Shown piece after piece: positions 1 through 64,000 of a DNA stretch of 64,000 bases. Both the position numbers and the translations under genes were made by a program. Location: contig CP012155.1 of NCBI GenBank assembly GCA_001602415.1, forward strand, positions 2,040,223 to 2,104,222, written 5' to 3'. Source of the stretch: Bacteroidetes bacterium UKL13-3. GTDB taxonomy: Bacteria; Bacteroidota; Bacteroidia; UKL13-3. Numbering within the stretch: position 1 is the first letter of the stretch; each line of letters starts with the position of its first letter. A model generated the notes under the pieces. It saw only the letters and a list, made by a program, of their open reading frames with translations. It searched no databases and was not told the origin of the DNA.

Positions 1-261
1 TCACGGTTATATTGGTTAAGCAAAAATGTTTTTAAACACGATATTGGTGCTCAAACGATTTCAACCATTCCTTTTATTCGATCGGTTAACCAAAACTTTT
101 ACGGGCTGGGTGTAAACCCTCAAACCGATGAGTTGTATATTAGCGATGCCAAAGATTTTGTACAGCAATCGGTTATTCAGCGGTACCGAAAAAATGGTAC
201 TTTTAGTGGAGAATTCAAAGCTGGAATTATTACTGGTGATTTTTACTTCTATTACCCATGA
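1..261 (+). CDS. C-terminal end of a YncE-like surface beta-propeller protein (partial)
   Basis: The window opens inside a plus-strand reading frame whose last 86 codons are visible and which ends with TGA at 259-261. The end contains phrases such as FYGLGVNPQTDELYISDAKD and GTFSGEFKAGIITGDFYF. A repeated pattern of period-specific glycines, DELYISDA and a final G-G-F strand is typical of the last blades of the YncE/DUF5074-type beta-propellers that Bacteroidota place on the cell surface, often beside TonB receptors. The N-terminal part and any signal peptide lie outside the window. Its stop overlaps the start of the next gene by four bases (ATGA), so the two are probably co-translated. The family call is by pattern only; the direction and frame are sure. 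Confidence 0.6.
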   Translation, partial: SRLYWLSKNVFKHDIGAQTISTIPFIRSVNQNFYGLGVNPQTDELYISDAKDFVQQSVIQRYRKNGTFSGEFKAGIITGDFYFYYP

Positions 262-428
262 GGGCACAACAACAAGGTTCTAAATTACCGTCTCGGGAAG
301 AGATGATTGAGGGTATACATTACTACATTAACGAAAATGGGTATTGGGTATTTACCGAAACATACCACAAGTTAAGAGGGTATTGTTGCGGGAATGGCTG
401 CAAACACTGTCCATTTAAACCAGACTAA
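258..428 (+). CDS. DUF5522 family cysteine-rich mini-protein
   Basis: This is a 56-residue protein. Its ATG at 258 overlaps the previous stop in an ATGA junction. The core reads HYYINENGYWVFTETYH followed by RGYCCGNGCKHCPF. The block of aromatic residues and the four cysteines in CC-x3-C-x2-C match the small DUF5522 family of Bacteroidota and some Proteobacteria, and suggest a bound metal ion or iron-sulfur cluster. The function of the family is unknown to me. The length and the position of the C-terminal cysteine knuckle are as expected, so it looks complete. The next gene, murI, begins 79 bases downstream in the same direction. Confidence 0.8.
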   Translation: MRAQQQGSKLPSREEMIEGIHYYINENGYWVFTETYHKLRGYCCGNGCKHCPFKPD

Positions 429-507
429 CTTACAACCTTTCATCCGAATTATTTTCCAATCAAAAATCGTCATTCTCAAATCTCAACTTCTTCCTTATCT
501 TCGGTGC

Positions 508-1341
508 ATGCAAGCAGGACCAATCGGAATATTTGATTCAGGCTATGGTGGATTAACCGTTTTAAAGGAAATAACAGCAACATTGCCGCAATATGATTAT
601 GTTTATTTAGGCGATAACGCACGTGCTCCTTATGGCACCCGTTCATTCGAAACCATTTACCATTACACACTCGAATGTGTGGAGCAGTTATTTGATAAGG
701 GTTGCCCATTAATCATATTAGCATGTAATACGGCTTCAGCAAGAGCTCTTCGCACCATTCAACAAAAAAACTTACCACTTATTGATCCAGATAAAAGAGT
801 ATTGGGTATTATCCGTCCAACAGCCGAAGTAGTTGGTAATTATACCCAAACAAACCATGTTGGTGTGGTAGGAACCAGCGGAACTATTGCTTCCGAATCA
901 TATGTTATTGAAATTGAAAAAATGTTTCCCGAGGTAAACGTATTTCAAGAAGCTTGTCCAATGTGGGTACCTTTAGTAGAGAATAATGAGATGAACAATG
1001 CAGGTGCAGACTTTTTTGTAAAACAACATATTGATAACCTCTTAAATCAATCCAGCTCCATTGATACCATTTTGTTGGGTTGCACACATTATCCATTGTT
1101 AATTGACAGCATTCGAAAACATACACCTTCCAACGTAAAGTTACTCTCACAAGGAAAGATTGTGGCCGATAGTTTAGCAGAGTATTTACAAAGCCATGTA
1201 AATATGGAGCAACATTTAACCAAAGGTGGTTCGCGCAAGTTTTACACAACAGATAACCCTGAAAATTTTGATGAACATGGAACACTCTTTTACGGAGCGC
1301 CTTTGCATTCAGAACATATAGAACTTAAAACGAGTATTTAA
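508..1341 (+). CDS. murI: glutamate racemase
   Basis: MurI interconverts L- and D-glutamate, supplying D-Glu for the peptidoglycan stem peptide in the cytoplasm. The 277-residue protein starts with PIGIFDSGYGGLTVLKEI, the substrate-binding Asp-Ser motif of the family. It has both catalytic cysteines, in LACNTASARALR and LGCTHYPLL, and the YLGDNARAPYG loop. The frame stays open upstream to an ATG at 394. That extension has no family match and overlaps the DUF5522 gene, so I chose the ATG at 508, giving MQAGPIGIFDSG, a normal family start and length. It is followed by a heptamer array and then a convergent gene. It acts with the other wall genes of this window (glmM, dapD, murF-alr). Confidence 0.95.
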   Translation: MQAGPIGIFDSGYGGLTVLKEITATLPQYDYVYLGDNARAPYGTRSFETIYHYTLECVEQLFDKGCPLIILACNTASARALRTIQQKNLPLIDPDKRVLGIIRPTAEVVGNYTQTNHVGVVGTSGTIASESYVIEIEKMFPEVNVFQEACPMWVPLVENNEMNNAGADFFVKQHIDNLLNQSSSIDTILLGCTHYPLLIDSIRKHTPSNVKLLSQGKIVADSLAEYLQSHVNMEQHLTKGGSRKFYTTDNPENFDEHGTLFYGAPLHSEHIELKTSI

Positions 1342-1360
1342 GGAAAAGATTATTGAATAT

Positions 1361-1404
1361 CCAACCTCGAGCATCATGCATCGAGTATCAAGTATCGAGT
1401 ATCG
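1361..1404. repeat. degenerate 7-bp tandem array (unit CGAGTAT)
   Basis: In the gap between murI and the RidA gene the bases fall into consecutive 7-mers: CCAACCT, CGAGCAT, CATGCAT, CGAGTAT, CAAGTAT, CGAGTAT. The 10-mer ATCGAGTATC occurs at 1380 and 1394, and its reverse complement recurs in another gap at 13925-13934. The period is seen directly. Any function is unknown. Confidence 0.7.
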
Positions 1405-1409
1405 CTCCC

Positions 1410-1832
1410 CTAACCAACCGTAGCAACTACTTTTAATTCAATGGCTATGGGTGTAGGCAAACAGTTAATTTCGAGTGTGGTACGGCACGGAGGATTTTCG
1501 GCAAAATATTCAGCCCATAGTTTATTATAAGTTGGGAAATCATCTTTCATGTTAGTTAAAAAAACTGTTACATCAACAATTTGATTCCAACTGCTACCGC
1601 TATCTTCCAAAATAAGGTTCACATTGTTAAACACACTGCGAACCTGTGTTTCGATATCATATGATGCGATAGTTCCATTATCATTCAATTCCACTCCCGG
1701 AATTTTTTTGGTTCCTTTTTCGCGCGGACCAACTCCTGATAAAAACAACAAATTACCCACACGTTTGGCATGTGGATACAATCCCACCGGTTCAGGTGCT
1801 TTACTTGAGTGAATAGAAGTTTCGTTTGTCAT
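1410..1832 (-). CDS. RidA/YjgF family deaminase, probably 2-aminomuconate deaminase type
   Basis: This is a 140-residue RidA-superfamily protein, a trimeric cytosolic enamine/imine deaminase fold. It contains SKAPEPVGLYPHAKRVGNLL, LFLSGVGPR, VFNNVNLILEDSGSSW, VDVTVFLTNM and PCRTTLEINCLPTPIAIELK. The Arg of CRTT and the late Glu of the AIELK strand are the usual catalytic-site residues. The PVGLYPHA start and LPTPIAIE end resemble the 2-aminomuconate deaminase subgroup of the 2-nitrobenzoate/kynurenine route, more than the general RidA housekeeping type. No other gene of that pathway is in the window, so the substrate is an inference. I start it at the ATG giving MTNETS; an upstream in-frame ATG adds eight residues with no family support. 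Confidence 0.85.
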   Translation of the reverse strand: MTNETSIHSSKAPEPVGLYPHAKRVGNLLFLSGVGPREKGTKKIPGVELNDNGTIASYDIETQVRSVFNNVNLILEDSGSSWNQIVDVTVFLTNMKDDFPTYNKLWAEYFAENPPCRTTLEINCLPTPIAIELKVVATVG

Positions 1833-1913
1833 GAATAAAGCTGTTAATGGTTGCAAAAATGCATATTTCTGAACGAATTATATTCGTGTTCACTAAAATT
1901 TATATCTTGCCGT

Positions 1914-2693
1914 ATGCATCCTATTTTATTCGACTTCGGTTCCATCAAAGTATACAGCTATGGTTTTTGCATTATGCTGGGTGCTTTATTCGGTTACTTT
2001 TATGCCTTAAAGCACGCTAAAACAATTGGACTTACTTCCGTTCATATTTCTGAAATGACGCTACTTATTATCATTGCGTCTTACATTGGTGGAAAGGTTT
2101 TTTTATGGTTTAGCGATTGGAGCTATTACATGCAAAATCCAGCAAAAATGATTGAACTCAATGGAAATGGGGTTGTGTTTTATGGCTCCTTTATTTTTTG
2201 CATCACTGGTTTATTTGCTTTTTTCAATTTCAGAAAAGTGAAGGCGGCTCCCATTTTTGACGTATTAGCTGTATGCACCGCAATTGTTCATGGGTTTGGC
2301 AAAATCGGTTGTTTTTTGGCAGGTTGCTGTCATGGTAAAGTATGTTCAGCCGCTATGGGCGTTGTATACCACAATCCGCTGAGTCAGGCTCAACCGTTGG
2401 ATAATCCGTTGTACCCTGTTCCGCTCATCGATGCTACCATCATATTTAGTGCAGCTTTGTTTTTAATTTGGTATGGTAAACGTAAACAATTTGCAGGTGA
2501 GCTTATGCTATGGTATATTTTCATCTATTCAACCGCACGCTTTTTTACCGAATTTTTAAGAGGTGATGACGACCGCGGATTTATTGGCCCATTAAGTCAA
2601 TCGCAATGGGTGAGTATAGGTTTACTGATATTGGCAGTGATTATTTACTGGGTGATGAGGAAAAATGTTGCCTCGCCCACGCATCACAAATAA
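1914..2693 (+). CDS. lgt: prolipoprotein diacylglyceryl transferase
   Basis: Lgt transfers diacylglycerol from phosphatidylglycerol to the lipobox cysteine of prolipoproteins in the inner membrane. The 259-residue protein begins MHPILFDFGSIKVYSYG, the family start, and has about seven hydrophobic helices. The signature region reads HGFGKIGCFLAGCCHGK, the variant with CxxxCCxG found in Bacteroidota in place of the E. coli GRIGNFxNxE form. The region YSTARFFTEFLRGDD carries the conserved late Arg-Glu. The ATG at 1914 replaces an upstream in-frame start at 1851 that would add 21 unmatched residues. Its last 53 bases overlap the end of the convergent RNA methyltransferase gene. Several lipoproteins in this window are likely substrates. 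Confidence 0.9.
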   Translation: MHPILFDFGSIKVYSYGFCIMLGALFGYFYALKHAKTIGLTSVHISEMTLLIIIASYIGGKVFLWFSDWSYYMQNPAKMIELNGNGVVFYGSFIFCITGLFAFFNFRKVKAAPIFDVLAVCTAIVHGFGKIGCFLAGCCHGKVCSAAMGVVYHNPLSQAQPLDNPLYPVPLIDATIIFSAALFLIWYGKRKQFAGELMLWYIFIYSTARFFTEFLRGDDDRGFIGPLSQSQWVSIGLLILAVIIYWVMRKNVASPTHHK

Positions 2694-3402
2694 TAGCTGT
2701 AGCAATTCCTGCATTCAATGATTCGGCTTCACCAACACGAGGAATGGTGATTGGATGTGAAATATATTTCATGAGTGAGGTATCAATACCGGAGCCTTCG
2801 TTTCCAATGAGTAAAAAACCATGTTTGGGGAAAGCTGTTTGGTATAAATTTTCACCAGCCATAACAGCTCCATAAACTGGTAATGCATTCTGGGCAAAAA
2901 AGGTTTCTAACGATGCATACAGCACCTGGACGCGCGAAAATGAACCCATTGTTGCTTGTATTACTTTAGGATTATACACATCAACACTATCATTGGAACA
3001 AATAATATTACGAATGCCATACCAATCGGCAATTCGAATAATTGTACCCAAATTACCCGGATCTTGCAACGTATCAAGCACAATAGAAAATTGAGTGTGC
3101 AAATGTTCCATTGACGCTTGCTGTTGAGGCAAGTGTGCAAGTGCCAAAACTTGTTGAGGTGTTTGCAAAAAACTAATTTGTTTGAGTTGCTGCTCGGTAA
3201 CCTCAACCTTATCAACATCCTGAAACAATCTTTCGTTCGCTTCGAGCCAATTACGGGTTGCAAATAGGCTTTTAAGGGTTATTTTTGAATTTGGTAGTTC
3301 GGCAATCATTTTGGCTCCTTCAATAACAAAAAGGCCCAATTCTTGTCTGCTCCGTTTATCTTTTAATGATTGTATCAGTTTGGCTGTAGCCTTAGTTAAC
3401 AT
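2641..3402 (-). CDS. TrmH/SpoU family RNA 2'-O-methyltransferase
   Basis: This 253-residue protein has the two-domain layout of RlmB/TrmH-type ribose methyltransferases. The N-terminal substrate-binding part contains DKRSRQELGLFVIEGAKMI. The C-terminal SPOUT knot has the three motifs DTLQDPGNLGTIIRIADWYG, LLIGNEGSGID and ITIPRVGEAESLNAGIATAI. It should use S-adenosylmethionine to methylate rRNA or tRNA; the exact site cannot be told from sequence alone. The likely start is MLTKATAKL at 3402; an upstream in-frame ATG at 3444 would lie inside the divergent Omp85 gene. Its 3' end overlaps lgt by 53 bases and its start region overlaps the next gene, an unusually tight packing on opposite strands. 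Confidence 0.9.
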   Translation of the reverse strand: MLTKATAKLIQSLKDKRSRQELGLFVIEGAKMIAELPNSKITLKSLFATRNWLEANERLFQDVDKVEVTEQQLKQISFLQTPQQVLALAHLPQQQASMEHLHTQFSIVLDTLQDPGNLGTIIRIADWYGIRNIICSNDSVDVYNPKVIQATMGSFSRVQVLYASLETFFAQNALPVYGAVMAGENLYQTAFPKHGFLLIGNEGSGIDTSLMKYISHPITIPRVGEAESLNAGIATAIICDAWARQHFSSSPSK

Positions 3403-5725
3403 ATATCGTTGGTTATTACGTGGAATCCTAATTTTAGTGGCCACTGCATTTTTTAGCGCTTGCAGTGTAAAAAAATACCTTAACGAGGATCAATCTTTTT
3501 TGGTTAAAAACAAAGTTGAGATAGAAAAACCATTTACCAAAGAAATTGAGAGAAATATTACCAAGTATTATCGACTAAAGCCTAATCGTAAATTTTTACT
3601 GTTTCTAAATAGCCGACCATACTTTTATTTTATGGGATCACGAGGGAAAGATAATTGGTGGAAACGATTTGAGCGAAACTCATTGGGTGAACCTCCGGCA
3701 TTGGTTGATTCGCTCTATTTACAAGCCACCACCCAAAGTTTTAAAAACTACTTGCGTAATATGGGTTATTATTATCCTGATATTACCTATTCAGTTAAAG
3801 TGAACAAACGTAAAAAGGCTACTGTAACGTATGATGTAAAACTAAACAAACGTTACTTTTTTGGAGAGTACGACTTGCAGATATCCGATAAGGATATTTA
3901 CGACTTGGTGAGTAAAAACATGAAAGAAAGTTTTATTCGCACAGGCTATGGGTTTAAAACCGAAATGCTCCTCAAAGAGCAAGATCGATTGGTAACATTG
4001 CTTCACAACAACGGCTATTTTGCCATTAGCAAAGATTTTGTGGATTTTGATGCCGATACGAGTTCTCCGGATGGATTTGTAAAATTGGGATTATCCATAA
4101 GTAACAAAGAAGATACCATCACGCACAAAAAATATTACATCAAAGAAGTAACTGTTGATGTTGATAAAAGTATACTTAGCAATCAGTCGAGCCTATCAGG
4201 AAATGAACTAAAACCCGATACCATTACCATTGATAGTATCCACTACAACATGGGGCAGTATAAATTAAATCCAAATGTATTAGGACGAAATATTCAGTTT
4301 GAACCCGGAGAAGTTTACGCTCAGCAAAAATTTAACAGAACATATTCGCGCCTTTCCGACCTATCCATTTTTCGATTCATCAACATCCAAACTCGAACTT
4401 CTGAAACAAAGGATAGTGGTTTTGTTAATTATAACATCAAGCTCATTCCATCTGTAAAATACGCTTTCACACTCGAACCGCAAGCCATAACATCGGATCA
4501 AAACAATACCATTACCAACCAAAACTCTCGCAATTATGGTGTGGCAATGTTGGCCCAGTATACCAATCGCAATATTTTCAGAAATGCAGAAATATTTCAA
4601 CTTAGTTTCCGTTCGTCTTTTGAAGCACAAGGCAGCAGGAATACAAGTGGATTTTTTAATGCTACTGAGCAAAGTATTACTGCTAGTATTATAATGCCTC
4701 GTATTTTACTTTTTCCTTCATTTGATCGAAGCACCATTTTTCAGAACACCCGCACCATTATCAGTACATCGGCAATTTATGAAGTAAATGTAAATTATAG
4801 GCGCACCGTATTTACCTCAGGACTGAATTATCAATTCAATAAAAAGCTTGTCTCGTTTAATTTTGCTCCTGCCGAAATCTCTTTTATACGCAGCGAGATT
4901 ATTGACCAAACATTAGCAGAGCAGAGCGAAAAAGATATCTTTCTACAAAACCTCTTTTCAAACAACCTCATTTTAAACTCTCGTATAGGTCTAGTATACA
5001 GCAATAAACCAATTGCCAAAGGACTCAGTTTTATTTACCTTAAATGGGATGCACTCGAAATTGCAGGAAACTTATTAACCGCAATTAACGCAGCACTAGG
5101 CACACCCAAAAGTGATGACGGAACATACAAAATTGCTGGTGTAAAGTATTTTCAGTACGCTAAAACGGCAATTGATTTTAGGTACAATACCATTTATGAT
5201 GAGAATAATGCAACGGTATTCAGGTTGTTCACAGGTGTTGCAATACCCTATGGTAATACCCCCGAATTTGTTCCGTTTGAGCGGAGATTTTTTACGGGTG
5301 GAGTAAACAGCTTGCGCGCTTGGCGTCCGCGCTCTATAGGCCCGGGCTCGTTTGCCCAGAAAGATCAATTGGATTTTTCGGGAGAAATTAAACTTGAAGC
5401 CAATGCAGAATTTCGATTTAATTTATACAATAAATGGCTGGAAGGAGCTGTTTTTACCGATGCAGGAAATGTATGGGCTGTTAAGGACGATTTAAAAAGC
5501 CCCGGAGCTAACTTTCGATTTAAAGATTTTTACAAATCGGTTGCTTGGGATGCAGGTGTGGGATTGCGACTTAACCTGAGTATTTTTATTATCCGCTTCG
5601 ACTTTGCTGTTCCGTTGCATGATCCAACATTTGTTGAATCGGAAAGGTGGGTTATAAAAAAGATTGACAGCAATTGGTTGTTGAATAACACTAACTTTAA
5701 CTTCGGAATTGGGTATCCATTTTAA
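3380..5725 (+). CDS. BamA/TamA family outer-membrane assembly lipoprotein
   Basis: This is a large Omp85-superfamily protein. It begins with a lipoprotein signal (a hydrophobic stretch ending FFSAC, cysteine near residue 28), then a periplasmic part with POTRA-like segments, and a C-terminal 16-strand barrel of the bacterial surface antigen type. The barrel contains FFTGGVNSLRAWRPRSIGPG, the loop-6 R-x-W/F-x-P-like motif of the superfamily, and ends on an aromatic residue (GIGYPF). Lipidated TamA-like proteins of this type are common in Bacteroidota, but a precise role in inserting outer-membrane proteins is inferred. No ATG lies near the signal peptide. A TTG at 3380 gives the best signal; the first ATG, at 3311, is deep inside the opposite gene. 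About 781 residues. Confidence 0.85.
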   Translation: MAVALVNIYRWLLRGILILVATAFFSACSVKKYLNEDQSFLVKNKVEIEKPFTKEIERNITKYYRLKPNRKFLLFLNSRPYFYFMGSRGKDNWWKRFERNSLGEPPALVDSLYLQATTQSFKNYLRNMGYYYPDITYSVKVNKRKKATVTYDVKLNKRYFFGEYDLQISDKDIYDLVSKNMKESFIRTGYGFKTEMLLKEQDRLVTLLHNNGYFAISKDFVDFDADTSSPDGFVKLGLSISNKEDTITHKKYYIKEVTVDVDKSILSNQSSLSGNELKPDTITIDSIHYNMGQYKLNPNVLGRNIQFEPGEVYAQQKFNRTYSRLSDLSIFRFINIQTRTSETKDSGFVNYNIKLIPSVKYAFTLEPQAITSDQNNTITNQNSRNYGVAMLAQYTNRNIFRNAEIFQLSFRSSFEAQGSRNTSGFFNATEQSITASIIMPRILLFPSFDRSTIFQNTRTIISTSAIYEVNVNYRRTVFTSGLNYQFNKKLVSFNFAPAEISFIRSEIIDQTLAEQSEKDIFLQNLFSNNLILNSRIGLVYSNKPIAKGLSFIYLKWDALEIAGNLLTAINAALGTPKSDDGTYKIAGVKYFQYAKTAIDFRYNTIYDENNATVFRLFTGVAIPYGNTPEFVPFERRFFTGGVNSLRAWRPRSIGPGSFAQKDQLDFSGEIKLEANAEFRFNLYNKWLEGAVFTDAGNVWAVKDDLKSPGANFRFKDFYKSVAWDAGVGLRLNLSIFIIRFDFAVPLHDPTFVESERWVIKKIDSNWLLNNTNFNFGIGYPF

Positions 5726-5762
5726 GCTGTTAGTTTCCTGTTCTCTTAATTCTTACCCCCTT

Positions 5763-6263
5763 CTATTCCATCACCAGCATTACTTGGTTTTTATCTACCG
5801 CTACTTTTGTAGCAACGGCAATCTTCTTCACTACACCCTCGCCTGTTGCTTTAATTACATTTTCCATTTTCATGGCTTCCAATACCAACAATCCATCCCC
5901 TTTTTTCACCGATTGCCCCTCTTCTACCAAAATGCGCAATACTAAACCTGGCATAGGAGCTTTTACCTCATTTACTTTGTTCGCTACCATCTTATCCATA
6001 CCTAGTTGTTTGAGCAGTGCATCGTACTGATCTTCGATAGCAACAACTTGTTTTTGTCCGTTAACCATCAACGTCAATTGTTTTCCGGTTTCATCTTTTC
6101 CCAACAACTCAAGGGTGTATGATTGATGATTCAAAATGACATGGTATTTATTTGGAGCAATGGTTACCCAATCGGAAACAACTGCCTTACCATTGAGCTT
6201 AACTTCTTCTTTGTTGAAATCAACTGCAAAAACAGAATCGTTATTAACTTTTAGTGTGATCAT
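5763..6263 (-). CDS. biotin carboxyl carrier protein (biotinyl-domain subunit)
   Basis: The 166-residue protein ends in a biotinyl domain with the biotinylation motif VLEAMKMEN (lysine near residue 132), preceded by VKAPMPGLVLRILVEEGQSV. The N-terminal half looks like the short beta-rich region seen in carrier subunits of acyl-CoA or decarboxylase-type biotin enzymes. In Bacteroidota this gene normally sits beside a carboxylase or carboxyltransferase gene of a propionyl-CoA or methylmalonyl-CoA type enzyme. Here the neighbours are the TamA-like gene and a peptidase, so the partner must be elsewhere and the exact enzyme cannot be named. The protein would need a biotin ligase for activation. 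It is convergent with the gene to its left. Confidence 0.88.
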   Translation of the reverse strand: MITLKVNNDSVFAVDFNKEEVKLNGKAVVSDWVTIAPNKYHVILNHQSYTLELLGKDETGKQLTLMVNGQKQVVAIEDQYDALLKQLGMDKMVANKVNEVKAPMPGLVLRILVEEGQSVKKGDGLLVLEAMKMENVIKATGEGVVKKIAVATKVAVDKNQVMLVME

Positions 6264-6310
6264 TTTACTATTCGTTCGAAAATTACTTACTTGGTGCCAA
6301 ATTTAACTAC

Positions 6311-8896
6311 ATGAGAATTTTCCCAATTACGTTTATTCTGACATCTTTATTTTTAGGTGGCTGCAAAGTAAACAAAAACAACACATCTGCCAACCAACCT
6401 GAATCAAGAATTTTACAAGAAATAACTGTTACCGAAACTAGAAAAACACAATCTTCACCTTACAGAGAAAGTCACTCACGCAAGTTTGACCTCATTCATA
6501 CGGTTTTGCACCTGAGTTTCGACTACAACAAACAGCATGTTTTAGGAAAGGCAGTTCTTACCTTAACACCTTATTTTTATGATCAGAAAGTGCTGGAGTT
6601 GGATGCTAAAAATTTTATCATCCATCGTGTGGCTTTGCTCGGAAAAGATACTGTTTCTATTCCATTTACATATGATGAAAAAGTAATCAGAATTGACTTT
6701 AAACAAGCATTCACTAAAAAAGACACTTTCAATATCTATCTAGACTATACTGCTCGTCCCAACGAAATTACACAAGAAGGAAGTGCTGCCATTACTGATG
6801 CTAAAGGCTTGTATTTTATCAATCCGCTCAAAACAGAAGTTGATAAACCACGGCAAATATGGAGTCAGGGCGAAACGCAATCAAACTCGGGTTGGTTTCC
6901 AACCATTGATTACCCGAATGAGCGCATGACTCAGGAGTTGTATCTTACAGTAGATGCAGCTGATATTACCTTATCAAACGGATTGTTGGTGTATTCGAAA
7001 AACAATTCCAACAACACCCGCACTGATTATTGGTCGCAAAAGTTACCTGCAGCTCCTTACCTTACTATGATAGCCATTGGAGAATTTGCGGAGACTCGTG
7101 ATTTTTGGAGAGATTCGATTGAAGTAAATTATTACTTAGAAAAAGCCTACCAACCATACGCTAACCTTATTTTTGGAAGCACACCCGAAATGATGGAATG
7201 TTTTTCCAAACGATTAGGAGTTGATTATCCATGGGAGAAATTTTCGCAAATTGTGGTTCGTGACTTTGTAAGTGGAGCCATGGAAAACACATCTGCAGTA
7301 GTGCATTTTGATTTGGTGCAACATGATTCCAGAGAGCATCTTGATAACCCTTGGGAAGATATCATTGCACACGAGTTATTCCACCATTGGTTTGGTGATT
7401 TGGTAACATGCGAATCGTGGTCAAACATTCCCTTAAACGAATCGTTTGCAACTTATGGCGAATATATTTGGAACGAATATAAGTACGGTAAGATGGCTGC
7501 TGATTGCGACTTTGACGAAAATTTAAAACAATACCTTCGCCAAAAATCAGCTCACAAAAAAGACTTAATTCGTTTTCACTGCCGCACACAAGAAGACATG
7601 TTTGATGTAGTGAGTTACCAAAAGGGAAGTCGCGTATTGCACATGTTGCGCAATTATGTGGGAGATGATGCCTTTTTTGCAGCGCTAAAGTTGTATCTCA
7701 CAAATAACAAATTTAAGAGTGTTGAAATACATAATTTACGACTAGCATTCGAAGAAGTTACTGGAGAAGATTTAAACTGGTTTTTTAATCAATGGTTCCT
7801 TAACCATGGACACCCAGCTTTAGATGTGGTATATGCATACAATGAACAGCACAATACCGTTAAGGTAACTGTAAAACAAATACACGACACCGTTGAATTA
7901 GGCGTGTACAAACTACCCGTTGCTATTGATGTATACAGCAATGGTAAAACTACTCAACATAAAGTTTGGGTTGACAAAGCTGAATGGACCGCAGTTTTTG
8001 AGGCAGATGCGCCAATTGACCTTACAAATTTTGATGCAGATAAACAATTGTTGGCGGTGATTACTGAAAACAAAACAACAAAAGAATATGAATACCAACT
8101 TGACAATGCGCCACTATACTTAGATAAAGCCGAAGCCGTTGATGCAATAATTGAAAACAAACCTGAGGGATTAACACCTAAGCTGGAACAACAAATTAAT
8201 AGCCTTATTAATCATTCGTTCTATGGATTGAGAGAGTTAGGTATTGACTTATTAATGGCACTACCCGACACGTTTCACTATGTTTTCGAAAAACAATTGG
8301 TGAACATGGCAACACAGGACCCTAAAGCATCGGTGCGCACAAATGCCATCGAAGCCCTGAGTGAATTAGAAACCAATAAATTTGAGCCAATATTTATAAA
8401 AGCCACCCAAGATTCAGCATACAGTGTTGTTGCAGCAGCCATTTCAGCATTAGCAGATAAACAGGGTAATACAGCGTTAAAATATGCTAAAGGTTATTTA
8501 CAAACCCGCAATAAAGTTTTTCAAATGCGCTTATCTTCTGTTATTGCACAATACGGAACGGATGATTATACCAACTATTTCCAGCAACAGTTACAGAGCG
8601 CAGGACATTACGCTTACCCAATGTTGAACAATTATATAGTATATCTTAAAAAGCAAGATTCAACAATGTTACTCAACGCTAAACCAGCTTTAACAAAATG
8701 GTATCAAGCCAATAAAAAGAGTGTATTCAAAAATGTTATTGAAAACCTTAAAACACCTTACACCGAAAAATATAACGAAGCATCTAATGCCTTAAAAAGC
8801 AAGAAACTCAACGAAGCTGATAAAATAAAGTGGACTGCACAACAACAAGCTGCGTTATCAATGATTAATCACATTACAGAGATTACCAACGATTGA
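6311..8896 (+). CDS. M1 family aminopeptidase lipoprotein
   Basis: This is an 861-residue zinc metallopeptidase of the M1 (aminopeptidase N/LTA4 hydrolase) family. It starts with a lipoprotein signal (LFLGGCK, cysteine at 18), so it should act in the periplasm or on the outer membrane. The substrate-binding SGAMENTS motif is near residue 320. The zinc site HELFHHWFGD is near 354, with the third ligand glutamate in NESFATYGEY about 20 residues later. The last third has HEAT-like helical repeats (KASVRTNAIEALSELE, SVVAAAISALAD), common in bacterial members. It should remove N-terminal residues from peptides for nutrition or turnover. It stands alone between two reverse-strand genes. Confidence 0.93.
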   Translation: MRIFPITFILTSLFLGGCKVNKNNTSANQPESRILQEITVTETRKTQSSPYRESHSRKFDLIHTVLHLSFDYNKQHVLGKAVLTLTPYFYDQKVLELDAKNFIIHRVALLGKDTVSIPFTYDEKVIRIDFKQAFTKKDTFNIYLDYTARPNEITQEGSAAITDAKGLYFINPLKTEVDKPRQIWSQGETQSNSGWFPTIDYPNERMTQELYLTVDAADITLSNGLLVYSKNNSNNTRTDYWSQKLPAAPYLTMIAIGEFAETRDFWRDSIEVNYYLEKAYQPYANLIFGSTPEMMECFSKRLGVDYPWEKFSQIVVRDFVSGAMENTSAVVHFDLVQHDSREHLDNPWEDIIAHELFHHWFGDLVTCESWSNIPLNESFATYGEYIWNEYKYGKMAADCDFDENLKQYLRQKSAHKKDLIRFHCRTQEDMFDVVSYQKGSRVLHMLRNYVGDDAFFAALKLYLTNNKFKSVEIHNLRLAFEEVTGEDLNWFFNQWFLNHGHPALDVVYAYNEQHNTVKVTVKQIHDTVELGVYKLPVAIDVYSNGKTTQHKVWVDKAEWTAVFEADAPIDLTNFDADKQLLAVITENKTTKEYEYQLDNAPLYLDKAEAVDAIIENKPEGLTPKLEQQINSLINHSFYGLRELGIDLLMALPDTFHYVFEKQLVNMATQDPKASVRTNAIEALSELETNKFEPIFIKATQDSAYSVVAAAISALADKQGNTALKYAKGYLQTRNKVFQMRLSSVIAQYGTDDYTNYFQQQLQSAGHYAYPMLNNYIVYLKKQDSTMLLNAKPALTKWYQANKKSVFKNVIENLKTPYTEKYNEASNALKSKKLNEADKIKWTAQQQAALSMINHITEITND

Positions 8897-8911
8897 TGAA
8901 CTTCTGCAAAT

Positions 8912-9661
8912 CTACCTGAACATTAATTGATCGGTAGCATATACTTTCCATGTAGGTTCGTGCTGCACAAAACTAATGAGTATTAAATCCGATAATTTTA
9001 CATCTGAAGGAAGTGCCATTTCTATCTTGCCTTTTTTAGAGGGTTGAATAGGAAACCATTTCCAATCTTTTACAGTATGATGATGTGTGAGTGTTTGTCC
9101 TTTATTTTCTCCACCGGTAATTTCACTTTTTACTTCTCGGTAAGCTAAAACCAGATTCAAATTACAACTGTCCGTTTTACCAGTAATTTCGTAATTTAAA
9201 ATCAATGTGTTGGTAGCTTGTACATATCCTGCTCGGGTTGATAGCAGTGTTGTAGGTTCTGCATACATATTTTCATTTACCAATTTACCCACTTCCTTTT
9301 TAGCACTACCGGGTAAAGCTCCTCGTCCGTTAACAAATATCATGGGCGTAAATAACGCTTGTTGTTTATTTTTAACCATGTACTCGCGCTGCCTGCGAGA
9401 GAAAGATGTATCCGAAAAGGAATCCACCCAACCCGATTTATTCCAAATATCAACATGATAATCCAAGAAAAAAACGGGAAGTTTATTCGAATCGGCCAAA
9501 GCCATCATCTCTTGTAAAAACGCATCAGCCAGAGGACAACTTGAGCATCCTTCTGATGAAAACAATTCGACAAGCACGGTGGGATACATTTGCTCCTGCT
9601 GCTGAGCCGAGCCTATTAACCCACCCAAAATAAACCAAGATAATATGAATACTTTTTTCAT
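8912..9661 (-). CDS. DUF1223 family secreted thioredoxin-like protein
   Basis: This 249-residue protein has an N-terminal signal peptide (MKKVFILSWFILGGLIGSAQ) and then the DUF1223 hallmark VELFSSEGCSSCPLADAFL, a CxxC pair in a thioredoxin-like position. DYHVDIWNKSGWVD and TPMIFVNGRG are also typical. DUF1223 proteins are periplasmic or secreted and their reaction is unknown; a redox role is suggested by the CSSC motif. I chose the ATG at 9661, which gives a clean signal peptide; an upstream in-frame ATG at 9715 would put 18 extra hydrophobic residues in front. The family call is strong, the function is not. Confidence 0.88.
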   Translation of the reverse strand: MKKVFILSWFILGGLIGSAQQQEQMYPTVLVELFSSEGCSSCPLADAFLQEMMALADSNKLPVFFLDYHVDIWNKSGWVDSFSDTSFSRRQREYMVKNKQQALFTPMIFVNGRGALPGSAKKEVGKLVNENMYAEPTTLLSTRAGYVQATNTLILNYEITGKTDSCNLNLVLAYREVKSEITGGENKGQTLTHHHTVKDWKWFPIQPSKKGKIEMALPSDVKLSDLILISFVQHEPTWKVYATDQLMFR

Positions 9662-9986
9662 GAGCCTAAAAGAATGTAAAATTAATTCACTTACAAATAT
9701 AAAACATAAACACAACTCCCCTTAAACGATGTGATGAATCATACAAAACCAAAGCTAATTGATTAACAGAAGAGTTTCATTAAATAACAAATACATATAC
9801 CTCTTAATAAAGTTGGAATTTAAAGGTGCGCAAAGCTATCTCAAAATCAAATATAGACGATATACATACTCCACCTTTTATGAATTAAGTTGACTCAGTG
9901 TAAAAAAACAGCTGACAGTTTTCAAACACCAAAATCTATATTATTTTAGCTCATATTTCAATTATACATAAACACGAAAAATTATT
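9662..9986. other. intergenic region without a recognised gene
   Basis: About 325 AT-rich bases lie between two divergent genes, so both promoters should be here. I see no reading frame with a family match, no strong hairpin and no exact TAnnTTTG promoter. Confidence 0.5.
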
Positions 9987-10442
9987 ATGAAACAAATCAA
10001 AATTATCCTTGCATTCTTACTTTGCTCGTATGCCTTTTCATTGTTTGCTCAAACTGCCCCAGGTGATGCCATTATTGGCGTTTGGGAAACAGGCACAGGA
10101 AAAGCACGCGTTAACATTACCAAGTCGGGGAATTATTTTTACGGAAGAATTGTATGGTTAAAAGAACCTAAAAACGAAGAAGGCAAACCCAAAGTTGACA
10201 AAAACAATCCGGATGAAACCAAGCGTACTACCCCGTTATTAGGAATGAAAATACTGAGTGGATTTGAATTTAAAGGTGATAATCTTTGGGATGATGGAAC
10301 AATTTACGATGCCGAGAGTGGTAGCACATATAACTGTAAAATAAATTTAGAGGATGCAAATACCATGAATATACGTGGATTTATTGGAATCTCTGCTTTT
10401 GGCAGAACGGATGTTTGGAAAAGATTGCAAATGAAAAAATAA
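9987..10442 (+). CDS. DUF2147 family secreted protein
   Basis: This 151-residue protein has a signal peptide ending LFAQ and then a single DUF2147 domain: IIGVWETGTGKARVNITKSG, YFYGRIVWLKEP, LLGMKILSGFEFKGDNLWDD, GTIYDAESGSTYNCKI and GFIGISAFGRTDVWKR. The family forms a lipocalin-like beta-barrel exported to the periplasm. Its ligand or function is not known to me. The length is normal. It starts nine bases upstream of the next gene's ATG and probably shares its transcript. Confidence 0.9.
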   Translation: MKQIKIILAFLLCSYAFSLFAQTAPGDAIIGVWETGTGKARVNITKSGNYFYGRIVWLKEPKNEEGKPKVDKNNPDETKRTTPLLGMKILSGFEFKGDNLWDDGTIYDAESGSTYNCKINLEDANTMNIRGFIGISAFGRTDVWKRLQMKK

Positions 10443-10451
10443 CAAATAGCA

Positions 10452-11183
10452 ATGTCAAGGCTGTTTTACCCTACCCTTCTAGTGTTACTTGGTTTTTCGT
10501 TGAAAGCGCGTAACCCTGTTGATACTTCATTCTATTACCGTGGAGAATCATATTACGTAATTATACCCTCCTACCAATACACTTCAGCCATTGTATTAAA
10601 TACTATTTTGAAACAACAAGGTGCGCCAACCATCTCGCGTTCAAACTTTATGGCCGGACTAGGATTTGAAGATCGGTGGAAGTGGTTCAATGTAGGTGTT
10701 GATTTTGTATACGGAATTAACGAACACTCCAACGATAAATACTATGTTTACTCGCCAACTCTTGTATCTAATATTTGGTTAAAATACTACGTGTTTAAAC
10801 ACAAACAAAAAGGTGGTATTTATCCTTTTGGAGGTATCGCTGCAATAAATCAACATGCGTTTATTACCGATAAAAATTCAAGTGGAAATATAAACCAACT
10901 CTTTACACAACCGGGTGCTGTAAACATGGGTTTAAGCACAGGTTTTGCACAATTTGGAGTAGGTGCGGATGCTATCAATTTCACAAAAGAAGATGATGTA
11001 TATTTCAGTTTTAAAATGGGCTACAGATTAAACATCGGATCGACATCCGACAACCAATGGTATATCAACGATCAAGCTAATATTGTTGGTTCACCAACCG
11101 AAAAATTAAACGCATTTTTCATCCAATTGGCTATAGGTTATACATCCAATCGTAAATCAAATAAGCAACTAAGGACTAACTAA
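10452..11183 (+). CDS. predicted outer-membrane beta-barrel protein, unrecognised family
   Basis: I do not recognise this 243-residue protein. It begins with a short signal peptide (about residues 1-20) and then shows alternating polar and aromatic residues typical of transmembrane beta-strands, for example YFSFKMGYRLNIGS and FFIQLAIGYTSN near the end. The lack of helices after the signal and the aromatic-rich strands favour a small outer-membrane barrel of 8 to 10 strands. It starts nine bases after DUF2147 and its end overlaps the convergent gene by 15 bases. The pairing with DUF2147 may mean a shared envelope role, but that is a guess. Confidence 0.6.
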   Translation: MSRLFYPTLLVLLGFSLKARNPVDTSFYYRGESYYVIIPSYQYTSAIVLNTILKQQGAPTISRSNFMAGLGFEDRWKWFNVGVDFVYGINEHSNDKYYVYSPTLVSNIWLKYYVFKHKQKGGIYPFGGIAAINQHAFITDKNSSGNINQLFTQPGAVNMGLSTGFAQFGVGADAINFTKEDDVYFSFKMGYRLNIGSTSDNQWYINDQANIVGSPTEKLNAFFIQLAIGYTSNRKSNKQLRTN

Positions 11184-12251
11184 GTTCAAACTTATTTGAA
11201 CATACATTGCATTCGTTAATGTATTTTCGATGTAATAGGGAGTGTTATCGCCTAATACACGAAACGAATCACCTTTATCTATGTTGAAATTATAATTTAT
11301 TCGGTATCCTAATTGAGCAGAAATCCAGATAAAGTCGGTAATAGCCCTTTCGTAGGTAATACGCGGACGAATTTCTGATCGTCTTAGTTCTAGGTTATTG
11401 TAGGCAGGATTTGAGCTGCGATTAATCATAGCGTAGCTATTACCCTCCAACTCATAGCCAAAGAGCATCAAATTACGTGGATTAAAAGATCTGCGAAAAG
11501 CTAAACGTGCCGGGAACAATGATTCTACACCCCATTTTTTGTTTTCGAAGGTATGGTTAAACAAAATTAACGGAATAATACCTTGTGCACCAGGACGATA
11601 AGTTCTAGAGAGACCGAAAGCAATCATTGAACGATCGCTAGGTTTCCAACCAAACAAGGCAGCTGCTGTAACTTTAGTTGTTGGTAAATAATCGGCAACA
11701 TCCGCATTCAACAAATTGGAGGCTCCGTTCATATCAGCAGAAGCAAAGGCAAGGATAAAATGTTTTTCATTTAATGGCTTAAAAACTGTTGCGTTCAAGC
11801 CCATGGTTGATAGCCCTTTTTCGTTCAGTTGATTTACCACATAGTTGGCATTTCCAATATTGCTCATGTTATAGCCATTGCGCCAGTAATTTACCCCCAT
11901 ATTGATTAACCATTTTGTATTTGAAAGCAATGGCATATTGGCTAAGAGCCTCACTCCTCCTGATGATTGAATATCAGATGAGCCTTTGGTATTTGATGCA
12001 TACGGATCTGTATTGGAAAGCTGGTGTCCAAACTGATAATCATATCCAATACTGATAAGTTTATTAGGACTCAATCCCAATACTTTTGAAGTACAATATC
12101 TTTTAGATCCATCAGGAACATCCATGTTGGCAAACTGACTAAAATCTATCTCTTCTTCCTTGGCACTTGTATCTTGTTGCGCAAAACCAGGACTCAGTAA
12201 CAAACATATTAGAGAAATGCATAGAAGGTTTTTAACGTAAAATTGCATCAT
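11169..12251 (-). CDS. predicted outer-membrane beta-barrel protein, DUF6268-like
   Basis: The 360-residue protein has a signal peptide ending GFAQ and then long runs of alternating residues typical of beta-strands: LISIGYDYQF, WLINMGVNYWRNG, MIAFGLSRTYRPG, FIWISAQLGYRINYNF and a final MYVQISLNLVSP. The pattern resembles the DUF6268 group of outer-membrane proteins in Bacteroidota, but I rate that match as moderate. No ligand-binding motif is visible. Two in-frame ATGs, one codon apart, start the gene; the choice does not change the signal peptide. It is convergent with the preceding barrel gene and overlaps it by 15 bases. Confidence 0.6.
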   Translation of the reverse strand: MMQFYVKNLLCISLICLLLSPGFAQQDTSAKEEEIDFSQFANMDVPDGSKRYCTSKVLGLSPNKLISIGYDYQFGHQLSNTDPYASNTKGSSDIQSSGGVRLLANMPLLSNTKWLINMGVNYWRNGYNMSNIGNANYVVNQLNEKGLSTMGLNATVFKPLNEKHFILAFASADMNGASNLLNADVADYLPTTKVTAAALFGWKPSDRSMIAFGLSRTYRPGAQGIIPLILFNHTFENKKWGVESLFPARLAFRRSFNPRNLMLFGYELEGNSYAMINRSSNPAYNNLELRRSEIRPRITYERAITDFIWISAQLGYRINYNFNIDKGDSFRVLGDNTPYYIENTLTNAMYVQISLNLVSP

Positions 12252-12312
12252 ATTGATATCAACTTAAACAACCAAAATACTTATTAAAATTTCATAAAAA
12301 AATATTTGTTCA

Positions 12313-13866
12313 TTATTTTTCTTGAACCTCATACATATCCAATCGCCTATCTTTCCAATTGAGCACAGTTCCTGTATTACGGGCTCGTTCAATGGCTGCC
12401 AAATCTAAATCGGCAATAACAATGGTTTCAATATTGGTACTGCATTCTCCTGCAATAGCATCAGGAGGAAAGGCAAAATCACTGGGCGTATAAATACCCG
12501 ATTGCGCATAGTTAATATCCATATTATCTACAGAAGGAATATTACCAATAGTTCCAGCTGTTGCCACATAAATTTGATTTTCAACTGCCCTGCTTTGTGC
12601 ACAAATTTTAACGCGTAAATGTCCGTGTTTTTCATCCGTACTAAAAGGAACAAAAACAATTTTGGCGCCTTTCTGACAAGCAATGCGGGTCATTTCGGGA
12701 AACTCAACATCATAACAAATATTGATTGCTACCTTACCACAATCGGTATTAAATACTTTTACTTCATTTCCTGGTTTCACTCCCCACCACTTAGCTTCAT
12801 TGCTCGTAATATGAATCTTATATTGCTTTTCGTAGGTACCATCACGCTTAAATAAATATGAAATATTATACAAATTATCGCCTTCCACTTGCAAGTGTGT
12901 ACCAGCAATAATATTGATATTATATTCCATTGATAAGCGCGAGAACAAGGCAATATAATCTTCAGTGTATTCATCCAATTTGCGAATACTATCCTCCGGA
13001 CTCATACTCTTGTATTCATGTAACGAGAGCAACTGAGTGGTAAACAGCTCGGGAAAAAGAGCAAAATCCGATTTATAGTTTGAAGCCACATCTGTAAAAT
13101 ATTCGCATTGCTGAGCAAACTGTTTAAATGAGGTTATTTTACGCAATTCGTATTGAATGCAACATACTCTTACCTTCTTCATCAACACACTGCGCTCGCG
13201 GGTTTCGGGTATATAATCGAGGTTAATCCACTCTAATAAGGTTGCGTATCCTTCACTTTCTTTATCATCTGGTAAATAATCTTTAATAATACGTTGAATT
13301 GTAAAACCCTGACTCAATTGAAAAGTTAGAACGGTATCTTTAATCTTTTTATCGATAACCCTTTTAACATAAGCACGTACCCCAAATTGTTCACTGTGTT
13401 TGTGGTAATTTGGTAAGCGCCCACCAATCAGAATGGCTTTTAAATTTCTATCCACGCAAAGTTGCCTACGCATATCGTACAAACGTCTGCCAATTTTTAA
13501 TCCTTGGTAAGCGGGATGTACCATCACTTCAATTCCATATAGCGTGTCACCTTCTTCATCATGGTTAGTAATGTATCCGTTATCACAAATTTCTTTCCAA
13601 GTATGGTCGTCATCATACTCATCCCAACTCACAATTAAACTGGTTGCCGAACCCACAATCTCCCCTTCATACTCTATCACCTGCATACCGTCCGGAAAGT
13701 TTTTAAACTGACTTTCGAGCATCTCATACGTCCATGGTTCGGTATCCGGAAAACAAATTTTTGAGAGCTTAATAATCTCATCAAAATCACTTTTCTCAGC
13801 AAGTCGTTCGATAAGCTTGGGCTTTTTAGAGGAGCGCCTCTTCATATTATTTGGTTTAGTAGTCAA
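12313..13866 (-). CDS. bifunctional GNAT acetyltransferase / carbon-nitrogen hydrolase
   Basis: This is a 517-residue fusion. Residues about 20-210 form a GNAT acetyltransferase domain, with YGIEVMVHPAYQGLKIGRRL as the acetyl-CoA loop. Residues about 230-510 form a nitrilase-superfamily hydrolase with the full triad: Glu in FALFPELFTTQL, Lys in YEKQYKIHIT and Cys in VAINICYDVEFPE. The same fusion occurs in many bacteria; the nitrilase part probably hydrolyses a small amide and the GNAT part acetylates an amine, but the substrate is unknown. It is monocistronic, divergent from dapD. A second in-frame ATG seven codons on is also possible. Confidence 0.92.
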   Translation of the reverse strand: MTTKPNNMKRRSSKKPKLIERLAEKSDFDEIIKLSKICFPDTEPWTYEMLESQFKNFPDGMQVIEYEGEIVGSATSLIVSWDEYDDDHTWKEICDNGYITNHDEEGDTLYGIEVMVHPAYQGLKIGRRLYDMRRQLCVDRNLKAILIGGRLPNYHKHSEQFGVRAYVKRVIDKKIKDTVLTFQLSQGFTIQRIIKDYLPDDKESEGYATLLEWINLDYIPETRERSVLMKKVRVCCIQYELRKITSFKQFAQQCEYFTDVASNYKSDFALFPELFTTQLLSLHEYKSMSPEDSIRKLDEYTEDYIALFSRLSMEYNINIIAGTHLQVEGDNLYNISYLFKRDGTYEKQYKIHITSNEAKWWGVKPGNEVKVFNTDCGKVAINICYDVEFPEMTRIACQKGAKIVFVPFSTDEKHGHLRVKICAQSRAVENQIYVATAGTIGNIPSVDNMDINYAQSGIYTPSDFAFPPDAIAGECSTNIETIVIADLDLAAIERARNTGTVLNWKDRRLDMYEVQEK

Positions 13867-13910
13867 GATTTTTCAGTTAAGAGTCAAAGGTATTAATTTG
13901 TGACAATTTC

Positions 13911-13937
13911 CATACTTGATACAAGATACTCGATTTT
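13911..13937. repeat. short degenerate 7-bp array (unit GATACTC)
   Basis: The gap between the GNAT-nitrilase gene and dapD contains the consecutive 7-mers CATACTT, GATACAA, GATACTC and GATTTTT. GATACTCGAT at 13925 is the reverse complement of a 10-mer found twice in the array at 1361-1404, so the two sites share units although they are 12.5 kb apart. Confidence 0.6.
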
Positions 13938-14066
13938 TATGCGAGCCCCCATTCTTGAATTGGTGGTTAAAATGATTGCCTGCTCATCCACCTTTCATCC
14001 CATAAACTCCGTCCCTTCTCTTTCATCTTTCCTCTTTTAGCAGTAGTTTAGCCAAAATTTTTTAGC

Positions 14067-14879
14067 ATGACCACTCAGGAAACCATTGAAAACATCTGGA
14101 ATAACAGAGAATTATTAAAGGACGCTTCTTCACAAGAAACCATTCGCGAAGTGATTGAATTATTAGACAAAGGAAAATTGCGCACCGCTCAACCTACCGA
14201 AAATGGTTGGCAAGTGAATGATTGGGTAAAAAAAGCAGTGATTCTTTACTTTCCAATACAACAAATGGAAACCATTGAAGTTGGGCCATTTGAGTTTCAC
14301 GACAAAATGAAATTAAAGAGAAATTATGCCGAACAAGGTGTAAGGGTAGTTCCCCATGCAGTTGCTCGTTATGGAGCGTTTTTGCAAAGAGGTGTAATTA
14401 TGATGCCAAGTTACGTGAACATTGGGGCTTATGTGGATGAAGGAACAATGGTTGATACTTGGGCTACAGTTGGAAGCTGTGCTCAAATAGGCAAACATGT
14501 TCACTTAAGCGGTGGCGTTGGTATTGGAGGCGTTTTAGAGCCTGTGCAAGCTGCGCCTGTAATTATTGAAGATAACTGTTTTATTGGGTCGAGATGTATT
14601 GTGGTAGAAGGTGTTCGAGTTGAAAAAGAAGCCGTATTGGGAGCGGGTGTAACCTTAACCATGAGCACCAAAATAATTGATGTTACCGGTGATGAGCCTA
14701 TTGAATACAAAGGTGTTGTTCCTCCTCGCTCGGTAGTAATACCTGGAAGTTACACCAAGAAATTTGCAGCCGGTGAATTTCAGGTTCCGTGCGCTTTAAT
14801 TATTGGCAAACGTAAAGCATCTACCGATACAAAAACTTCATTGAATGATGCTTTGAGAGAGTATAATGTTGCTGTTTAG
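14067..14879 (+). CDS. dapD: 2,3,4,5-tetrahydropyridine-2,6-dicarboxylate N-succinyltransferase
   Basis: DapD succinylates tetrahydrodipicolinate in the succinylase branch of lysine and meso-diaminopimelate synthesis, in the cytoplasm. The 270-residue protein has the N-terminal helical region (ENIWNNRELL) and a long left-handed beta-helix of hexapeptide repeats. Family motifs are VVPHAVARYGAFL, YVNIGAYVDEGTMVDTWATV, GSCAQIGKHVHLSGGVGIGG and CFIGSRCIVVEGV. Length matches E. coli DapD (274). It supplies the diamino acid used in the wall precursor that murF-alr finishes. No other dap gene is close by. A heptamer array begins at its stop codon. Confidence 0.96.
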   Translation: MTTQETIENIWNNRELLKDASSQETIREVIELLDKGKLRTAQPTENGWQVNDWVKKAVILYFPIQQMETIEVGPFEFHDKMKLKRNYAEQGVRVVPHAVARYGAFLQRGVIMMPSYVNIGAYVDEGTMVDTWATVGSCAQIGKHVHLSGGVGIGGVLEPVQAAPVIIEDNCFIGSRCIVVEGVRVEKEAVLGAGVTLTMSTKIIDVTGDEPIEYKGVVPPRSVVIPGSYTKKFAAGEFQVPCALIIGKRKASTDTKTSLNDALREYNVAV

Positions 14880-14910
14880 AAATTGGAAGTTGGAAAATGG
14901 AAATGAAAGT
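14876..14910. repeat. degenerate 7-bp array at the dapD stop (unit TTGGAAA)
   Basis: Starting inside the last codons of dapD the bases read as 7-mers TTAGAAA, TTGGAAG, TTGGAAA, ATGGAAA and TGAAAGT. A second, weaker run (AATTTGA, TAATGAA, AAATGAA) follows at 14977-14997. The first unit contributes the TAG stop of dapD. Confidence 0.55.
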
Positions 14911-15165
14911 AGTTGCCTGAGCTCAACGAAGTTGAATGGCCGAAGGTAACTGCGGGTGGGAAAAGAAACTGGAGAAAATTTGATAATGAAAAATGAATCT
15001 TCATCTTTGAGGGAAAGTTTCACAATTATGCGAATACATTTCGGATAAGGAGCACAAGAAATTGACTGACAAAATTGACATTATTAGTAAAATGATTACT
15101 AAACGCCACCACAACTGGACCAGCTAATACTTTTTCACCTTTACTTAAAGTTCCGGTAGACTATG
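14911..15165. other. intergenic region, possible decayed sequence
   Basis: No gene of recognisable family is present between the two heptamer arrays. On the minus strand about 15026-15154 is open for roughly 43 codons ending at TAA (containing LSKGEKVLAGPVVVAFSNHF), but it has a stop just upstream, no start and no family match. It could be a decayed gene end or chance. Confidence 0.4.
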
Positions 15166-15214
15166 CATCCAACATCGAACATCCAACATCCAACATCAAG
15201 CATCCAGCATCCAA
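15166..15214. repeat. 7-bp tandem array (unit CATCCAA, seven units)
   Basis: Seven consecutive 7-mers are seen: CATCCAA, CATCGAA, CATCCAA, CATCCAA, CATCAAG, CATCCAG, CATCCAA. The array runs to the first base of the glycosyltransferase start codon. Because it stays open in the coding frame it creates a false 17-residue N-terminal extension with a repeated H-P-T-S/Q-H-P look. Confidence 0.85.
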
Positions 15215-16323
15215 TGCGTATTGGCCTTGACGCCAAGCGTGCGTTCAATAATGGAACGGGTTTGGGTAACTATTCTCGGTTTGTGATTAATGGATTATTG
15301 AAACATTTTCCGCAACATGAATACTATTTATTTACCCCAACCATCAAACCCGAATACCAAAACTTTTATACACCTTCTGAGAATGTAAAATTAATAACAC
15401 CAGAAAGCTTGCTGGGTAAAACATTTTCTTCGTTGTGGCGAACCTATTCCATTGCAGGAATGTGCAACGAGTTAAAACTTGATATTTTTCATGGACTGAG
15501 TAATGAGCTGCCTGTTGGAATTGAATCGTTTACCGGAAAAAAAATAGTTACCATTCATGATTTGATTTTTTTGCGTTACCCAAATTATTACGGCAATATT
15601 GATAGGTATATTTACACCAAAAAATTTAAACATGCATGTGCTCAAGCCGATTGGGTGCTGGCAGCAAGCGAACAAACAAAAAGAGACATCATAAGCTATT
15701 TTGGAACCTCCGAACAAAAAGTAAAAGTGAGCTACCAAAATTGTAACGATGCTTTTGGTGAACCGGCAACTGCCGAGCAAAAAGAAATTGTAGCCTCAAC
15801 CTATTCGCTGCCCGAACAATTTGCTTTATGTGTTGGCACCATTGAACAACGCAAAAACCAATTAACAGCACTGCAAGCATTTCACAAACTCAATCATCCA
15901 ACACTAAAGTTGGTATTTATCGGAAAACAAACGGATTACGCAGCTCTTTTACTGGAATACATAGATGAGCATCAACTACAACATGATGTTCAATTTTTGG
16001 AACAAATTCCCGATTTAGATTTACCGGTTATCTATCAACTTTCTTCCATGTTTATTTATGCGTCCGAGTTTGAAGGATTTGGTATTCCAATATTGGAAGG
16101 CCTTCGAAGTAATATTCCGGTTATTGCTGCCAATGCATCAAGTTTGCCTGAAGTGGGAGGAAAAGTAGCTCACTATTTTGAACCCAAGGATGTTTCGGGG
16201 TTATTAGGTTGTATGAGTAATGCTTTAAACGAGCAACCAAACAAAGAAATATTGCAGCAACACCTAAAACAATTTGATACATCAACCCTTATGGCATCAT
16301 TACTAACAATTTACCAATCCTGA
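15214..16323 (+). CDS. glycosyltransferase family 4 (GT-B fold)
   Basis: This 369-residue cytosolic or membrane-associated GT-B enzyme begins MRIGLDAKRAFNNGTGLGNY, the usual start with a glycine-rich acceptor loop. The C-terminal donor domain has ALCVGTIEQRKNQLTALQAF and the nucleotide-sugar site YASEFEGFGIPILEGLRSNIPVIA with the E-x7-E motif. The family transfers a sugar to a glycan of the cell surface; the sugar cannot be told. The open frame continues upstream to an ATG at 15163, but those 17 residues are the translated heptamer array. I therefore set the start at the ATG at 15214. It lies alone, between dapD and ftsX. Confidence 0.9.
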   Translation: MRIGLDAKRAFNNGTGLGNYSRFVINGLLKHFPQHEYYLFTPTIKPEYQNFYTPSENVKLITPESLLGKTFSSLWRTYSIAGMCNELKLDIFHGLSNELPVGIESFTGKKIVTIHDLIFLRYPNYYGNIDRYIYTKKFKHACAQADWVLAASEQTKRDIISYFGTSEQKVKVSYQNCNDAFGEPATAEQKEIVASTYSLPEQFALCVGTIEQRKNQLTALQAFHKLNHPTLKLVFIGKQTDYAALLLEYIDEHQLQHDVQFLEQIPDLDLPVIYQLSSMFIYASEFEGFGIPILEGLRSNIPVIAANASSLPEVGGKVAHYFEPKDVSGLLGCMSNALNEQPNKEILQQHLKQFDTSTLMASLLTIYQS

Positions 16324-16384
16324 GTTACCCACATTTTTACTGTGCATTAACCAACCAAAAACTCTTAAAGAAAGTGATATTTTC

Positions 16385-17275
16385 GTGTCAGTAAATATTG
16401 CACCCGTGACAACAGAACAACCTATCAAAAAAAGACGCAAAATATCTTATCTCCCCTCCATCATCAGTATTTCACTTGTGCTGTTTATGTTGGGATTGTT
16501 TGGCATCATTCTCATCAATGGAAACAAGTTATCAAATCATTTATTAGAGAATTTTCAGCTTACTATTTTTTTAAATGAAAATGCAACCGAAGCTGATATT
16601 CAAAACATCAACCGTCAGATTGTTGCGCATGAGTATACAAAAAAAGCAATTTATGTAAGCAAAGAGGAAGCCGCTCAAGCATTTGCCAAAGAAACTGGAC
16701 AAGATTTTGTTACCTTTTTAGGATTCAATCCTTTGTTGCCCTCCATTGAGTTATTTGTTAAATCAAAATATGCCAATGCCGAAACCATCAAACAAATTGA
16801 AACAGAACTTAGGCGAAATAAGGCCATTCAAGATGTGGTATACCAATCCTCCATTATTGAAGAAATTCACAAAAACATAAAAACCATTGGTTCAACACTT
16901 ATACTTATAAGTTTGGTATTTTTACTAATTGCTGTTGCGCTCATCAACAATACCATTCGTTTAAATTTGTATGCTCGCAGGTTTATTATTAAAAGTATGC
17001 AAATGGTAGGTGCAACTCATTGGTTTATTATTAAACCGTTTGCCTTTAAATCTTTCCTGCATGGTTTGTATGGAGGTATTATCTCGTGTATACTCTTAAG
17101 CGGATTGTTGTATTGGACTCCCTTTTGGATTCCGGAGATTGCCGCTTTGTACGACAATTCGCAGTTTGCAATATTGTTTGTTGTGGTTATTATTGCAGGT
17201 ATCATTATTAGCATGGTTAGCAGCATGATTTCTACAAACAGATACCTGCGCATGAAAATTGATGATTTATATTAA
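16385..17275 (+). CDS. ftsX: cell division permease-like protein FtsX
   Basis: FtsX, with the ATPase FtsE, controls peptidoglycan hydrolases at the division site. The 296-residue protein has one N-terminal transmembrane helix (about residues 28-50), a periplasmic domain with the FtsX pattern FQLTIFLNENATEADIQNI and AAQAFAKETGQDFVTFLGFN, and three C-terminal helices with RFIIKSMQMVGATHWFIIKP, the FtsX/permease core. The start is GTG at 16385; a second GTG seven codons on is also possible. It leads a close series with the DUF3098 gene (11 bases on) and uppP, an arrangement common in Bacteroidota. The matching ftsE is 43 kb away in this window, so ftsEX is split here. Confidence 0.92.
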   Translation: MSVNIAPVTTEQPIKKRRKISYLPSIISISLVLFMLGLFGIILINGNKLSNHLLENFQLTIFLNENATEADIQNINRQIVAHEYTKKAIYVSKEEAAQAFAKETGQDFVTFLGFNPLLPSIELFVKSKYANAETIKQIETELRRNKAIQDVVYQSSIIEEIHKNIKTIGSTLILISLVFLLIAVALINNTIRLNLYARRFIIKSMQMVGATHWFIIKPFAFKSFLHGLYGGIISCILLSGLLYWTPFWIPEIAALYDNSQFAILFVVVIIAGIIISMVSSMISTNRYLRMKIDDLY

Positions 17276-17286
17276 ACTAACATAAC

Positions 17287-17541
17287 ATGGCAGATAAAAA
17301 AGCACCGGTAAAAAAGTCGACCGAAAAAGTTGCTGCAAAAGCAGAAAATCTATCTTTCGCTTTTGGGAAAGAAAACTACACTATTATGGCTATTGGCCTG
17401 GTAGTTATTATCATCGGTTTTTTTCTCATGTCGGGTAAAGAAGATATTTTTAGCACCACTAAATTAACCATTGCTCCAATACTTGTGATTCTTGGTTTTC
17501 TTATAGAGGTGGTTGCCATTATGCGTAAGTCAAAAGACTAA
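17287..17541 (+). CDS. DUF3098 family small membrane protein
   Basis: This 84-residue protein has a lysine/alanine-rich cytoplasmic start (residues 1-20), then FAFGKENYTIMAIGLVVIII and two transmembrane helices separated by MSGKEDIFSTTKLTIAPILV. That pattern is DUF3098, a Bacteroidota-specific family nearly always found between ftsX and uppP. No biochemical role is known to me. Its place suggests a part in division or undecaprenyl-phosphate recycling, which is inference. Spacing is 11 bases from ftsX and 12 bases to uppP. Confidence 0.93.
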   Translation: MADKKAPVKKSTEKVAAKAENLSFAFGKENYTIMAIGLVVIIIGFFLMSGKEDIFSTTKLTIAPILVILGFLIEVVAIMRKSKD

Positions 17542-17553
17542 ACACCACTACTC

Positions 17554-18342
17554 ATGAGTATTTTCCAAGCTGTGGTTCTCGCAATAGTTGAGGGATTAAC
17601 AGAATTTTTACCTGTATCATCAACAGGCCATATGATTATTGCCTCCAGCATGATGGGTATTGCTTCCAATGATTTTGTAAAGATGTTTACCGTGGCTATT
17701 CAATTGGGTGCAATTCTTTCGGTAATCGTGTTGTATTGGAAAAAATTCCTACAATCATTCCAATTTTATCTCACACTTTTAGTAGCCTTTATTCCAGCAG
17801 CAATATTTGGAAAATTATTTAATGACCAAATTGATGCCTTATTGGAAAATGCGCTGGTAGTTGGTATTACATTACTGTCAGGAGGAATTATACTGCTGTT
17901 TATTGATAAGTGGTTTGCCAACACCCAAACCAACGATGAGGTAACGTATCCTAAGGCACTTAAAATTGGACTTTTTCAGGTTATTGCCATGATTCCGGGA
18001 GTTTCACGATCAGCAGCTACCATCATTGGTGGATTGCAGCAAAAACTTTCGCGTAAAGCTGCAGCCGAATTCTCTTTCTTTTTAGCTGTACCAACCATGT
18101 TTGCTGCCACAGCCTATAAATTGTTTAAATACGTTAAACAAGGCGGTTCATTTGGATCTGAAGAGATCACCTTGTTGGCAATTGGTAATATTGTAGCCTT
18201 TGTTGTAGCTATGATTGCTATAAAAGCCTTTATAAGTTATTTAACCAAATATGGGTTTAAAATATTTGGTTGGTACCGCATCATCGTTGGCGTTATCATA
18301 GTTATACTATATACAATGGGCTATAATCTAGAGGTATTTTAA
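17554..18342 (+). CDS. uppP: undecaprenyl-diphosphate phosphatase
   Basis: UppP (BacA) dephosphorylates undecaprenyl diphosphate to return the lipid carrier to wall synthesis, and gives bacitracin tolerance when abundant. The 262-residue polytopic protein has the family start [20 protein letters not shown] followed by STGHM, with the catalytic Glu-rich region, and the second repeat motif [15 protein letters not shown]. About eight transmembrane helices are visible and the length is standard. It ends the ftsX-DUF3098-uppP set. No terminator hairpin is evident before the tRNA promoter downstream. Confidence 0.96.
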
Positions 18343-18403
18343 AAATTTAAACTGCTCATTATGAAGAGTAGGAAATCTTTTTACATATTTTTTTAAGCAA
18401 AGG

Positions 18404-18434
18404 TTTGACAAATTAGAAAACGTGCTTATTTTTG
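18404..18434 (+). promoter_or_regulatory. promoter of tRNA-Lys, exact Bacteroidota consensus
   Basis: TTTG at 18404-18407 and TATTTTTG at 18427-18434 are separated by 19 bases, an exact match to the Bacteroidota sigma consensus TTTG-N19-TAnnTTTG. The tRNA starts 42 bases downstream. Confidence 0.85.
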
Positions 18435-18475
18435 CATCCCGTTAAAGAGAAAGCGAAAGCTCAAAAATTAACAAT

Positions 18476-18548
18476 GATTCAGTAGCTCAGCTGGTAGAGC
18501 ATTACACTTTTAATGTAGGGGTCCTGGGTTCGAGTCCCAGCTGGATCA
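18476..18548 (+). tRNA. tRNA-Lys (anticodon UUU)
   Basis: A full cloverleaf can be folded. The acceptor arms are GATTCAG and CTGGATC (seven pairs, one G-T). The D-arm contains AGCTCAGCTGGTAGAGC. The anticodon arm is TTACA-CTTTTAA-TGTAG with anticodon TTT. The T-arm is CTGGG-TTCGAGT-CCCAG. The discriminator base is A and CCA is not encoded. It has its own promoter and a terminator directly after it, so it is a single-gene unit. Confidence 0.97.
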
Positions 18549-18551
18549 CAA

Positions 18552-18584
18552 AAACATCTTGAAACAATCAAGGTGTTTTTTTTT
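18552..18584 (+). terminator. intrinsic terminator of tRNA-Lys
   Basis: AACATCTTGA and TCAAGGTGTT form a ten-pair stem (one G-T) around a short loop, followed directly by a run of Ts. It lies four bases after the tRNA. Confidence 0.9.
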
Positions 18585-18638
18585 GCTCTTAACTTTTTAA
18601 GGATTCGGGATCAAATCTAAAACTTATGGGGAGAAAAA

Positions 18639-18773
18639 TTAAGCAAACAATTTAGTTAGCCTAAAAAGGAAGAAGTTGACATCTCTCACACCTCTATATT
18701 GAGCTCTAGCTGCTTTGATTTTAGCATTGAACGATTCTTGTGTTTCTATTGCTAAATAGTTCAGGACTCCTAT
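18639..18773 (-). pseudogene. remnant of an ISL3-type transposase (C-terminus only)
   Basis: Reading the minus strand, about 44 codons ending in TAA at 18639-18641 contain ESFNAKIKAARAQYRGVRDV followed by NFFLFRLTKLFA. This is the very conserved C-terminal end of ISL3-family (ISAon1-like) DDE transposases of Bacteroidota. A stop codon lies just upstream at 18774-18776, and the rest of the transposase and any inverted repeats are missing. It is therefore a decayed insertion sequence next to tRNA-Lys. The family call rests on the memorised motif and is good; element boundaries cannot be set. Confidence 0.8.
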
Positions 18774-18790
18774 TTACCAACTCCCATAAA

Positions 18791-18826
18791 CAAAAAAAAG
18801 ACTGATCCGGGAGGATCAGCCTTTTT
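18791..18826 (-). terminator. intrinsic terminator, bidirectional, probably serving ychF
   Basis: CTGATCC-GGGA-GGATCAG is a perfect seven-pair stem flanked by a run of eight As on the left and CC plus five Ts on the right, so it can work on both strands. On the minus strand it lies about 95 bases after the ychF stop. Confidence 0.8.
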
Positions 18827-18917
18827 AGCCCTATGAAATCAATCTAAACCCCTTTGGATTGAATCGGGTGCAAGATAATGCTTTTTTTAAAACGTATGCA
18901 AGTTTTTTTTTAAAAAA

Positions 18918-20009
18918 TTACACATTAAACCTAAAGTGCATAATATCACCATCAATAACTGTGTATTCTTTTCCTTCCACACGCATTTTTCCAGCTTCTT
19001 TTACAGCGGCTTCTGATCCAAACTGCAAGTAATCAACATAACTAATAACCTCGGCCCTAATAAATCCTTTCTCAAAATCTGTATGAATAACACCCGCTGC
19101 TTGCGGAGCTTTAAATCCGTTCGTAATTGTCCATGCTCTCACTTCTTGAACACCAGCAGTGAAATAGGTTATTAATTTCAACAGTTTGTATGCCGATTTA
19201 ATTAACTTAGCAACACCGGACTCGCTAAGTCCTAAATCTGCTAAAAATGCAACACGGTCGTCATAACTCTCCAATTGTGCAATATCTGCTTCAATAGCGG
19301 CACTAATCATAATTAACTCTGCTCCTTCACCAGCAATTGCCTCTTTTACTTGTTCTACATATTTATTGCCTGATACTACGCTTGCTTCATCAACGTTGCA
19401 CACATACATTACAGGTTTTGCCGTGAGTAACATCAAATCATCAATATGCTTTTTATCTTCATCGGTAATAGGGGCATTGCGTGCAGACTTTCCTTGCTCT
19501 AAGTGTGCTTTATATACTAGCAATATCGCTTCTGCTTTTGAAGCATCTTTATCTCCTGTTTTAGCAGCGCGACTAACTTTTTGCAATTTTTTTACTATTG
19601 CATCTAAGTCTTTAAGCTGCAATTCGGTATCAATAATTTCTTTGTCGCGTATTGGATTTACCGAACCATCTACGTGAATAATATTATCGTCATCAAAACA
19701 ACGCAACACGTGTAAAATAGCATCTGTTTCACGAATATTTGCTAAAAATTGGTTCCCCAATCCTTCACCTTTACTTGCGCCTTTAACCAATCCTGCTATA
19801 TCAACAATTTCAACAGTTGTAGGTAAAATACGTTGCGGATTTACAAATTTAGCAAGTTCATTTAAACGCTCATCGGGCACTGTAATTACGCCCACATTAG
19901 GCTCAATCGTGCAAAAAGGAAAGTTTGCCGCTTGCGCTTTGGCATTACTTAAACAGTTAAATAAAGTTGATTTTCCTACGTTGGGCAAGCCCACAATTCC
20001 ACATTTCAT
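18918..20009 (-). CDS. ychF: redox-regulated ATPase YchF (Obg-like GTPase family)
   Basis: YchF is a universally conserved P-loop NTPase of the Obg family that prefers ATP and associates with ribosomes. The 363-residue protein has G1 GLPNVGKSTLFN at the very start, G3 VDIAGLVKGASKGEGLGNQF, the NKxE-position variant MYVCNVDE, and the C-terminal TGS domain with FTAGVQEVRAWTITNGFKAP and GKEYTVIDGDIMHFRFNV. The length equals E. coli YchF (363). It is monocistronic with the hairpin at 18791-18826 downstream. A heptamer array lies directly upstream of its start. Confidence 0.97.
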   Translation of the reverse strand: MKCGIVGLPNVGKSTLFNCLSNAKAQAANFPFCTIEPNVGVITVPDERLNELAKFVNPQRILPTTVEIVDIAGLVKGASKGEGLGNQFLANIRETDAILHVLRCFDDDNIIHVDGSVNPIRDKEIIDTELQLKDLDAIVKKLQKVSRAAKTGDKDASKAEAILLVYKAHLEQGKSARNAPITDEDKKHIDDLMLLTAKPVMYVCNVDEASVVSGNKYVEQVKEAIAGEGAELIMISAAIEADIAQLESYDDRVAFLADLGLSESGVAKLIKSAYKLLKLITYFTAGVQEVRAWTITNGFKAPQAAGVIHTDFEKGFIRAEVISYVDYLQFGSEAAVKEAGKMRVEGKEYTVIDGDIMHFRFNV

Positions 20010-20023
20010 ATATTTTAGTTTGT

Positions 20024-20065
20024 TAGCCTTTAGCTATTGGCTATTGGCTTTTAGTGATTCGTTAT
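20024..20065. repeat. degenerate 7-bp array between ychF and glmM (unit TGGCTAT)
   Basis: The 81-base gap between the ychF start and the glmM stop contains 7-mers TAGCCTT, TAGCTAT, TGGCTAT, TGGCTTT, TAGTGAT and TCGTTAT. TTAGCTATTGG at 20030-20040 recurs as its reverse complement in the gap at 53614-53624. The array takes up half of the spacer. Confidence 0.7.
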
Positions 20066-20090
20066 TTTATACTTGGAGTTTTGAGCGTAG

Positions 20091-21479
20091 CTAATTTCCC
20101 TTGATGATTTGTTTCATATCAGAGATAAGTTTTTCGGCCAGGTGATTAGCTGTTACTTCACTTTGGCTTTCTGCGTATATTCGAATAATGGGTTCGGTAT
20201 TTGATCTGCGCAAATGCACCCACTCCTTATCGAACTCTATTTTCACTCCATCAATGGTATTAATAGGGTGTTTTTTATACTTTTCCTTCACCTTTTCCAT
20301 CAAATCATCAATATTGATTTCGGGTGTGAGTTCTATTTTATTTTTAGAGATATAGTAATCAGGATAACTCGCTCTTAAGATTGAGCACAGCTTGTTTGAT
20401 TTAGCGTAGTGTGACAAAAATAAAGCAATACCTGCCAAAGCATCACGTCCATAATGCAAGTCGGGAACAATAATTCCACCATTACCTTCGCCACCTATCA
20501 CTGCATTTGTTTCTTTCATCATTTTTACCACATTTACTTCGCCCACCGCACTTGCTGCATAGGTTCCGCCATGTTTTTCGGTAACATCTCTCAATGCACG
20601 TGTTGACGACAAGTTGGAAACTGTGTTTCCTTTTTTGTGACTCAACACATAATCGGCAACAGCCACCAGTGTATATTCTTCACCAAACATGCTTCCGTCC
20701 TCACAAACCAAGGCCAAGCGATCTACATCCGGATCAACTACAATTCCCAAATCGGCTTTTGATCGTTTAACTTGTGACGAAATTTCTGTTAAGTTTTCGG
20801 GCAATGGCTCTGGGTTATGTGGAAATTTGCCATCGGGCGTACAATACAATTCAATAATTTCTTCAACCCCCAAGGCTCTGAGTAGCATTGGAACAGCTAT
20901 ACCACCGGTTGAATTAACTGCATCAACAACAATCTTTAACTTTTTAGCTTTTATCGCTTCAACGTCAACCAACTCCATTGCTAAAATATGGTCGATGTGT
21001 TTTTTGATATAATCTTTCTTTTCGGTTACCGTTCCTAGTTTATCCACTTCTGCAAACACAAAGGCATCTGCATCACCCATGGCTAAAACTTGTTTACCTA
21101 TTTCGTCACTAATAAACTCTCCGGCACTGTTAAGAAGCTTTAATGCGTTCCATTGTTTAGGATTATGACTCGCGGTGAGAATAATTCCGCCATCAGCTTT
21201 TTCTTCTGTAACGGCCATTTCCACTGTTGGTGTGGTTGATAACCCTAAATCAATAACATTGATCCCCAAACCTTGAAGTGTTCCAATAACGAGCTTGTTT
21301 ACCATATCGCCACTCATGCGGGCATCACGCCCAATAACAATTGTGCAATGTTGTTTATCGCCCTTCATCAAGGTGCCGAATGCAGCTGTAAACTTCACAA
21401 TATCAGTTGGTGTTAGGGCATCGCCAGGTTTACCACCAATGGTTCCTCTAATTCCTGAAATAGATTTAATTAACGTCAC
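20091..21479 (-). CDS. glmM: phosphoglucosamine mutase
   Basis: GlmM converts glucosamine-6-phosphate to glucosamine-1-phosphate for UDP-GlcNAc, hence peptidoglycan and lipid A. The protein has the alpha-D-phosphohexomutase layout: ISGIRGTIGGKPGD at the start, the phosphoserine loop TASHNPKQWNALK (Ser near 104), the metal site VVDPDVDRLALV, the sugar loop GEGNGGIIVPDLHYGRDALA, and the phosphate-binding RRSNTEPIIRIYAES near the end. The open frame begins at ATG 21530, but the family starts directly before LIKSISGIRG, so the GTG at 21479 (462 residues) is preferred. Bacteroidota often carry this mutase as their GlmM. It is monocistronic. Confidence 0.88.
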   Translation of the reverse strand: MTLIKSISGIRGTIGGKPGDALTPTDIVKFTAAFGTLMKGDKQHCTIVIGRDARMSGDMVNKLVIGTLQGLGINVIDLGLSTTPTVEMAVTEEKADGGIILTASHNPKQWNALKLLNSAGEFISDEIGKQVLAMGDADAFVFAEVDKLGTVTEKKDYIKKHIDHILAMELVDVEAIKAKKLKIVVDAVNSTGGIAVPMLLRALGVEEIIELYCTPDGKFPHNPEPLPENLTEISSQVKRSKADLGIVVDPDVDRLALVCEDGSMFGEEYTLVAVADYVLSHKKGNTVSNLSSTRALRDVTEKHGGTYAASAVGEVNVVKMMKETNAVIGGEGNGGIIVPDLHYGRDALAGIALFLSHYAKSNKLCSILRASYPDYYISKNKIELTPEINIDDLMEKVKEKYKKHPINTIDGVKIEFDKEWVHLRRSNTEPIIRIYAESQSEVTANHLAEKLISDMKQIIKGN

Positions 21480-21618
21480 GTGTTGTTTTGTTTTAAGGGC
21501 TGCAAATTTAGCCTTAACCCTTAAACTCACAAGTAAAGTAGGATAAGTAATTGAAAACTAACACAAAGTATTTGAACACTTGGCTATTACCAATGCAATA
21601 ACGTAAACTTGCGGCAGC

Positions 21619-22359
21619 ATGGAACACAAAAAAGAATGGTTTAGTGAATGGTTTAACTCTCCCTATTATCATATTCTCTACCAAAATAGAGATGAAAAGG
21701 AGGCAGAATTTTTTTTGAGAAATGTTGTTCAAAAGCTTGATTTTGCAGCACACCACCGAATTGTAGATTTAGCTTGTGGAAAAGGACGTCATGCCATTTT
21801 CCTCAACTCGCTGGGCTTTGATGTAACAGGAGTTGACTTGGCTAGCCAAAGCATTCAAAACGCAAAACAATTTTCCAATGATAGATTGCACTTTGATGTT
21901 CAGGACCTGCGCAGCCTCAGCGTAAAAAACAACTTTGATATTGCACTCAATTTATTTACCAGTTTTGGTTATTTTTCTTCATTAGAAGAAGATGAATTAG
22001 TGGTTAAAAACATTCATTCGATCCTAAAACCTAAAGGTGTTTTATTGATTGATTTTATGAATGCTGAATGTGTAATTAAAAACCTAGTTGAACGCGAAAG
22101 TAAAACCATCAACAATATTCAATTTCACATTTCAAAATGGGTGGAAAACGGTTTCATCCATAAAAAAATTGAGGTGGTTGATGATGCTAACCGTTTTGAA
22201 TTTACCGAGAAAGTTCAAGCACTTCATCTTTATAATTTTGAAGAAATATTATCGAAACAACACTTTACTATTACCGATACATTCGGAAACTATGCGCTCG
22301 ATGCATTTAAGAAAGGTGTTTCTGATAGATTAATTATAGTAGCTCAAAAAAATGATTGA
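21619..22359 (+). CDS. class I SAM-dependent methyltransferase
   Basis: This 246-residue protein has the Rossmann methyltransferase motif I IVDLACGKGRHAIFL near residue 45, motif II VTGVDLASQSIQNAK and the post-motif FDIALNLFTSFGYF. The N-terminal EWFSEWFNSPYYHILYQNRD is typical of a Bacteroidota group of cytosolic class I methyltransferases whose substrate is unknown. It heads a three-gene run: its last eight bases overlap the PAP2 gene, which in turn overlaps the ZIP gene by 17. The tight overlaps point to one operon, but no common pathway is clear from these three functions. Confidence 0.85.
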   Translation: MEHKKEWFSEWFNSPYYHILYQNRDEKEAEFFLRNVVQKLDFAAHHRIVDLACGKGRHAIFLNSLGFDVTGVDLASQSIQNAKQFSNDRLHFDVQDLRSLSVKNNFDIALNLFTSFGYFSSLEEDELVVKNIHSILKPKGVLLIDFMNAECVIKNLVERESKTINNIQFHISKWVENGFIHKKIEVVDDANRFEFTEKVQALHLYNFEEILSKQHFTITDTFGNYALDAFKKGVSDRLIIVAQKND

Positions 22360-22921
22360 AGCACTGCAACAGCTCGACAAAGATTGGTTCATACACATTA
22401 ACAATGGCATGCAAAACGCCATATTGGATTCAGTGTGTCCATTTATGCGCCATCAAAGCAATTGGTATTTCCTGTATGCCCTTCTGTTATTTGTTTGCTA
22501 CAAGATATGGGGTAAAAAGGCAGGATGGATTTTGTTTGGAGCGGCCTTATTAATTTTAGTGAGCGACCAAATAAGTGCTAATTTAATTAAGAATACTGTT
22601 CAGCGAATACGCCCCTGCAATGAACCTTCACTTATCGGGATTGTACGAAACATAGTAGGCTGCGGAAAAGGATACAGTTTTATTTCGGCACATGCTACCA
22701 ATCATTTTGCTATTGCCGTATTTTTTTCCATACTCTTTAAATCATATGGTAAATGGGTCTTTGCTTTAGCTCTCGCTTGGGCTGCATTCATAGCATTTTC
22801 CCAAATATATGTTGGCGTACATTATCCACTTGATGTAATTTGCGGAGCTGCTTTAGGAAGCACTTTGGGTTATGTAGCAGCTAAAATCATCATTAAAAAA
22901 CTAATTGTACCAAATGTTTAA
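22352..22921 (+). CDS. PAP2-family membrane phosphatase
   Basis: This 189-residue polytopic protein has the three catalytic PAP2 motifs: KNTVQRIRPC (the K-x6-RP site), SFISAHATNHF (S-x-H, the usual PSGH replaced by SAHA) and VGVHYPLDVICGA (catalytic His). About five membrane helices surround them. Members dephosphorylate lipid phosphates such as undecaprenyl diphosphate or phosphatidic acid on the outer face of the inner membrane. Here the enzyme may be a second lipid-carrier phosphatase beside uppP, but the substrate is inferred. It overlaps the methyltransferase by eight bases and the ZIP gene by 17. Confidence 0.9.
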   Translation: MIEALQQLDKDWFIHINNGMQNAILDSVCPFMRHQSNWYFLYALLLFVCYKIWGKKAGWILFGAALLILVSDQISANLIKNTVQRIRPCNEPSLIGIVRNIVGCGKGYSFISAHATNHFAIAVFFSILFKSYGKWVFALALAWAAFIAFSQIYVGVHYPLDVICGAALGSTLGYVAAKIIIKKLIVPNV

Positions 22922-23624
22922 CTGGATTCTCATTTTACTATTTGCCGCCCCTTTTACTGGAGGATTATTAGCCATACAATCAGGCTACAAAAACGAAAAT
23001 ATCCTAAAAGTATTTTTGGCATTTGCAGGCGGTTATATTTTTGCTATTACCATTTTGCACTTACTCCCCGAGGTATTTGCTGAAGGCAATAGCAATCCTT
23101 CTATTATTGTACTTGCAGGATTTTTCTTCCAAGTTTTTATTAGTCGTTTTTCGGATGGAGCAGAGCATGGACATATGCATGTTCATAAACATAACCACAA
23201 TATGGCCTTGCCGCTTGGGTTATTTTTAAGTATGTGCTTACACTCATTTACTGAGGGGCTGCCGCTTGGATTGATTCACAATAACTCCATGGCTATTGGA
23301 ATTGCCATGCACGAGTTACCCGCAGCATTTGCCCTGATGAGTATTTTAGGAAGTGAACACATTAAAAAAACAACCGTATGGATATTGTTAATTGCTTACA
23401 CAATAATGGCTCCATCGGGAATGCTCATCAGTTCATCATTAAGCAGCATTTTACCTGATTACATATTTACCCGCGTATTGGCTTTTGTTGCGGGTATATT
23501 CCTATATATTTCTACAACGATTTTATTTGAAAACAGCGAGAACCATCACTTTAGCGGACGTAAATTGTTTGCCATTATGGGAGGCGTGGGAATGGCCCTT
23601 ATTATCAGCTATCTTGTAAAATAA
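22905..23624 (+). CDS. ZIP family divalent-metal transporter
   Basis: The 239-residue membrane protein has eight predicted helices. A histidine-rich loop (HGHMHVHKHNHN, about residues 87-98) is followed by CLHSFTEGLPLGL and by IGIAMHELPAAFALMSIL. These are the helix 4 and 5 metal-binding signatures of the ZIP (ZupT/Gufa-like) family, which imports zinc, iron or manganese. The specific metal cannot be assigned. The start could be ATG at 22905 or at 22914. It ends the methyltransferase-PAP2-ZIP run, just before a hairpin. Confidence 0.9.
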   Translation: MYQMFNWILILLFAAPFTGGLLAIQSGYKNENILKVFLAFAGGYIFAITILHLLPEVFAEGNSNPSIIVLAGFFFQVFISRFSDGAEHGHMHVHKHNHNMALPLGLFLSMCLHSFTEGLPLGLIHNNSMAIGIAMHELPAAFALMSILGSEHIKKTTVWILLIAYTIMAPSGMLISSSLSSILPDYIFTRVLAFVAGIFLYISTTILFENSENHHFSGRKLFAIMGGVGMALIISYLVK

Positions 23625-23653
23625 AAACCACCCGTTTGTTACGAGTGGCTTTC
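23625..23653. terminator. probable terminator hairpin after the ZIP gene
   Basis: A stem CCACCCG/CGAGTGG with one mismatch is flanked by As on the left and a short T run on the right. It lies between the convergent ZIP and YceI genes and could serve either. Confidence 0.5.
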
Positions 23654-23714
23654 AAAAAACTTTGTAGTAATTAAACTGCGGTAGTCAGAGCAGCATGCCC
23701 CTAAGCTTCCATTA

Positions 23715-24260
23715 TTATTTTTTAGGAAGCAGTTTAGCATCCACTTTCACATCAATTTCTTCAGCAATTTTGGCCAACACTAATTTAGGGATTTGTATTT
23801 TGTGATCAACCTCTTTTACTTTAAACTCGGATAGAAGGGTAATGGCTCCATCTTTTACCGAAATAGTTCCGGGAATGGTTCGATCTTGTTCTACACCGTG
23901 AATATTAAGTTTACCCGATACCGTAACCTGATAGTCTCCATCTTTCGTTAAATCAATATCTTCATTTATTTTACCTTTAAAGGTACTGTTCGGATATTTT
24001 TCACTTTCAATGTACTTTTCATTAAAGTGCTCTTCCATCAATTTATTGGGAAACTTAAATGTGGTGTTGGTTACCCTAAAAACCAATTCTTTGGTTGCTA
24101 CATTTAGAACACTTAGTGTTTGCAATGATTTTGCTTCAATATTTTCAACAGGAGTTTTAGAAAAGAAATAGATATTTCCTGTAGATGTTGAAAATAATTG
24201 AGCCTTTGCACCTATGGTCATAAATGCTATTGATGCGATTGTTAATATTGATTTTTTCAT
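23715..24260 (-). CDS. YceI family periplasmic protein
   Basis: This 181-residue protein has a signal peptide ending GAKAQ and a YceI lipocalin-like domain: YFFSKTPVENIEAKS, EEHFNEKYIESEKYPNSTFK, GKLNIHGVEQDRTIPGTI and LLSEFKVKEVDHKIQIPKLV. YceI folds bind isoprenoid-type hydrophobic ligands in the periplasm; the ligand here is unknown. It is the last gene of the reverse cluster with DUF5777 and two haem-binding lipoproteins, five bases after the DUF5777 stop. The context suggests a redox or quinone-related role, which is inference. I start it at MKKSIL; an ATG four codons earlier is possible. Confidence 0.92.
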   Translation of the reverse strand: MKKSILTIASIAFMTIGAKAQLFSTSTGNIYFFSKTPVENIEAKSLQTLSVLNVATKELVFRVTNTTFKFPNKLMEEHFNEKYIESEKYPNSTFKGKINEDIDLTKDGDYQVTVSGKLNIHGVEQDRTIPGTISVKDGAITLLSEFKVKEVDHKIQIPKLVLAKIAEEIDVKVDAKLLPKK

Positions 24261-24265
24261 ATTTA

Positions 24266-25171
24266 TTACCATTTACCGGATGATTTCTCAAAAGAGAATG
24301 TACGCGAAAGGTTAAAACCAAACCTGAGTTCTTTAAATGCAATTGGATTCATATTTCGTGCCACAAATTGCTGTTCAATTAAACCGTTGCTGTTGGTAAA
24401 ATGAACCTGAAACACATGCCCTCCAGTTTCAATATCAAACCCCACAGCTAGAGCATCGTAATAGGTGGGACCACCTGATGCTGTTTGAGGTTGACCCCTA
24501 CCATTTAAACGAGGAATGTATTCAATATTAAAACGGGTACTGCGGGTTATTTTAAATGAGCCTCCTATTCCAATAGCAAATACATCATTGGGAGTAGCTT
24601 TCTCGGCCACCAAGTTATAATGTACCATGGTTGGCGAAAGGATGACAGAAACATAATCATTCACCTTGCGGGTTAAGATAACCTGGGCGCAGTATGACAA
24701 ACGTGATGAAAAGAAATTATCCCGATTTTTATCCGCCCACTCAAGTGTGCTGATGGCAGTGCTGCCAAAAAGTCCCACACTAATTGGATGACCGTTTTGC
24801 TGTTGTTGTACCAATTGATATTTAACAAATCCATCGTATGTTTTATTAGTTGTATTGCGCCCCAAACCCAACATAAACCTATCGGTTACTCCATATTCGA
24901 ATCCTAAACGCATTACCGCACCATCTAATCCAAACATATCATAAGCTCCATTTTGGATGGAACTAAAGCGATGTTGGATACGAAAATCAAGGTGCTTAGC
25001 TTTCATTGTTTCGTTTGATTGTAGATTAACCAACCGCGTTGATTTAAACGTTGCGTATACAGGTGTTGGTTTGAGTGGATTTTCCTTTTCGAGCATATTC
25101 AACAAATCATCTTGAGCCCAAGCATTGTTAATGCAAAATATTGCCACCACTATAATTACTATTTGCTTCAT
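24266..25171 (-). CDS. DUF5777 family outer-membrane beta-barrel protein
   Basis: The 301-residue protein has a signal peptide ending AWAQ, a short linker (LLNMLEKENPLKPTPVYATF) and then the DUF5777 pattern FKSTRLVNLQSNETMKAKHL, FRIQHRFSSI, MFGLDGAVMRLGFEYGVTDR and ELRFGFNLSRTF at the end. It should form an outer-membrane barrel. DUF5777 genes in Bacteroidota usually sit beside YceI and cytochrome c lipoprotein genes, exactly as here, so they probably act together in electron transfer or scavenging at the outer membrane. The function of the set is unknown to me. Confidence 0.88.
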   Translation of the reverse strand: MKQIVIIVVAIFCINNAWAQDDLLNMLEKENPLKPTPVYATFKSTRLVNLQSNETMKAKHLDFRIQHRFSSIQNGAYDMFGLDGAVMRLGFEYGVTDRFMLGLGRNTTNKTYDGFVKYQLVQQQQNGHPISVGLFGSTAISTLEWADKNRDNFFSSRLSYCAQVILTRKVNDYVSVILSPTMVHYNLVAEKATPNDVFAIGIGGSFKITRSTRFNIEYIPRLNGRGQPQTASGGPTYYDALAVGFDIETGGHVFQVHFTNSNGLIEQQFVARNMNPIAFKELRFGFNLSRTFSFEKSSGKW

Positions 25172-25189
25172 GTCTATTTGCTAAATATC

Positions 25190-25537
25190 TTAATTATTGG
25201 GAGCTCCTGCATCAATCCAGCTATTCAGCAAATTTCTGTTTGCCACACTCATTAAGCCACTGCTTGGCATGGGATTGAAAGCACTATTAGCCCTACTCTT
25301 AACAATTGTTCGTGATCCAAATAAACCCGTATAAGTTGATAAATTGGGAGGTGCTCCTCCAGAAACATGGCAACCAGGTGTAGCGCAGTTTTGAATCATC
25401 AATGGCTTAACATCAGTGTTGTAAGAAACTACTACTGGTGAGGTGGTAGATGTGTTTGGATACAACTCTTCTTCTTTATCATAATAACAGCTTGTTAAAA
25501 AGGCAGTGCAGATGAGTACAATAAATAGTTTCTTCAT
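25190..25537 (-). CDS. cytochrome c-like lipoprotein with a CxxxxCH motif
   Basis: This 115-residue lipoprotein (lipobox LTSC, Cys17) contains NCATPGCH, a C-x4-C-H haem-attachment motif (Cys51, Cys56, His57) in place of the usual CxxCH, in a context VVVSYNTDVKPLMIQNC typical of planctomycete-type cytochrome domains. NPMPSSG near residue 92 offers a methionine as a possible second axial ligand, and LLNSWIDAGAPNN ends the protein like the same domain. It would carry one haem in the periplasm or at the outer membrane. It sits between the diheme lipoprotein and DUF5777 and probably passes electrons within the cluster; that is inference. Confidence 0.85.
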   Translation of the reverse strand: MKKLFIVLICTAFLTSCYYDKEEELYPNTSTTSPVVVSYNTDVKPLMIQNCATPGCHVSGGAPPNLSTYTGLFGSRTIVKSRANSAFNPMPSSGLMSVANRNLLNSWIDAGAPNN

Positions 25538-25611
25538 ATTTGATGTGCGTTACGAATAATATACGTGTAGTGATAATATTAGGTTTGTGTGTGATAAAAG
25601 CATTCTCTATG

Positions 25612-26085
25612 TCAGTCAACTTCAATTACCTCTTTAGTTACACCGTGGCAACTGCTACACGAACCGTTGCTGGTTTGGGTCGACATTTCTTTAACTTTTC
25701 CATTGTTGCCAACATATACCGGATAAAACCCTCCTTTAAAATCAACTATTTTGGCTGTGTAAAAATTACCTGATTTATCGATGGTTATTTTTCTGAGCAA
25801 TTCACCAGACCGATTTGGTTGAGTCCACAATTCAATAGCTCCCGAAGATTCAGCAACCTTTTTATTATCGTCAAATACTGTTCCAGCCACATACCACCAT
25901 TTCTCCGAAGCTTCATTGGAATTATCGTGATGGCAACTCATACAATCCCGTCCAGCATTATGACTCTTTTCGTTTGCCGTGCTTTCTTCAGCATTCTTCA
26001 TGATATCATCATAATGGCTGCATGATTGCAATACAAAACCTGCTAGCACTATTAGAGGCGCAATTAGGACTATACTTCTTTTCAT
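25612..26085 (-). CDS. diheme c-type cytochrome lipoprotein
   Basis: This 157-residue lipoprotein (lipobox LQSC, Cys22) has two CxxCH sites, CMSCH (48-52) and CSSCH (143-147), so it should bind two c-haems. The middle contains a carboxypeptidase-regulatory-like or Ig-like strand pattern, VAGTVFDDNKKVAESSGAIE, LLRKITIDKSGNFYT. It lies first in the reverse cluster, 74 bases before the monoheme protein. It probably acts as an electron carrier on the periplasmic face; partners and donor are unknown. The large palindrome at 26190-26296 lies directly upstream and could affect its transcript. Confidence 0.85.
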   Translation of the reverse strand: MKRSIVLIAPLIVLAGFVLQSCSHYDDIMKNAEESTANEKSHNAGRDCMSCHHDNSNEASEKWWYVAGTVFDDNKKVAESSGAIELWTQPNRSGELLRKITIDKSGNFYTAKIVDFKGGFYPVYVGNNGKVKEMSTQTSNGSCSSCHGVTKEVIEVD

Positions 26086-26189
26086 ACATCAATAATAAAA
26101 CAATTGTTGTATAGATAACAATCTATAATGATGAGTTGCATCATCTTTTTACAACATATTCATCATTCACAGCACATCTGTTAAACACT

Positions 26190-26296
26190 TCCTCAATATA
26201 GCATAGGGTTTAAATTCGTCATCAAGTTTGAACACGCCCCCAATATAGCATAGGGTTTAAACCCTATGCTATATTGGGGGCTATGCTATATTGAAG
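26190..26296. repeat. 46-bp perfect palindrome with flanking partial copies
   Basis: Bases 26236-26281 are a perfect palindrome centred in GGGTTTAAACCC. Its left 21-mer (26241-26261, CAATATAGCATAGGG plus TTTAAA) is repeated directly at 26194-26214. A third, inverted half-copy (CTATGCTATATTGAAG) follows at 26281-26296. The unit therefore occurs four times, twice in each orientation, within 107 bases. As RNA or single-stranded DNA it would form a very long hairpin. It separates the Mla-like ABC genes from the cytochrome cluster, both on the minus strand. Confidence 0.9.
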
Positions 26297-26317
26297 ATAT
26301 AATGAATGAATGAACAA

Positions 26318-27046
26318 TTAAAATTCAGATGCTTTCATAAAACCAAGCAATTCGGCATTGCCCGAAGAGCGTATTTCATCTTTACGTCCCTCCCACCATT
26401 TTTCGCCCTTGTGAATAAATACAATATTATCACCCATTTCAAACAAACTTTTCATATCGTGAGTGTTGATGATGGTTGTGATATCATACTCCAACGTAAT
26501 TTCTTTAATCAGCTCATCAATTAACCTCGAAGTTATTGGATCGAGACCCGAGTTGGGTTCATCACAAAAAAGATATTTAGGGTTTAAGGCCATAGCACGG
26601 GCAATCCCCACACGTTTTTTCATACCGCCACTGATGGATGATGGGAAGAGTTTATTGACGTTTTCAAGGTTAACACGTTTTAAACAAAAATTCACTCGTT
26701 CAATAACCTCTGCCTGACTCATTTTAGTGAACATGCGCAATGGAAATGCAATATTATCCTCAACATTAAGCGAGTCGAACAACGCTGTTCCTTGGAATAA
26801 CATTCCTATTTCTTGACGGATTTCCTTTTTTTGATTGTAATCCATAGCCACAAAATCGCGCTCACCGTAACTTATTTCACCATTATCAACCTCAATTAAG
26901 CCTACCATACACTTCATCATCACACTTTTTCCACTACCACTAGCACCAATCACAAAATTGCATTGCCCTTTATTAAAATGAGCGGAAACATTTTTTAAAA
27001 CATGCTTCTCGCCAAATGATTTATTGATATTCTGAATGGTAATCAT
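26318..27046 (-). CDS. ABC transporter ATPase of the Mla type
   Basis: This 242-residue ATPase has Walker A GASGSGKS, Q-loop MLFQGTALFDSLNVEDNIAF, signature SISGGMKKRVGIARAMALNP, Walker B YLFCDEPNSGLDP and H-loop TTIINTHDM. DEPNSGLDP and FPLRMFTKMS match the MlaF subgroup. It works with the permease directly downstream in the same reverse transcript order (gap of one base), in retrograde or anterograde phospholipid movement between the membranes. The MCE-domain substrate-binding partner is not seen within the window on either side. The stop lies 22 bases after the palindrome region, so the hairpin may end this transcript. Confidence 0.88.
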   Translation of the reverse strand: MITIQNINKSFGEKHVLKNVSAHFNKGQCNFVIGASGSGKSVMMKCMVGLIEVDNGEISYGERDFVAMDYNQKKEIRQEIGMLFQGTALFDSLNVEDNIAFPLRMFTKMSQAEVIERVNFCLKRVNLENVNKLFPSSISGGMKKRVGIARAMALNPKYLFCDEPNSGLDPITSRLIDELIKEITLEYDITTIINTHDMKSLFEMGDNIVFIHKGEKWWEGRKDEIRSSGNAELLGFMKASEF

Positions 27047-27047
27047 G

Positions 27048-27791
27048 TTAGCGTTGCAATAAAACTGACGAAATTAAATAATCGAAAAAGATGATACCTA
27101 GGCAACTAAACACCACGGCTTTTGTACTCGATTGACCAACCTCTAACGCGCCACCTTCGGTTTTGTAACCATGAAAAGAGGAAATACTGGTGATTATAAA
27201 GGCGAAGGTTAACGACTTAATCATGGCAAACATTACCGAGAACGGTATAAAATCGGAACGTAATCCTTTCACAAAATATTCAATACTGATGATTCCCGAC
27301 ATCTCACCGGAAATAGCGCCACCAATAAGCGATAAACCCATTGCATAAACTACTAACAAAGGAATGGTTATAATACCTGCTGTAATTTTGGGTAAAACCA
27401 AATAGTTACGCGAATTAACGCCCATAATTTCCAAAGCATCAACTTGCTCTGTCACTTTCATGGTTCCAATTTCGGAAGCAATGGAAGAGCCCACCTTACC
27501 GGCCAAAACCAAACAGGTTACCGTTGGCGAAAACTCCAAAATATTAGAATCGCGCACAATTCTGCCAATTATATAATCGGGCACTAGGCCCGATACCAAT
27601 TGATAACCAATATGCACCGTTGACACCGCTCCCGTAAAAACCGATATCAGAGAAACAATGCCGAATGAGCCCACACCAATTGAGTTCATTTGTACAAATG
27701 TTTGCTTTATAAATACACTAAATTTTTCGGGACGTGAAAAAAGACTGATTAAAAAAAGGATATATTGTCCTATAAATTCAAAAAACTTCAT
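27048..27791 (-). CDS. ABC transporter permease of the MlaE type
   Basis: This 247-residue permease has the MlaE/Tgd1 motifs SVFTGAVSTVHIGYQ, LVLAGKVGSSIASEIGTMKV, TEQVDALEIMGVNSRNYLVL and SIEYFVKGLRSDFIPFSVMF, with five or so membrane helices. The glutamate after the second motif is the conserved family residue. It directly precedes the ATPase gene with one base between them, so both belong to one operon. The pair should move phospholipids across the inner membrane side of the Mla pathway. MlaB, C and D are absent nearby. Confidence 0.9.
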   Translation of the reverse strand: MKFFEFIGQYILFLISLFSRPEKFSVFIKQTFVQMNSIGVGSFGIVSLISVFTGAVSTVHIGYQLVSGLVPDYIIGRIVRDSNILEFSPTVTCLVLAGKVGSSIASEIGTMKVTEQVDALEIMGVNSRNYLVLPKITAGIITIPLLVVYAMGLSLIGGAISGEMSGIISIEYFVKGLRSDFIPFSVMFAMIKSLTFAFIITSISSFHGYKTEGGALEVGQSSTKAVVFSCLGIIFFDYLISSVLLQR

Positions 27792-27869
27792 AATATGTTA
27801 AAACCTTTTGCGAAAATGCATGTAAATATATTAATACGTACAAGTATTTTTGACTTTCATTAAAAAAAT

Positions 27870-28574
27870 ATGAATTCACACCAAAAAGTAATTGTTGTTT
27901 CGGGTTGCACTAAAGGAATTGGCAGAGCTATATGCAATCATTTTGCAGCAAATGGTTTTAGTATTGTTGGTTATGCGCGCAGCAATGCAGATGTGAGCGA
28001 GATGCAAAATGCACTCCAAAAACAATATCCAAAACAACAGTTTTACCTCACAGCAACTGATGCGTCAAACAAAAAAGAAGTATTGGCTTTTGCAACATTT
28101 GTTCAATCAAAATTTTTGCATGTTGATGTATTGGTAAACAATGCAGGTGTATTTTTGCCAGGTAGCATATTGGAAGAAAAAGACGGAACGCTTGAAACCC
28201 TTATCGAAACAAACGTGTATAGTGCTTATTATTTAACCAAAGCCTTACACAAAAATATTAAACGTAATATTTTCAATATATGTTCTATAGCAAGTTTGCA
28301 AGCTTATCCGGCAGGTGCTTCATACACCATTTCAAAATTTGCTTTACTGGGGTTTAGCAAACAACTAAGGGAAGAATTAATGCACTCAAATATAAAAGTA
28401 ACCTCGGTAATGCCAGGCGCGGTGCTTACCAACTCATGGAGTGGAACCGATTTACCCGAAAGCCGATTTATCCAATCAGTTGATATTGGCAAAATGATTT
28501 ACTCGGTTTATGAACTAAGTGAAGGTGCAGTTGTTGAAGAATTATTAATTAGGCCACAACTAGGAGACATATAA
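27870..28574 (+). CDS. short-chain dehydrogenase/reductase (SDR)
   Basis: This 234-residue NAD(P)-dependent oxidoreductase has the coenzyme loop VVSGCTKGIGRAI, the NNAG motif LVNNAGVFLPG, and the active-site Ser, Tyr and Lys of SIASLQAYPAGASYTISKFA. Substrate is unknown; the size and the missing C-terminal extension fit the classical SDRs of general metabolism. It stands alone between the Mla-like genes and ispG, on the forward strand. A second SDR of the same class lies at 41179-41877. The two are similar in layout but not obviously recent duplicates. Confidence 0.88.
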   Translation: MNSHQKVIVVSGCTKGIGRAICNHFAANGFSIVGYARSNADVSEMQNALQKQYPKQQFYLTATDASNKKEVLAFATFVQSKFLHVDVLVNNAGVFLPGSILEEKDGTLETLIETNVYSAYYLTKALHKNIKRNIFNICSIASLQAYPAGASYTISKFALLGFSKQLREELMHSNIKVTSVMPGAVLTNSWSGTDLPESRFIQSVDIGKMIYSVYELSEGAVVEELLIRPQLGDI

Positions 28575-28636
28575 TTGAAATACTCAATTTCGAATTTTGA
28601 AAAAATGTTTAATTACCACCAATTAAAAGATGGTGA

Positions 28637-30595
28637 ATGACCCATCAACAAAAAAAAATGACATCATACATCAATAGCTTTACACAATACAACCGAAGGA
28701 AAACTTCTACCGTAAAAATTGGCGACCTATATATGGGAAGTGACTATCCTATTCGCATACAATCCATGACCACAACCGATACAATGGATACCGAAAAATC
28801 CGTTGCACAAATTATGCGTATGGTTGATGCCGGATGTGAGTTGGTGCGCTTAACAGCTCCGAGTATAAAGGAAGCTGAAAATTTAGCCAATATCAAGGCC
28901 GAGCTCAATAAAAAAGGTGTGTATGTTCCGCTTGTTGCTGATATTCATTTTACACCCAACGCAGCTGAAATTGCAGCAAGAATTGTTGAAAAAGTTCGTG
29001 TAAATCCGGGTAACTATGTTGATAAGAAAAAGTTTGAACTGATAGAATATACGGATGCAGATTATGCTGAAGAATTGGATCGCATCCGAACCAAATTCAG
29101 TCCACTTGTAACTATTTGCAAGGAATACGGAACCGCCATGCGCATTGGCACAAATCACGGTTCGTTAAGTGATAGAATTATGAGCCGATATGGCGATACC
29201 GCACACGGAATGGTTGAAAGTGCCATGGAGTTTTTGCGCATTTGCGAAGATGAAAACTACCATAATATTGTGCTATCTATGAAATCGAGCAATCCGCAGG
29301 TAATGGTTGAAGCATACCGCTTGCTAGTAAAAACGATGAACGAAAGTAACATGCATTACCCTCTTCATTTGGGAGTAACAGAAGCAGGAGATGGTGATGA
29401 TGGTCGTATTAAATCCGCTCTAGGTATTGGCAGCCTGCTAGAGGATGGAATTGGCGACACTATTCGTGTTTCACTCACTGAAGATCCCGAATATGAAGTA
29501 CCTGTTGCGCAAAAATTAGTGGCTCGTTATACACAGAGAGCTGCTCATAACCCAATTTCTTTGGGCTTAACTACCGAAAGTGCAACCCAAACTTGGAATC
29601 CATTTGAGTATACCAAACGTACAACTACAGAAGTTTCGGTGCTTGGCGGACAGAACGTTCCGCGCATTATTGCTGATTTTTCGGCAACTCCGAATCTTAA
29701 TCCTGAAGATTTAAAATCTGTTGGACATACTTATGATCCTAAATTAGACAAATGGCATATGAATGATATGGGATGCGATTTTATTTACCGTGGTGAGCAT
29801 CCAACAATGTTTATGTTGCCCAATGGTGTAAAAGGTTTGTATCACATAAACACCTGGAATACATTAAGCGATAAACTCAATAATTTCCCTGTATTTACCT
29901 TAGAAGAATATTTTGCGAGCGTTTCTACTTCTCAAACCCTTAATTTTATTCATGCTTATACACATGAACTGAGTGATGATATGGTTAAGAAGCTAGCCTC
30001 ACAAACACATATTGCTATTATGTTGGCATCAGCAAACGAACATGCTGTTGCTGATATAAGGAATGCTTTTGTGCGCATGAAACAGCAAAAATTTAACCAT
30101 CCGGTTATTATCAGACGAAACTATACAACTGCTGATGAAGAGCAATTCATGTTATTTGCCTCAACTGATACCGGGAGTTTGTTTACAGATGGTTTTGGTG
30201 ATGGTATATTATTGAGTGCACACAACATTGCACAATCACGCATAAACCAAATTGGGTTTGGAATTTTACAAGCTGCCCGAGCACGTATAACCAAAACAGA
30301 ATACATTAGCTGTCCAAGCTGCGGACGAACCCTTTTTGATTTACAGGAAACTACTGCACTCATTCGAAAACATACCGACCACTTAAAAGGCGTTAAAATT
30401 GCCATTATGGGGTGTATTGTAAACGGACCGGGAGAAATGGCTGATGCCGATTATGGCTACGTAGGATCAGGGCCCGGTAAAATAACCCTGTATAAAGGGA
30501 AAGAAGTGGTAAAAAAAGGTGTAAACAAAGAAACTGCCGTGCAAGAACTTATAGGTATCATAAAAGAAGATGGAAGTTGGGTGGACCCCTCTTAA
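28637..30595 (+). CDS. ispG: 4-hydroxy-3-methylbut-2-enyl diphosphate synthase, long form
   Basis: IspG (GcpE) reduces MEcPP to HMBPP in the MEP route to isoprenoids, using a [4Fe-4S] cluster. This protein has 652 residues instead of about 370 because of a large insertion between the TIM-barrel and the reductase domain, a form shared by Bacteroidota, Chlamydiae and plants. The N-terminus has the MEP-binding start MGSDYPIRIQSMTTTDTMDT, and the C-terminal cluster cysteines are in SCPSCGRTLFDL and GCIVNGPGEMADADYG. Start may be ATG at 28637 or 28658. It feeds the polyprenyl synthase in this window and so the lipid carrier recycled by uppP. It stands alone as a transcription unit. Confidence 0.95.
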   Translation: MTHQQKKMTSYINSFTQYNRRKTSTVKIGDLYMGSDYPIRIQSMTTTDTMDTEKSVAQIMRMVDAGCELVRLTAPSIKEAENLANIKAELNKKGVYVPLVADIHFTPNAAEIAARIVEKVRVNPGNYVDKKKFELIEYTDADYAEELDRIRTKFSPLVTICKEYGTAMRIGTNHGSLSDRIMSRYGDTAHGMVESAMEFLRICEDENYHNIVLSMKSSNPQVMVEAYRLLVKTMNESNMHYPLHLGVTEAGDGDDGRIKSALGIGSLLEDGIGDTIRVSLTEDPEYEVPVAQKLVARYTQRAAHNPISLGLTTESATQTWNPFEYTKRTTTEVSVLGGQNVPRIIADFSATPNLNPEDLKSVGHTYDPKLDKWHMNDMGCDFIYRGEHPTMFMLPNGVKGLYHINTWNTLSDKLNNFPVFTLEEYFASVSTSQTLNFIHAYTHELSDDMVKKLASQTHIAIMLASANEHAVADIRNAFVRMKQQKFNHPVIIRRNYTTADEEQFMLFASTDTGSLFTDGFGDGILLSAHNIAQSRINQIGFGILQAARARITKTEYISCPSCGRTLFDLQETTALIRKHTDHLKGVKIAIMGCIVNGPGEMADADYGYVGSGPGKITLYKGKEVVKKGVNKETAVQELIGIIKEDGSWVDPS

Positions 30596-30651
30596 TACAA
30601 CCTTCAACACACAACGGGGGTGGGGGGGTAAGCAATGTTCGAAAAGTAGTA

Positions 30652-30682
30652 TTTAAAATATTGATTTTATATTATACATTTG
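30652..30682 (+). promoter_or_regulatory. promoter of the T9SS cargo gene
   Basis: TACATTTG at 30675-30682 matches the -7 box TAnnTTTG exactly and TTTA at 30652-30655 is a three-of-four match to the -33 box, with 19 bases between. It lies about 40 bases upstream of the ATG at 30720. A G-rich run (GGGGGTGGGGGGG) sits upstream at 30616-30628. Confidence 0.75.
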
Positions 30683-30719
30683 CGTATTACAACAATTAAC
30701 AAAACTTAAACAAATACAT

Positions 30720-32099
30720 ATGAAAAAGTTAATTTTTACTTCCTTAATGGTAGGTGCTGTTGGAGTATTTAGTGCATCTGCGCAAGCTCTTATTGATAAT
30801 AGTGCTGAAAAAACTTTTAAATCATCAAATGATGTGGTGATGCCAAGTGAAAAAAGTGCAACCAAATTAAGTAAAGCAGGTCAAATTGCTGATTGGTACT
30901 CCCCTCTTAATTGGGCAAGTTCTGCTGGTGCTCAACTGTTTTTAAAACCATACGTTAGAATTATAATGCCAGATTCATTACCAAAATATATTCTTGACGG
31001 AGATACAATAATCCGTGGTAATGCTTATGGTTTAGGTTTTGGTCAAATTATAGACCCTAAAGATGACAATATCGACCAAACAACCAATCCAGGTTTGAAG
31101 TTAACGAGATATACTGGGTACTCAGTAGATTCTATTGCACTAGCATATTTATATGTTAGAAACGTGGCTACTAAAAGTGATGGAAATGGTGGAACTGTTC
31201 CTGTTAAAGATACATTGATTTTTAGCTACTTCTCCGTTCCCAAAAACGGTATTATTAAAAGTACTCTAACCAATAATGGGGGTGTTGTTGCATATGTTCC
31301 ATGGAATAAAGCATCGCTGTCACCAACTGGTTTTATTGGTCAACAAAAAGTTGTTATTGATGAATTGGATAGTACCTCGGCTAGTAACGCTAACGGTGGA
31401 TTTGAAAATTCATGGAGGACTGCAGTTAAAGTTATTGCTGTAAATATACCAGGTGGATTTAAAGTGCCTGCTAATGGAGCAGTAGATAACCTAGTAGGAT
31501 TTACCGTTAAATTTAAACCTGGCCATAATTACGATTCAAATTCTGTAATTGTTTATCAAAGAGATCCTGTTGCATTCCCTTTGAATAAGCCACGTGTAAA
31601 TTATTTTGGATACCGCTATCTCAATAACGAAGGAACACCTGAACAACAAATAAAACAAACGAAGTTTTATACCAACTCATTAATATCAACTGTTTCAACT
31701 GGTTACCAAACATCCAATAGTAATGGTTGGGCAGGTTATGTGCCTGGTAATGCATATTTCAACAATTCATACTTACAAGCTGACTTTTTTGTTAACACGT
31801 TGAATGCTGGTTTAAAAGACATCAAAAATGATAATTTTGCCATGACAAGTGTTTACCCTAATCCTGCTAACGAAAACGGAACTGCAGTTATGGGCTTTAA
31901 CTTAAAATCATCGTCAACAGTTGCTGTTAATATCTACAATATTGCAGGTCAACAAGTAAAATCCGTAATCAATAAAACCTACGCAGCTGGTGAGCATGCA
32001 GTAGAGTTTGATTTAGCTGGTTTGAAAGCTGGTATCTACATGGTTAACATGACAGTTAACGGTGTGAGCCAAACTAAAAAATTAACCATCACTGAATAA
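30720..32099 (+). CDS. secreted protein with a type IX secretion C-terminal sorting domain
   Basis: The 459-residue protein has a signal peptide (MKKLIFTSLMVGAVGVFSASAQ) and a C-terminal type A sorting domain of about 80 residues: SVYPNPANENGTAVMG, VNIYNIAGQQVKSVIN, YAAGEHAVEFDLAGLKAGIY and a final QTKKLTITE. The middle is a beta-rich region of no family I recognise. Such proteins are exported through the Sec and type IX systems and then anchored to the surface or released; the domain is cut off during export. It has its own promoter and terminator, so it is a single-gene unit. Its function is unknown. Confidence 0.92.
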   Translation: MKKLIFTSLMVGAVGVFSASAQALIDNSAEKTFKSSNDVVMPSEKSATKLSKAGQIADWYSPLNWASSAGAQLFLKPYVRIIMPDSLPKYILDGDTIIRGNAYGLGFGQIIDPKDDNIDQTTNPGLKLTRYTGYSVDSIALAYLYVRNVATKSDGNGGTVPVKDTLIFSYFSVPKNGIIKSTLTNNGGVVAYVPWNKASLSPTGFIGQQKVVIDELDSTSASNANGGFENSWRTAVKVIAVNIPGGFKVPANGAVDNLVGFTVKFKPGHNYDSNSVIVYQRDPVAFPLNKPRVNYFGYRYLNNEGTPEQQIKQTKFYTNSLISTVSTGYQTSNSNGWAGYVPGNAYFNNSYLQADFFVNTLNAGLKDIKNDNFAMTSVYPNPANENGTAVMGFNLKSSSTVAVNIYNIAGQQVKSVINKTYAAGEHAVEFDLAGLKAGIYMVNMTVNGVSQTKKLTITE

Positions 32100-32120
32100 T
32101 TTATTATTTAGCTGATACAA

Positions 32121-32156
32121 AAAAAGCGAGCATCCAATTGGGTGCTCGCTTTTTTT
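32121..32156 (+). terminator. intrinsic terminator of the T9SS cargo gene
   Basis: GCGAGCATCC and GGGTGCTCGC form a ten-pair stem (one G-T) around AATT, with As before and a run of seven Ts after. It begins about 20 bases after the stop and could also serve the convergent operon. Confidence 0.92.
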
Positions 32157-32206
32157 ATGGTGTTAATATTGTTATCGAAAGGTTTTTTGTGCGATCAATT
32201 CATCTC

Positions 32207-32629
32207 TTATAGATTCTCAACTTCATCTGCCGTTATTTCCGTTTCTTCTTCGGAAACTTCTTCGTTGTTAACTTCATTCTTATCATCCAACCATTTGCGC
32301 AACCACTTTATCCCTAAATTGGCAATTGCATATTTTATGGTAGAGCCAATTACTCTGACATTAATGGGACTACCTTTTACGGTACCTTTAACCACTTCTG
32401 TAATTACAGGAAGTAAACCAGGCTGTAACAACCCTAAAGCCGTACTTAATACACTACTGTGTTTAAATGGATTAATCTGTTCCCAAATCATCCCTTTGTA
32501 GTTTTGTTTTAGATATACCCAACTTCCCTCCAATTGTTCCTGTTTGGCCGCGAGTTGTAATGTTAAACGTTCCCGCTCCAACCGTAAGTCGGCAAGGTTG
32601 TTAATTTGTCTACTTCCCATCTGATTCAT
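32207..32629 (-). CDS. conserved hypothetical protein of the YtxH/holin-like operon
   Basis: I do not recognise a named family in this 140-residue protein. It has a charged N-terminal helix with coiled-coil character (DLRLERERLTLQLAAKQEQL, residues 13-32), a central part with two weak hydrophobic stretches (ALGLLQPGLLPVITEVV, INVRVIGSTIKYAIANLGIK) and an acidic C-terminus (EEVSEEETEITADEVENL). It ends a three-gene reverse run after a YtxH-domain and a holin-like protein, and its start overlaps the end of the latter by 20 bases. In Bacteroidota such sets belong to general stress or envelope protection; that is inference. Confidence 0.65.
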   Translation of the reverse strand: MNQMGSRQINNLADLRLERERLTLQLAAKQEQLEGSWVYLKQNYKGMIWEQINPFKHSSVLSTALGLLQPGLLPVITEVVKGTVKGSPINVRVIGSTIKYAIANLGIKWLRKWLDDKNEVNNEEVSEEETEITADEVENL

Positions 32630-32981
32630 ACATTATATCGATAATTTGATTGGCCACAGGAGTTTGAATGACACTATTCTTAACCAACATCAAAATGATA
32701 ATAAGTAATACGTAAAAACCTGTTACGATGGCAAAACCTATCATCAAACTACCAAATATATTGGCAAAATAAAGTCCCATCACAATACTACCGAAAAGTA
32801 CAACCATAAAAGCCATCATAAAAACAATAACACCCGTTATTATCTTACTAAAAATGAGTGCTGTTTTTTCAGTAAAATCTGCTTTAAGCAAATCCAAACG
32901 TAACTGCGTATAATCAATGAGTTGCTGCTTTATTTTATCTACAAACACTTCTGTTTGTTTTTCATCCTCTTGTTTATCCAT
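32610..32981 (-). CDS. phage-holin-family (holin superfamily III-like) membrane protein
   Basis: The 123-residue protein has a short amphipathic start (IKQQLIDYTQLRLDLLKADF) and two transmembrane helices (IITGVIVFMMAFMVVLFGSI, MIGFAIVTGFYVLLIIILML). That design is the Holin-X or YqjE type domain, a cellular family despite the name. It is found in stress operons with YqjD/YtxH-like proteins. Its start overlaps the end of the YtxH gene by eight bases, so the two are translationally coupled. The function is not known for certain. Confidence 0.75.
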   Translation of the reverse strand: MDKQEDEKQTEVFVDKIKQQLIDYTQLRLDLLKADFTEKTALIFSKIITGVIVFMMAFMVVLFGSIVMGLYFANIFGSLMIGFAIVTGFYVLLIIILMLVKNSVIQTPVANQIIDIMYESDGK

Positions 32982-33177
32982 TTTTATTTGTTTTTTTATT
33001 TTGCAACGAGCTTACCATTTTGTTGATTTCATCGCCAATATCATCAACCTTATTTTTTGCTTTTGCAACCAACTGTTTACCTTCTTTGGATGTAAACAGC
33101 CAAGTTATTGCAGCACCTATAATGGCGCCTAATACAAAACTGAATCCTGTTTTATTTTTCATTTCAAAGAGTTTCAT
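32974..33177 (-). CDS. YtxH domain-containing small membrane protein
   Basis: The 67-residue protein has a helix GFSFVLGAIIGAAITWLF with glycine-rich packing, then TSKEGKQLVAKAKNKVDDIG, which is the YtxH (gas vesicle/general stress) motif: a single transmembrane helix followed by S-K-E-G-K and a basic amphipathic helix. It is the first gene of the three-gene operon. The true start may be MKNKTG, five codons in. Promoters for it and the divergent AI-2E-type gene must share the 50-base spacer. Confidence 0.85.
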   Translation of the reverse strand: MKLFEMKNKTGFSFVLGAIIGAAITWLFTSKEGKQLVAKAKNKVDDIGDEINKMVSSLQNKKTNKNG

Positions 33178-33227
33178 CGAATATACGCATAAAGAAGCGT
33201 ACTTTTATGGCTTAGCATTATTCACAA

Positions 33228-34235
33228 ATGGAAATCGATAAAGTACTTATCAAAAGATGGATGGCATTTATTGCCTTAAACTTGTTTGGTGTTTTTTTAA
33301 TTTACCAATTGCGCGATTTTATAGCTCCTTTTCTGGGGGCTGTAATTTTTTACGTATTGTTTTCAGATATGATGGATAACCTGACAGCCAAGCGTAAGTG
33401 GAAGGATTCAAGGGCAGCCTTACTCATCATTTTACTCTCCTTTATTATTATTCTAATTCCAATTTTGGTGCTGTGCTATTTGTTATATGCCAAAATTTCG
33501 CAGGTAATAAATGATCCAACATCAATGGTAAATGTGTTGCACATGTTTGGTGAAAATATTAAGTCGATTACCGGTGTAGAGGTATTTAGTCCTAAAAACC
33601 TTGAAGGCATTAAAGCAAGTGCAGGTAACCTTATTCCTTCCTTTTTGAACCAATTGTTGTGGACATTGGGCAATATTGGGATTATGTATTTTATCCTATT
33701 CTATCTGTTAATGCAACGCGAAAAGGTTACACTTGAAGTAAACAATTACCTTCCGTTTGATACAACTAACATTAAAATATTAGCTACCGAACTTAAATCA
33801 ATGACGTTGTCGAACGTTATTGGCGTGCCAGCCATTGCCACCATACAAGGAACTGCAGCAGGATTGGGTTACTGGATATTTGGATTGAGTGAACCTGTAT
33901 TTTGGGGAGTGATTACTGCCTTTGTTTCCTTGCTGCCACTTATGGGATCTACTCTGGTTTGGGTACCTGCAGGATTGTTTTTATTGGCATTGGGACAAAC
34001 CTGGCAAGGAGTAGGATTGTTATTATATGGCACATTAGTAATTATTAATATTGATAATGTTACCCGTTTTGCAATCCAAAAAAGATTTGCCGATGTACAT
34101 CCGCTCATTACTGTTTTTGGGGTAATTATCGGTTTGGATTTGTTTGGCTTGCCCGGAATTATTTTTGGCCCGTTAATGTTTTCGTACTTCGTTATTTTTA
34201 TTAAGATGTACCGCAAAGTGTATAAAGTTGGCTAA
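33228..34235 (+). CDS. AI-2E family transporter (PerM/UPF0118 membrane protein)
   Basis: The 335-residue protein has about eight transmembrane helices and the family motifs LRDFIAPFLGAVIFYVLFSD near the start, and FVSLLPLMGSTLVWVPAGLF and GLDLFGLPGIIFGPLMFSYF towards the end. The AI-2E exporter family covers many membrane proteins whose real substrates include ions or small metabolites. No autoinducer synthesis gene lies here, so I do not assign one. It is divergent from the YtxH operon, and its last four bases overlap the convergent polyprenyl synthase gene. Confidence 0.9.
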   Translation: MEIDKVLIKRWMAFIALNLFGVFLIYQLRDFIAPFLGAVIFYVLFSDMMDNLTAKRKWKDSRAALLIILLSFIIILIPILVLCYLLYAKISQVINDPTSMVNVLHMFGENIKSITGVEVFSPKNLEGIKASAGNLIPSFLNQLLWTLGNIGIMYFILFYLLMQREKVTLEVNNYLPFDTTNIKILATELKSMTLSNVIGVPAIATIQGTAAGLGYWIFGLSEPVFWGVITAFVSLLPLMGSTLVWVPAGLFLLALGQTWQGVGLLLYGTLVIINIDNVTRFAIQKRFADVHPLITVFGVIIGLDLFGLPGIIFGPLMFSYFVIFIKMYRKVYKVG

Positions 34236-35206
34236 CTCATTCGTTCCATAAGATCGAGGGCAGTATTTTTTAGTACCTCTTTCCTATCTATCTCAACCTC
34301 TACTTTTTCGAGGTGAGCAAACGCTCTTTTTAAATATTCCTCTTTAAGTTTATTGGCTTCATCTTTAACATTAAGCTTGTTGTATATGGCAAGTATTCCA
34401 TCAATTTTTTGTTGTTCGGTAACTGTAGTGTTGTGCATTAACTGTTCCATTTCCTGTCGGGTTAAGGTATCGGCCTTTTCAAAAGCATTAATGAGTAGCA
34501 ACGTTTTTTTGTTAGCTGCAATATCACCACCAATTTTCTTTCCTATTTTATCGCCCTCTCCAAATGAGTCTAATAAATCATCCTGTATTTGAAAAGCAAT
34601 ACCAATATTTTTTCCAAAATCATACATATGATTAGCATTTTCTAACGATGCGTCCGCAACCAAGGCTCCCAACTTTAATGAACCTCCTAACAAAACGGCT
34701 GTTTTGAGCGTAATCATTTGTATGTATTCATCTACCGATACATCTGATCGGCTTTCAAAATTCATATCAATTTGTTGTCCTTCACACACTTCAACAGCTG
34801 TTGTATTAAATATTCCCAACAAGTCTTTTAAACGAGATGTATCTGTTTCACACAATAATTGAGTTGCCTTAATCATCATCAAATCGCCACTCAAAATACC
34901 AACTGTTTCGTTCCATTTTTTATGAACAGTAGGCATACCTCTTCGGATGTCGGCTTTATCCATAATATCATCATGCACCAAAGTAAAGTTATGAAACACC
35001 TCAACAGCCAATGCAGCCGATACCGCTTTTTCAGTATCACCACCAAATATATCATTGGCCATTAACACCAACACCGGGCGCAATCTTTTTCCTCCAAGCG
35101 AAAGCATGTATGCCAATGGATTGTATAACTCAGGAGGATTGCCATCAAAAGAGAATGCTGCAATACGTTGTTCTATTAAAGTATAAAATTCTTTGTATGT
35201 TTTCAT
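34232..35206 (-). CDS. polyprenyl diphosphate synthase (trans-isoprenyl, IspA/IspB-like)
   Basis: This 324-residue cytosolic enzyme condenses isopentenyl diphosphate into a longer prenyl diphosphate for quinones or other lipids. It has the first aspartate-rich motif LVHDDIMDKADIRRG, the second FQIQDDLLD (variant DDLLD) and the GGKRLRPVLVL start motif. The residues before the first motif (HNFT) have no bulky stop at the -5 position, consistent with a C15 to C40 product, but the chain length cannot be fixed. I chose MKTYKEFY as start; an in-frame ATG 11 codons upstream would add residues with no match. It is convergent with the AI-2E gene. Confidence 0.92.
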   Translation of the reverse strand: MKTYKEFYTLIEQRIAAFSFDGNPPELYNPLAYMLSLGGKRLRPVLVLMANDIFGGDTEKAVSAALAVEVFHNFTLVHDDIMDKADIRRGMPTVHKKWNETVGILSGDLMMIKATQLLCETDTSRLKDLLGIFNTTAVEVCEGQQIDMNFESRSDVSVDEYIQMITLKTAVLLGGSLKLGALVADASLENANHMYDFGKNIGIAFQIQDDLLDSFGEGDKIGKKIGGDIAANKKTLLLINAFEKADTLTRQEMEQLMHNTTVTEQQKIDGILAIYNKLNVKDEANKLKEEYLKRAFAHLEKVEVEIDRKEVLKNTALDLMERMS

Positions 35207-35225
35207 TTTTAAGTTGATGGTTAAT

Positions 35226-35325
35226 AGAAAATAGTTCACTGTTCATATAAAATAGTACATTGAACACACTCTCACAAACTCATGGTTGACCTAAAATCCA
35301 TGATCTATGAACTGTGAACTAAATC
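35226..35325. repeat. paired degenerate 7-bp arrays forming an inverted repeat
   Basis: In the gap between the polyprenyl synthase start and the thyA stop the bases fall into 7-mers TAGTTCA, CTGTTCA, TATAAAA, TAGTACA, TTGAACA on the left and CATGATC, TATGAAC, TGTGAAC on the right. AGTTCACTGTTCATA (35233) and TATGAACTGTGAACT (35306) are inverted copies with one mismatch, so the sides could pair across about 60 bases. The right arm enters the thyA stop codon. Confidence 0.65.
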
Positions 35326-36113
35326 GCAACGGGGGCTTTGATGGCAGCATGTGGGTTGTAATTTTCTAACGTAAAATCTGAGTAAGTAAAATCGAATATA
35401 GACTTAACATCAGGGTTGATCTTCATGTTTGGATATTCCCGTGGCTCACGACTCAACTGCAATTCAACTTGCTCAAAATGATTGGCATAAATATGAGCAT
35501 CACCGAATGTATGCACAAAATCACCTGCCTGCAATCCGCATACCTGAGCAATCATCATTGTTAACAAAGCATACGAAGCAATATTGAATGGCACACCCAA
35601 AAACATATCGGCACTGCGCTGATACAGTTGGCAACTTAATTTTCCATCGGCTACATAAAATTGAAAAAATGCATGGCATGGCATTAAGGCCATCTTATTT
35701 AAATCAGCAACATTCCAAGCACTCACAATCATCCTACGCGAATCGGGATTCTTTTTAATGGTTTCAATCACCTCATTTAATTGGTCAATATGTTCACCAG
35801 CAGCAGCAGGCCAACTGCGCCATTGATAACCATATACCGGACCTAAATTTCCGTCTTTATCAGCCCACTCATCCCAAATACTTACCCCATTATCTTTCAA
35901 GTATTTTGTATTCGTTTCGCCTTTAATAAACCATAACAATTCATATATGATAGATTTTAAGTGAACCTTTTTAGTGGTAATTAACGGAAAGCCCTTTTGC
36001 AAATCGAACCGTAATTGAGCCCCAAAAATACTTTTGGTTCCGGTGCCTGTTCGATCGGCTTTAAAGGTGCCTGTTTCGAAAATATGTTTAAGTAGAACTT
36101 CATACTGATTCAT
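35319..36113 (-). CDS. thyA: thymidylate synthase
   Basis: ThyA methylates dUMP to dTMP with methylenetetrahydrofolate. The 264-residue protein matches the E. coli enzyme in length. It has the [11 protein letters not shown] phosphate loop, the dUMP-site [13 protein letters not shown], and the catalytic cysteine [11 protein letters not shown] at residue 146, followed by [20 protein letters not shown]. No dihydrofolate reductase gene follows it, unlike in many bacteria. It is followed by the repeat region at 35226-35325, into which its stop codon runs. Confidence 0.97.
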
Positions 36114-36251
36114 TATTCAAAAGTCTGCAATTTGAAATGAAAGTTCTTCTGATATTTTCAACATTGTGTGTGATGGGATTACACTAAATGCGATTTTTAT
36201 CAGTTGCAAGAGTAATCTCATTAGTTATACTCGCAGACAAAACCAGCACTC

Positions 36252-38060
36252 ATGAAAATACGTTACATAACCTTATCAATAGCCTTCTTGTTGGCATTTT
36301 TTTATGCCTCGGCCCAAAACGACTCAACAGAATTGCCAGAGGTTAACATTAGCAATAACCGCATTGAATCAACTATAAATGCAAGTGGTCGAACAATTAA
36401 TGTGCTCTCCAAAAAAGAGTTGCGTGCGCTTTCCGGACAATCGCCCAATGATTGGTTAGCAACCGTTTCTGGTATTGATATTCGCCAGCGCGGACCTGTT
36501 GGTGTGCAGGCTGATATAGGAATTAGGGGTGGCTCATTTGATCAATCGTTGGTGTTGCTTAATGGTTTAAAAATGAACGACCCACAAACTGGTCACCACA
36601 TGATGAACCTGCCTATTACCAACGAAGCCATTGAACAAATTGAAGTTGTAAAAGGTACTGCATCTCGAATTTACGGAATAAATGCTTTGACCGGTTCGGT
36701 GAATTTTGTAACCAAAGTACCTGAACAAAATATTGTATACGTTAATTTGTTAGGTGGCGACTTTGGATTATATGGACTGCAAGCGGGTGTTGCCTTTCAT
36801 AACAAAAATATTGGTCAGCATATTTCTGTTTCGCGAATTGCATCCAATGGTTATAAACCCAATACCGATTTCGACATCAATAATATATTTTACCAAGCAA
36901 CCCATACAACAGCCAAAAGCAAATTAAATTTAGTAGGAGGTTACACCTCACGTAATTTTGGAGCCTCCGGTTTTTACGTTCCGAACTCCACTGAATACGA
37001 AATGACTAAAACAGCTTTTGGTGCTATACAATATGAACGTAAACTCAACAATTGGAAATTCAAATCTCAAGTATACTTGCGCTATAATGATGATGAATAC
37101 ATTTATCTCAGAGATAAGCCAGATGTATTTAGAAACCATCATTTCTCGCATGCTACGGGAGCCGAATTTCATGCTACGTACACTTCAAGTATGGGACAAA
37201 CAGGTTTTGGTATTGATTTGAGGAATGAAAAGCTTGCAAGTAATAATTTAGGAAACCGCAATAGGAATATTGGGGGTGTTTTTGCAGAACATCGTTTTAG
37301 CTTATTTCAACAACGATTGAATATTACACCAGGGTTTTATGTGAACACTTATAGCGGTAACAACATAGCCGCATTCCCAGGAATAGACGCTAATTACGCT
37401 ATTTACAAGCAGTTTCATGTATTTGCATCCATCGACAAAGGAATGCGTTTGCCAACTTATACCGATTTATACTACAAAGGCCCAAGCAATATTGGGAATG
37501 CAGACTTAAGGGCTGAAGAAGCCTTAAATACAGAATTTGGAATCAAATTCAATTCATCAACATTTAATGTAACAGCATCTGTTTTTAACCGCGAATCAAC
37601 CAACCTAATTGATTGGGCAAAGGCTAATAGTACGCAAACATGGCAACCGCTTAATTTAAATAATGCACTTTTCCGTGGGCTTGATGCTTCGGTTCATAAA
37701 TCGTTTAAGGGAATTGTTCAACAAGCATCCATCCAATACACTTTTATTGATGCTCAGTTTAATCAACCCGAAAACTATACCAGCAGATATACCTTAACCA
37801 ACATCAAACATCAGGTTATCGGAACTTTCCGTTTTAATTGGTACAAATCCCTTTATCAAACAGTAACCTTACGCCACATTAACAGGGTAACCATGACTGA
37901 TTACACACTTATTGATTCAAAATTATACTATGAATTTAAGCATGTTAGTTTGTATACCGATGTAAGTAATATATTGAACACATATTATATGGAAGCTGGA
38001 TATGTTACAATGCCCGGAAGATGGGCGAAAGTTGGTATTGATATTCGACTGAAATATTAA
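36252..38060 (+). CDS. TonB-dependent outer-membrane receptor
   Basis: The 602-residue protein has a signal peptide ending YASAQ, a plug domain with LPEVNISNNRIES (TonB-box region), SGIDIRQRGPVGVQADIGIR and GGSFDQSLVLLNGLKMNDPQ, IEQIEVVKGTASRIYG, and a 22-strand barrel with GMRLPTYTDLYY and YTDVSNILNTYYMEAGYVTM near the end. It should import a substrate across the outer membrane using TonB energy. It lacks the N-terminal carboxypeptidase-like domain of SusC. It resembles the BtuB/cobalamin type in size, but no riboswitch is seen in the 190-base upstream region, so I do not assign a substrate. Confidence 0.92.
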   Translation: MKIRYITLSIAFLLAFFYASAQNDSTELPEVNISNNRIESTINASGRTINVLSKKELRALSGQSPNDWLATVSGIDIRQRGPVGVQADIGIRGGSFDQSLVLLNGLKMNDPQTGHHMMNLPITNEAIEQIEVVKGTASRIYGINALTGSVNFVTKVPEQNIVYVNLLGGDFGLYGLQAGVAFHNKNIGQHISVSRIASNGYKPNTDFDINNIFYQATHTTAKSKLNLVGGYTSRNFGASGFYVPNSTEYEMTKTAFGAIQYERKLNNWKFKSQVYLRYNDDEYIYLRDKPDVFRNHHFSHATGAEFHATYTSSMGQTGFGIDLRNEKLASNNLGNRNRNIGGVFAEHRFSLFQQRLNITPGFYVNTYSGNNIAAFPGIDANYAIYKQFHVFASIDKGMRLPTYTDLYYKGPSNIGNADLRAEEALNTEFGIKFNSSTFNVTASVFNRESTNLIDWAKANSTQTWQPLNLNNALFRGLDASVHKSFKGIVQQASIQYTFIDAQFNQPENYTSRYTLTNIKHQVIGTFRFNWYKSLYQTVTLRHINRVTMTDYTLIDSKLYYEFKHVSLYTDVSNILNTYYMEAGYVTMPGRWAKVGIDIRLKY

Positions 38061-38137
38061 ACGAAAGTAGATTGCAGTCGCTAAAATCAATTCTATTGTT
38101 ATTTTTGTTCGTAATTAGAAAATTATAAATAACACTC

Positions 38138-39289
38138 GTGGATAAAGTAAGTTATATAAAATCTATTTCAACTAAAAATTTCAAATCAATCAAGGACTCC
38201 ACTGTTGAATTAAGTCCAGGGATAAATATTCTTATAGGTAAAAATGCCTCAGGTAAGAGTATATTTTTTGAATCTATCCAAGAAATTTCACGAGTGAATA
38301 AAGTAGCGTCAAGAATTGGCTATAGATTTTCCTCTTCAGAAATTACCTACATAACGGAAGGCAAAAATATCATAACACTGTCTGCAAGTAGAAATTCTGT
38401 TCGTGAACTCAAGCAAGACAAATCAGATGAGAATGACGGTGATCTGCTTAATTTAAATATAAAGATAAACAACAAATCAGTTCCTTTAGAAAAAAAATCA
38501 AACCTAAGATCAATAAGGCGAACAATATATGCTGATTACAAAATTGACATCTCCCTCCCCAAGTATGTTCAATTTAATCTCCCAACCGATCTAACTTTTG
38601 TTTCAACACCAGGAAATTTACAATTCACAAAGGATGATGAAAGTGATTCATACTTCAATTTCGAATTAATCAATGGCCGACTTGCAACGGATATGATTCA
38701 CAACCTAGAGTTGGAAATAGAAAGTAATACAAGAAAACACACAAAATCTTCTGTTTCCAAACTACTAGTTTTTGATAAGAGAATAAAGAATCAACTAAAA
38801 AAATATAGTCCTATTGCAGATATTAGATTTTCGCCTAATATCAATCTATATAAAGCCCCTAAACATTTAAAGATAGAAAACCTATATATTGAGTTTAAAG
38901 TGGATAATTCCTGGATGCCATGGAGCTACCTATCAGATGGTACAAAGCGACTATTCTATCTTATTTATGAATTAGTCAACTCTAATTCCTCCTGTATACT
39001 AATAGAGGAACCAGAGTTAGGAATTCATCCTCACCAATATCATAAAATACTTGATTTTCTTAAAGAGGAGTCTGAAAACAAACAAATTATTATAAGCACT
39101 CATTCTCCGCAAACGTTGAACATTATACCCAATGACGAGTTGAATAGAATTATTATATCTAAATATGATAGCAAAACTGGGTCTACATATCGCCATTTAA
39201 CTAAGGCAGAAATTGCAAAGGCCAATAAATACACCAAAGAAGTAGGCTTTTTAAGTGATTACTGGTTACACTCTGATTTAGAAAAATGA
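38138..39289 (+). CDS. AAA/ABC-type ATPase (OLD/RecF-like), putative defence sensor
   Basis: This 383-residue protein is an SMC/RecF-like ATPase of the AAA_15/AAA_21 type. It has TKNFKSIKDSTVELSPGINI, Walker A LIGKNASGKS (34-41), a signature-like YLSDGTKRLFYLIYEL, Walker B CILIEEPELGIHPHQ (near 288-298) and an H-loop IIISTHSPQTLNII (near 318). The middle (about 60-240) is a long insertion with no known fold. Unlike OLD nucleases it has no TOPRIM domain in the same chain; the downstream gene supplies one. The ATGA junction (39286-39289) couples them. It starts at GTG 38138. Two-gene ATPase plus TOPRIM-like pairs are typical of anti-phage systems. Function is inferred. Confidence 0.82.
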   Translation: MDKVSYIKSISTKNFKSIKDSTVELSPGINILIGKNASGKSIFFESIQEISRVNKVASRIGYRFSSSEITYITEGKNIITLSASRNSVRELKQDKSDENDGDLLNLNIKINNKSVPLEKKSNLRSIRRTIYADYKIDISLPKYVQFNLPTDLTFVSTPGNLQFTKDDESDSYFNFELINGRLATDMIHNLELEIESNTRKHTKSSVSKLLVFDKRIKNQLKKYSPIADIRFSPNINLYKAPKHLKIENLYIEFKVDNSWMPWSYLSDGTKRLFYLIYELVNSNSSCILIEEPELGIHPHQYHKILDFLKEESENKQIIISTHSPQTLNIIPNDELNRIIISKYDSKTGSTYRHLTKAEIAKANKYTKEVGFLSDYWLHSDLEK

Positions 39290-39846
39290 AAAGAATTGGT
39301 TTAGTCGGAGAAAGTCCAAACGACACGCTTTCCATCAAAAATCTATTGAGCCGAAACTATAAACAATATCAGTTTATTCAATTGGGAAGAAATATTCGGG
39401 GAAACCAACTCGATTCTCCACCATTTTTTCGAATAATACTTACCGAAGGGGAATATAACAAGGTAGACACAGTAATAGCAATAAGGGATCTAGATTCTTT
39501 AGAATCCAACGAGCCACAACTTAAAGCAAAAAATGAATGGGCCAGAAAAGTCAGAGCCAAGTTTATCAAACTTAATAATTTCTTCTTGTTGAATATAACA
39601 GAGCTTGAATCACTTATTTTAGCTGATATTGAAACGTTTAACAATATCTACAAAACCAAAATTAAGTATACTAAAAATCCAGAGTTTAAATCCGACCCCA
39701 AAAAGGTATTAAGAGATAAAACAAGAGGTAATGCCAGAGAATACAATGAAAACGATGCACCTGATATTTTTAAGAAAATAGATCTTAATAAAATTAAAAA
39801 ATGTAAATCATTTAAGAAGTTTTTAACCGAATTTGAAAGTAAATAG
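39286..39846 (+). CDS. TOPRIM-like (DUF4276/DUF4435-type) partner protein, putative effector
   Basis: This 186-residue protein begins RIGLVGESPNDTLSIKNLL, with a glutamate (E9) where TOPRIM domains carry their first acidic residue, and has VIAIRDLDS (D68, D70), the DxD pair of the second TOPRIM motif. LNITELESLILAD (E106, E108, D114) and the C-terminal KSFKKFLTEF resemble the DUF4276 group that accompanies AAA ATPases. A TOPRIM domain could act as a metal-dependent nuclease, but I cannot show that all catalytic residues are present. It overlaps the ATPase by four bases and ends 26 bases before the PDH E2 gene. The family call is moderate. Confidence 0.7.
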   Translation: MKRIGLVGESPNDTLSIKNLLSRNYKQYQFIQLGRNIRGNQLDSPPFFRIILTEGEYNKVDTVIAIRDLDSLESNEPQLKAKNEWARKVRAKFIKLNNFFLLNITELESLILADIETFNNIYKTKIKYTKNPEFKSDPKKVLRDKTRGNAREYNENDAPDIFKKIDLNKIKKCKSFKKFLTEFESK

Positions 39847-39872
39847 TACTTTCGCAACAGAATAATAAAATT

Positions 39873-41102
39873 ATGGCAGAAGTTATACGCATGCCCAAAA
39901 TGAGCGATACAATGACCGAAGGTGTTATTGTTGCTTGGCATAAAAAAGTTGGAGATGATGTAAAATCGGGTGATATATTGGCCGAAGTAGAAACCGATAA
40001 AGCTACGATGGAACTTGAAAACTATGTAAAAGGAACACTTTTGCATATTGGTATTGAAGCCGGTCAATCTGTTCCGGTTGATGCGGTGATTGCTATTGTA
40101 GGTGCAAAAGGTGAAGATGTGAGTGCATTATTAAATGCTGCTCCTACAACTTCAACTCTCGCTGCTTCATCAGCTCCCGTTGCAGAAACTACATCTACAC
40201 CAGAAATTTCAACTTCAAAACCTCAAACCTCAAATGCTACAGATTCTCGCTTAAAGGCATCGCCATTGGCGAAGAAAATTGCCGAAGAAAAAGGTGTTGA
40301 CTTGAGTAAAATACCTGGATCGGGAGATAACGGACGCATTGTTAAAAAAGATGTAGAAAGCTATACTCCTGCAACCTCATCAAGTAAGACTTCTGTTTCG
40401 CTTCCTGCAATTGTAGGTTCCGAAAGTTATGATGATGTAACCGTAACTCAAATGCGCAAAGCTATTGCCCGCAGATTGAGTGAAAGCAAAAATGGAGCAC
40501 CACATTTTTACCTTACCATGAGCATAAACATGAATAAAGTAATTGAAGCTCGTAAAGTGATGAATGAGATTAGTCCGGTAAAAATTTCGGTAAACGATAT
40601 TATTATCAAAGCTGTGGCTGCTTCATTAAGAGCAAATCCAAAAGCCAACTCATCTTGGTTGGGTGATAAAATAAGAATGAATCACCATATTCATATTGGG
40701 GTAGCTGTTGCTATTGAAGATGGACTGATTGTGCCTGTAGTGAAATTTGCCGATAACAAAACCATTTCGCACATCAGCGCAGAGGTTAAAGAGTTAGCTG
40801 ATAAAGCCAAAAATAAAAAATTACAACCAACCGAATTTGAAGGAAGTACGTTCACTATTTCAAACCTAGGAATGTTTGGTATCGATCAGTTCACGGCCAT
40901 CATTAATCCACCAGAATCGTGCATTTTAGCTGTTGGTGCCGCCAAAGAAACAGTGGTTGTAGAGAACGGACAAATGAAAGTTGCTAATGTGATGAAGGTA
41001 ACTTTATCATGCGATCACCGTTCCGTAGATGGAGCAGTGGGTTCTGCTTTCTTGCAAACATTAAAAGACATGTTGGAAAATCCGGTAAGATTACTGGTTT
41101 AA
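39873..41102 (+). CDS. dihydrolipoamide acetyltransferase E2 of the pyruvate dehydrogenase complex
   Basis: This 409-residue E2 enzyme transfers the acetyl group from lipoyl-lysine to CoA. Domains in order: one lipoyl domain with the modified lysine in VETDKATMEL (K43), a Ser/Ala/Pro/Thr linker, a peripheral subunit-binding domain (KASPLAKKIAEEKGVDLSKI, about 130-160), and the catalytic core with DHRSVDGAVG (His382). E. coli E2 has three lipoyl domains; one is normal in Bacteroidota. Family motifs fit PDH better than the 2-oxoglutarate enzyme, but the E1 genes are not adjacent, so the acyl substrate is inferred. It lies 26 bases after the putative defence pair and ends in a strong terminator. 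Confidence 0.92.
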   Translation: MAEVIRMPKMSDTMTEGVIVAWHKKVGDDVKSGDILAEVETDKATMELENYVKGTLLHIGIEAGQSVPVDAVIAIVGAKGEDVSALLNAAPTTSTLAASSAPVAETTSTPEISTSKPQTSNATDSRLKASPLAKKIAEEKGVDLSKIPGSGDNGRIVKKDVESYTPATSSSKTSVSLPAIVGSESYDDVTVTQMRKAIARRLSESKNGAPHFYLTMSINMNKVIEARKVMNEISPVKISVNDIIIKAVAASLRANPKANSSWLGDKIRMNHHIHIGVAVAIEDGLIVPVVKFADNKTISHISAEVKELADKAKNKKLQPTEFEGSTFTISNLGMFGIDQFTAIINPPESCILAVGAAKETVVVENGQMKVANVMKVTLSCDHRSVDGAVGSAFLQTLKDMLENPVRLLV

Positions 41103-41122
41103 AATGCTCTTAACTTCTAAAG

Positions 41123-41159
41123 AAAATCCTGCATCAATGGTTTTGGTGCAGGATTTTTT
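41123..41159 (+). terminator. intrinsic terminator of the E2 gene
   Basis: AAAATCCTGCATCA and TGGTGCAGGATTTT pair almost completely (one G-T), followed by Ts. It begins 20 bases after the stop and lies between two convergent genes. Confidence 0.9.
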
Positions 41160-41178
41160 GTTCATGTCTATATAATCA

Positions 41179-41877
41179 TTACTTCTTTGGTCCTTTAGGT
41201 TGTAATGGTCTAATTTCTAAATTCACGGTATGAAAATTATCCGGCATCTCAATGGCTTGCACAATACTTAATGCCACATCTTCTGGCATAAGCATATAAT
41301 CGTGTGGTTGAATACCCGGACTGTTTCTAAAAAAATCCGTTTTCACCGAACCCGGATATACACAAGTAACTTTAATCCTAAAATCTCGCACCTCTCTAAA
41401 TAACGACTCACTTAAACCTTTTACAGCCCACTTAGTAGCGCAATACGCAGCCACTTGAGGCATTCCCTCCAAAGCCGCGGTTGAAGCAATATTGATAACA
41501 TGTCCGTATTGTGCCGCTTTCATTTTTGGCAATGCTTCCTTGCAGCAATAAAGCGTTCCATTAATATTGGTCTCAACCATCTCCTGCATATTGGCAACGG
41601 GCATTTCTTCTAATAATCCAAAATAACCCAAACCTGCATTGTTTAGTAAAATATGGAGGGTATTGTTTGTATGGATATAGATGGTTTCAAACGCTTGTTT
41701 TACACTCTCGTAGTTTCTCACATCACAGCTAATAAAAGTGTAGTTAGCATGTTCAATTGTATTGTTCCTGCCCAATCCAAATACCGTTGCTCCTTTATTT
41801 AATAAGGCCAGCGTTGTGTGGTATCCAATGCCTTTGCTTACACCCGTTACTACTGCTATTTTATTGTTGATTTTCAT
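41179..41877 (-). CDS. short-chain dehydrogenase/reductase (SDR)
   Basis: This 232-residue enzyme has the coenzyme loop VVTGVSKGIGYHT, LLNNAGLGYFG and the active-site residues of NIASTAALEGMPQVAAYCAT-KWA (Ser, Tyr and Lys). EDVALSIVQAIEMPDNFHTV near the end is common in one Bacteroidota SDR group, some members of which are called 3-ketoacyl-ACP reductase-like. Substrate is unknown. A broken toxin fragment and the IS3 remnant begin a few bases upstream of its start, so its original promoter may have been replaced. Confidence 0.88.
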   Translation of the reverse strand: MKINNKIAVVTGVSKGIGYHTTLALLNKGATVFGLGRNNTIEHANYTFISCDVRNYESVKQAFETIYIHTNNTLHILLNNAGLGYFGLLEEMPVANMQEMVETNINGTLYCCKEALPKMKAAQYGHVINIASTAALEGMPQVAAYCATKWAVKGLSESLFREVRDFRIKVTCVYPGSVKTDFFRNSPGIQPHDYMLMPEDVALSIVQAIEMPDNFHTVNLEIRPLQPKGPKK

Positions 41878-41882
41878 TTGAT

Positions 41883-41942
41883 TTACTTCAGTGATTTTAT
41901 GAGCTGATCATAGTCGGCATGAGACCCTATCCAAAACCTGGT
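41883..41942 (-). pseudogene. C-terminal remnant of a RelE/ParE-type toxin
   Basis: On the minus strand the bases encode RFWIGSHADYDQLIKSLK and a TAA stop at 41883-41885. RFWIGSHxxYD is the conserved last strand of RelE/ParE-like toxins (mRNA-cleaving or gyrase-inhibiting type). Upstream of it the frame runs into the end of the insertion sequence and a stop, so only about 19 codons survive. Neither the rest of the toxin nor an antitoxin is found beyond the IS. The family call rests on a short motif. Confidence 0.6.
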
Positions 41943-42007
41943 TTAGCCCCCTAAAATATTGGACTTAAATTTCAATAAAGTTAAGTAAAAATTAAATTAG
42001 GAGCAAA

Positions 42008-42319
42008 ATGACAAAACAAAAAAGAAAATTTACGCCTGAAGAACGTATGAGCATCATTCAGGAATACGAGAGAGAGGGAGTAGTCCCTACCGCCAGAAAG
42101 TACAATCTTTCACCTGGCTTAATCTACAAATGGAAAGAGCGTTTAGCTAGTAAAGGCATTAACGGTTTAAAGGATTCTTACAAAAGAGTAGATCCTGATG
42201 TTCGAAGATTAGAGGAAGAAAATGAACGACTAAAACGCATCATTACCAAACAAGCTTTAGAACTTGAAGTGAAGGGAGAGCTTTTAAAAAAAACACCTAT
42301 CCAATCCAAGAAAGGGTAA
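42008..42319 (+). CDS. IS3-family transposase OrfA (helix-turn-helix protein)
   Basis: The 103-residue OrfA has the helix-turn-helix region FTPEERMSIIQEYEREGVVP and TARKYNLSPGLIYKWKERLA, then a leucine-zipper coiled coil (DVRRLEEENERLKRIITKQA, about 60-80). This is the DNA-binding, multimerising half of IS3-family transposases. It appears intact. By itself it may bind the element ends but cannot catalyse transposition. The end of its frame contains a slippery run that would shift ribosomes into OrfB. Confidence 0.92.
   Translation: MTKQKRKFTPEERMSIIQEYEREGVVPTARKYNLSPGLIYKWKERLASKGINGLKDSYKRVDPDVRRLEEENERLKRIITKQALELEVKGELLKKTPIQSKKG
42283..42293 (+). other. programmed -1 frameshift site of the IS3 element
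   Basis: T-TTA-AAA in the OrfA frame is a classic X-XXY-YYZ slippery heptamer, extended by further As. The OrfB frame is open from here on (KNTYPIQERVKLMKQYQS), before its own ATG at 42325, and lies in the -1 frame relative to OrfA. This is the usual way IS3 elements make the OrfAB fusion. Confidence 0.75.
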
Positions 42320-42324
42320 AGCTC

Positions 42325-42639
42325 ATGAAACAGTATCAGTCTAGAACCAGCACAACAGATTTGTGCCAGTGGCTCAACTTAGCTAAGAGTAGCTATTACT
42401 ATAAGCCCAAAGAAGGTAAAAAGGGTATTAAACCAAGTACTATTACCTATACCAAAGCAGGTACTTGGGTAAGTAATGAAAAGGTGGTACAAGACATTAC
42501 CGCTATTCTGAGTGAACCTTTTTGCGCTTATGGTTATGAGTATGTATCACATTACCTTAAGGATGAATATCAATATATTATCAATAAGAAAAAGGTTTAT
42601 CGCTTGATGGAAGAGAATAACCTATTGATGGGTGCATAA
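42325..42639 (+). pseudogene. truncated IS3-family transposase OrfB
   Basis: Only about 104 residues of a protein of usually 270 to 300 remain. They cover the HTH_21 region (DLCQWLNLAKSSYYY, then YGYEYVSHYLKDEYQYIINK and KKVYRLMEENNLLM). The frame ends with GA and a stop exactly where the rve integrase (DDE) domain should start. The protein cannot transpose. It is followed at once by a hairpin and non-IS sequence, so the rest was deleted. Confidence 0.88.
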
Positions 42640-42670
42640 AAAAGGAATGACGAATCCGTCATTCCTTTTT
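42638..42670 (+). terminator. hairpin with T run after the truncated OrfB
   Basis: GGAATGACG-AATC-CGTCATTCC is a perfect nine-pair stem with six As before and five Ts after, so it should work as an intrinsic terminator in either direction. It is 5 bases after the stop and may terminate murF-alr transcription from the other side. Confidence 0.85.
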
Positions 42671-42674
42671 CTTC

Positions 42675-42706
42675 CTCGCGAGGTTCCCTTCCTAAAAAGG
42701 AAGGGC
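42675..42706. repeat. REP-like double palindrome
   Basis: CCTCGCGAGG (42674-42684 region) is a ten-base palindrome, followed by CCCTTCCT-AAAA-AGGAAGGG, a perfect eight-pair hairpin, and GCTAGGGATGG. Such short GC-rich hairpins with a GGGCTAGGG-like tail are interspersed in many Bacteroidota genomes. The following 80 bases to the murF-alr stop show nothing further. Confidence 0.5.
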
Positions 42707-42787
42707 TAGGGATGGTGTCGCCCGCGAGACTTGACACGCCCGACCATGCAAGCATTCCCAACTAATTTAATTTATACCCACAACCCA

Positions 42788-45268
42788 TTACTCATAATAA
42801 TAGACCCGCTTCACACGCTGCGAAATCGAAGTCAATACTTCATAAGGAATGGTTCCAATTTTATCGGCAACACTATTCAAGTCGTTTTCATTTCCGAAGA
42901 TTATTACCTCATCTCCTTCTTTTAGATCCATACCTGTTACATCCAGCATGGTCATATCCATACAAATACTGCCAATGGTTGGTACACGTTGGCCGTTAAC
43001 CAACATTGTTCCTTTTCCGTTTCCGAGTTTGCGATTAAATCCATCAGCATAACCGATGGCAACGGTTGCAATGAGGGAGTCTTTGTTAACAATTCCCTTT
43101 CGGCTGTAGCCAATAGTTTCATGTGCTTTTACATTTCGCAATTGGGATACAACTGTTTTGAGTGTGCCAATAGGTTGCAGTTGTTTTTGCAAACCAACTG
43201 AAGGATCAATACCATACAAACCAATTCCCAAACGCACCATATCAAATTGCGCATCCGGGAAACGAACAATGCCACTGCTATTTAAAATGTGTTGAAGAAT
43301 TGGGTACTCAAATGCATCAGTAATTTGTTCGGCTATGCGTTTATAAGTTGTGATTTGCTGATGGGTGAACTCATCATGCTTTTTCTCTTCGCTCGCTGCT
43401 AAATGAGCAAACACGGATTTGATGCGAATATTCGGATACTTCTTTAACGTGCTAATCAACGTTTCAATCTGATCTTCATCAAACCCTAATCGTTTCATTC
43501 CCGCATCCACTTCAATGTGAATACTCACCTCTTGGCCATCCGCTGCTTTTACGAGTTGATCGAGTATGAAAAAATTGTACATCTCGGGTTCAAGGTTATA
43601 TTCCAGTATGGTATCAAAACTCGATACCTCAGGGTTCATCACCATAATTGGCGATTTGATTCCGGCTTTACGTAAAATTACCCCTTCATCCGCATAAGCA
43701 ACCGTTAGATAATCAATGCGGTTAAACTCCAACACTTTCGCTATTTCATAACTGCCTGCACCATAACTAAACGCTTTTACCATTGCCATGAGCTTTACAC
43801 CCGGCTTTAACTTGCTTCGGTATACATTCAAATTATGCACTAGCGCATTTAGGTTAATTTCCATCACTGTTTCATGCACTCGTTTTTCAAGTAGCTTACC
43901 AATTTTTTCAAACTGGAATTTTCTTGCTCCTTTAAGCAATATAATTTCATTAGCATAATCAACTGCAGAAAAATGCTCGGTAAATGCTTTTGTATCTGAA
44001 TAAAAAACAGCCGAAGAATCGAACAACATAGCGTGTTTAGCTATAATAGAACCTATCCCAATCAAACGTTGTATCCCTTTTTGACGTATAAGTTTGGCTA
44101 CTTCAGTGTATAATTCCAACTCCTCTTTTCCAGACTCCAAAATATCGGAAACAATTAAGGTTCGTTTGTAGCCAGCACTTTGTTGTTCCACAAAATCGAG
44201 AGCAATGCGCAAGGAATGTAAGTCGGAACTGTAACTATCGTTTATCACCACACAGTTATTAATTCCTTCTTTGAGCTGCATGCGCATTTCAACCGATTGT
44301 AACTCCTCAAAACGAGAAAGGATATCGGTTGATGCCCGTTGCAAACACATCAAAAACGCAAAACAGGTACACGCATTTTCAATAGAAGCTTCATCCGTAA
44401 AGGGAATACGAACGCTCAAAATACGAGAACCTGAGCGTGATTGAATAGTTGTTGTGTTACCTTGAATAATTGTTTGTAAATACAACTGAGCGTGTTCATT
44501 TACCCGCGACCAAGTATACAGTTTTACATTTGGGTGCTGCTGTTTAAACTGCTCCAACTTCCTAGCAACAAGTGGCTGTTCATCACAAGCAATAACAATA
44601 TCAGCTTTGGTAAACAACTTGAATTTTTCAGCTAATTTTTCTTCTCTATCAGAAAAACCTTCATCATGTGCCTCGCCCAGCATGGTAAATATTCCGATAT
44701 TGGGTTGAATAATTCGCTGTAAGTTTTCCATCTCACCGGGTTTTGAAATACCGGCTTCGAACAATCCTAAATTATGTTGTTCGCCCAATTGCCAAACAGA
44801 AAGTGGAACGCCCACTTGTGAATTATAACTCTTTGGATTTCGCACTATATGCACATCATCACGTAACAATTGGTGCAACCACTCTTTAACAATCGTTTTT
44901 CCATTACTACCTGTAATCCCCACAATGGGTATTGCAAATTGTGATCGATGCCAAGCCGAAAGTTGTTGTAATGCTGTTAAAGAATTTGATACGGAAAGTA
45001 TGTTTGCATCCTTTAACTGCGCCAAGATGCTGATGGAAACTATCGAATCTTTTTCAATGATGAAATTCCTAACCCCGGCATCATACACATCCTGCAGGTA
45101 ACGGTGACCATCATTGCGTTCACTTTTGATGGCAAAAAATAAACTCGTTTCTGGATACACAACCTTGCGACTATCCATCAACAAATGTTCAATCCATGAA
45201 CTTCCGCCTTCGCGTTGCACGAAATCACTTTTAATTGCCTTGTTTATGTGTTCGATGGTGTAACCCAT
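42788..45268 (-). CDS. fused UDP-MurNAc-tripeptide:D-Ala-D-Ala ligase (MurF) and alanine racemase (Alr)
   Basis: This is an 826-residue bifunctional wall enzyme. Residues about 1-455 are MurF, with the ATP loop GITGSNGKTIVKEW and YNSQVGVPLSVW, the ligase that adds D-Ala-D-Ala to the UDP-tripeptide. Residues about 460-826 are alanine racemase, with the PLP lysine in MAMVKAFSYGAGSYEIAK and the catalytic tyrosine region TIGYSRKGIVNKDSLIATVA and IGYADGF. It thus makes D-alanine and joins D-Ala-D-Ala in one polypeptide; the Ddl step is elsewhere. The fusion is well known in Bacteroidota. It is monocistronic and ends toward the broken IS. Confidence 0.96.
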   Translation of the reverse strand: MGYTIEHINKAIKSDFVQREGGSSWIEHLLMDSRKVVYPETSLFFAIKSERNDGHRYLQDVYDAGVRNFIIEKDSIVSISILAQLKDANILSVSNSLTALQQLSAWHRSQFAIPIVGITGSNGKTIVKEWLHQLLRDDVHIVRNPKSYNSQVGVPLSVWQLGEQHNLGLFEAGISKPGEMENLQRIIQPNIGIFTMLGEAHDEGFSDREEKLAEKFKLFTKADIVIACDEQPLVARKLEQFKQQHPNVKLYTWSRVNEHAQLYLQTIIQGNTTTIQSRSGSRILSVRIPFTDEASIENACTCFAFLMCLQRASTDILSRFEELQSVEMRMQLKEGINNCVVINDSYSSDLHSLRIALDFVEQQSAGYKRTLIVSDILESGKEELELYTEVAKLIRQKGIQRLIGIGSIIAKHAMLFDSSAVFYSDTKAFTEHFSAVDYANEIILLKGARKFQFEKIGKLLEKRVHETVMEINLNALVHNLNVYRSKLKPGVKLMAMVKAFSYGAGSYEIAKVLEFNRIDYLTVAYADEGVILRKAGIKSPIMVMNPEVSSFDTILEYNLEPEMYNFFILDQLVKAADGQEVSIHIEVDAGMKRLGFDEDQIETLISTLKKYPNIRIKSVFAHLAASEEKKHDEFTHQQITTYKRIAEQITDAFEYPILQHILNSSGIVRFPDAQFDMVRLGIGLYGIDPSVGLQKQLQPIGTLKTVVSQLRNVKAHETIGYSRKGIVNKDSLIATVAIGYADGFNRKLGNGKGTMLVNGQRVPTIGSICMDMTMLDVTGMDLKEGDEVIIFGNENDLNSVADKIGTIPYEVLTSISQRVKRVYYYE

Positions 45269-45309
45269 GTATATTCAATTATTATAATGGAGCTTAATTA
45301 ATTAACATT

Positions 45310-46626
45310 TTACGCTTTACCTTCCTGCAATTTTTGAAGATTTACCCAAAGTACAACTCCCGAAACCAGCAGAAAAAACGACATTACTAAAAACGCCCAA
45401 ATCATATGATTGCCAAATGTAAAGAAAGGCATTGAAAACAAGAAAATGAATAGTGTGCGGGTTAATACATTTGCCATGTTAAAAATACTGTTTACCCTTC
45501 CCATTAACTCATTGGGAATATGATTGAATAAATATGTTAAACGTAATACGCGGATTCCGGCATTGGTGAATCCCAAAATAATGGAGATAAGATAGATAAC
45601 CACCACACTTTTACTGGCAAATCCCCAAAAGAATATACCAGCTGTAATAAGGGTAAGGATAATAATAGCTTTAACCGTATGGGTGCTCGAAAATACTTTG
45701 CTCACAAATAAACCTGCGCATAATGCTCCAATGGCATAAATTAAATCGGCAGCTGCGAAAACGCTTCCTTGTTCTTGCAAATGACGCTCTACATAACCCG
45801 GCAGCACCGCATGGATTTCAACCAATAACATGGCAAACACCGAGTATGAGAACAGTCCAAATATTAAAAACATGGGATGCTGCTTCAAATAAGTAAAACC
45901 ACTCACCACACGTTTCCAGATACTACCCAACTCCACTTTGGCTTGTTTTACGGGAGTGTACCGTATCATAATCACTAATGCAGCGGCTATAAAGTAGGTA
46001 ACAGTGTTGAGCATAAAAACTTCCCATATTTCCCAACGAGGAATTTCAAAAGGCATATTTACTTCAAACCCAAATAACTTTCCTTTTCCTGAAGCCACTC
46101 CCTCAATAAGCAATGCCGCAAACGCACCCGATAAAATAGAAGTGCTCTGCCCAACAACTTCGATATTGGAATTTACTTTATTGTAATACTGCGGTTCGGT
46201 TATTTCATGTCCGAAAGCATACAAGGTTGGATAATGAATATTATAGTTGAGCATTGTAATTCCGAAAACTGCCATCACCCAAAAATCATCTAACGCTCCA
46301 TTGATATAACCCAATATTGAAATAGCCAGAATGAGAATGCCACACACCAGATTATTTCCTAAAAAGTTGGCTTTCCTGCTGAATCTGTCAACCAGCGTGC
46401 CGGCATACAACCCAAAAAACAACACAATAGCGGTGATGATACCATAGGAGACATTGAAGTAAGTTCCGGATTGACTCTTTGTAAAATACCAAGGAATAGC
46501 CAACATGCTAATGCCTTGAGCAAATCCACTGATGCCGTTTGCGGTAAAGAGTAAGTTTAAGGATTGTTTATTTTTCACGTTCTTTGCGCCAAAGATAGTG
46601 TTATCATAAGCAGCATTCATGCACAT
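45310..46626 (-). CDS. major facilitator superfamily transporter
   Basis: The 438-residue protein has twelve predicted transmembrane helices and the MFS loop 2-3 motif GLYAGTLVDRFSRKANFLG. The rest (VIVIYLISIILGFTNAGIRV, IPNELMGRVNSIFNMANVLT) matches MFS_3/enterobactin exporter-like members. The substrate is unknown. The start could be MCMNAA or MNAAYD two codons on. It lies downstream of recX's start on the opposite strand with a 20-base gap, so the two divergent genes share a very short spacer. Confidence 0.88.
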   Translation of the reverse strand: MCMNAAYDNTIFGAKNVKNKQSLNLLFTANGISGFAQGISMLAIPWYFTKSQSGTYFNVSYGIITAIVLFFGLYAGTLVDRFSRKANFLGNNLVCGILILAISILGYINGALDDFWVMAVFGITMLNYNIHYPTLYAFGHEITEPQYYNKVNSNIEVVGQSTSILSGAFAALLIEGVASGKGKLFGFEVNMPFEIPRWEIWEVFMLNTVTYFIAAALVIMIRYTPVKQAKVELGSIWKRVVSGFTYLKQHPMFLIFGLFSYSVFAMLLVEIHAVLPGYVERHLQEQGSVFAAADLIYAIGALCAGLFVSKVFSSTHTVKAIIILTLITAGIFFWGFASKSVVVIYLISIILGFTNAGIRVLRLTYLFNHIPNELMGRVNSIFNMANVLTRTLFIFLFSMPFFTFGNHMIWAFLVMSFFLLVSGVVLWVNLQKLQEGKA

Positions 46627-46646
46627 CTTTTAAACGAAAAGCATAC

Positions 46647-47123
46647 ATGAATCCTCTATTTAGAAAAACATATACTCCACAACAAGCCCTATTAAAGGCT
46701 GCAAACTATTGTGCCTATCAGGAGCGCTGTTATAAAGAGGTGGAAGATAAACTCTACGAATGGGGTATTTACGGAACCGATGCAGGTGAAATTTTGATTA
46801 AACTATCGGAACAGAACTACTTGAATGAAGAACGTTTTGCTAAAGCATTTGCAGGCGGGAAGTTTAGGGTAAAAAAGTGGGGCCGCAATAAAATTAGACA
46901 AGAACTCAAACAACGAAAAGTTTCGGAGTATTGTATTAAAAAAGGGTTAGCAGAAATTGATGATGCTGTTTACGTAGAAACCTTAGAAGAAGTAGCTCGC
47001 CAAAAATGGGATGCCACCAAACAACCAAACATCATTGCCAAACGCTATAAAGTATATCAATATTTAATAAGTAGAGGATTTGAGAATGAGTTTATACAGG
47101 TTGTTTTAAATCAACTTAACTAA
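46647..47123 (+). CDS. recX: regulatory protein RecX
   Basis: RecX binds RecA filaments and limits their activity. The 158-residue protein has three tandem three-helix repeats, with CAYQERCYKEVEDKLYEWGI, LSEQNYLNEERFAKAFAGGK, RVKKWGRNKIRQELKQRKVS and YQYLISRGFENEFIQVVLNQ. The YLNEERFAxxF motif is the family core. It is divergent from the MFS gene and not next to recA. It fits with the DNA repair genes in this half of the window (dnaE, dinB, recQ) but is not in their operons. Confidence 0.93.
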   Translation: MNPLFRKTYTPQQALLKAANYCAYQERCYKEVEDKLYEWGIYGTDAGEILIKLSEQNYLNEERFAKAFAGGKFRVKKWGRNKIRQELKQRKVSEYCIKKGLAEIDDAVYVETLEEVARQKWDATKQPNIIAKRYKVYQYLISRGFENEFIQVVLNQLN

Positions 47124-47156
47124 CGTCATTCAGTGAAGGAGAGAGTGTAAGTATTT

Positions 47157-47191
47157 GCGTTTGTATCGAGAAGTGTTCTCAATACAAACGC
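47157..47191. other. strong hairpin between recX and aspA
   Basis: GCGTTTGTAT pairs with ATACAAACGC, then after one mismatch GAGAA-GTG-TTCTC forms the tip, giving a 15-pair stem. No T run follows, so it is not a standard terminator. It lies between convergent genes. Confidence 0.75.
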
Positions 47192-47234
47192 CACAAGATT
47201 TCCTCATCAATGTTTTACTCAAAGTGACTAAATA

Positions 47235-48659
47235 CTACTTATTGATAAACTTCGGATAAATAAGATTTTCGATATTGAACACTTCGTCCCATTTTTCCTG
47301 CGTAATCAATTTTTGTTCTACCACAACAATTTCGTGCACCGATTTGCCTGTTTCCAATGCTTCTTTGGCGATAGCTGAACATGCTTCGTAGCCCAACATT
47401 GGGTTTAATGCCGTTACAATACCAATACTGTTCATCACCATATTTTTGCATACTTCTTCATTTGCGGTGATTCCTAAAATACATTTATCAACCAATGAAT
47501 GCAGTACGTTTGATAGGTACGAAAGCGAGGTAAACAAACTAAATCCAATAATTGGTTCCATAACATTGAGCTGCAATTGCCCTGCCTCAGCTGCCATGCT
47601 AATGGTAACATCGGCTCCAATCACATAATAGCATGTTTGGTTCACAGCCTCGGGCATCACAGGGTTTACTTTTCCTGGCATAATGCTCGATCCGGGTTGC
47701 AATTTTGGAAGGTTAATTTCATTTAATCCTGTTCGCGGACCAGACGACAACAAACGCAAGTCGTTGCAAATTTTTGAAATTTTTATGGCACTACGTTTTA
47801 AAGTTCCCGATATTTGGACATACGCACCAGTATCGGATGTTGCTTCGATTAAATCTTCGGCAAGAGTGCAAGGAATACCCGAAATATCGGCAAGGTATTT
47901 AGTGCATAATTCAGGATAACCATGTGGGGCATTAATGCGTGTGCCAATTGCCGTTGCGCCCATATTAATTTCACAGATCAGTTGCTGTGCTTCCTTCAAA
48001 CGCTGCATATCTTCACGCACTGTTGTTGCCCAACCGTGAAATTCGGCACCCAACGTCATCGGCACTGCATCCTGCAATTGTGTTCTTCCCATTTTTATCA
48101 CATGGTTAAACTCTAACGCTTTCTTGTCGAATGCCTTTTGTAATTTATCTAACACCCCAATGTACAAATCTATTTTACGATACAACGCCAAACGAAAAGC
48201 TGTTGGATAAGCATCGTTGGTAGATTGAGAACAGTTTACATGATTGTTGGGATGAAGGTTATCGTAATCACCTTTTTTGTACCCCAAATATTCTAATCCA
48301 ATATTGGCAATTACTTCGTTTGCATTCATGTTGCAAGATGTCCCTGCTCCACCCTGAATCATATCACTCACAAATTGTTCGGCATACTCTCCGGCAATTA
48401 ATTTATCACAAGCAAAACAAATAGCTTCACAAATTTTTGCATCCAATACACCACAATCGCGGTTGGCCAATGCAGCTGCTTTTTTTACATATCCCCACGC
48501 CTGAATAAATAATGGTTCTTTTGAAATAGGAATACCTGTTATGTTAAAATTATCAAGTGCTCTTACTGTTTGTACCCCGTAATATACTGTTTCGGGAATA
48601 TCCAACTCCCCCAAAAAATCATGCTCTTTTCTCATTGCCATTAACTGATTAGTTTTCAA
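47235..48659 (-). CDS. aspA: aspartate ammonia-lyase
   Basis: AspA converts aspartate to fumarate and ammonia. The 474-residue protein belongs to the fumarase/aspartase superfamily: GGAGTSCNMNANEVIANIGL, HPNNHVNCSQSTNDAYPTAF, and the signature GSSIMPGKVNPVMPEAVNQT. FLGELDIPETVYYGVQTVRA at the start and GMGRTQLQDA-type KMGRTQLQDAVPMTLG separate aspartase from fumarase (which has HLMDA/TxLMDA forms). Length fits E. coli AspA (478). The start may be the ATG a few codons on (MRKEHD). It is monocistronic. The 150 bases upstream of its start hold nothing I recognise. Confidence 0.93.
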   Translation of the reverse strand: MKTNQLMAMRKEHDFLGELDIPETVYYGVQTVRALDNFNITGIPISKEPLFIQAWGYVKKAAALANRDCGVLDAKICEAICFACDKLIAGEYAEQFVSDMIQGGAGTSCNMNANEVIANIGLEYLGYKKGDYDNLHPNNHVNCSQSTNDAYPTAFRLALYRKIDLYIGVLDKLQKAFDKKALEFNHVIKMGRTQLQDAVPMTLGAEFHGWATTVREDMQRLKEAQQLICEINMGATAIGTRINAPHGYPELCTKYLADISGIPCTLAEDLIEATSDTGAYVQISGTLKRSAIKISKICNDLRLLSSGPRTGLNEINLPKLQPGSSIMPGKVNPVMPEAVNQTCYYVIGADVTISMAAEAGQLQLNVMEPIIGFSLFTSLSYLSNVLHSLVDKCILGITANEEVCKNMVMNSIGIVTALNPMLGYEACSAIAKEALETGKSVHEIVVVEQKLITQEKWDEVFNIENLIYPKFINK

Positions 48660-48808
48660 ATAAAGGTCTTAATTGAAAGAAAAAAAACTTGACAGCTATT
48701 TGCCGGTATGAAGTAACGTAGTTTGGCATCTAATAATTTCAAAATGTATCTTAACTTTTATACAACGAAAAATACACCCATCAACCAGTCAATACTGTAT
48801 AAACGCTA

Positions 48809-51778
48809 CTACGCTTCCCTATCAATATAAGGCAACCGTTTGAGGTAATGTACTTCAATGCTCAAAAAATCAAGCTCCACTGTTACTTTTCCTTTGATGT
48901 GGTAACAGCCTCCGCCTGTAAATGGAAATTTCTTGGCACTATCGGGAAAATGTACGGTATCAATCCAGTTGCCATCTAAATCAACAAATGTTCCAAAGTA
49001 CATGTGTTCTGATTTACTGGTATAGGTTCGTTTTGTATTTACTAAATATCCAACAATGCTAACTTCTTGATGAATGAATTGCTTCAACTCTTTAGCCATT
49101 AAGGCAGATGGTATGACATCGCGCAATAACTCAAATGGTTTACACAATGAGAAGCCCAACAATTCTATTTCATCAAAGGCATCATCAATTTTTGATCCTG
49201 TTAAAATCGGTAACGAAAACGATTTGTGTTGTTTTTTGAACAATTGATTAGACGTATCTTCTTGTTTAATGGGATGAATAAGAGCGTGGGCCTGCCATAA
49301 TAATTCTTTTTTGTTTTTACCGGTAAAGTTAAAAGCACCTACACGAATCAATAAGCGCATTTGTTCGATAGCAATAGGAACACGATCAATAAAATCTTCC
49401 ATGCTGTTAAATATGCCATTTGTGCGTTCTTGCAAAATAAGCTGCCGCGTATGTTCGGTTACTTCAGCAATCATATCCAATCCTAAATAAATATCCGTTC
49501 CTACAATTACTGATTCATTATTACTATTGTTTACACATGGAGCATGAATAATAGCTCCATGCATGCGGGCCTCGTGGATGTATAATTCCTTTCGGTAAAA
49601 TCCACCTCCGTTATTGAGGGTTGCAACCATATACTCCAGCGGATAATATGCCTTTAAGTACAACGCTTGGTAACTCTCAACAGCATAACTTGCCGAATGT
49701 CCTTTGGAGAATGCGAAGTTGGCAAAACTTTCTATCTGATTCCATATCTCAGTTACCACTTGTTCATCGTGACCTTTTTGTAAGCAGTTTTTAAAGAAAT
49801 TTTCACGCACCTTAAAAAATTCATTGCGCTGTTTAAACTTCCAACTCATTCCTCTGCGCAGGTAATCAGCCTCGGCAAGTGTAAGATCGGCAAACTGATG
49901 GGCTACTTTAATCACATCTTCCTGATATACCATTACGCCATATGTCTCGGCCAAAATATCATACAGTTGTGGTAATCTATTGCGGGCTTGTTCTCTTAGA
50001 TGTACATTCCTAAAACGATTAATATACTCACGCATCATTCCACTTTTGCTCACACCGGGACGAATAATGGAACTTGCCGCAACCAAACGTAAATAATCAT
50101 CGGCACGGAGTTTAGCCAACAACATGCGCATACCGGGCGATTCAACATAAAAACATCCGATGGTTTTTCCCTCACGCAAGAGGTCTTTCACCTTTTCATC
50201 TTGTTTAAACTTTTTTACCTGATGGATATCAATCTTCACTCCCCTGTTTTCTTCGATAATGGATAAAGCATCTTTAATCTTTCCCAATCCGCGTTGACTT
50301 AAAATATCAAATTTAAATAGTCCAATATCTTCAGCTTCAAGCATGCTAAATTGTGTTGTTGGATATCCTTTAGGAGGTAAATTAGTGGCCGAATAATATG
50401 CAATCGGTTTTTCAGAAATAAGAATACCACTAGCGTGAATGCTTAAATGACTTGGCTTTCCGATTAATGCTTGCGCGTAATAAAACAATGCTTCGGTGAG
50501 ATCATTTTTTTTATAGCTTTTTATGCCTTCATACCGTGGTGCGAGTTTTTTCAACTGCTCAATTTCGGCAGATGGAAACCCAAATACTTTTCCCAATTCT
50601 TGTATAACTGCATCTTTTTGAAACGTACTATAAGTTCCTAATAAAGCTACATTTCCATTTGCACCAAATCGTTCGAAAATATAACGCGTTACATCTTCCC
50701 TGTCGCGCCACGAAAAATCAATATCAAAATCGGGAGCATTGCTGCGGTGTTCGTTGATGAAGCGTTCGAAATATAAATCGAGTTCAAGCGGATCCACATC
50801 GGTAATACCAATTAAATAAGCCACTAAACTATTGGCTCCACTCCCTCGCCCAACATGGTAATAACCTTTCGCTCTCGCATAATTCACAATATCCCAGTTA
50901 ATCAAAAAATAAGACGTAAATGATTTATCGGCAATCACCTTCAGCTCTTTTTCCATCCGTTTCCGCGCTTCGGTTAATTCTTCCGCATCATTATATCTGT
51001 AAGGTAATCCTTTCTCACATTCGCTGCGCAACAACGCCACATCCTCGGCTAAGCTTTGCGTGTAAAATTGTTTGTTTTTACCTTTTAGCTTACCAAAATC
51101 GTAAGAAACATCACAACCATTTAATAACTCCTCTGTGTTATGAATAATATGAGGATAGGATTTGTAAACAGCCAATAATTCATCGTGCGAAAGCATGATT
51201 TCATTACCCTTGGCTTGTTCCGTTTGCGGTAATTTGCTTAACAATGTATTGGTATCAATAGCCCGCAATAACCTATGCACGCTAAATTGTTTTTTATCGG
51301 CAAAACTAACTTCGTGCAACACAACTAATTTGGTGGTATATTCTTTATACGGGGAAAGAACCAAGTGCTTCAAATCATGGATGGATACACCTAGGTATTC
51401 ATTCTCTTTAAGCGGCCATCCGGTGTAGGATGAAAACGGATAAATAATAAATGCTTGAGTAAACTTAGGAGCAAGAGATTCAAATGCTATACCTTCATGT
51501 AAGTATTTAGAGAGGTGTTCGTTCAGCTCCTTAAAACCATCGTTGTTTTGGGCAAGTCCTACATATTGTTGCTGCACACCATTTCTGAAATCAATACCAA
51601 TAACAGTTTTCAAATTTTTGCCCTGGGTAAGTCGCAACGTTTCGAGTACTGCCGAAGTATTATTGATATCTGTTAAGGCGAAGGTTCGGTAACCATTATT
51701 ATACACTGCTGTAAGTAATTCCTTGATGGAATACGTTCCATAACCAAAGCTGTAATAGGTGTGGCAGTTAGTTAGCAT
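48809..51778 (-). CDS. DNA polymerase III alpha subunit, short DnaE2-like form
   Basis: This 989-residue C-family polymerase is shorter than replicative DnaE (about 1160). It starts with a PHP domain in which the metal-site pattern is changed (NCHTYYSFGYGTYS and ALTDINNTSA in place of HxHSxYS and TDHxN), a state shared by Bacteroidota members I recall. The palm has the catalytic NAPDFDIDFSWRDREDV with the Asp-x-Asp pair, followed by the HLSIHASGILIS region and a helix-hairpin-helix and OB part near the end (VSIVGYLVNTKRTYTSKSEH). The dinB gene lies upstream on the same strand, so this is probably an SOS-type translesion partner, not the main replicase. Confidence 0.88.
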   Translation of the reverse strand: MLTNCHTYYSFGYGTYSIKELLTAVYNNGYRTFALTDINNTSAVLETLRLTQGKNLKTVIGIDFRNGVQQQYVGLAQNNDGFKELNEHLSKYLHEGIAFESLAPKFTQAFIIYPFSSYTGWPLKENEYLGVSIHDLKHLVLSPYKEYTTKLVVLHEVSFADKKQFSVHRLLRAIDTNTLLSKLPQTEQAKGNEIMLSHDELLAVYKSYPHIIHNTEELLNGCDVSYDFGKLKGKNKQFYTQSLAEDVALLRSECEKGLPYRYNDAEELTEARKRMEKELKVIADKSFTSYFLINWDIVNYARAKGYYHVGRGSGANSLVAYLIGITDVDPLELDLYFERFINEHRSNAPDFDIDFSWRDREDVTRYIFERFGANGNVALLGTYSTFQKDAVIQELGKVFGFPSAEIEQLKKLAPRYEGIKSYKKNDLTEALFYYAQALIGKPSHLSIHASGILISEKPIAYYSATNLPPKGYPTTQFSMLEAEDIGLFKFDILSQRGLGKIKDALSIIEENRGVKIDIHQVKKFKQDEKVKDLLREGKTIGCFYVESPGMRMLLAKLRADDYLRLVAASSIIRPGVSKSGMMREYINRFRNVHLREQARNRLPQLYDILAETYGVMVYQEDVIKVAHQFADLTLAEADYLRRGMSWKFKQRNEFFKVRENFFKNCLQKGHDEQVVTEIWNQIESFANFAFSKGHSASYAVESYQALYLKAYYPLEYMVATLNNGGGFYRKELYIHEARMHGAIIHAPCVNNSNNESVIVGTDIYLGLDMIAEVTEHTRQLILQERTNGIFNSMEDFIDRVPIAIEQMRLLIRVGAFNFTGKNKKELLWQAHALIHPIKQEDTSNQLFKKQHKSFSLPILTGSKIDDAFDEIELLGFSLCKPFELLRDVIPSALMAKELKQFIHQEVSIVGYLVNTKRTYTSKSEHMYFGTFVDLDGNWIDTVHFPDSAKKFPFTGGGCYHIKGKVTVELDFLSIEVHYLKRLPYIDREA

Positions 51779-51780
51779 TT

Positions 51781-51832
51781 GAGAATTGAGAATTGAGAAT
51801 TGAGAATTGAGAGGTGAGAGTTGAGAGTTGAG
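51781..51832. repeat. 7-bp tandem array (unit GAGAATT) between dinB and dnaE
   Basis: Seven full units are seen: GAGAATT four times, then GAGAGGT, GAGAGTT, GAGAGTT and a final GAG. It begins two bases upstream of the dnaE start codon, in its leader. A separate 12-bp repeat (GTTTTGTTAATG, two and a half copies) lies at 51861-51890. The remaining 120 bases to the dinB stop show nothing else. Confidence 0.9.
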
Positions 51833-52013
51833 ATTTACGATTTGGAATCGATATTTGCGCGTTTTGTTAATGGTTTTGTTAATGGTTTTGTTTGTTGCGT
51901 GTTGGCGGTTCCCTTTGTGCCTTTCTTCCTCTTTTAATGCTTGTGTATTCGTGTAAATAAGTATTACGTATGATTTATTTAGTAAAGCGAAAGTGCAATT
52001 ACTGTTAAATGTG

Positions 52014-53198
52014 CTACCGCTTTATCCCATTAAACGAATTCATCTTTGTTCGTTTAAAATCGGTTCCTACTGCCCTTGCAACGGCTTCGTCTCCGTAGCG
52101 TTTTCGTATTTTATCCATTGCCATATATAACTGAATTTGTTCGGGTGTTTGATCAAAGAGATTGTATTGATGTCCGCCTTGCACCAGGTGACTAAATTTT
52201 ATTCCAATCAGTCGAATGAGCATTCGTTTTTGATAAAGCTTATCAAACAATTCTTTTACTTTATCTATCAGAATGTGATCGAGTGAAGTATAGGTAATAC
52301 GAGCCTGCATGGTATAGGTATTAAAATCGGAATAGCGAATTTTAACCGTAACACAAGCCGTTAATTTTTGTTCGCTGCGCAATTGGTAGGCTAACTTTTC
52401 CGTCATACCAATGAGCAGTCCTTTCAGCATTTTCACATCAATGGTATCCTGTTCAAAGGTGCGTTCGGTAGAAATAGATTTCCGCTCCGAGTATGGCACC
52501 ACAGGCGAATTATCAATCCCTTGTGCTTTACGCCAAATTACCGAGCCATTATCGCCCAATACTTGTTGCAATAACTCCATGGGCATTTCCTGTAACGTTC
52601 GAATCCACATCACACCCATACCACGTAAAAGCTGATACGTTTTATCGCCCACCATTGGAATTTTTTTGATGGATAGTGGCGCTAAAAACTCCTTCTCCGT
52701 TCCAAACAAAATTTCTTTTTGGCCGTTGGGTTTGGCTTCGCCCGTTCCCACTTTAGATACCGTTTTATTAGCCGACATGGCAAACGAAATAGGCAAGTTG
52801 GTTTCTCTGATGATGCGTTGACGAAGTTCGGTAGCTAGTTTATAGCAACCAAAAAACTTATCCATTCCAGTAAGGTCCATGTAAAATTCATCAATGGATG
52901 TTTTTTCATACATGGGAACTTCTTCGGCTATAATTTCGGTAATCATGTTTGAGTATTTACTGTACTCAGACGTATCGCCTCGCACAATAATAGCTTCGGG
53001 ACAAAGTAACCTAGCCTGACGCATGGGCATGGCCGAATGAATACCAAACTCGCGGGCTTCGTAACTACACGAAGCTACAACACCTCTATCGCTTGAGCCG
53101 CCCACAAGCACAGGTTTACCAATAAGTTTCGGGTTTACCAGTCGTTCCACCGAAACAAAAAACGAGTCGAGATCAATATGTACGATACTGTGGTTCAT
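52014..53198 (-). CDS. dinB: DNA polymerase IV (Y-family)
   Basis: The 394-residue translesion polymerase has the Y-family motifs HIDLDSFFVSVERLVNPKLI, GGSSDRGVVASCSYEAREFG, YEKTSIDEFYMDLTG (the catalytic Asp-Glu) and SFAMSANKTVSKVGTGEAKP, then the little-finger domain with SISTERTFEQDT. It lies upstream of dnaE on the same strand, 235 bases away, with the heptamer array between. In Bacteroidota these two usually follow a LexA/S24-like gene; none is found here. Two dyads upstream (53484-53532) are candidate operators. Confidence 0.95.
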   Translation of the reverse strand: MNHSIVHIDLDSFFVSVERLVNPKLIGKPVLVGGSSDRGVVASCSYEAREFGIHSAMPMRQARLLCPEAIIVRGDTSEYSKYSNMITEIIAEEVPMYEKTSIDEFYMDLTGMDKFFGCYKLATELRQRIIRETNLPISFAMSANKTVSKVGTGEAKPNGQKEILFGTEKEFLAPLSIKKIPMVGDKTYQLLRGMGVMWIRTLQEMPMELLQQVLGDNGSVIWRKAQGIDNSPVVPYSERKSISTERTFEQDTIDVKMLKGLLIGMTEKLAYQLRSEQKLTACVTVKIRYSDFNTYTMQARITYTSLDHILIDKVKELFDKLYQKRMLIRLIGIKFSHLVQGGHQYNLFDQTPEQIQLYMAMDKIRKRYGDEAVARAVGTDFKRTKMNSFNGIKR

Positions 53199-53483
53199 TG
53201 ATAGTACCGATAGCTTTTAGGATTAATTGTTGTGTGTAAATACCCGTTCATCACCGCTGCGCAACGTATAGCATAATGCAACCATCGAAAAGAGTATACA
53301 GTTCCACGCGTTGCGCTGCGGCAAAAAACATTGTCCATTTCAGATTAAAGATGGCAGAATACTAGGTAACAAGCAACCGCTATTTAACGTCATCAACCAA
53401 TTACTCCCGATAGTCATCGAGACAAGTATTTACCATCTCTCGTAATCAATCAAAAATTTCACTTGCAAGATTACTACATTTTT
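53199..53483. other. intergenic region upstream of dinB
   Basis: No gene or clear repeat is recognised in this part of the 446-base gap between dinB and GT39; the regulatory dyads and a heptamer array follow. The leftward dinB promoter should be here or at the dyads. Confidence 0.5.
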
Positions 53484-53532
53484 TAGTATTGCAATGCTAA
53501 TTTTTTTAGTATTTCATAAACAGTTGAAATAC
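53484..53532. promoter_or_regulatory. candidate operator pair upstream of dinB-dnaE
   Basis: TAGTATTGCAATGCTA (53484-53499) is a 16-base dyad with one mismatched pair. GTATTTCA and TGAAATAC (53509-53516 and 53525-53532) form a perfect eight-base inverted repeat. TTTTTTAGTATT occurs twice across them. They could bind a dimeric repressor of the lesion-bypass genes; this is inference from position. Confidence 0.45.
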
Positions 53533-53577
53533 CAAAGTTTACCCAACATTGGAGTTGAGTTCAGGTAAGTAAGTAAA

Positions 53578-53627
53578 CCAACAGCCAATAGGCCGATACC
53601 TAAAAGCTCCCCACCAATAGCTAACTC
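53578..53627. repeat. degenerate 7-bp array (unit CCAATAG)
   Basis: The 7-mers CCAACAG, CCAATAG, then after one extra base CCGATAC, CTAAAAG, CTCCCCA, CCAATAG and CTAACTC precede the glycosyltransferase start. CCAATAGCTAA at 53614 is the reverse complement of part of the array at 20024-20065. Confidence 0.6.
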
Positions 53628-53644
53628 CAAACTTTTTCGTAACA

Positions 53645-55108
53645 TTGCCAATAGTGAAATGGAATTCAACATATAATATGATTCTAGCAGTGCTGGTACT
53701 GCTTATTATGAGTTATTTCTCAATATTTCACCAATTAGACAAACAACCCATGCAACTGTGGGACGAATCGAGCTACGCACTAAATGCTCAGGAAATGCTG
53801 GAACGGAAAAATCCATTTGAAATGTATTTACTTGGCGAGCCCGAATTGTATAATACCAAACCTCCTTTTGCAATTTGGTGCATGGCTATAAGCATTCATT
53901 TTATAGGATTGAATGAATTGGGGGCACGCTTACCAGCCGCTTTATTTGCGTTGTTTGCAGTAGTACTTCTCTTTTATATTTCATACCGTTACACTCAAAA
54001 CGGCTTTTATGCATTGTTCCCACCTCTTATTTTATTAAGTTCAACAGGTTTTATCAGTGAGCATATTGCACGAACAGGTGATACTGACAGCATACTAGCC
54101 TTTTGGATTTTAGCACAATGTGTAGCGATCTTCTTATATACTACCCTTGCTGAAGGAAATCAAAAATACTTACTCATAGCTGCAATCTGTTTTACAATGG
54201 GGTGTTTTACAAAAGGTATAGCAGGTTTTAGCGCGATTCCAGGCATCATTGCTTGGCTTATATATACCCAAAAGTTACGCAGCATATTTACTCAAAGAGA
54301 ATTTTATGTTGGCGTAACCATCTTTATCATTATAGTTCCGGGCTACTATCTATTCAGAAATTATTTAACCCCCGGATATTTAGATACTGTTTATCGTTTT
54401 GAAGTTGGAGGAAGATTGTGGCAGCAAGAATTTTTAAATCCTGAAAAACGACCGTTCTACTATTATTACCAATCAATGATTATGAATGAAAGGCTCATTA
54501 CGTGGGTTTTTATATTACCCGTTTCCATCATTGTGCTGCTGCGATCGGCCAAAAATAATTTGCAACAACTCGGTATGCTATTTTTATTTGGGCTGATTTC
54601 AGTGTCGGTTATATTGGCGTTATCCTCTACAAAATTATTTTGGCATGATGCTCCGCTATACCCTCTTATTGCAGGAGTTATCGGAATTTCCTTTTTACTA
54701 CTCATCAAAAAAATTGAATCGCATCAACTATTATTATTGGTAATAGGCATAACATGTTGGCCGTACTATACAGTTGTATACAATAACATAAAAAATCCGC
54801 TCTCTTCACATTTTCCATCTTTCTTAAAAAATATTAGAACCAATAAATACTCAACAGATAGTCTTGTTGTAATTAATGCCGACCCAAACTTCCCACTTCA
54901 TTTTTACGCCAAACAACAAACGTTAAGCGGCAAATATCTTGAAATAAAACATCCAATGAGTGAAAGCCTTATACCAAATATGCTCATCATTACCGAGAAG
55001 TATGCGCGTGAAGTTGACGTGAATAAACGGTTTATTTTAGATACATTAGCGCAACAAGATGAATGCAGATTATACCGAATTATAGCTTTGAGAGAGGATA
55101 ATAACTAA
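53645..55108 (+). CDS. glycosyltransferase family 39 (ArnT/PMT-like membrane enzyme)
   Basis: The 487-residue polytopic protein has about ten membrane helices. The first periplasmic loop contains MQLWDESSYALNAQEMLERK, the catalytic Asp-Glu of the GT-C fold, and LYNTKPPFAIWCMAISIHFI (KPP motif), as in ArnT-like enzymes that use polyprenyl-phosphate sugars. GTRPARLPAALFALFAV-like helices follow. It probably adds a sugar to a surface lipid or protein; the acceptor is unknown. Start codons available are TTG 53645, GTG 53654 and ATG 53678; all give the same first helix, so the start is open. It ends three bases before lolD. Confidence 0.85.
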   Translation: MPIVKWNSTYNMILAVLVLLIMSYFSIFHQLDKQPMQLWDESSYALNAQEMLERKNPFEMYLLGEPELYNTKPPFAIWCMAISIHFIGLNELGARLPAALFALFAVVLLFYISYRYTQNGFYALFPPLILLSSTGFISEHIARTGDTDSILAFWILAQCVAIFLYTTLAEGNQKYLLIAAICFTMGCFTKGIAGFSAIPGIIAWLIYTQKLRSIFTQREFYVGVTIFIIIVPGYYLFRNYLTPGYLDTVYRFEVGGRLWQQEFLNPEKRPFYYYYQSMIMNERLITWVFILPVSIIVLLRSAKNNLQQLGMLFLFGLISVSVILALSSTKLFWHDAPLYPLIAGVIGISFLLLIKKIESHQLLLLVIGITCWPYYTVVYNNIKNPLSSHFPSFLKNIRTNKYSTDSLVVINADPNFPLHFYAKQQTLSGKYLEIKHPMSESLIPNMLIITEKYAREVDVNKRFILDTLAQQDECRLYRIIALREDNN

Positions 55109-55111
55109 CAT

Positions 55112-55762
55112 ATGATTACCACCAACGGAATAATAAAAAACTACAACGGCTTGCAAGTGCTTAAAGGTATCAATCTGCATATTGAAGCAGGTGAAATTGT
55201 ATCCATTGTAGGAGCCAGTGGTGCAGGTAAAACTACTCTACTGCAAATATTGGGAACATTGGATAAACCCGATAACGGAACCATCAGCATTGCTGGCACC
55301 GATGTAACCAAACTCAAACAAAAAAGCCTCTCGGCATTTCGCAACAAGGAAATAGGTTTTGTGTTTCAGTTTCACCAATTGTTACCTGAGTTTACCGCAT
55401 TCGAAAATGTGTGCATTCCGGCATGGATTGCTAAAACAACAAAATCGGTAGCCGAAAAAAGAGCCAAAGAATTATTGGATTATTTAGGACTAAGTAACCG
55501 CATTAAACACAAGCCCTCCGAACTTTCGGGAGGCGAACAACAGCGAGTAGCCGTGGCACGGGCACTAATGAATACACCATCTGTTTTGCTTGCTGATGAA
55601 CCCAGCGGTAATTTGGATTCAAGAAATGCACAAGAACTACACGACTTGTTTTTTAAGTTAAGAGATGAATTTAAACAAACATTTGTAATTGTAACACACA
55701 ATGAAGAACTAGCCAACCGGGCCGACCGTAAATTGACGATTAAGGATGGAGTAATTGTTTAA
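55112..55762 (+). CDS. lolD: lipoprotein-releasing ABC transporter ATPase LolD-type
   Basis: LolD powers release of outer-membrane lipoproteins from the inner membrane through LolC/E. The 216-residue ATPase has Walker [14 protein letters not shown]-loop [20 protein letters not shown], signature [17 protein letters not shown], Walker [13 protein letters not shown] and H-loop [24 protein letters not shown] is typical of LolD. The transmembrane partner (lolCE) is not in the window. It follows GT39 by three bases and probably shares its message. With lgt it handles the lipoproteins encoded here. Confidence 0.9.
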
Positions 55763-55783
55763 TATGTAGTATATTTGAATTTG

Positions 55784-55966
55784 ATGATTCGCTCTGTAAA
55801 AAAATATAATTTAGGACAAGAACCTGAATCTGATCTTGAGTTTTGGTTAACCCAAACACCAAATCAGCGCTTAGCTGCATTAGAAAAGATAAGAGAAAGA
55901 CACTTTCAATTTTTTATGAATGGAAATAGGCCAAGATTTCAAAGAATTTATAGAATTATTAAATAA
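55784..55966 (+). CDS. small conserved protein, partner of the nucleotidyltransferase
   Basis: This 60-residue protein reads MIRSVKKYNLGQEPESDLEF, then WLTQTPNQRLAALEKIRERH and FQFFMNGNRPRFQRIYRII. The pattern WLTQTPxQRLxALExIR is a short helical domain repeatedly found directly before MNT-type nucleotidyltransferase genes in many bacteria. It could be the regulatory or toxin-like partner; its function is not established to my knowledge. The start is the ATG at 55784; TTG and ATG codons slightly upstream are less likely. It overlaps the next gene by 47 bases in another frame, a strong sign of coupling. Confidence 0.75.
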   Translation: MIRSVKKYNLGQEPESDLEFWLTQTPNQRLAALEKIRERHFQFFMNGNRPRFQRIYRIIK

Positions 55967-56366
55967 GCATAAGGTGCAATATATGGTTGTTGGAGGTTAT
56001 GCCGTTGCTTTGTATGGCTTCCCACGTTATACCGGTGATATTGACTTTTGGATTAAGCCCGACAAATTGAATGCACAACATATTGTTGATGCGCTTATTG
56101 ATTTTGGATTTGGTGCTGTGGATATCGCTGTAAGTGATTTTGAGACAGAAAACAAGGTCATACAACTTGGGGTTCCCCCTAACCGTATAGATATTTTAAC
56201 TTCTGTTGATGGGCTTACTTTCGAAGAAAGTTGGAACCAGAAGGAAGTAATTCAAACTGAAGGGGCGCTCATAAACTATATATCGTTACATCACCTGCGT
56301 TTAAACAAAGCTTCTTCAAATAGAGAAAAGGATCAACTCGATTTGAAAAACCTTCCTAAAGCCTGA
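55920..56366 (+). CDS. nucleotidyltransferase (AbiEii/DUF6036-like, MNT fold)
   Basis: This 148-residue protein has YMVVGGYAVALYGFPRYTGD and IDFWIK, the GG-x-AV start and the D-x-D catalytic pair of the DNA polymerase beta-like nucleotidyltransferase fold. RIDILTSVDGL gives the third acidic residue, and the C-terminal YISLHHLRLNKASSNREKDQ fits DUF6036. Relatives act as antitoxins or toxins that modify tRNA or proteins with nucleotides. With the overlapping small gene it forms a two-gene unit between lolD and recQ. A toxin-antitoxin role is plausible but not shown. Confidence 0.85.
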   Translation: MEIGQDFKEFIELLNKHKVQYMVVGGYAVALYGFPRYTGDIDFWIKPDKLNAQHIVDALIDFGFGAVDIAVSDFETENKVIQLGVPPNRIDILTSVDGLTFEESWNQKEVIQTEGALINYISLHHLRLNKASSNREKDQLDLKNLPKA

Positions 56367-56371
56367 TTGCA

Positions 56372-58276
56372 TTGTCAATCCACGAAATACTTAAACAATA
56401 CTGGGGATACGAAGAATTTCGCCCGCTGCAACAAGAGATTATTGAATCGGTGTTGAGTGGAAAAGATACGCTTGCGTTGTTACCAACCGGTGGCGGAAAA
56501 TCTATTTGTTTTCAGGTTCCTGCAATGGCTAAAGATGGATTGTGTATTGTGGTATCGCCACTCATTGCTTTAATGAAAGATCAAGTAGAAAATCTCAAAA
56601 AAAGAGATATTAAAGCTGTTGCGATTTATTCGGGCATGAGTTACCGCGAAATCAATTATACACTTGATAATTGTATTCATGGCGATATTAAATTTTTATA
56701 CCTCTCACCCGAACGATTGAAAAGTGATTTGGTAAGAGAGCGAATAATACAGATGAATATCTGTTTGTTAGCAATTGATGAGGCGCATTGCATCTCTCAA
56801 TGGGGTTATGATTTTAGACCAGAGTATTTACAAATTGCCGAGATAAGAGAAATAATAAAAGGTATTCCGGTGCTTGCATTAACTGCCACTGCACCCCCCG
56901 AAGTAGTAAAGGACATTCAGGCGCAACTGAAATTTCCGCAACCAAACGTTTATGTAAAAAGTTTTACCCGTAAAAATATTGCTTATGTGGTTAATAATTC
57001 GGAGGATAAAAACCAACGGATGTTGCATATTTTATCTAAGGTAAATGGTAGCGGATTGGTATATGTTCGGAATCGTAGAAAAACACAAGAAATAGCATAT
57101 CTATTAACCAAAAACAGAATCAGTGCCGACTATTACCACGCAGGTTTACCGCACGAAGTACGAAACAAAAAACAAGAAGATTGGATTAAAAATAAAACCC
57201 GAATTATGGTTTGTACCAATGCTTTTGGAATGGGAATAGATAAGCCTGATGTGCGTATTGTAGTACATTACGAAATGCCCGAGTCGCTCGAATCATACTA
57301 TCAAGAAGCAGGAAGAGCCGGAAGAGATGAGAAAAAATCATTTGCAGTATTATTGTTTAACTACGCAGATGAATTGGAAGCATTGAAACGATTGGAAGCC
57401 AGCTTCCCACCAGAAAAAGAAATTAGACGAGTTTATCAAGCATTGTGCAACTACTATCAAATTCCAATTGGAGTGAGCGTTGATAGAAGTTTTGATTTCG
57501 ACATCATCGACTTTGTAAAAAAGTTTAACCTCGAAACTACAGTTGCCTACCCAGCATTGCGTATCTTAGAACAAACTGATTTGGTTTCGTTAACCGAAAG
57601 TTTTTACGAACCATCCAAAATAAAATTCATGATGGGACAAGGTTTGTTGTATAAGTTTCAGGTAGAACATCCGCATCAAGATGCATTTATTAAATTATTG
57701 TTGCGTAGTTACGGTGGGGTGTTTGATCAATACATTACCATCAGTGAAAAGCTCCTCGCACAACGAGAGAAGCAAGATGAAAAAACACTGCGCAAACAAC
57801 TTATTCAATTGCATCAATTGGGTGTTGTAGATTACCAACCTCAAAAAGATCAACCCCAACTTACCTTTCTCAATCACCGTGTTGATGCGGAAACGATAGA
57901 CTTTCGTAAATCATTATTGCAAAAACGTAAACAAACAGCCACCATTAAGCTACATGCAATGTTGGATTATGCAAAGAACAGTGTAATGTGTAGAAGTAAA
58001 AAAATCGTTTCGTACTTTGATGAGTTTAGTAGCGAAGATTGTGGTGTGTGCGATGTGTGCTTGTTGCGAAAAAAAATAGAACTCTCAAACGAAGAATTTA
58101 TACAACTGATGAACGCAATTGAAGAGGCTACATTCGGCAAACCAGTATTGCTAGATGCTTTGGTTAAACACCTTACAAATTTTCACCAAGAAAAAATTTT
58201 AGAAACCGTTCGCTATTTGCTTGATAACGATAAATTGCGCTACAATTCAACACAACAATTGGAGTGGAAAAAATAA
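56372..58276 (+). CDS. recQ: ATP-dependent DNA helicase RecQ
   Basis: This 634-residue 3'-5' helicase works in recombination and fork repair. It has motif I LLPTGGGKSICFQVPA, the DEAH box LAIDEAHCISQWGYDFRPEY, motif III TATAPP and motif VI QEAGRAGRDEKK. The RecQ zinc-binding cysteines are seen near residue 545-570 (MCRSKKIVSYFDEF, CGVCDVCL), and the winged-helix region follows. A classic HRDC is not obvious at the end. Length is slightly above E. coli (609). It starts at TTG 56372, five bases after the nucleotidyltransferase stop, and overlaps the next gene by 13 bases. Confidence 0.96.
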   Translation: MSIHEILKQYWGYEEFRPLQQEIIESVLSGKDTLALLPTGGGKSICFQVPAMAKDGLCIVVSPLIALMKDQVENLKKRDIKAVAIYSGMSYREINYTLDNCIHGDIKFLYLSPERLKSDLVRERIIQMNICLLAIDEAHCISQWGYDFRPEYLQIAEIREIIKGIPVLALTATAPPEVVKDIQAQLKFPQPNVYVKSFTRKNIAYVVNNSEDKNQRMLHILSKVNGSGLVYVRNRRKTQEIAYLLTKNRISADYYHAGLPHEVRNKKQEDWIKNKTRIMVCTNAFGMGIDKPDVRIVVHYEMPESLESYYQEAGRAGRDEKKSFAVLLFNYADELEALKRLEASFPPEKEIRRVYQALCNYYQIPIGVSVDRSFDFDIIDFVKKFNLETTVAYPALRILEQTDLVSLTESFYEPSKIKFMMGQGLLYKFQVEHPHQDAFIKLLLRSYGGVFDQYITISEKLLAQREKQDEKTLRKQLIQLHQLGVVDYQPQKDQPQLTFLNHRVDAETIDFRKSLLQKRKQTATIKLHAMLDYAKNSVMCRSKKIVSYFDEFSSEDCGVCDVCLLRKKIELSNEEFIQLMNAIEEATFGKPVLLDALVKHLTNFHQEKILETVRYLLDNDKLRYNSTQQLEWKK

Positions 58277-59367
58277 GAACCCATATTAGTTTTACTGTAA
58301 CCAACGATTTATCTTACGACCAACGTATGATGCGAATTTGCAATACACTTGTTGATGCAGGATATGAAGTTGAACTGATTGGTAGAAAACGTAAAAACTC
58401 TACTCCTCTCGAAACAAAAAAATATAAACAAACATGGCTAAACTGCTGGTTTTCGAAAGGCAAAATGTTTTACATAGAGTATAATATTCGTTTGTTTTTT
58501 TACTTATTGTTTTCCAACACTGATGTGCTTTCTGCAATAGACCTAGATACATTATTGCCCAATACCATTGTTTCTAAAATTAGAAGTAAAAATTTGGCAT
58601 TTGATGCACATGAATATTTTACTGAAGTCCCGGAAGTATATAACAGAAAGCTTATAAGATACATTTGGAGTAGCATAGGTAATATGTGCATTACACATGT
58701 TGATACAGCCTATACGGTAGGGCCGGAACTTGCCGAAATCTTTACCCAAAAATACCATAAGAAGTTTGATGTAATCAGAAATGTGCCACTGTTGGAAGAA
58801 ATAAAACAACTGGTAAACAAACCACAACCACCCATTATATTTTACCAAGGAGACATTAATGAAGGGCGAGGGTTGGAACAAATCATCAGAGCAATGCCAT
58901 CCATCAATGCACAATTGCACATTGCCGGAGAAGGACCTCTGTTAAGTAAACTTCAACAAATGGCACAGTCGTTAAATCTTACCCATAAAATTACTTTTTT
59001 AGGATACGTTAAACCTTATAATTTACCCGAATTACTGGCACAAGCAACCGTTGGATTGAATATTTTAGAGAATAAAGGATTGAGTTACCACTACTCATTG
59101 TCCAATAAATTTTTCGCCTACATTCATGCCGAATTACCTCAAGTATGTGCACCATTTCCTGAGTATCTTCACATTAATCTAACACATGAAGTTGCTGCTT
59201 TGTGCGAGTGTTCAACAACAGCCCTAATAGATACGATAAATGACCTATTGTATGATTCAAGCAGATACAGCAAATTGCAGCAAAATTGCAGGTTAGCCAA
59301 ACAACAGTATAATTGGCAGGCTGAATCGCAACACTTAATTCAATTGTACCAAAATGTTATCTCCTAA
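58264..59367 (+). CDS. glycosyltransferase (GT-B fold, group 1)
   Basis: This 367-residue enzyme has the N-terminal acceptor domain THISFTVTNDLSYDQRMMRI and LLPNTIVSKI, and the DAHEYFTEVPEVYNRK region common to a Bacteroidota group of GT4-type glycosyltransferases. The C-terminal domain has FYQGDINEGRGLEQIIRAMP and HIAGEGPLLSKLQQMAQSLN, the nucleotide-sugar domain. It starts at GTG 58264, inside the end of recQ. The next gene is another glycosyltransferase overlapping by 14 bases, so these two probably build one surface glycan. Substrates are unknown. Confidence 0.86.
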   Translation: MEKIRTHISFTVTNDLSYDQRMMRICNTLVDAGYEVELIGRKRKNSTPLETKKYKQTWLNCWFSKGKMFYIEYNIRLFFYLLFSNTDVLSAIDLDTLLPNTIVSKIRSKNLAFDAHEYFTEVPEVYNRKLIRYIWSSIGNMCITHVDTAYTVGPELAEIFTQKYHKKFDVIRNVPLLEEIKQLVNKPQPPIIFYQGDINEGRGLEQIIRAMPSINAQLHIAGEGPLLSKLQQMAQSLNLTHKITFLGYVKPYNLPELLAQATVGLNILENKGLSYHYSLSNKFFAYIHAELPQVCAPFPEYLHINLTHEVAALCECSTTALIDTINDLLYDSSRYSKLQQNCRLAKQQYNWQAESQHLIQLYQNVIS

Positions 59368-60469
59368 ATTGCATATTGTATCGTTTGATAACCCCTATCC
59401 GCCAAACTACGGGGGCGTGATAGATGTATTTTACAAACTCAAACATTTACATGCAGCCGGAGTGAAAATTTATTTACACGTATTTGAATACGGTCGCAAG
59501 CCCGCTAATGAATTGAACCAATTTTGCGAAAAAGTATTTTATTACCAACGCAGAAATTTTGTGAATCCTTTTATTGGAAGTTTACCCCACATTGTAAATA
59601 CCCGCAACAGCGAAGAATTACTTAAAAATTTATTGCAAGATAAACATCCCATTCTGTTTGAAGGATTGCATACGTGTTACTTCCTTAATCATCCTAAACT
59701 TGTCAATCGTAAAAAGATAGTGCGCATGCACAATATTGAGCATGAATATTATGAAAAACTTGAAGGCGTTGAACGTAATTTTTTTAAAAAATATTTCTTT
59801 TCCAAAGAATCGCAACGTTTAAAAGCGTTTGAAGATGTGTTACACTCAGCTAATTTAATTTTAGCCATTTCACCAAATGACCAAACCTACTTAAGTGCTC
59901 AATTTAAGCACACAACATACATACCTGCATTTCACCCAAATGATAGGGTTACAGCAATTCCTGGAAAAGGAGATTATGTTTTGTACCACGGAAAATTGAG
60001 TGTAGGAGAAAATGACGAGGCCGCAAAATTTTTAGTTGAACACGTATTTAGCAGGTTAAAAATACCTTTTTATATTGTTGGTGATAAACCTTCCTCAATG
60101 CTTAAAGCGCTTGTTCAGTTCCAGCCCCACATTAAAATATTTGATCATTTGAGTACCGAGCAAATTTCGGAACTTATACAAAAAGCGCACATCAACATTT
60201 TACCAACTTTTCAAAATACCGGCATCAAACTGAAGTTGATTAATGTTTTATTCCAAGGACGATTTGTGCTGGCAAACCAATTAATGGTGGCCAATACAGG
60301 CCTTGAAAAACTATGTAGTATTGCTGATACTGCAGTTGACATGATTAACGCAATTGAACAATTAATGAAAGATGAGTTTACCGCAGAGATGATTGAGGAG
60401 CGCATACAACTGCTCAGTCAGTTATTCGATAATTCAAAAAATGCGGCTACGCTAAAATCACACCTTTAA
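59354..60469 (+). CDS. glycosyltransferase (GT-B fold), partner of the preceding one
   Basis: This 371-residue protein has the start LHIVSFDNPYPPNYGGVIDV, a GT-B glycine-rich acceptor loop, and the second domain with DYVLYHGKLSVGENDEAAKF, AHINILPTFQNTGIKLKLIN and VLFQGRFVLANQLMV. The usual E-x7-E site is not clear, so it may be an atypical member. It overlaps the upstream glycosyltransferase by 14 bases and the convergent ftsE gene by four. It should act with its neighbour in glycan assembly. Sugar specificity is unknown. Confidence 0.82.
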   Translation: MLSPKLHIVSFDNPYPPNYGGVIDVFYKLKHLHAAGVKIYLHVFEYGRKPANELNQFCEKVFYYQRRNFVNPFIGSLPHIVNTRNSEELLKNLLQDKHPILFEGLHTCYFLNHPKLVNRKKIVRMHNIEHEYYEKLEGVERNFFKKYFFSKESQRLKAFEDVLHSANLILAISPNDQTYLSAQFKHTTYIPAFHPNDRVTAIPGKGDYVLYHGKLSVGENDEAAKFLVEHVFSRLKIPFYIVGDKPSSMLKALVQFQPHIKIFDHLSTEQISELIQKAHINILPTFQNTGIKLKLINVLFQGRFVLANQLMVANTGLEKLCSIADTAVDMINAIEQLMKDEFTAEMIEERIQLLSQLFDNSKNAATLKSHL

Positions 60470-61155
60470 AAAGTTGGTACCGAGGCCACTTCGCCAACAA
60501 TACCATTTTCGCAACGTAAAATTTTACCCGGAAATTTTTGAATGATTCTGTAATCATGCGTTGCCATTAAAATAGCCGTTCCGGTTTTACTAATGTGGAT
60601 GAGTAAATTCATAATGTCATCACTCACCTTAGGATCAAGATTTCCTGTTGGCTCATCGGCTAAAATAATTTCAGGATGATTGAGTAAAGCTCTGGCAATA
60701 ACAACACGTTGTTGCTCACCACCCGATAACTCATGAGGCATTTTAAAATCTTTAGTACTCAGGTTTACTAATTCCAACACCTCATCAATTCGCTTTTTCT
60801 TATCCGATTCGTTTTTCCAACCTGTAGCATCCAGAACAAACTCAAGGTTTTTATATACAGTTCGATCAGTTAGCAACTGAAAATCCTGAAATACAATACC
60901 CAATTTTCTGCGTAAAAATGGAACCTGTGTTGCCTTTAATTCTTTTAAGTTCACCTCCGCAATCGTTCCCTGTCCCTTAATTAATGGCACTTCACCATAA
61001 AGTGTTTTCAGCAAACTGGATTTTCCACTTCCCGTTTGACCAATTAGGTAAACAAACTCACCCTGTTTTATATTAATATCAACGTCTGAAAGTATGAGGT
61101 TTTTTCCCTGGAATACTTGCACATCTATAAGCTCTATAACTGTTTTCTGCTCCAT
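60466..61155 (-). CDS. ftsE: cell division ATP-binding protein FtsE
   Basis: FtsE is the ATPase of the FtsEX complex. The 229-residue protein has Walker A GQTGSGKSSLLK, Q-loop GIVFQDFQLLTDRTVYKNLE, signature [20 protein letters not shown], Walker B IILADEPTGNLDP and H-loop ILMATHDYRI. The DFQLLxDRTVYxNL phrase is diagnostic for FtsE. Its ATG directly follows the stop of a 67-residue protein with no gap. Unlike in most bacteria ftsX is not next to it, but 43 kb away (16385-17275). The four-base overlap with the convergent glycosyltransferase closes this end. Confidence 0.93.
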   Translation of the reverse strand: MEQKTVIELIDVQVFQGKNLILSDVDINIKQGEFVYLIGQTGSGKSSLLKTLYGEVPLIKGQGTIAEVNLKELKATQVPFLRRKLGIVFQDFQLLTDRTVYKNLEFVLDATGWKNESDKKKRIDEVLELVNLSTKDFKMPHELSGGEQQRVVIARALLNHPEIILADEPTGNLDPKVSDDIMNLLIHISKTGTAILMATHDYRIIQKFPGKILRCENGIVGEVASVPTF

Positions 61156-61359
61156 TTATAAATCAATTTGTTGCATTTTGCCAAACGGCATCTCTTTTAC
61201 AAATGCAAGAATAAAATCAGTTCTATCGGTAAGACCGCATTTATCCAAGGCCCTATCCGGTCTGTCTGTTCTAAAATAAGCCACTAATGTAAAATTGTTG
61301 TCACGTAATTGAACGTAATCCGGAATCTTAGCCTTTCCCTTTATCTTAATGATATACAA
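61156..61359 (-). CDS. small conserved protein upstream of ftsE
   Basis: This 67-residue protein contains MYIIKIKGKAKIPDYVQLRD and NNFTLVAYFRTDRPDRALDK, with several charged residues and no signal or membrane helix. I recall closely similar short proteins in front of ftsE in other Bacteroidota, so it is probably a real cytosolic gene, but no function is known to me. Its stop codon TAA touches the ATG of ftsE (no bases between), which points to translational coupling. The name is left open. Confidence 0.7.
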   Translation of the reverse strand: MYIIKIKGKAKIPDYVQLRDNNFTLVAYFRTDRPDRALDKCGLTDRTDFILAFVKEMPFGKMQQIDL

Positions 61360-61435
61360 TGTTCAAAAAATTAATGATGATAAATTTCAGTTCAAATAAA
61401 ATAACCTTATAATTGCAGTGCAAAACTATATAAAT

Positions 61436-63184
61436 ATGAGAGAATTCAGACAGATTTTTTATTCCGTTGTGTTTGTAACGGCAGCAGTTGTTTCAGGTTG
61501 TGGTGTAAAAACCAACATGTTGAACAACAATTACACCGTAACCCCAAATCCTTTAGAAGTAAAAGGAGACACCATCACAATTACAATCAACGCCAACGTT
61601 CCTGCAAAATCTATCAATCCGAAAGCCAACATTCAATTCCAACCTTACCTTAGCACTGCAAAAGGTGAAGTTGCATTGAAAGCTGTAACGATTGGTGGTG
61701 AAAAAGCCACAGGAACAGACATTACTGTTAATTCAAAAACAGGCGGTAAAATTTCTTATACTGAAAAAGTTGCATACAATGCAGATCTAGAGCGTGCAAC
61801 CTTATACCCTAACTTCTCGGCAAAAGTTGGTGAGTCTTACAAAGAAATCCCAACAGCTAAAGGAAGTAAAGTATTGGCAGAAGGAACCGTCACTACTCCA
61901 TTACTAGCAAAAAGCGGTGCTGGTAGTATGGTGTTTGATGCTGATAATTATGTATCTTCAGATGAGAATAAAATGGTGAACATTTACTTCGCTAAAGATA
62001 TTGCTAAATTCAATGCCGGATTCAAAATTAAAGGCCAGTTTGACAACGAAGCTCAAATTAACCAATTAAAAGGTTTATTGAAATCAGATAAAAACTGGGT
62101 AGTTAAAGGTATTTCGATCAATGCTTATGCCTCACCTGATGGAGAGCTTTCGCGCAACCAAAACTTATCAAAAGGTCGTTCGGAGTCATCTTTAAATTAC
62201 TTCAAAAAGGAATTGAAAAAACTTGGATTCACAGAAGTAAATGATCAAACACTAAAAATGGGTTACACGTTAGCAGAAGATTGGGCAGGTTATGAAAAAG
62301 CAGTAGCTGCTTCCATGCATGCCGACAAAGATGGTGTTTTAAATATCATCAAAAATAAATCAGTATCTGATGAGGAAAAAGAAGGTTTGATTAAACGTAA
62401 CTACCCTAAATTTTGGGAGTCGACCAAAAACACTTTGTTGCCTGCTTTAAGACGTTCGGAATTGGTTGTAACAGGTCAAAAACCTTTAAAATCGGATGAT
62501 GAGTTAAAAGCTAATCTTGCCAAACTTGAAACATTAAATGAAGCTGAGTTATTGCATTTGGCGGCTATCACTCCAGATATGGAAACTAAAGCTAAAATTT
62601 ATACTGTAATGACAACCAAATTTGCTCAAGATTGGAGAGGTTTTAATGATTTAGGTGCTGTTCAATTATCAATGAGTAAAACATCAGAGGGACTTGCTAG
62701 CTTGAATACAGCAAACTCATTATCTCCTGAAAACGCTGCGGTATTAACTAATCTTGGTAATGCATACTTAATCCAAAAAGATTTTAACAAAGCAGGTGAG
62801 TTCTACAAAGCTGCTGTTGCCAAAGGAGGAAACGCAAGTTATGGTATGGGTGTAATTGCCATCAAAAAAGGAAATTATGCTGATGCAGTTGCTAACTTAA
62901 ACAAAGCTGACAAAAAAGATTTCAACTTGGCTTTGGCTCAATTATTAAACGGTAGCGCTGCTGATGCAAAAACCACTATTGATAACATGAAACCAGAGGA
63001 AATGACTTGGGAGTGCTACTACGTTCGTGCCATTGCAGGTGCTCGTATGGCTAACCAAGATGTGATGAACACAAACTTAACTCGCTCGATCCAACTAAAT
63101 GCCGAGTTGAGAAACAAAGCTAAAAACGATGTAGAGTTTATTAAATATTGGAGCAACCCTGCTTTTCAAGCTGCTATCAGATAA
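61436..63184 (+). CDS. lipoprotein with OmpA-like and TPR regions
   Basis: The 582-residue protein has a lipoprotein signal ending VVSGCGVK (lipobox VSGC). A beta-rich part follows (about 20-170). Residues about 195-270 resemble an OmpA-like peptidoglycan-binding domain (SINAYASPDGELSRNQNLSK, GRSESSLNYFKKELKKLGF). The last third has tetratricopeptide repeats (FNDLGAVQLSMSKTSEGLAS, AAVLTNLGNAYLIQKDFNKA). It could link the outer membrane to the wall and hold a protein complex, but the function is not established. The ATG at 61436 gives a proper signal; an upstream ATG at 61418 adds six residues. It is a single gene with a terminator downstream. Confidence 0.8.
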   Translation: MREFRQIFYSVVFVTAAVVSGCGVKTNMLNNNYTVTPNPLEVKGDTITITINANVPAKSINPKANIQFQPYLSTAKGEVALKAVTIGGEKATGTDITVNSKTGGKISYTEKVAYNADLERATLYPNFSAKVGESYKEIPTAKGSKVLAEGTVTTPLLAKSGAGSMVFDADNYVSSDENKMVNIYFAKDIAKFNAGFKIKGQFDNEAQINQLKGLLKSDKNWVVKGISINAYASPDGELSRNQNLSKGRSESSLNYFKKELKKLGFTEVNDQTLKMGYTLAEDWAGYEKAVAASMHADKDGVLNIIKNKSVSDEEKEGLIKRNYPKFWESTKNTLLPALRRSELVVTGQKPLKSDDELKANLAKLETLNEAELLHLAAITPDMETKAKIYTVMTTKFAQDWRGFNDLGAVQLSMSKTSEGLASLNTANSLSPENAAVLTNLGNAYLIQKDFNKAGEFYKAAVAKGGNASYGMGVIAIKKGNYADAVANLNKADKKDFNLALAQLLNGSAADAKTTIDNMKPEEMTWECYYVRAIAGARMANQDVMNTNLTRSIQLNAELRNKAKNDVEFIKYWSNPAFQAAIR

Positions 63185-63205
63185 TTTAACCACGCTATAC
63201 TTTCT

Positions 63206-63242
63206 AAAAAACGGCTGAATCCAATGGGGTTCAGCCGTTTTT
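63206..63242 (+). terminator. intrinsic terminator of the OmpA/TPR lipoprotein gene
   Basis: AAACGGCTGAATCC and GGGTTCAGCCGTTT pair over an AATG-type loop, with As before and a run of Ts after. It begins 20 bases after the stop. Confidence 0.92.
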
Positions 63243-63251
63243 ATTTACAAG

Positions 63252-63282
63252 GTTGGTAATTTCCATTTTTAGCATACTTTTG
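63252..63282 (+). promoter_or_regulatory. promoter of queA
   Basis: TACTTTTG at 63275-63282 matches TAnnTTTG exactly; GTTG at 63252-63255 is a three-of-four match to the -33 box with 19 bases between. The queA ATG follows about 100 bases downstream. Confidence 0.65.
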
Positions 63283-63381
63283 CATTTCCAAATTTTTTTA
63301 TAGAGGGCATATCTTACGGAAAGTATGCACCATTGAAAAATGACCTCTAAAAAATTGTTATACAAATGTTTTTAACACACA

Positions 63382-64000
63382 ATGAAACTATCACAGTTTA
63401 AGTTCAATTTTAACGAAAGCCTTATTGCTAAACACCCTACAGATGTTCGTCACGATTCAAAACTAATGGTATTGAACCGTGCAACAGGGAAAATTGAGCA
63501 CAAAAAATTTAACGATATACTTAACTATTTTGACGATCGTGATGTGTTTATCACCAACAACACAAAAGTGTTTCCGGCTCGTTTATACGGAAGCAAAGAA
63601 AAAACAGGTGCCAAAATTGAAGTTTTCTTGTTGCGTGAATTAAACAAGGAAATGAAATTATGGGATGTATTGGTTGACCCTGCTCGTAAAATTCGTGTAG
63701 GAAACAAATTGTATTTTGGTGATGATACGTTGGTTGCTGAAGTTGTTGATAATACCACTTCACGAGGACGTACCATTCGTTTTTTGTTTGATGGCAGCGA
63801 TGAAGAGTTATGGAAACTAATTGACAAATTGGGTGAAATGCCTATTCCTAAATACATGGGACGTGCAGTTGAAAAAAATGACCGTGATCGTTTCCAAACC
63901 ATCTTTGCTAAAAATATCGGTGCAGTTTCACCTCCAGCAGCCGGATTGCATTTTACCAAAGAATTGATGATGCGCCTAGAAATTAAAGGTGCTGAATTTA
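63382..64000 (+). CDS. queA: tRNA preQ1(34) S-adenosylmethionine ribosyltransferase-isomerase (partial)
   Basis: QueA makes epoxyqueuosine in the wobble base of certain tRNAs, taking the ribosyl part of S-adenosylmethionine. About 206 residues are visible before the window ends. They include the start [51 protein letters not shown] and [24 protein letters not shown], all of the QueA core. The frame is open to the last base. The ATG at 63382 gives the normal start, and a matching promoter lies upstream. Confidence 0.95.

Follow-up and report, generated by a model that had tools for sequence, protein, structure and literature searches.

A 46-bp perfect palindrome in Bacteroidetes bacterium UKL13-3 is probably a copy of a REP-like hairpin family that belongs with a subclass 1.2 Y1 transposase

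The window (64,000 nucleotides of Bacteroidetes bacterium UKL13-3, the whole stretch that was analysed) contains a gap of 232 bp between two minus-strand genes, named from reading their translations, and this gap holds a perfect palindrome. The features at this locus are:

25612-26085, minus strand: gene for a lipoprotein-like protein with two CxxCH motifs; its start is 151 bp from the palindrome
26191-26214, plus strand: half-copy (left arm plus TTTAAA), read as part of an older, split copy
26236-26281, no strand assigned: loopless perfect palindrome, a full family copy, with the centre GGGTTTAAACCC and an ATAG foot on both strands
26281-26297, minus strand: inverted outer arm; its pairing partner, 26190-26206, is on the other side of the full copy
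26318-27046, minus strand: gene for an MlaF-like ABC ATPase; the palindrome lies 37 bp past its stop codon

The palindrome reads ATAGCATAGGGTTTAAACCCTATGCTAT and consists of two 23-nt arms which are 100% complementary and are separated by 0 nt of spacer, so that the total of 46 bp given by the sequence-only reading is correct. Based on the base composition of the window, 3.8e-9 perfect palindromes of at least 46 bp are expected by chance in 64 kb; the second-longest loopless palindromes of the window have 14 bp. The direct copy which had been reported at 26194 is exact: the 21-mer CAATATAGCATAGGGTTTAAA occurs at 26194-26214 and twice within the palindrome, once per strand (genome coordinates of the three exact matches: 2066416, 2066463, 2066478). 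An inverted half at 26281-26296 had been described as well. It corresponds to an exact inverted 13-nt copy of the arm (26281-26293), while the longer stretch 26281-26297 is complementary to 26190-26206 (17 nt, 94%), so that the palindrome is enclosed. The half-copy starts a 34-nt direct repeat (26181-26214 and 26228-26261, 88%). When folded as a single strand, positions 26180-26310 form one long nested stem, with the full copy between the split arms of another (minus strand: -63.6 kcal/mol, compared to a mean of -24.6 kcal/mol for shuffled sequence). Judging from this layout, an older copy appears to have received a second copy within its right arm. An Rfam scan of 25900-26500 returned nine matches, all of them under their own gathering scores.

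Homologues of the MlaF-like ATPase from four relatives are 69-82% identical. In a genome from the same genus (G011), the gene which follows this ATPase begins 4 bp after it, compared to the 232-bp gap in the window, and no palindrome was found within 500 nt after the ATPase gene. As the gene order differs by one gene, this indicates a gain or loss of the palindrome but is not a clean empty site.

A genome search with the 21-mer, which the sequence-only reading had proposed as a check, yielded nine forward sites at up to 3 mismatches and thus revealed a family, not a one-off. The opposite arm is in place at eight of the nine sites (the 21-mer half-unit extends just 3 nt into the other arm); the remaining site is the half-copy from the window. 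The central 12-mer GGGTTTAAACCC occurs 11 times in the genome (control: 0), and every occurrence centres a perfect palindrome of 28-48 bp. A covariance model built from 12 copies, which scores 60.1 bits on each strand of the window palindrome, has 15 genome matches at E < 1e-3. These are its own 12 copies and three new ones:

2145774: perfect palindrome of 42 bp with the centre GGATTTAAATCC
1117954: near-perfect palindrome
276791: weak match

Perfect palindromes of 28-48 bp are thus found at 12 of the 15 sites, the imperfect ones being 1117954, 276791, and 1046702, which is beside a Y1 transposase gene. The chance expectation for perfect palindromes of at least 28 bp in the genome is 0.03. Of the 12 aligned copies, 10 have the ATAG foot on both strands; site 1347837 has ACAA, and site 1046702 has one foot only. 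With respect to mechanically called open reading frames, a stop codon is within 40 bp at 9 of the 15 sites, and one site is located between divergent genes. None of the 15 is inside a clear gene; 276791 overlaps the ends of called open reading frames by a few bases.

As a family-wide signal, GGGTTTAAACCC was rejected. It was found in 20 of 57 other genomes of the family, 1-2 times each, and control matches occurred at a similar level; when 20 such loci were inspected, arms of at least 10 were found in three. A literature search (supplementary files and most subscription journals being outside its scope) did not retrieve CCCACGGTTTAAACCGTGGG, returned matches for ACCGTGGGCTA which are unrelated according to their titles, and, in the indexed text, retrieved GGGTTTAAACCC in a match on a virus only.

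The two arms of each copy change jointly. In the alignment of the 12 copies, both-sided changes are seen in 15 of the 23 pairs, and none of 500 shuffles reached the observed values. Shifting the partner by one column reduced the paired cells from 88.8% to less than 49%. The six innermost pairs were selected by the search, because 11 of the 12 rows had to contain the 12-mer core; the varying pairs are outside of this core. Of 17 arm positions, 0.58 differ on average when both arms are from one copy, and 3.9 when they are from different copies.

Ten Y1_Tnp matches were found in the genome. When about 1.5 kb on each side was checked, the palindrome core was found around only one of them, which is located about 1 Mb from the window:

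G000:C1:1046829-1047251, minus strand: Y1/HUH (IS200-like) transposase gene; a perfect palindrome lies directly 5' of it, and a degenerate cluster is found on its 3' side

In this gene, codon 4 is an in-frame TAA, and the copies in this genome may therefore be remnants of past activity. An IS200-like gene (1047438-1047794, plus strand) adjoins it, between the palindromes at 1047278 and 1047909; this is one of three IS200-like genes with an identical score of 137.9 bits, the others being at G000:C1:2537944-2538300 and 2718804-2719160 (both minus strand).

In an alignment of 19 homologues of the Y1 protein, residues H51, H53, Y111, Q115, H118, and H119 are invariant. The signature of TnpA_Y1 subclass 1.2 is Y---Q--HH according to the available text of PMC6006769, and the protein fits this subclass by its sequence motif. 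The copy number is low, as it is for subclass 1.2, with one genome match at E <= 1e-10; relatives have 0-9 matches, many of which are distant paralogues. The same paper, in the part accessible, describes subclass 1.2 as generally devoid of the typical terminal IS200 structures. Structures are present at the gene flanks here, in another form, namely as loopless palindromes. The score against the NCBI model for REP-associated transposases (NF047646) is 30.6 bits and thus below its cut-off of 80, while that against the IS200/IS605 model NF033573 (56.1 bits) is just above the cut-off of 55. The nearest relatives of known structure are transposases of the IS200/IS605 kind (2a6m from ISHp608, E 4e-8; 2xm3, E 1e-8). 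A Pfam scan of one Y1 protein revealed no extra domain.

Using the G011 protein as query, we analysed the loci of the best 80 of 573 relatives, the titles of which are mostly from Bacteroidota (exceptions: L176, Caldithrix; L207, Ignavibacterium; L223, uncultured bacterium). Perfect palindromes (arm of at least 10, loop of up to 6) were counted in 300-bp bins out to 3 kb. Among these 80 loci, 56 palindromes are in the bin directly 5' and 34 in the bin directly 3' of the gene match; the other bins have 0-6 each, and there are none within the genes. A palindrome is found within 400 nt of the gene at 59 of these best 80 loci, and on both sides at 16. The strict form is absent from this range at the other 21, two of which are also without a half-site. 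Half-sites matching at least 11 of 13 positions occur near the gene in 74 of the 80 loci, and sites far from the gene occur in 1 of 77; at the loosest setting (10 of 13) the values are 76 of 80 and 33 of 77, which corresponds to 4.0 versus 0.21 per kb. Of the perfect sites near the gene, 40 of 61 are on its 5' side.

The commonest form among the best 80 of 573 loci is CATAGCCCACGGTTTAAACCGTGGGCTATG. Matched variation across loci extends even to the centre (GGTTTAAACC, GAATTAATTC, GGCTTAAGCC, GATTTAAATC). In G011 and G009, the 10-mer GGTTTAAACC is long-armed only beside the Y1 gene. Some loci from Flavobacterium and Pedobacter carry a hairpin of the ordinary type with one tagged foot (TAG-CCCACGGTT-TC-AACCGTGGG-AAA), and at one locus (L195) the units of an array alternate in orientation with a period of 42-45 nt. 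Given these one-foot-tagged hairpins in relatives, the loopless form looks like a hairpin which now has the tag on both feet.

More distant Y1 genes from one genus adjoin palindromes of the same design with other sequence (L087:862-901, a 40-bp perfect palindrome TTTGTCATTTTCGTTGGCTTAAGCCAACGAAAATGACAAA; L088:1422-1451, a related looped form). The longest perfect palindrome which we have seen, 62 bp of CCCATCG-like repeats, is 68 nt 5' of the Y1 match at L174. In G011, a 259-nt direct repeat (L117:523-781 and 1168-1426; spacing 645 nt, 92%), which is a tandem duplication, contains the palindrome together with the beginning of the Y1 gene. Two copies of GGGGAGGGTTTAAACCCTCCCC are 3.5 kb apart in G030 (L146:1007 and L146:4508). 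Genome G056, in which no close relative of the Y1 gene was matched at E <= 1e-10, has two perfect AACCCTTCGAGGGTTTAAACCCTCGAAGGGTT palindromes (L144:2006 and L145:586; arms of 20 and 17), which possibly represent another family.

Copies are also found dispersed in genomes which carry the gene. A 20-mer core was counted in 30 gene-bearing genomes that had been hand-picked from the 80, 25 of them mostly because a palindrome had already been seen beside the gene. Due to this selection, the 24 of 30 positive genomes say nothing on association, and the copy numbers alone are informative: there are up to 15 copies per genome, while the control gave 0 in all 30. The highest numbers are 15 copies on 13 contigs (G471), 11 on 9 contigs (G468), and 8 on 5 contigs (G463); those from G471 are in part recent duplicates. 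The pattern differs from that of a 22-mer survey of 395 genomes from the phylum, for which gene carriage was not recorded. Three of these were positive, one with the copy beside the gene (L228) and two with apparently solo copies (L229, L230; according to about 800 nt of sequence).

We have read 43 dispersed copies, which come from 7 of the 24 positive genomes (G459, G462, and G478 having been left out); locus L278 is omitted from these because it overlaps L277. By contig coordinates, 9 of the 43 are beside the gene, other gene copies being outside this count. Arms of at least 14 bp, and thus past the forced 10 bp, are found in 40 of the 43. In G468, the outer arms vary between copies and match within each copy. 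Many copies form the middle of a larger unit, which consists of AATGGTT-AA-AACCATT, about 15-25 nt, the palindrome, about 15-25 nt, and AACCGTT-TT-AACGGTT. This three-hairpin unit has about 100-110 nt as judged by eye, and the sequences outside differ in several cases. A small flank hairpin (arm of at least 7) is present at 64 of 86 flanks, compared to 2% of shuffled sequence. In the genome of the window it was found at 1 of 24 flanks, which is why we consider that genome to have mostly bare palindromes. G471 also has a longer repeat (TTTTGCCCGAAGACTGAAGT...) in 12 places (L286-L297). The palindrome unit follows directly after it in most of these; other sequence intervenes in L286 and L292.

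A hairpin family is thus present in this genome, its arms change jointly, and the same design is linked to one Y1 gene family in many genomes. The sequence-only reading had listed a mobile hairpin element (REP- or MITE-like) among its options, and this is supported by the 15 sites, two of which flank the Y1 gene, and by the recurrence of the design elsewhere; the copies may thus be mobile. We consider it likely that the window palindrome is a copy of a REP-like hairpin family which belongs with the subclass 1.2 Y1 transposase, and that its arms are matched at the DNA level. The sequences compared revealed neither movement nor cleavage nor a clean empty site.

An element which acts at the RNA level is unlikely. 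The hairpin would then end or protect transcripts after stop codons, its arms would be held by selection for RNA pairing, and the proximity to Y1 genes would be incidental or regulatory. Such an element would account for the 9 of 15 sites within 40 bp of a stop codon, for the very stable fold, and for the excess of near-gene sites on the 5' side, where a leader hairpin could act. However, there is no site of the intrinsic-terminator type (a G+C-rich stem, then a T-run) at 26236-26281, and the sole terminator-like match nearby (26365-26343, minus strand) is within the number expected by chance (mean 1.3). If the arms were matched by selection on an RNA hairpin, G.U would be expected to outnumber A.C on the strand of the gene. 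We used 90 half-defined loopless sites, for which as many as 3 mismatches were allowed; 61 of them are perfect over 13 pairs and 29 have a mismatch. Sites with one or two mismatches contain 13 G.T, 11 A.C, and 11 other mispairs, and thus have no clear G.U preference. The earlier suggestion of a transcription barrier is therefore not upheld at this site as far as the intrinsic-terminator kind is concerned. In addition, an RNA element leaves the association with both sides of the gene (16 of the best 80 of 573 loci) and the dispersed units with defined ends unexplained. Both-sided departures among the 90 half-defined sites number 67, compared to 10.3 expected for independent arms. Together with the mispair balance, this is suggestive of arm-to-arm copying at the DNA level, although with 24 events it is not decisive. 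Single mismatches in loopless copies indicate that the arm correction is incomplete.

Matched arms might also be passive products of replication, that is, quasipalindromes perfected by template switching, with the transposase uninvolved and its gene merely near a hot region. Template switching is known to make hairpin arms and to keep them alike (PMC8794818, PMC8604942, in the text available from both), and outer arms which are copy-specific yet matched are in line with this. We regard this as rather improbable, since a core common to different genomes and the concentration at one gene family call for common descent, and local perfection alone does not suffice for them. It is very improbable that the palindrome is an operator or another binding site for a dimeric protein: twofold symmetry and, in the genome of the window, the conserved centre GGGTTTAAACCC would fit, but an operator needs no outer arms that vary between copies and match within each, and 9 of the 15 sites are just past stop codons. 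An assembly or inversion artefact, which had also been considered by the sequence-only reading, is extremely unlikely, because the design recurs in many independent assemblies, including those of the named isolates Algoriphagus formosus (L160) and Roseivirga echinicomitans (L162), and because the arms covary among 12 sites of the genome.

The closest known counterpart is the REP/BIME system with its RAYT (TnpA_REP) transposases, with which the family shares multiple copies of short extragenic hairpins, some of which adjoin a Y1 HUH gene, and, in relatives, one-foot-tagged forms and the alternating array of L195. From the sequence comparisons, the hairpin family may work like a REP system, with copies that would be mobilised. 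It is a repeated extragenic hairpin of low copy number, with 15 sites, compared to more than 100 copies per genome which are usual for REPs according to the text available from PMC2817692. In contrast to REP/BIME, the loopless form has its foot (ATAG here, TAG in relatives) on both strands and no loop at the centre. GT[AG]G at one foot is absent, and the partner is an IS200-like protein of subclass 1.2 which scores under the NCBI RAYT cut-off; for these two reasons we do not file the family as a GTAG REP. Group 3 REPs from Pseudomonas, Stenotrophomonas, and Marinomonas also have generally perfect stems, but the examples in the accessible part of PMC8266576 have stems of 5-8 bp, an interruption of 3-4 nt, and GTAG on one side, whereas the stems here have 14-24 bp and no loop.

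Other systems resemble the family in part. The protein is kin to IS200/IS605 transposases, which also have hairpins near the gene; here, however, there are dispersed copies which lack the gene, and the main hairpin, found on either side of the gene, is a perfect palindrome. TIRYT genes are Y1 genes flanked by inverted repeats which are sometimes self-complementary and are repeated in the genome (PMC3733652, text seen in part). They belong mainly to subclass 2.1 and have helix-turn-helix domains and the consensus GGGG[AT][CG]A[CG], as given in the available sections of PMC6006769. Neither this consensus nor an extra domain (Pfam, one protein) was seen here. Template-switched quasipalindromes have arms made alike at the DNA level, as in this family, but the cases in the literature available to us are isolated loci, unlike the present family, which is repeated and linked to a transposase gene.

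Our best reading is thus a REP-like and probably mobile hairpin family, the form of which is new in that both strands carry the ATAG foot. Each strand would extrude the same hairpin with the foot 5'-ATAG, and the enzyme could then bind, nick, and transfer either strand when it is single-stranded, for example at a replication fork, by which copies would enter gaps between genes. The arms would be kept alike by copying, either by template switching at the hairpin or by nick-primed synthesis, rather than by selection on an RNA hairpin. A further step is conceivable, though we put it forward tentatively and hold it to be doubtful: that strand asymmetry has been lost, with the hairpins being symmetric, and that one arm is rewritten from the other, either by the HUH enzyme of subclass 1.2 or by a restart of replication as a consequence of its action.

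The palindromes are a candidate DNA partner for a branch of HUH enzymes reported to be generally without typical terminal structures. With many copies and jointly changing arms, they also represent a natural set in which the correction of a palindrome from arm to arm is measurable. Should a symmetric hairpin be the substrate of the enzyme, the question arises of how strand and cleavage site are chosen. If arm rewriting is true, transposition would be the force by which the arms evolve jointly and by which perfect palindromes are maintained in bacterial genomes.
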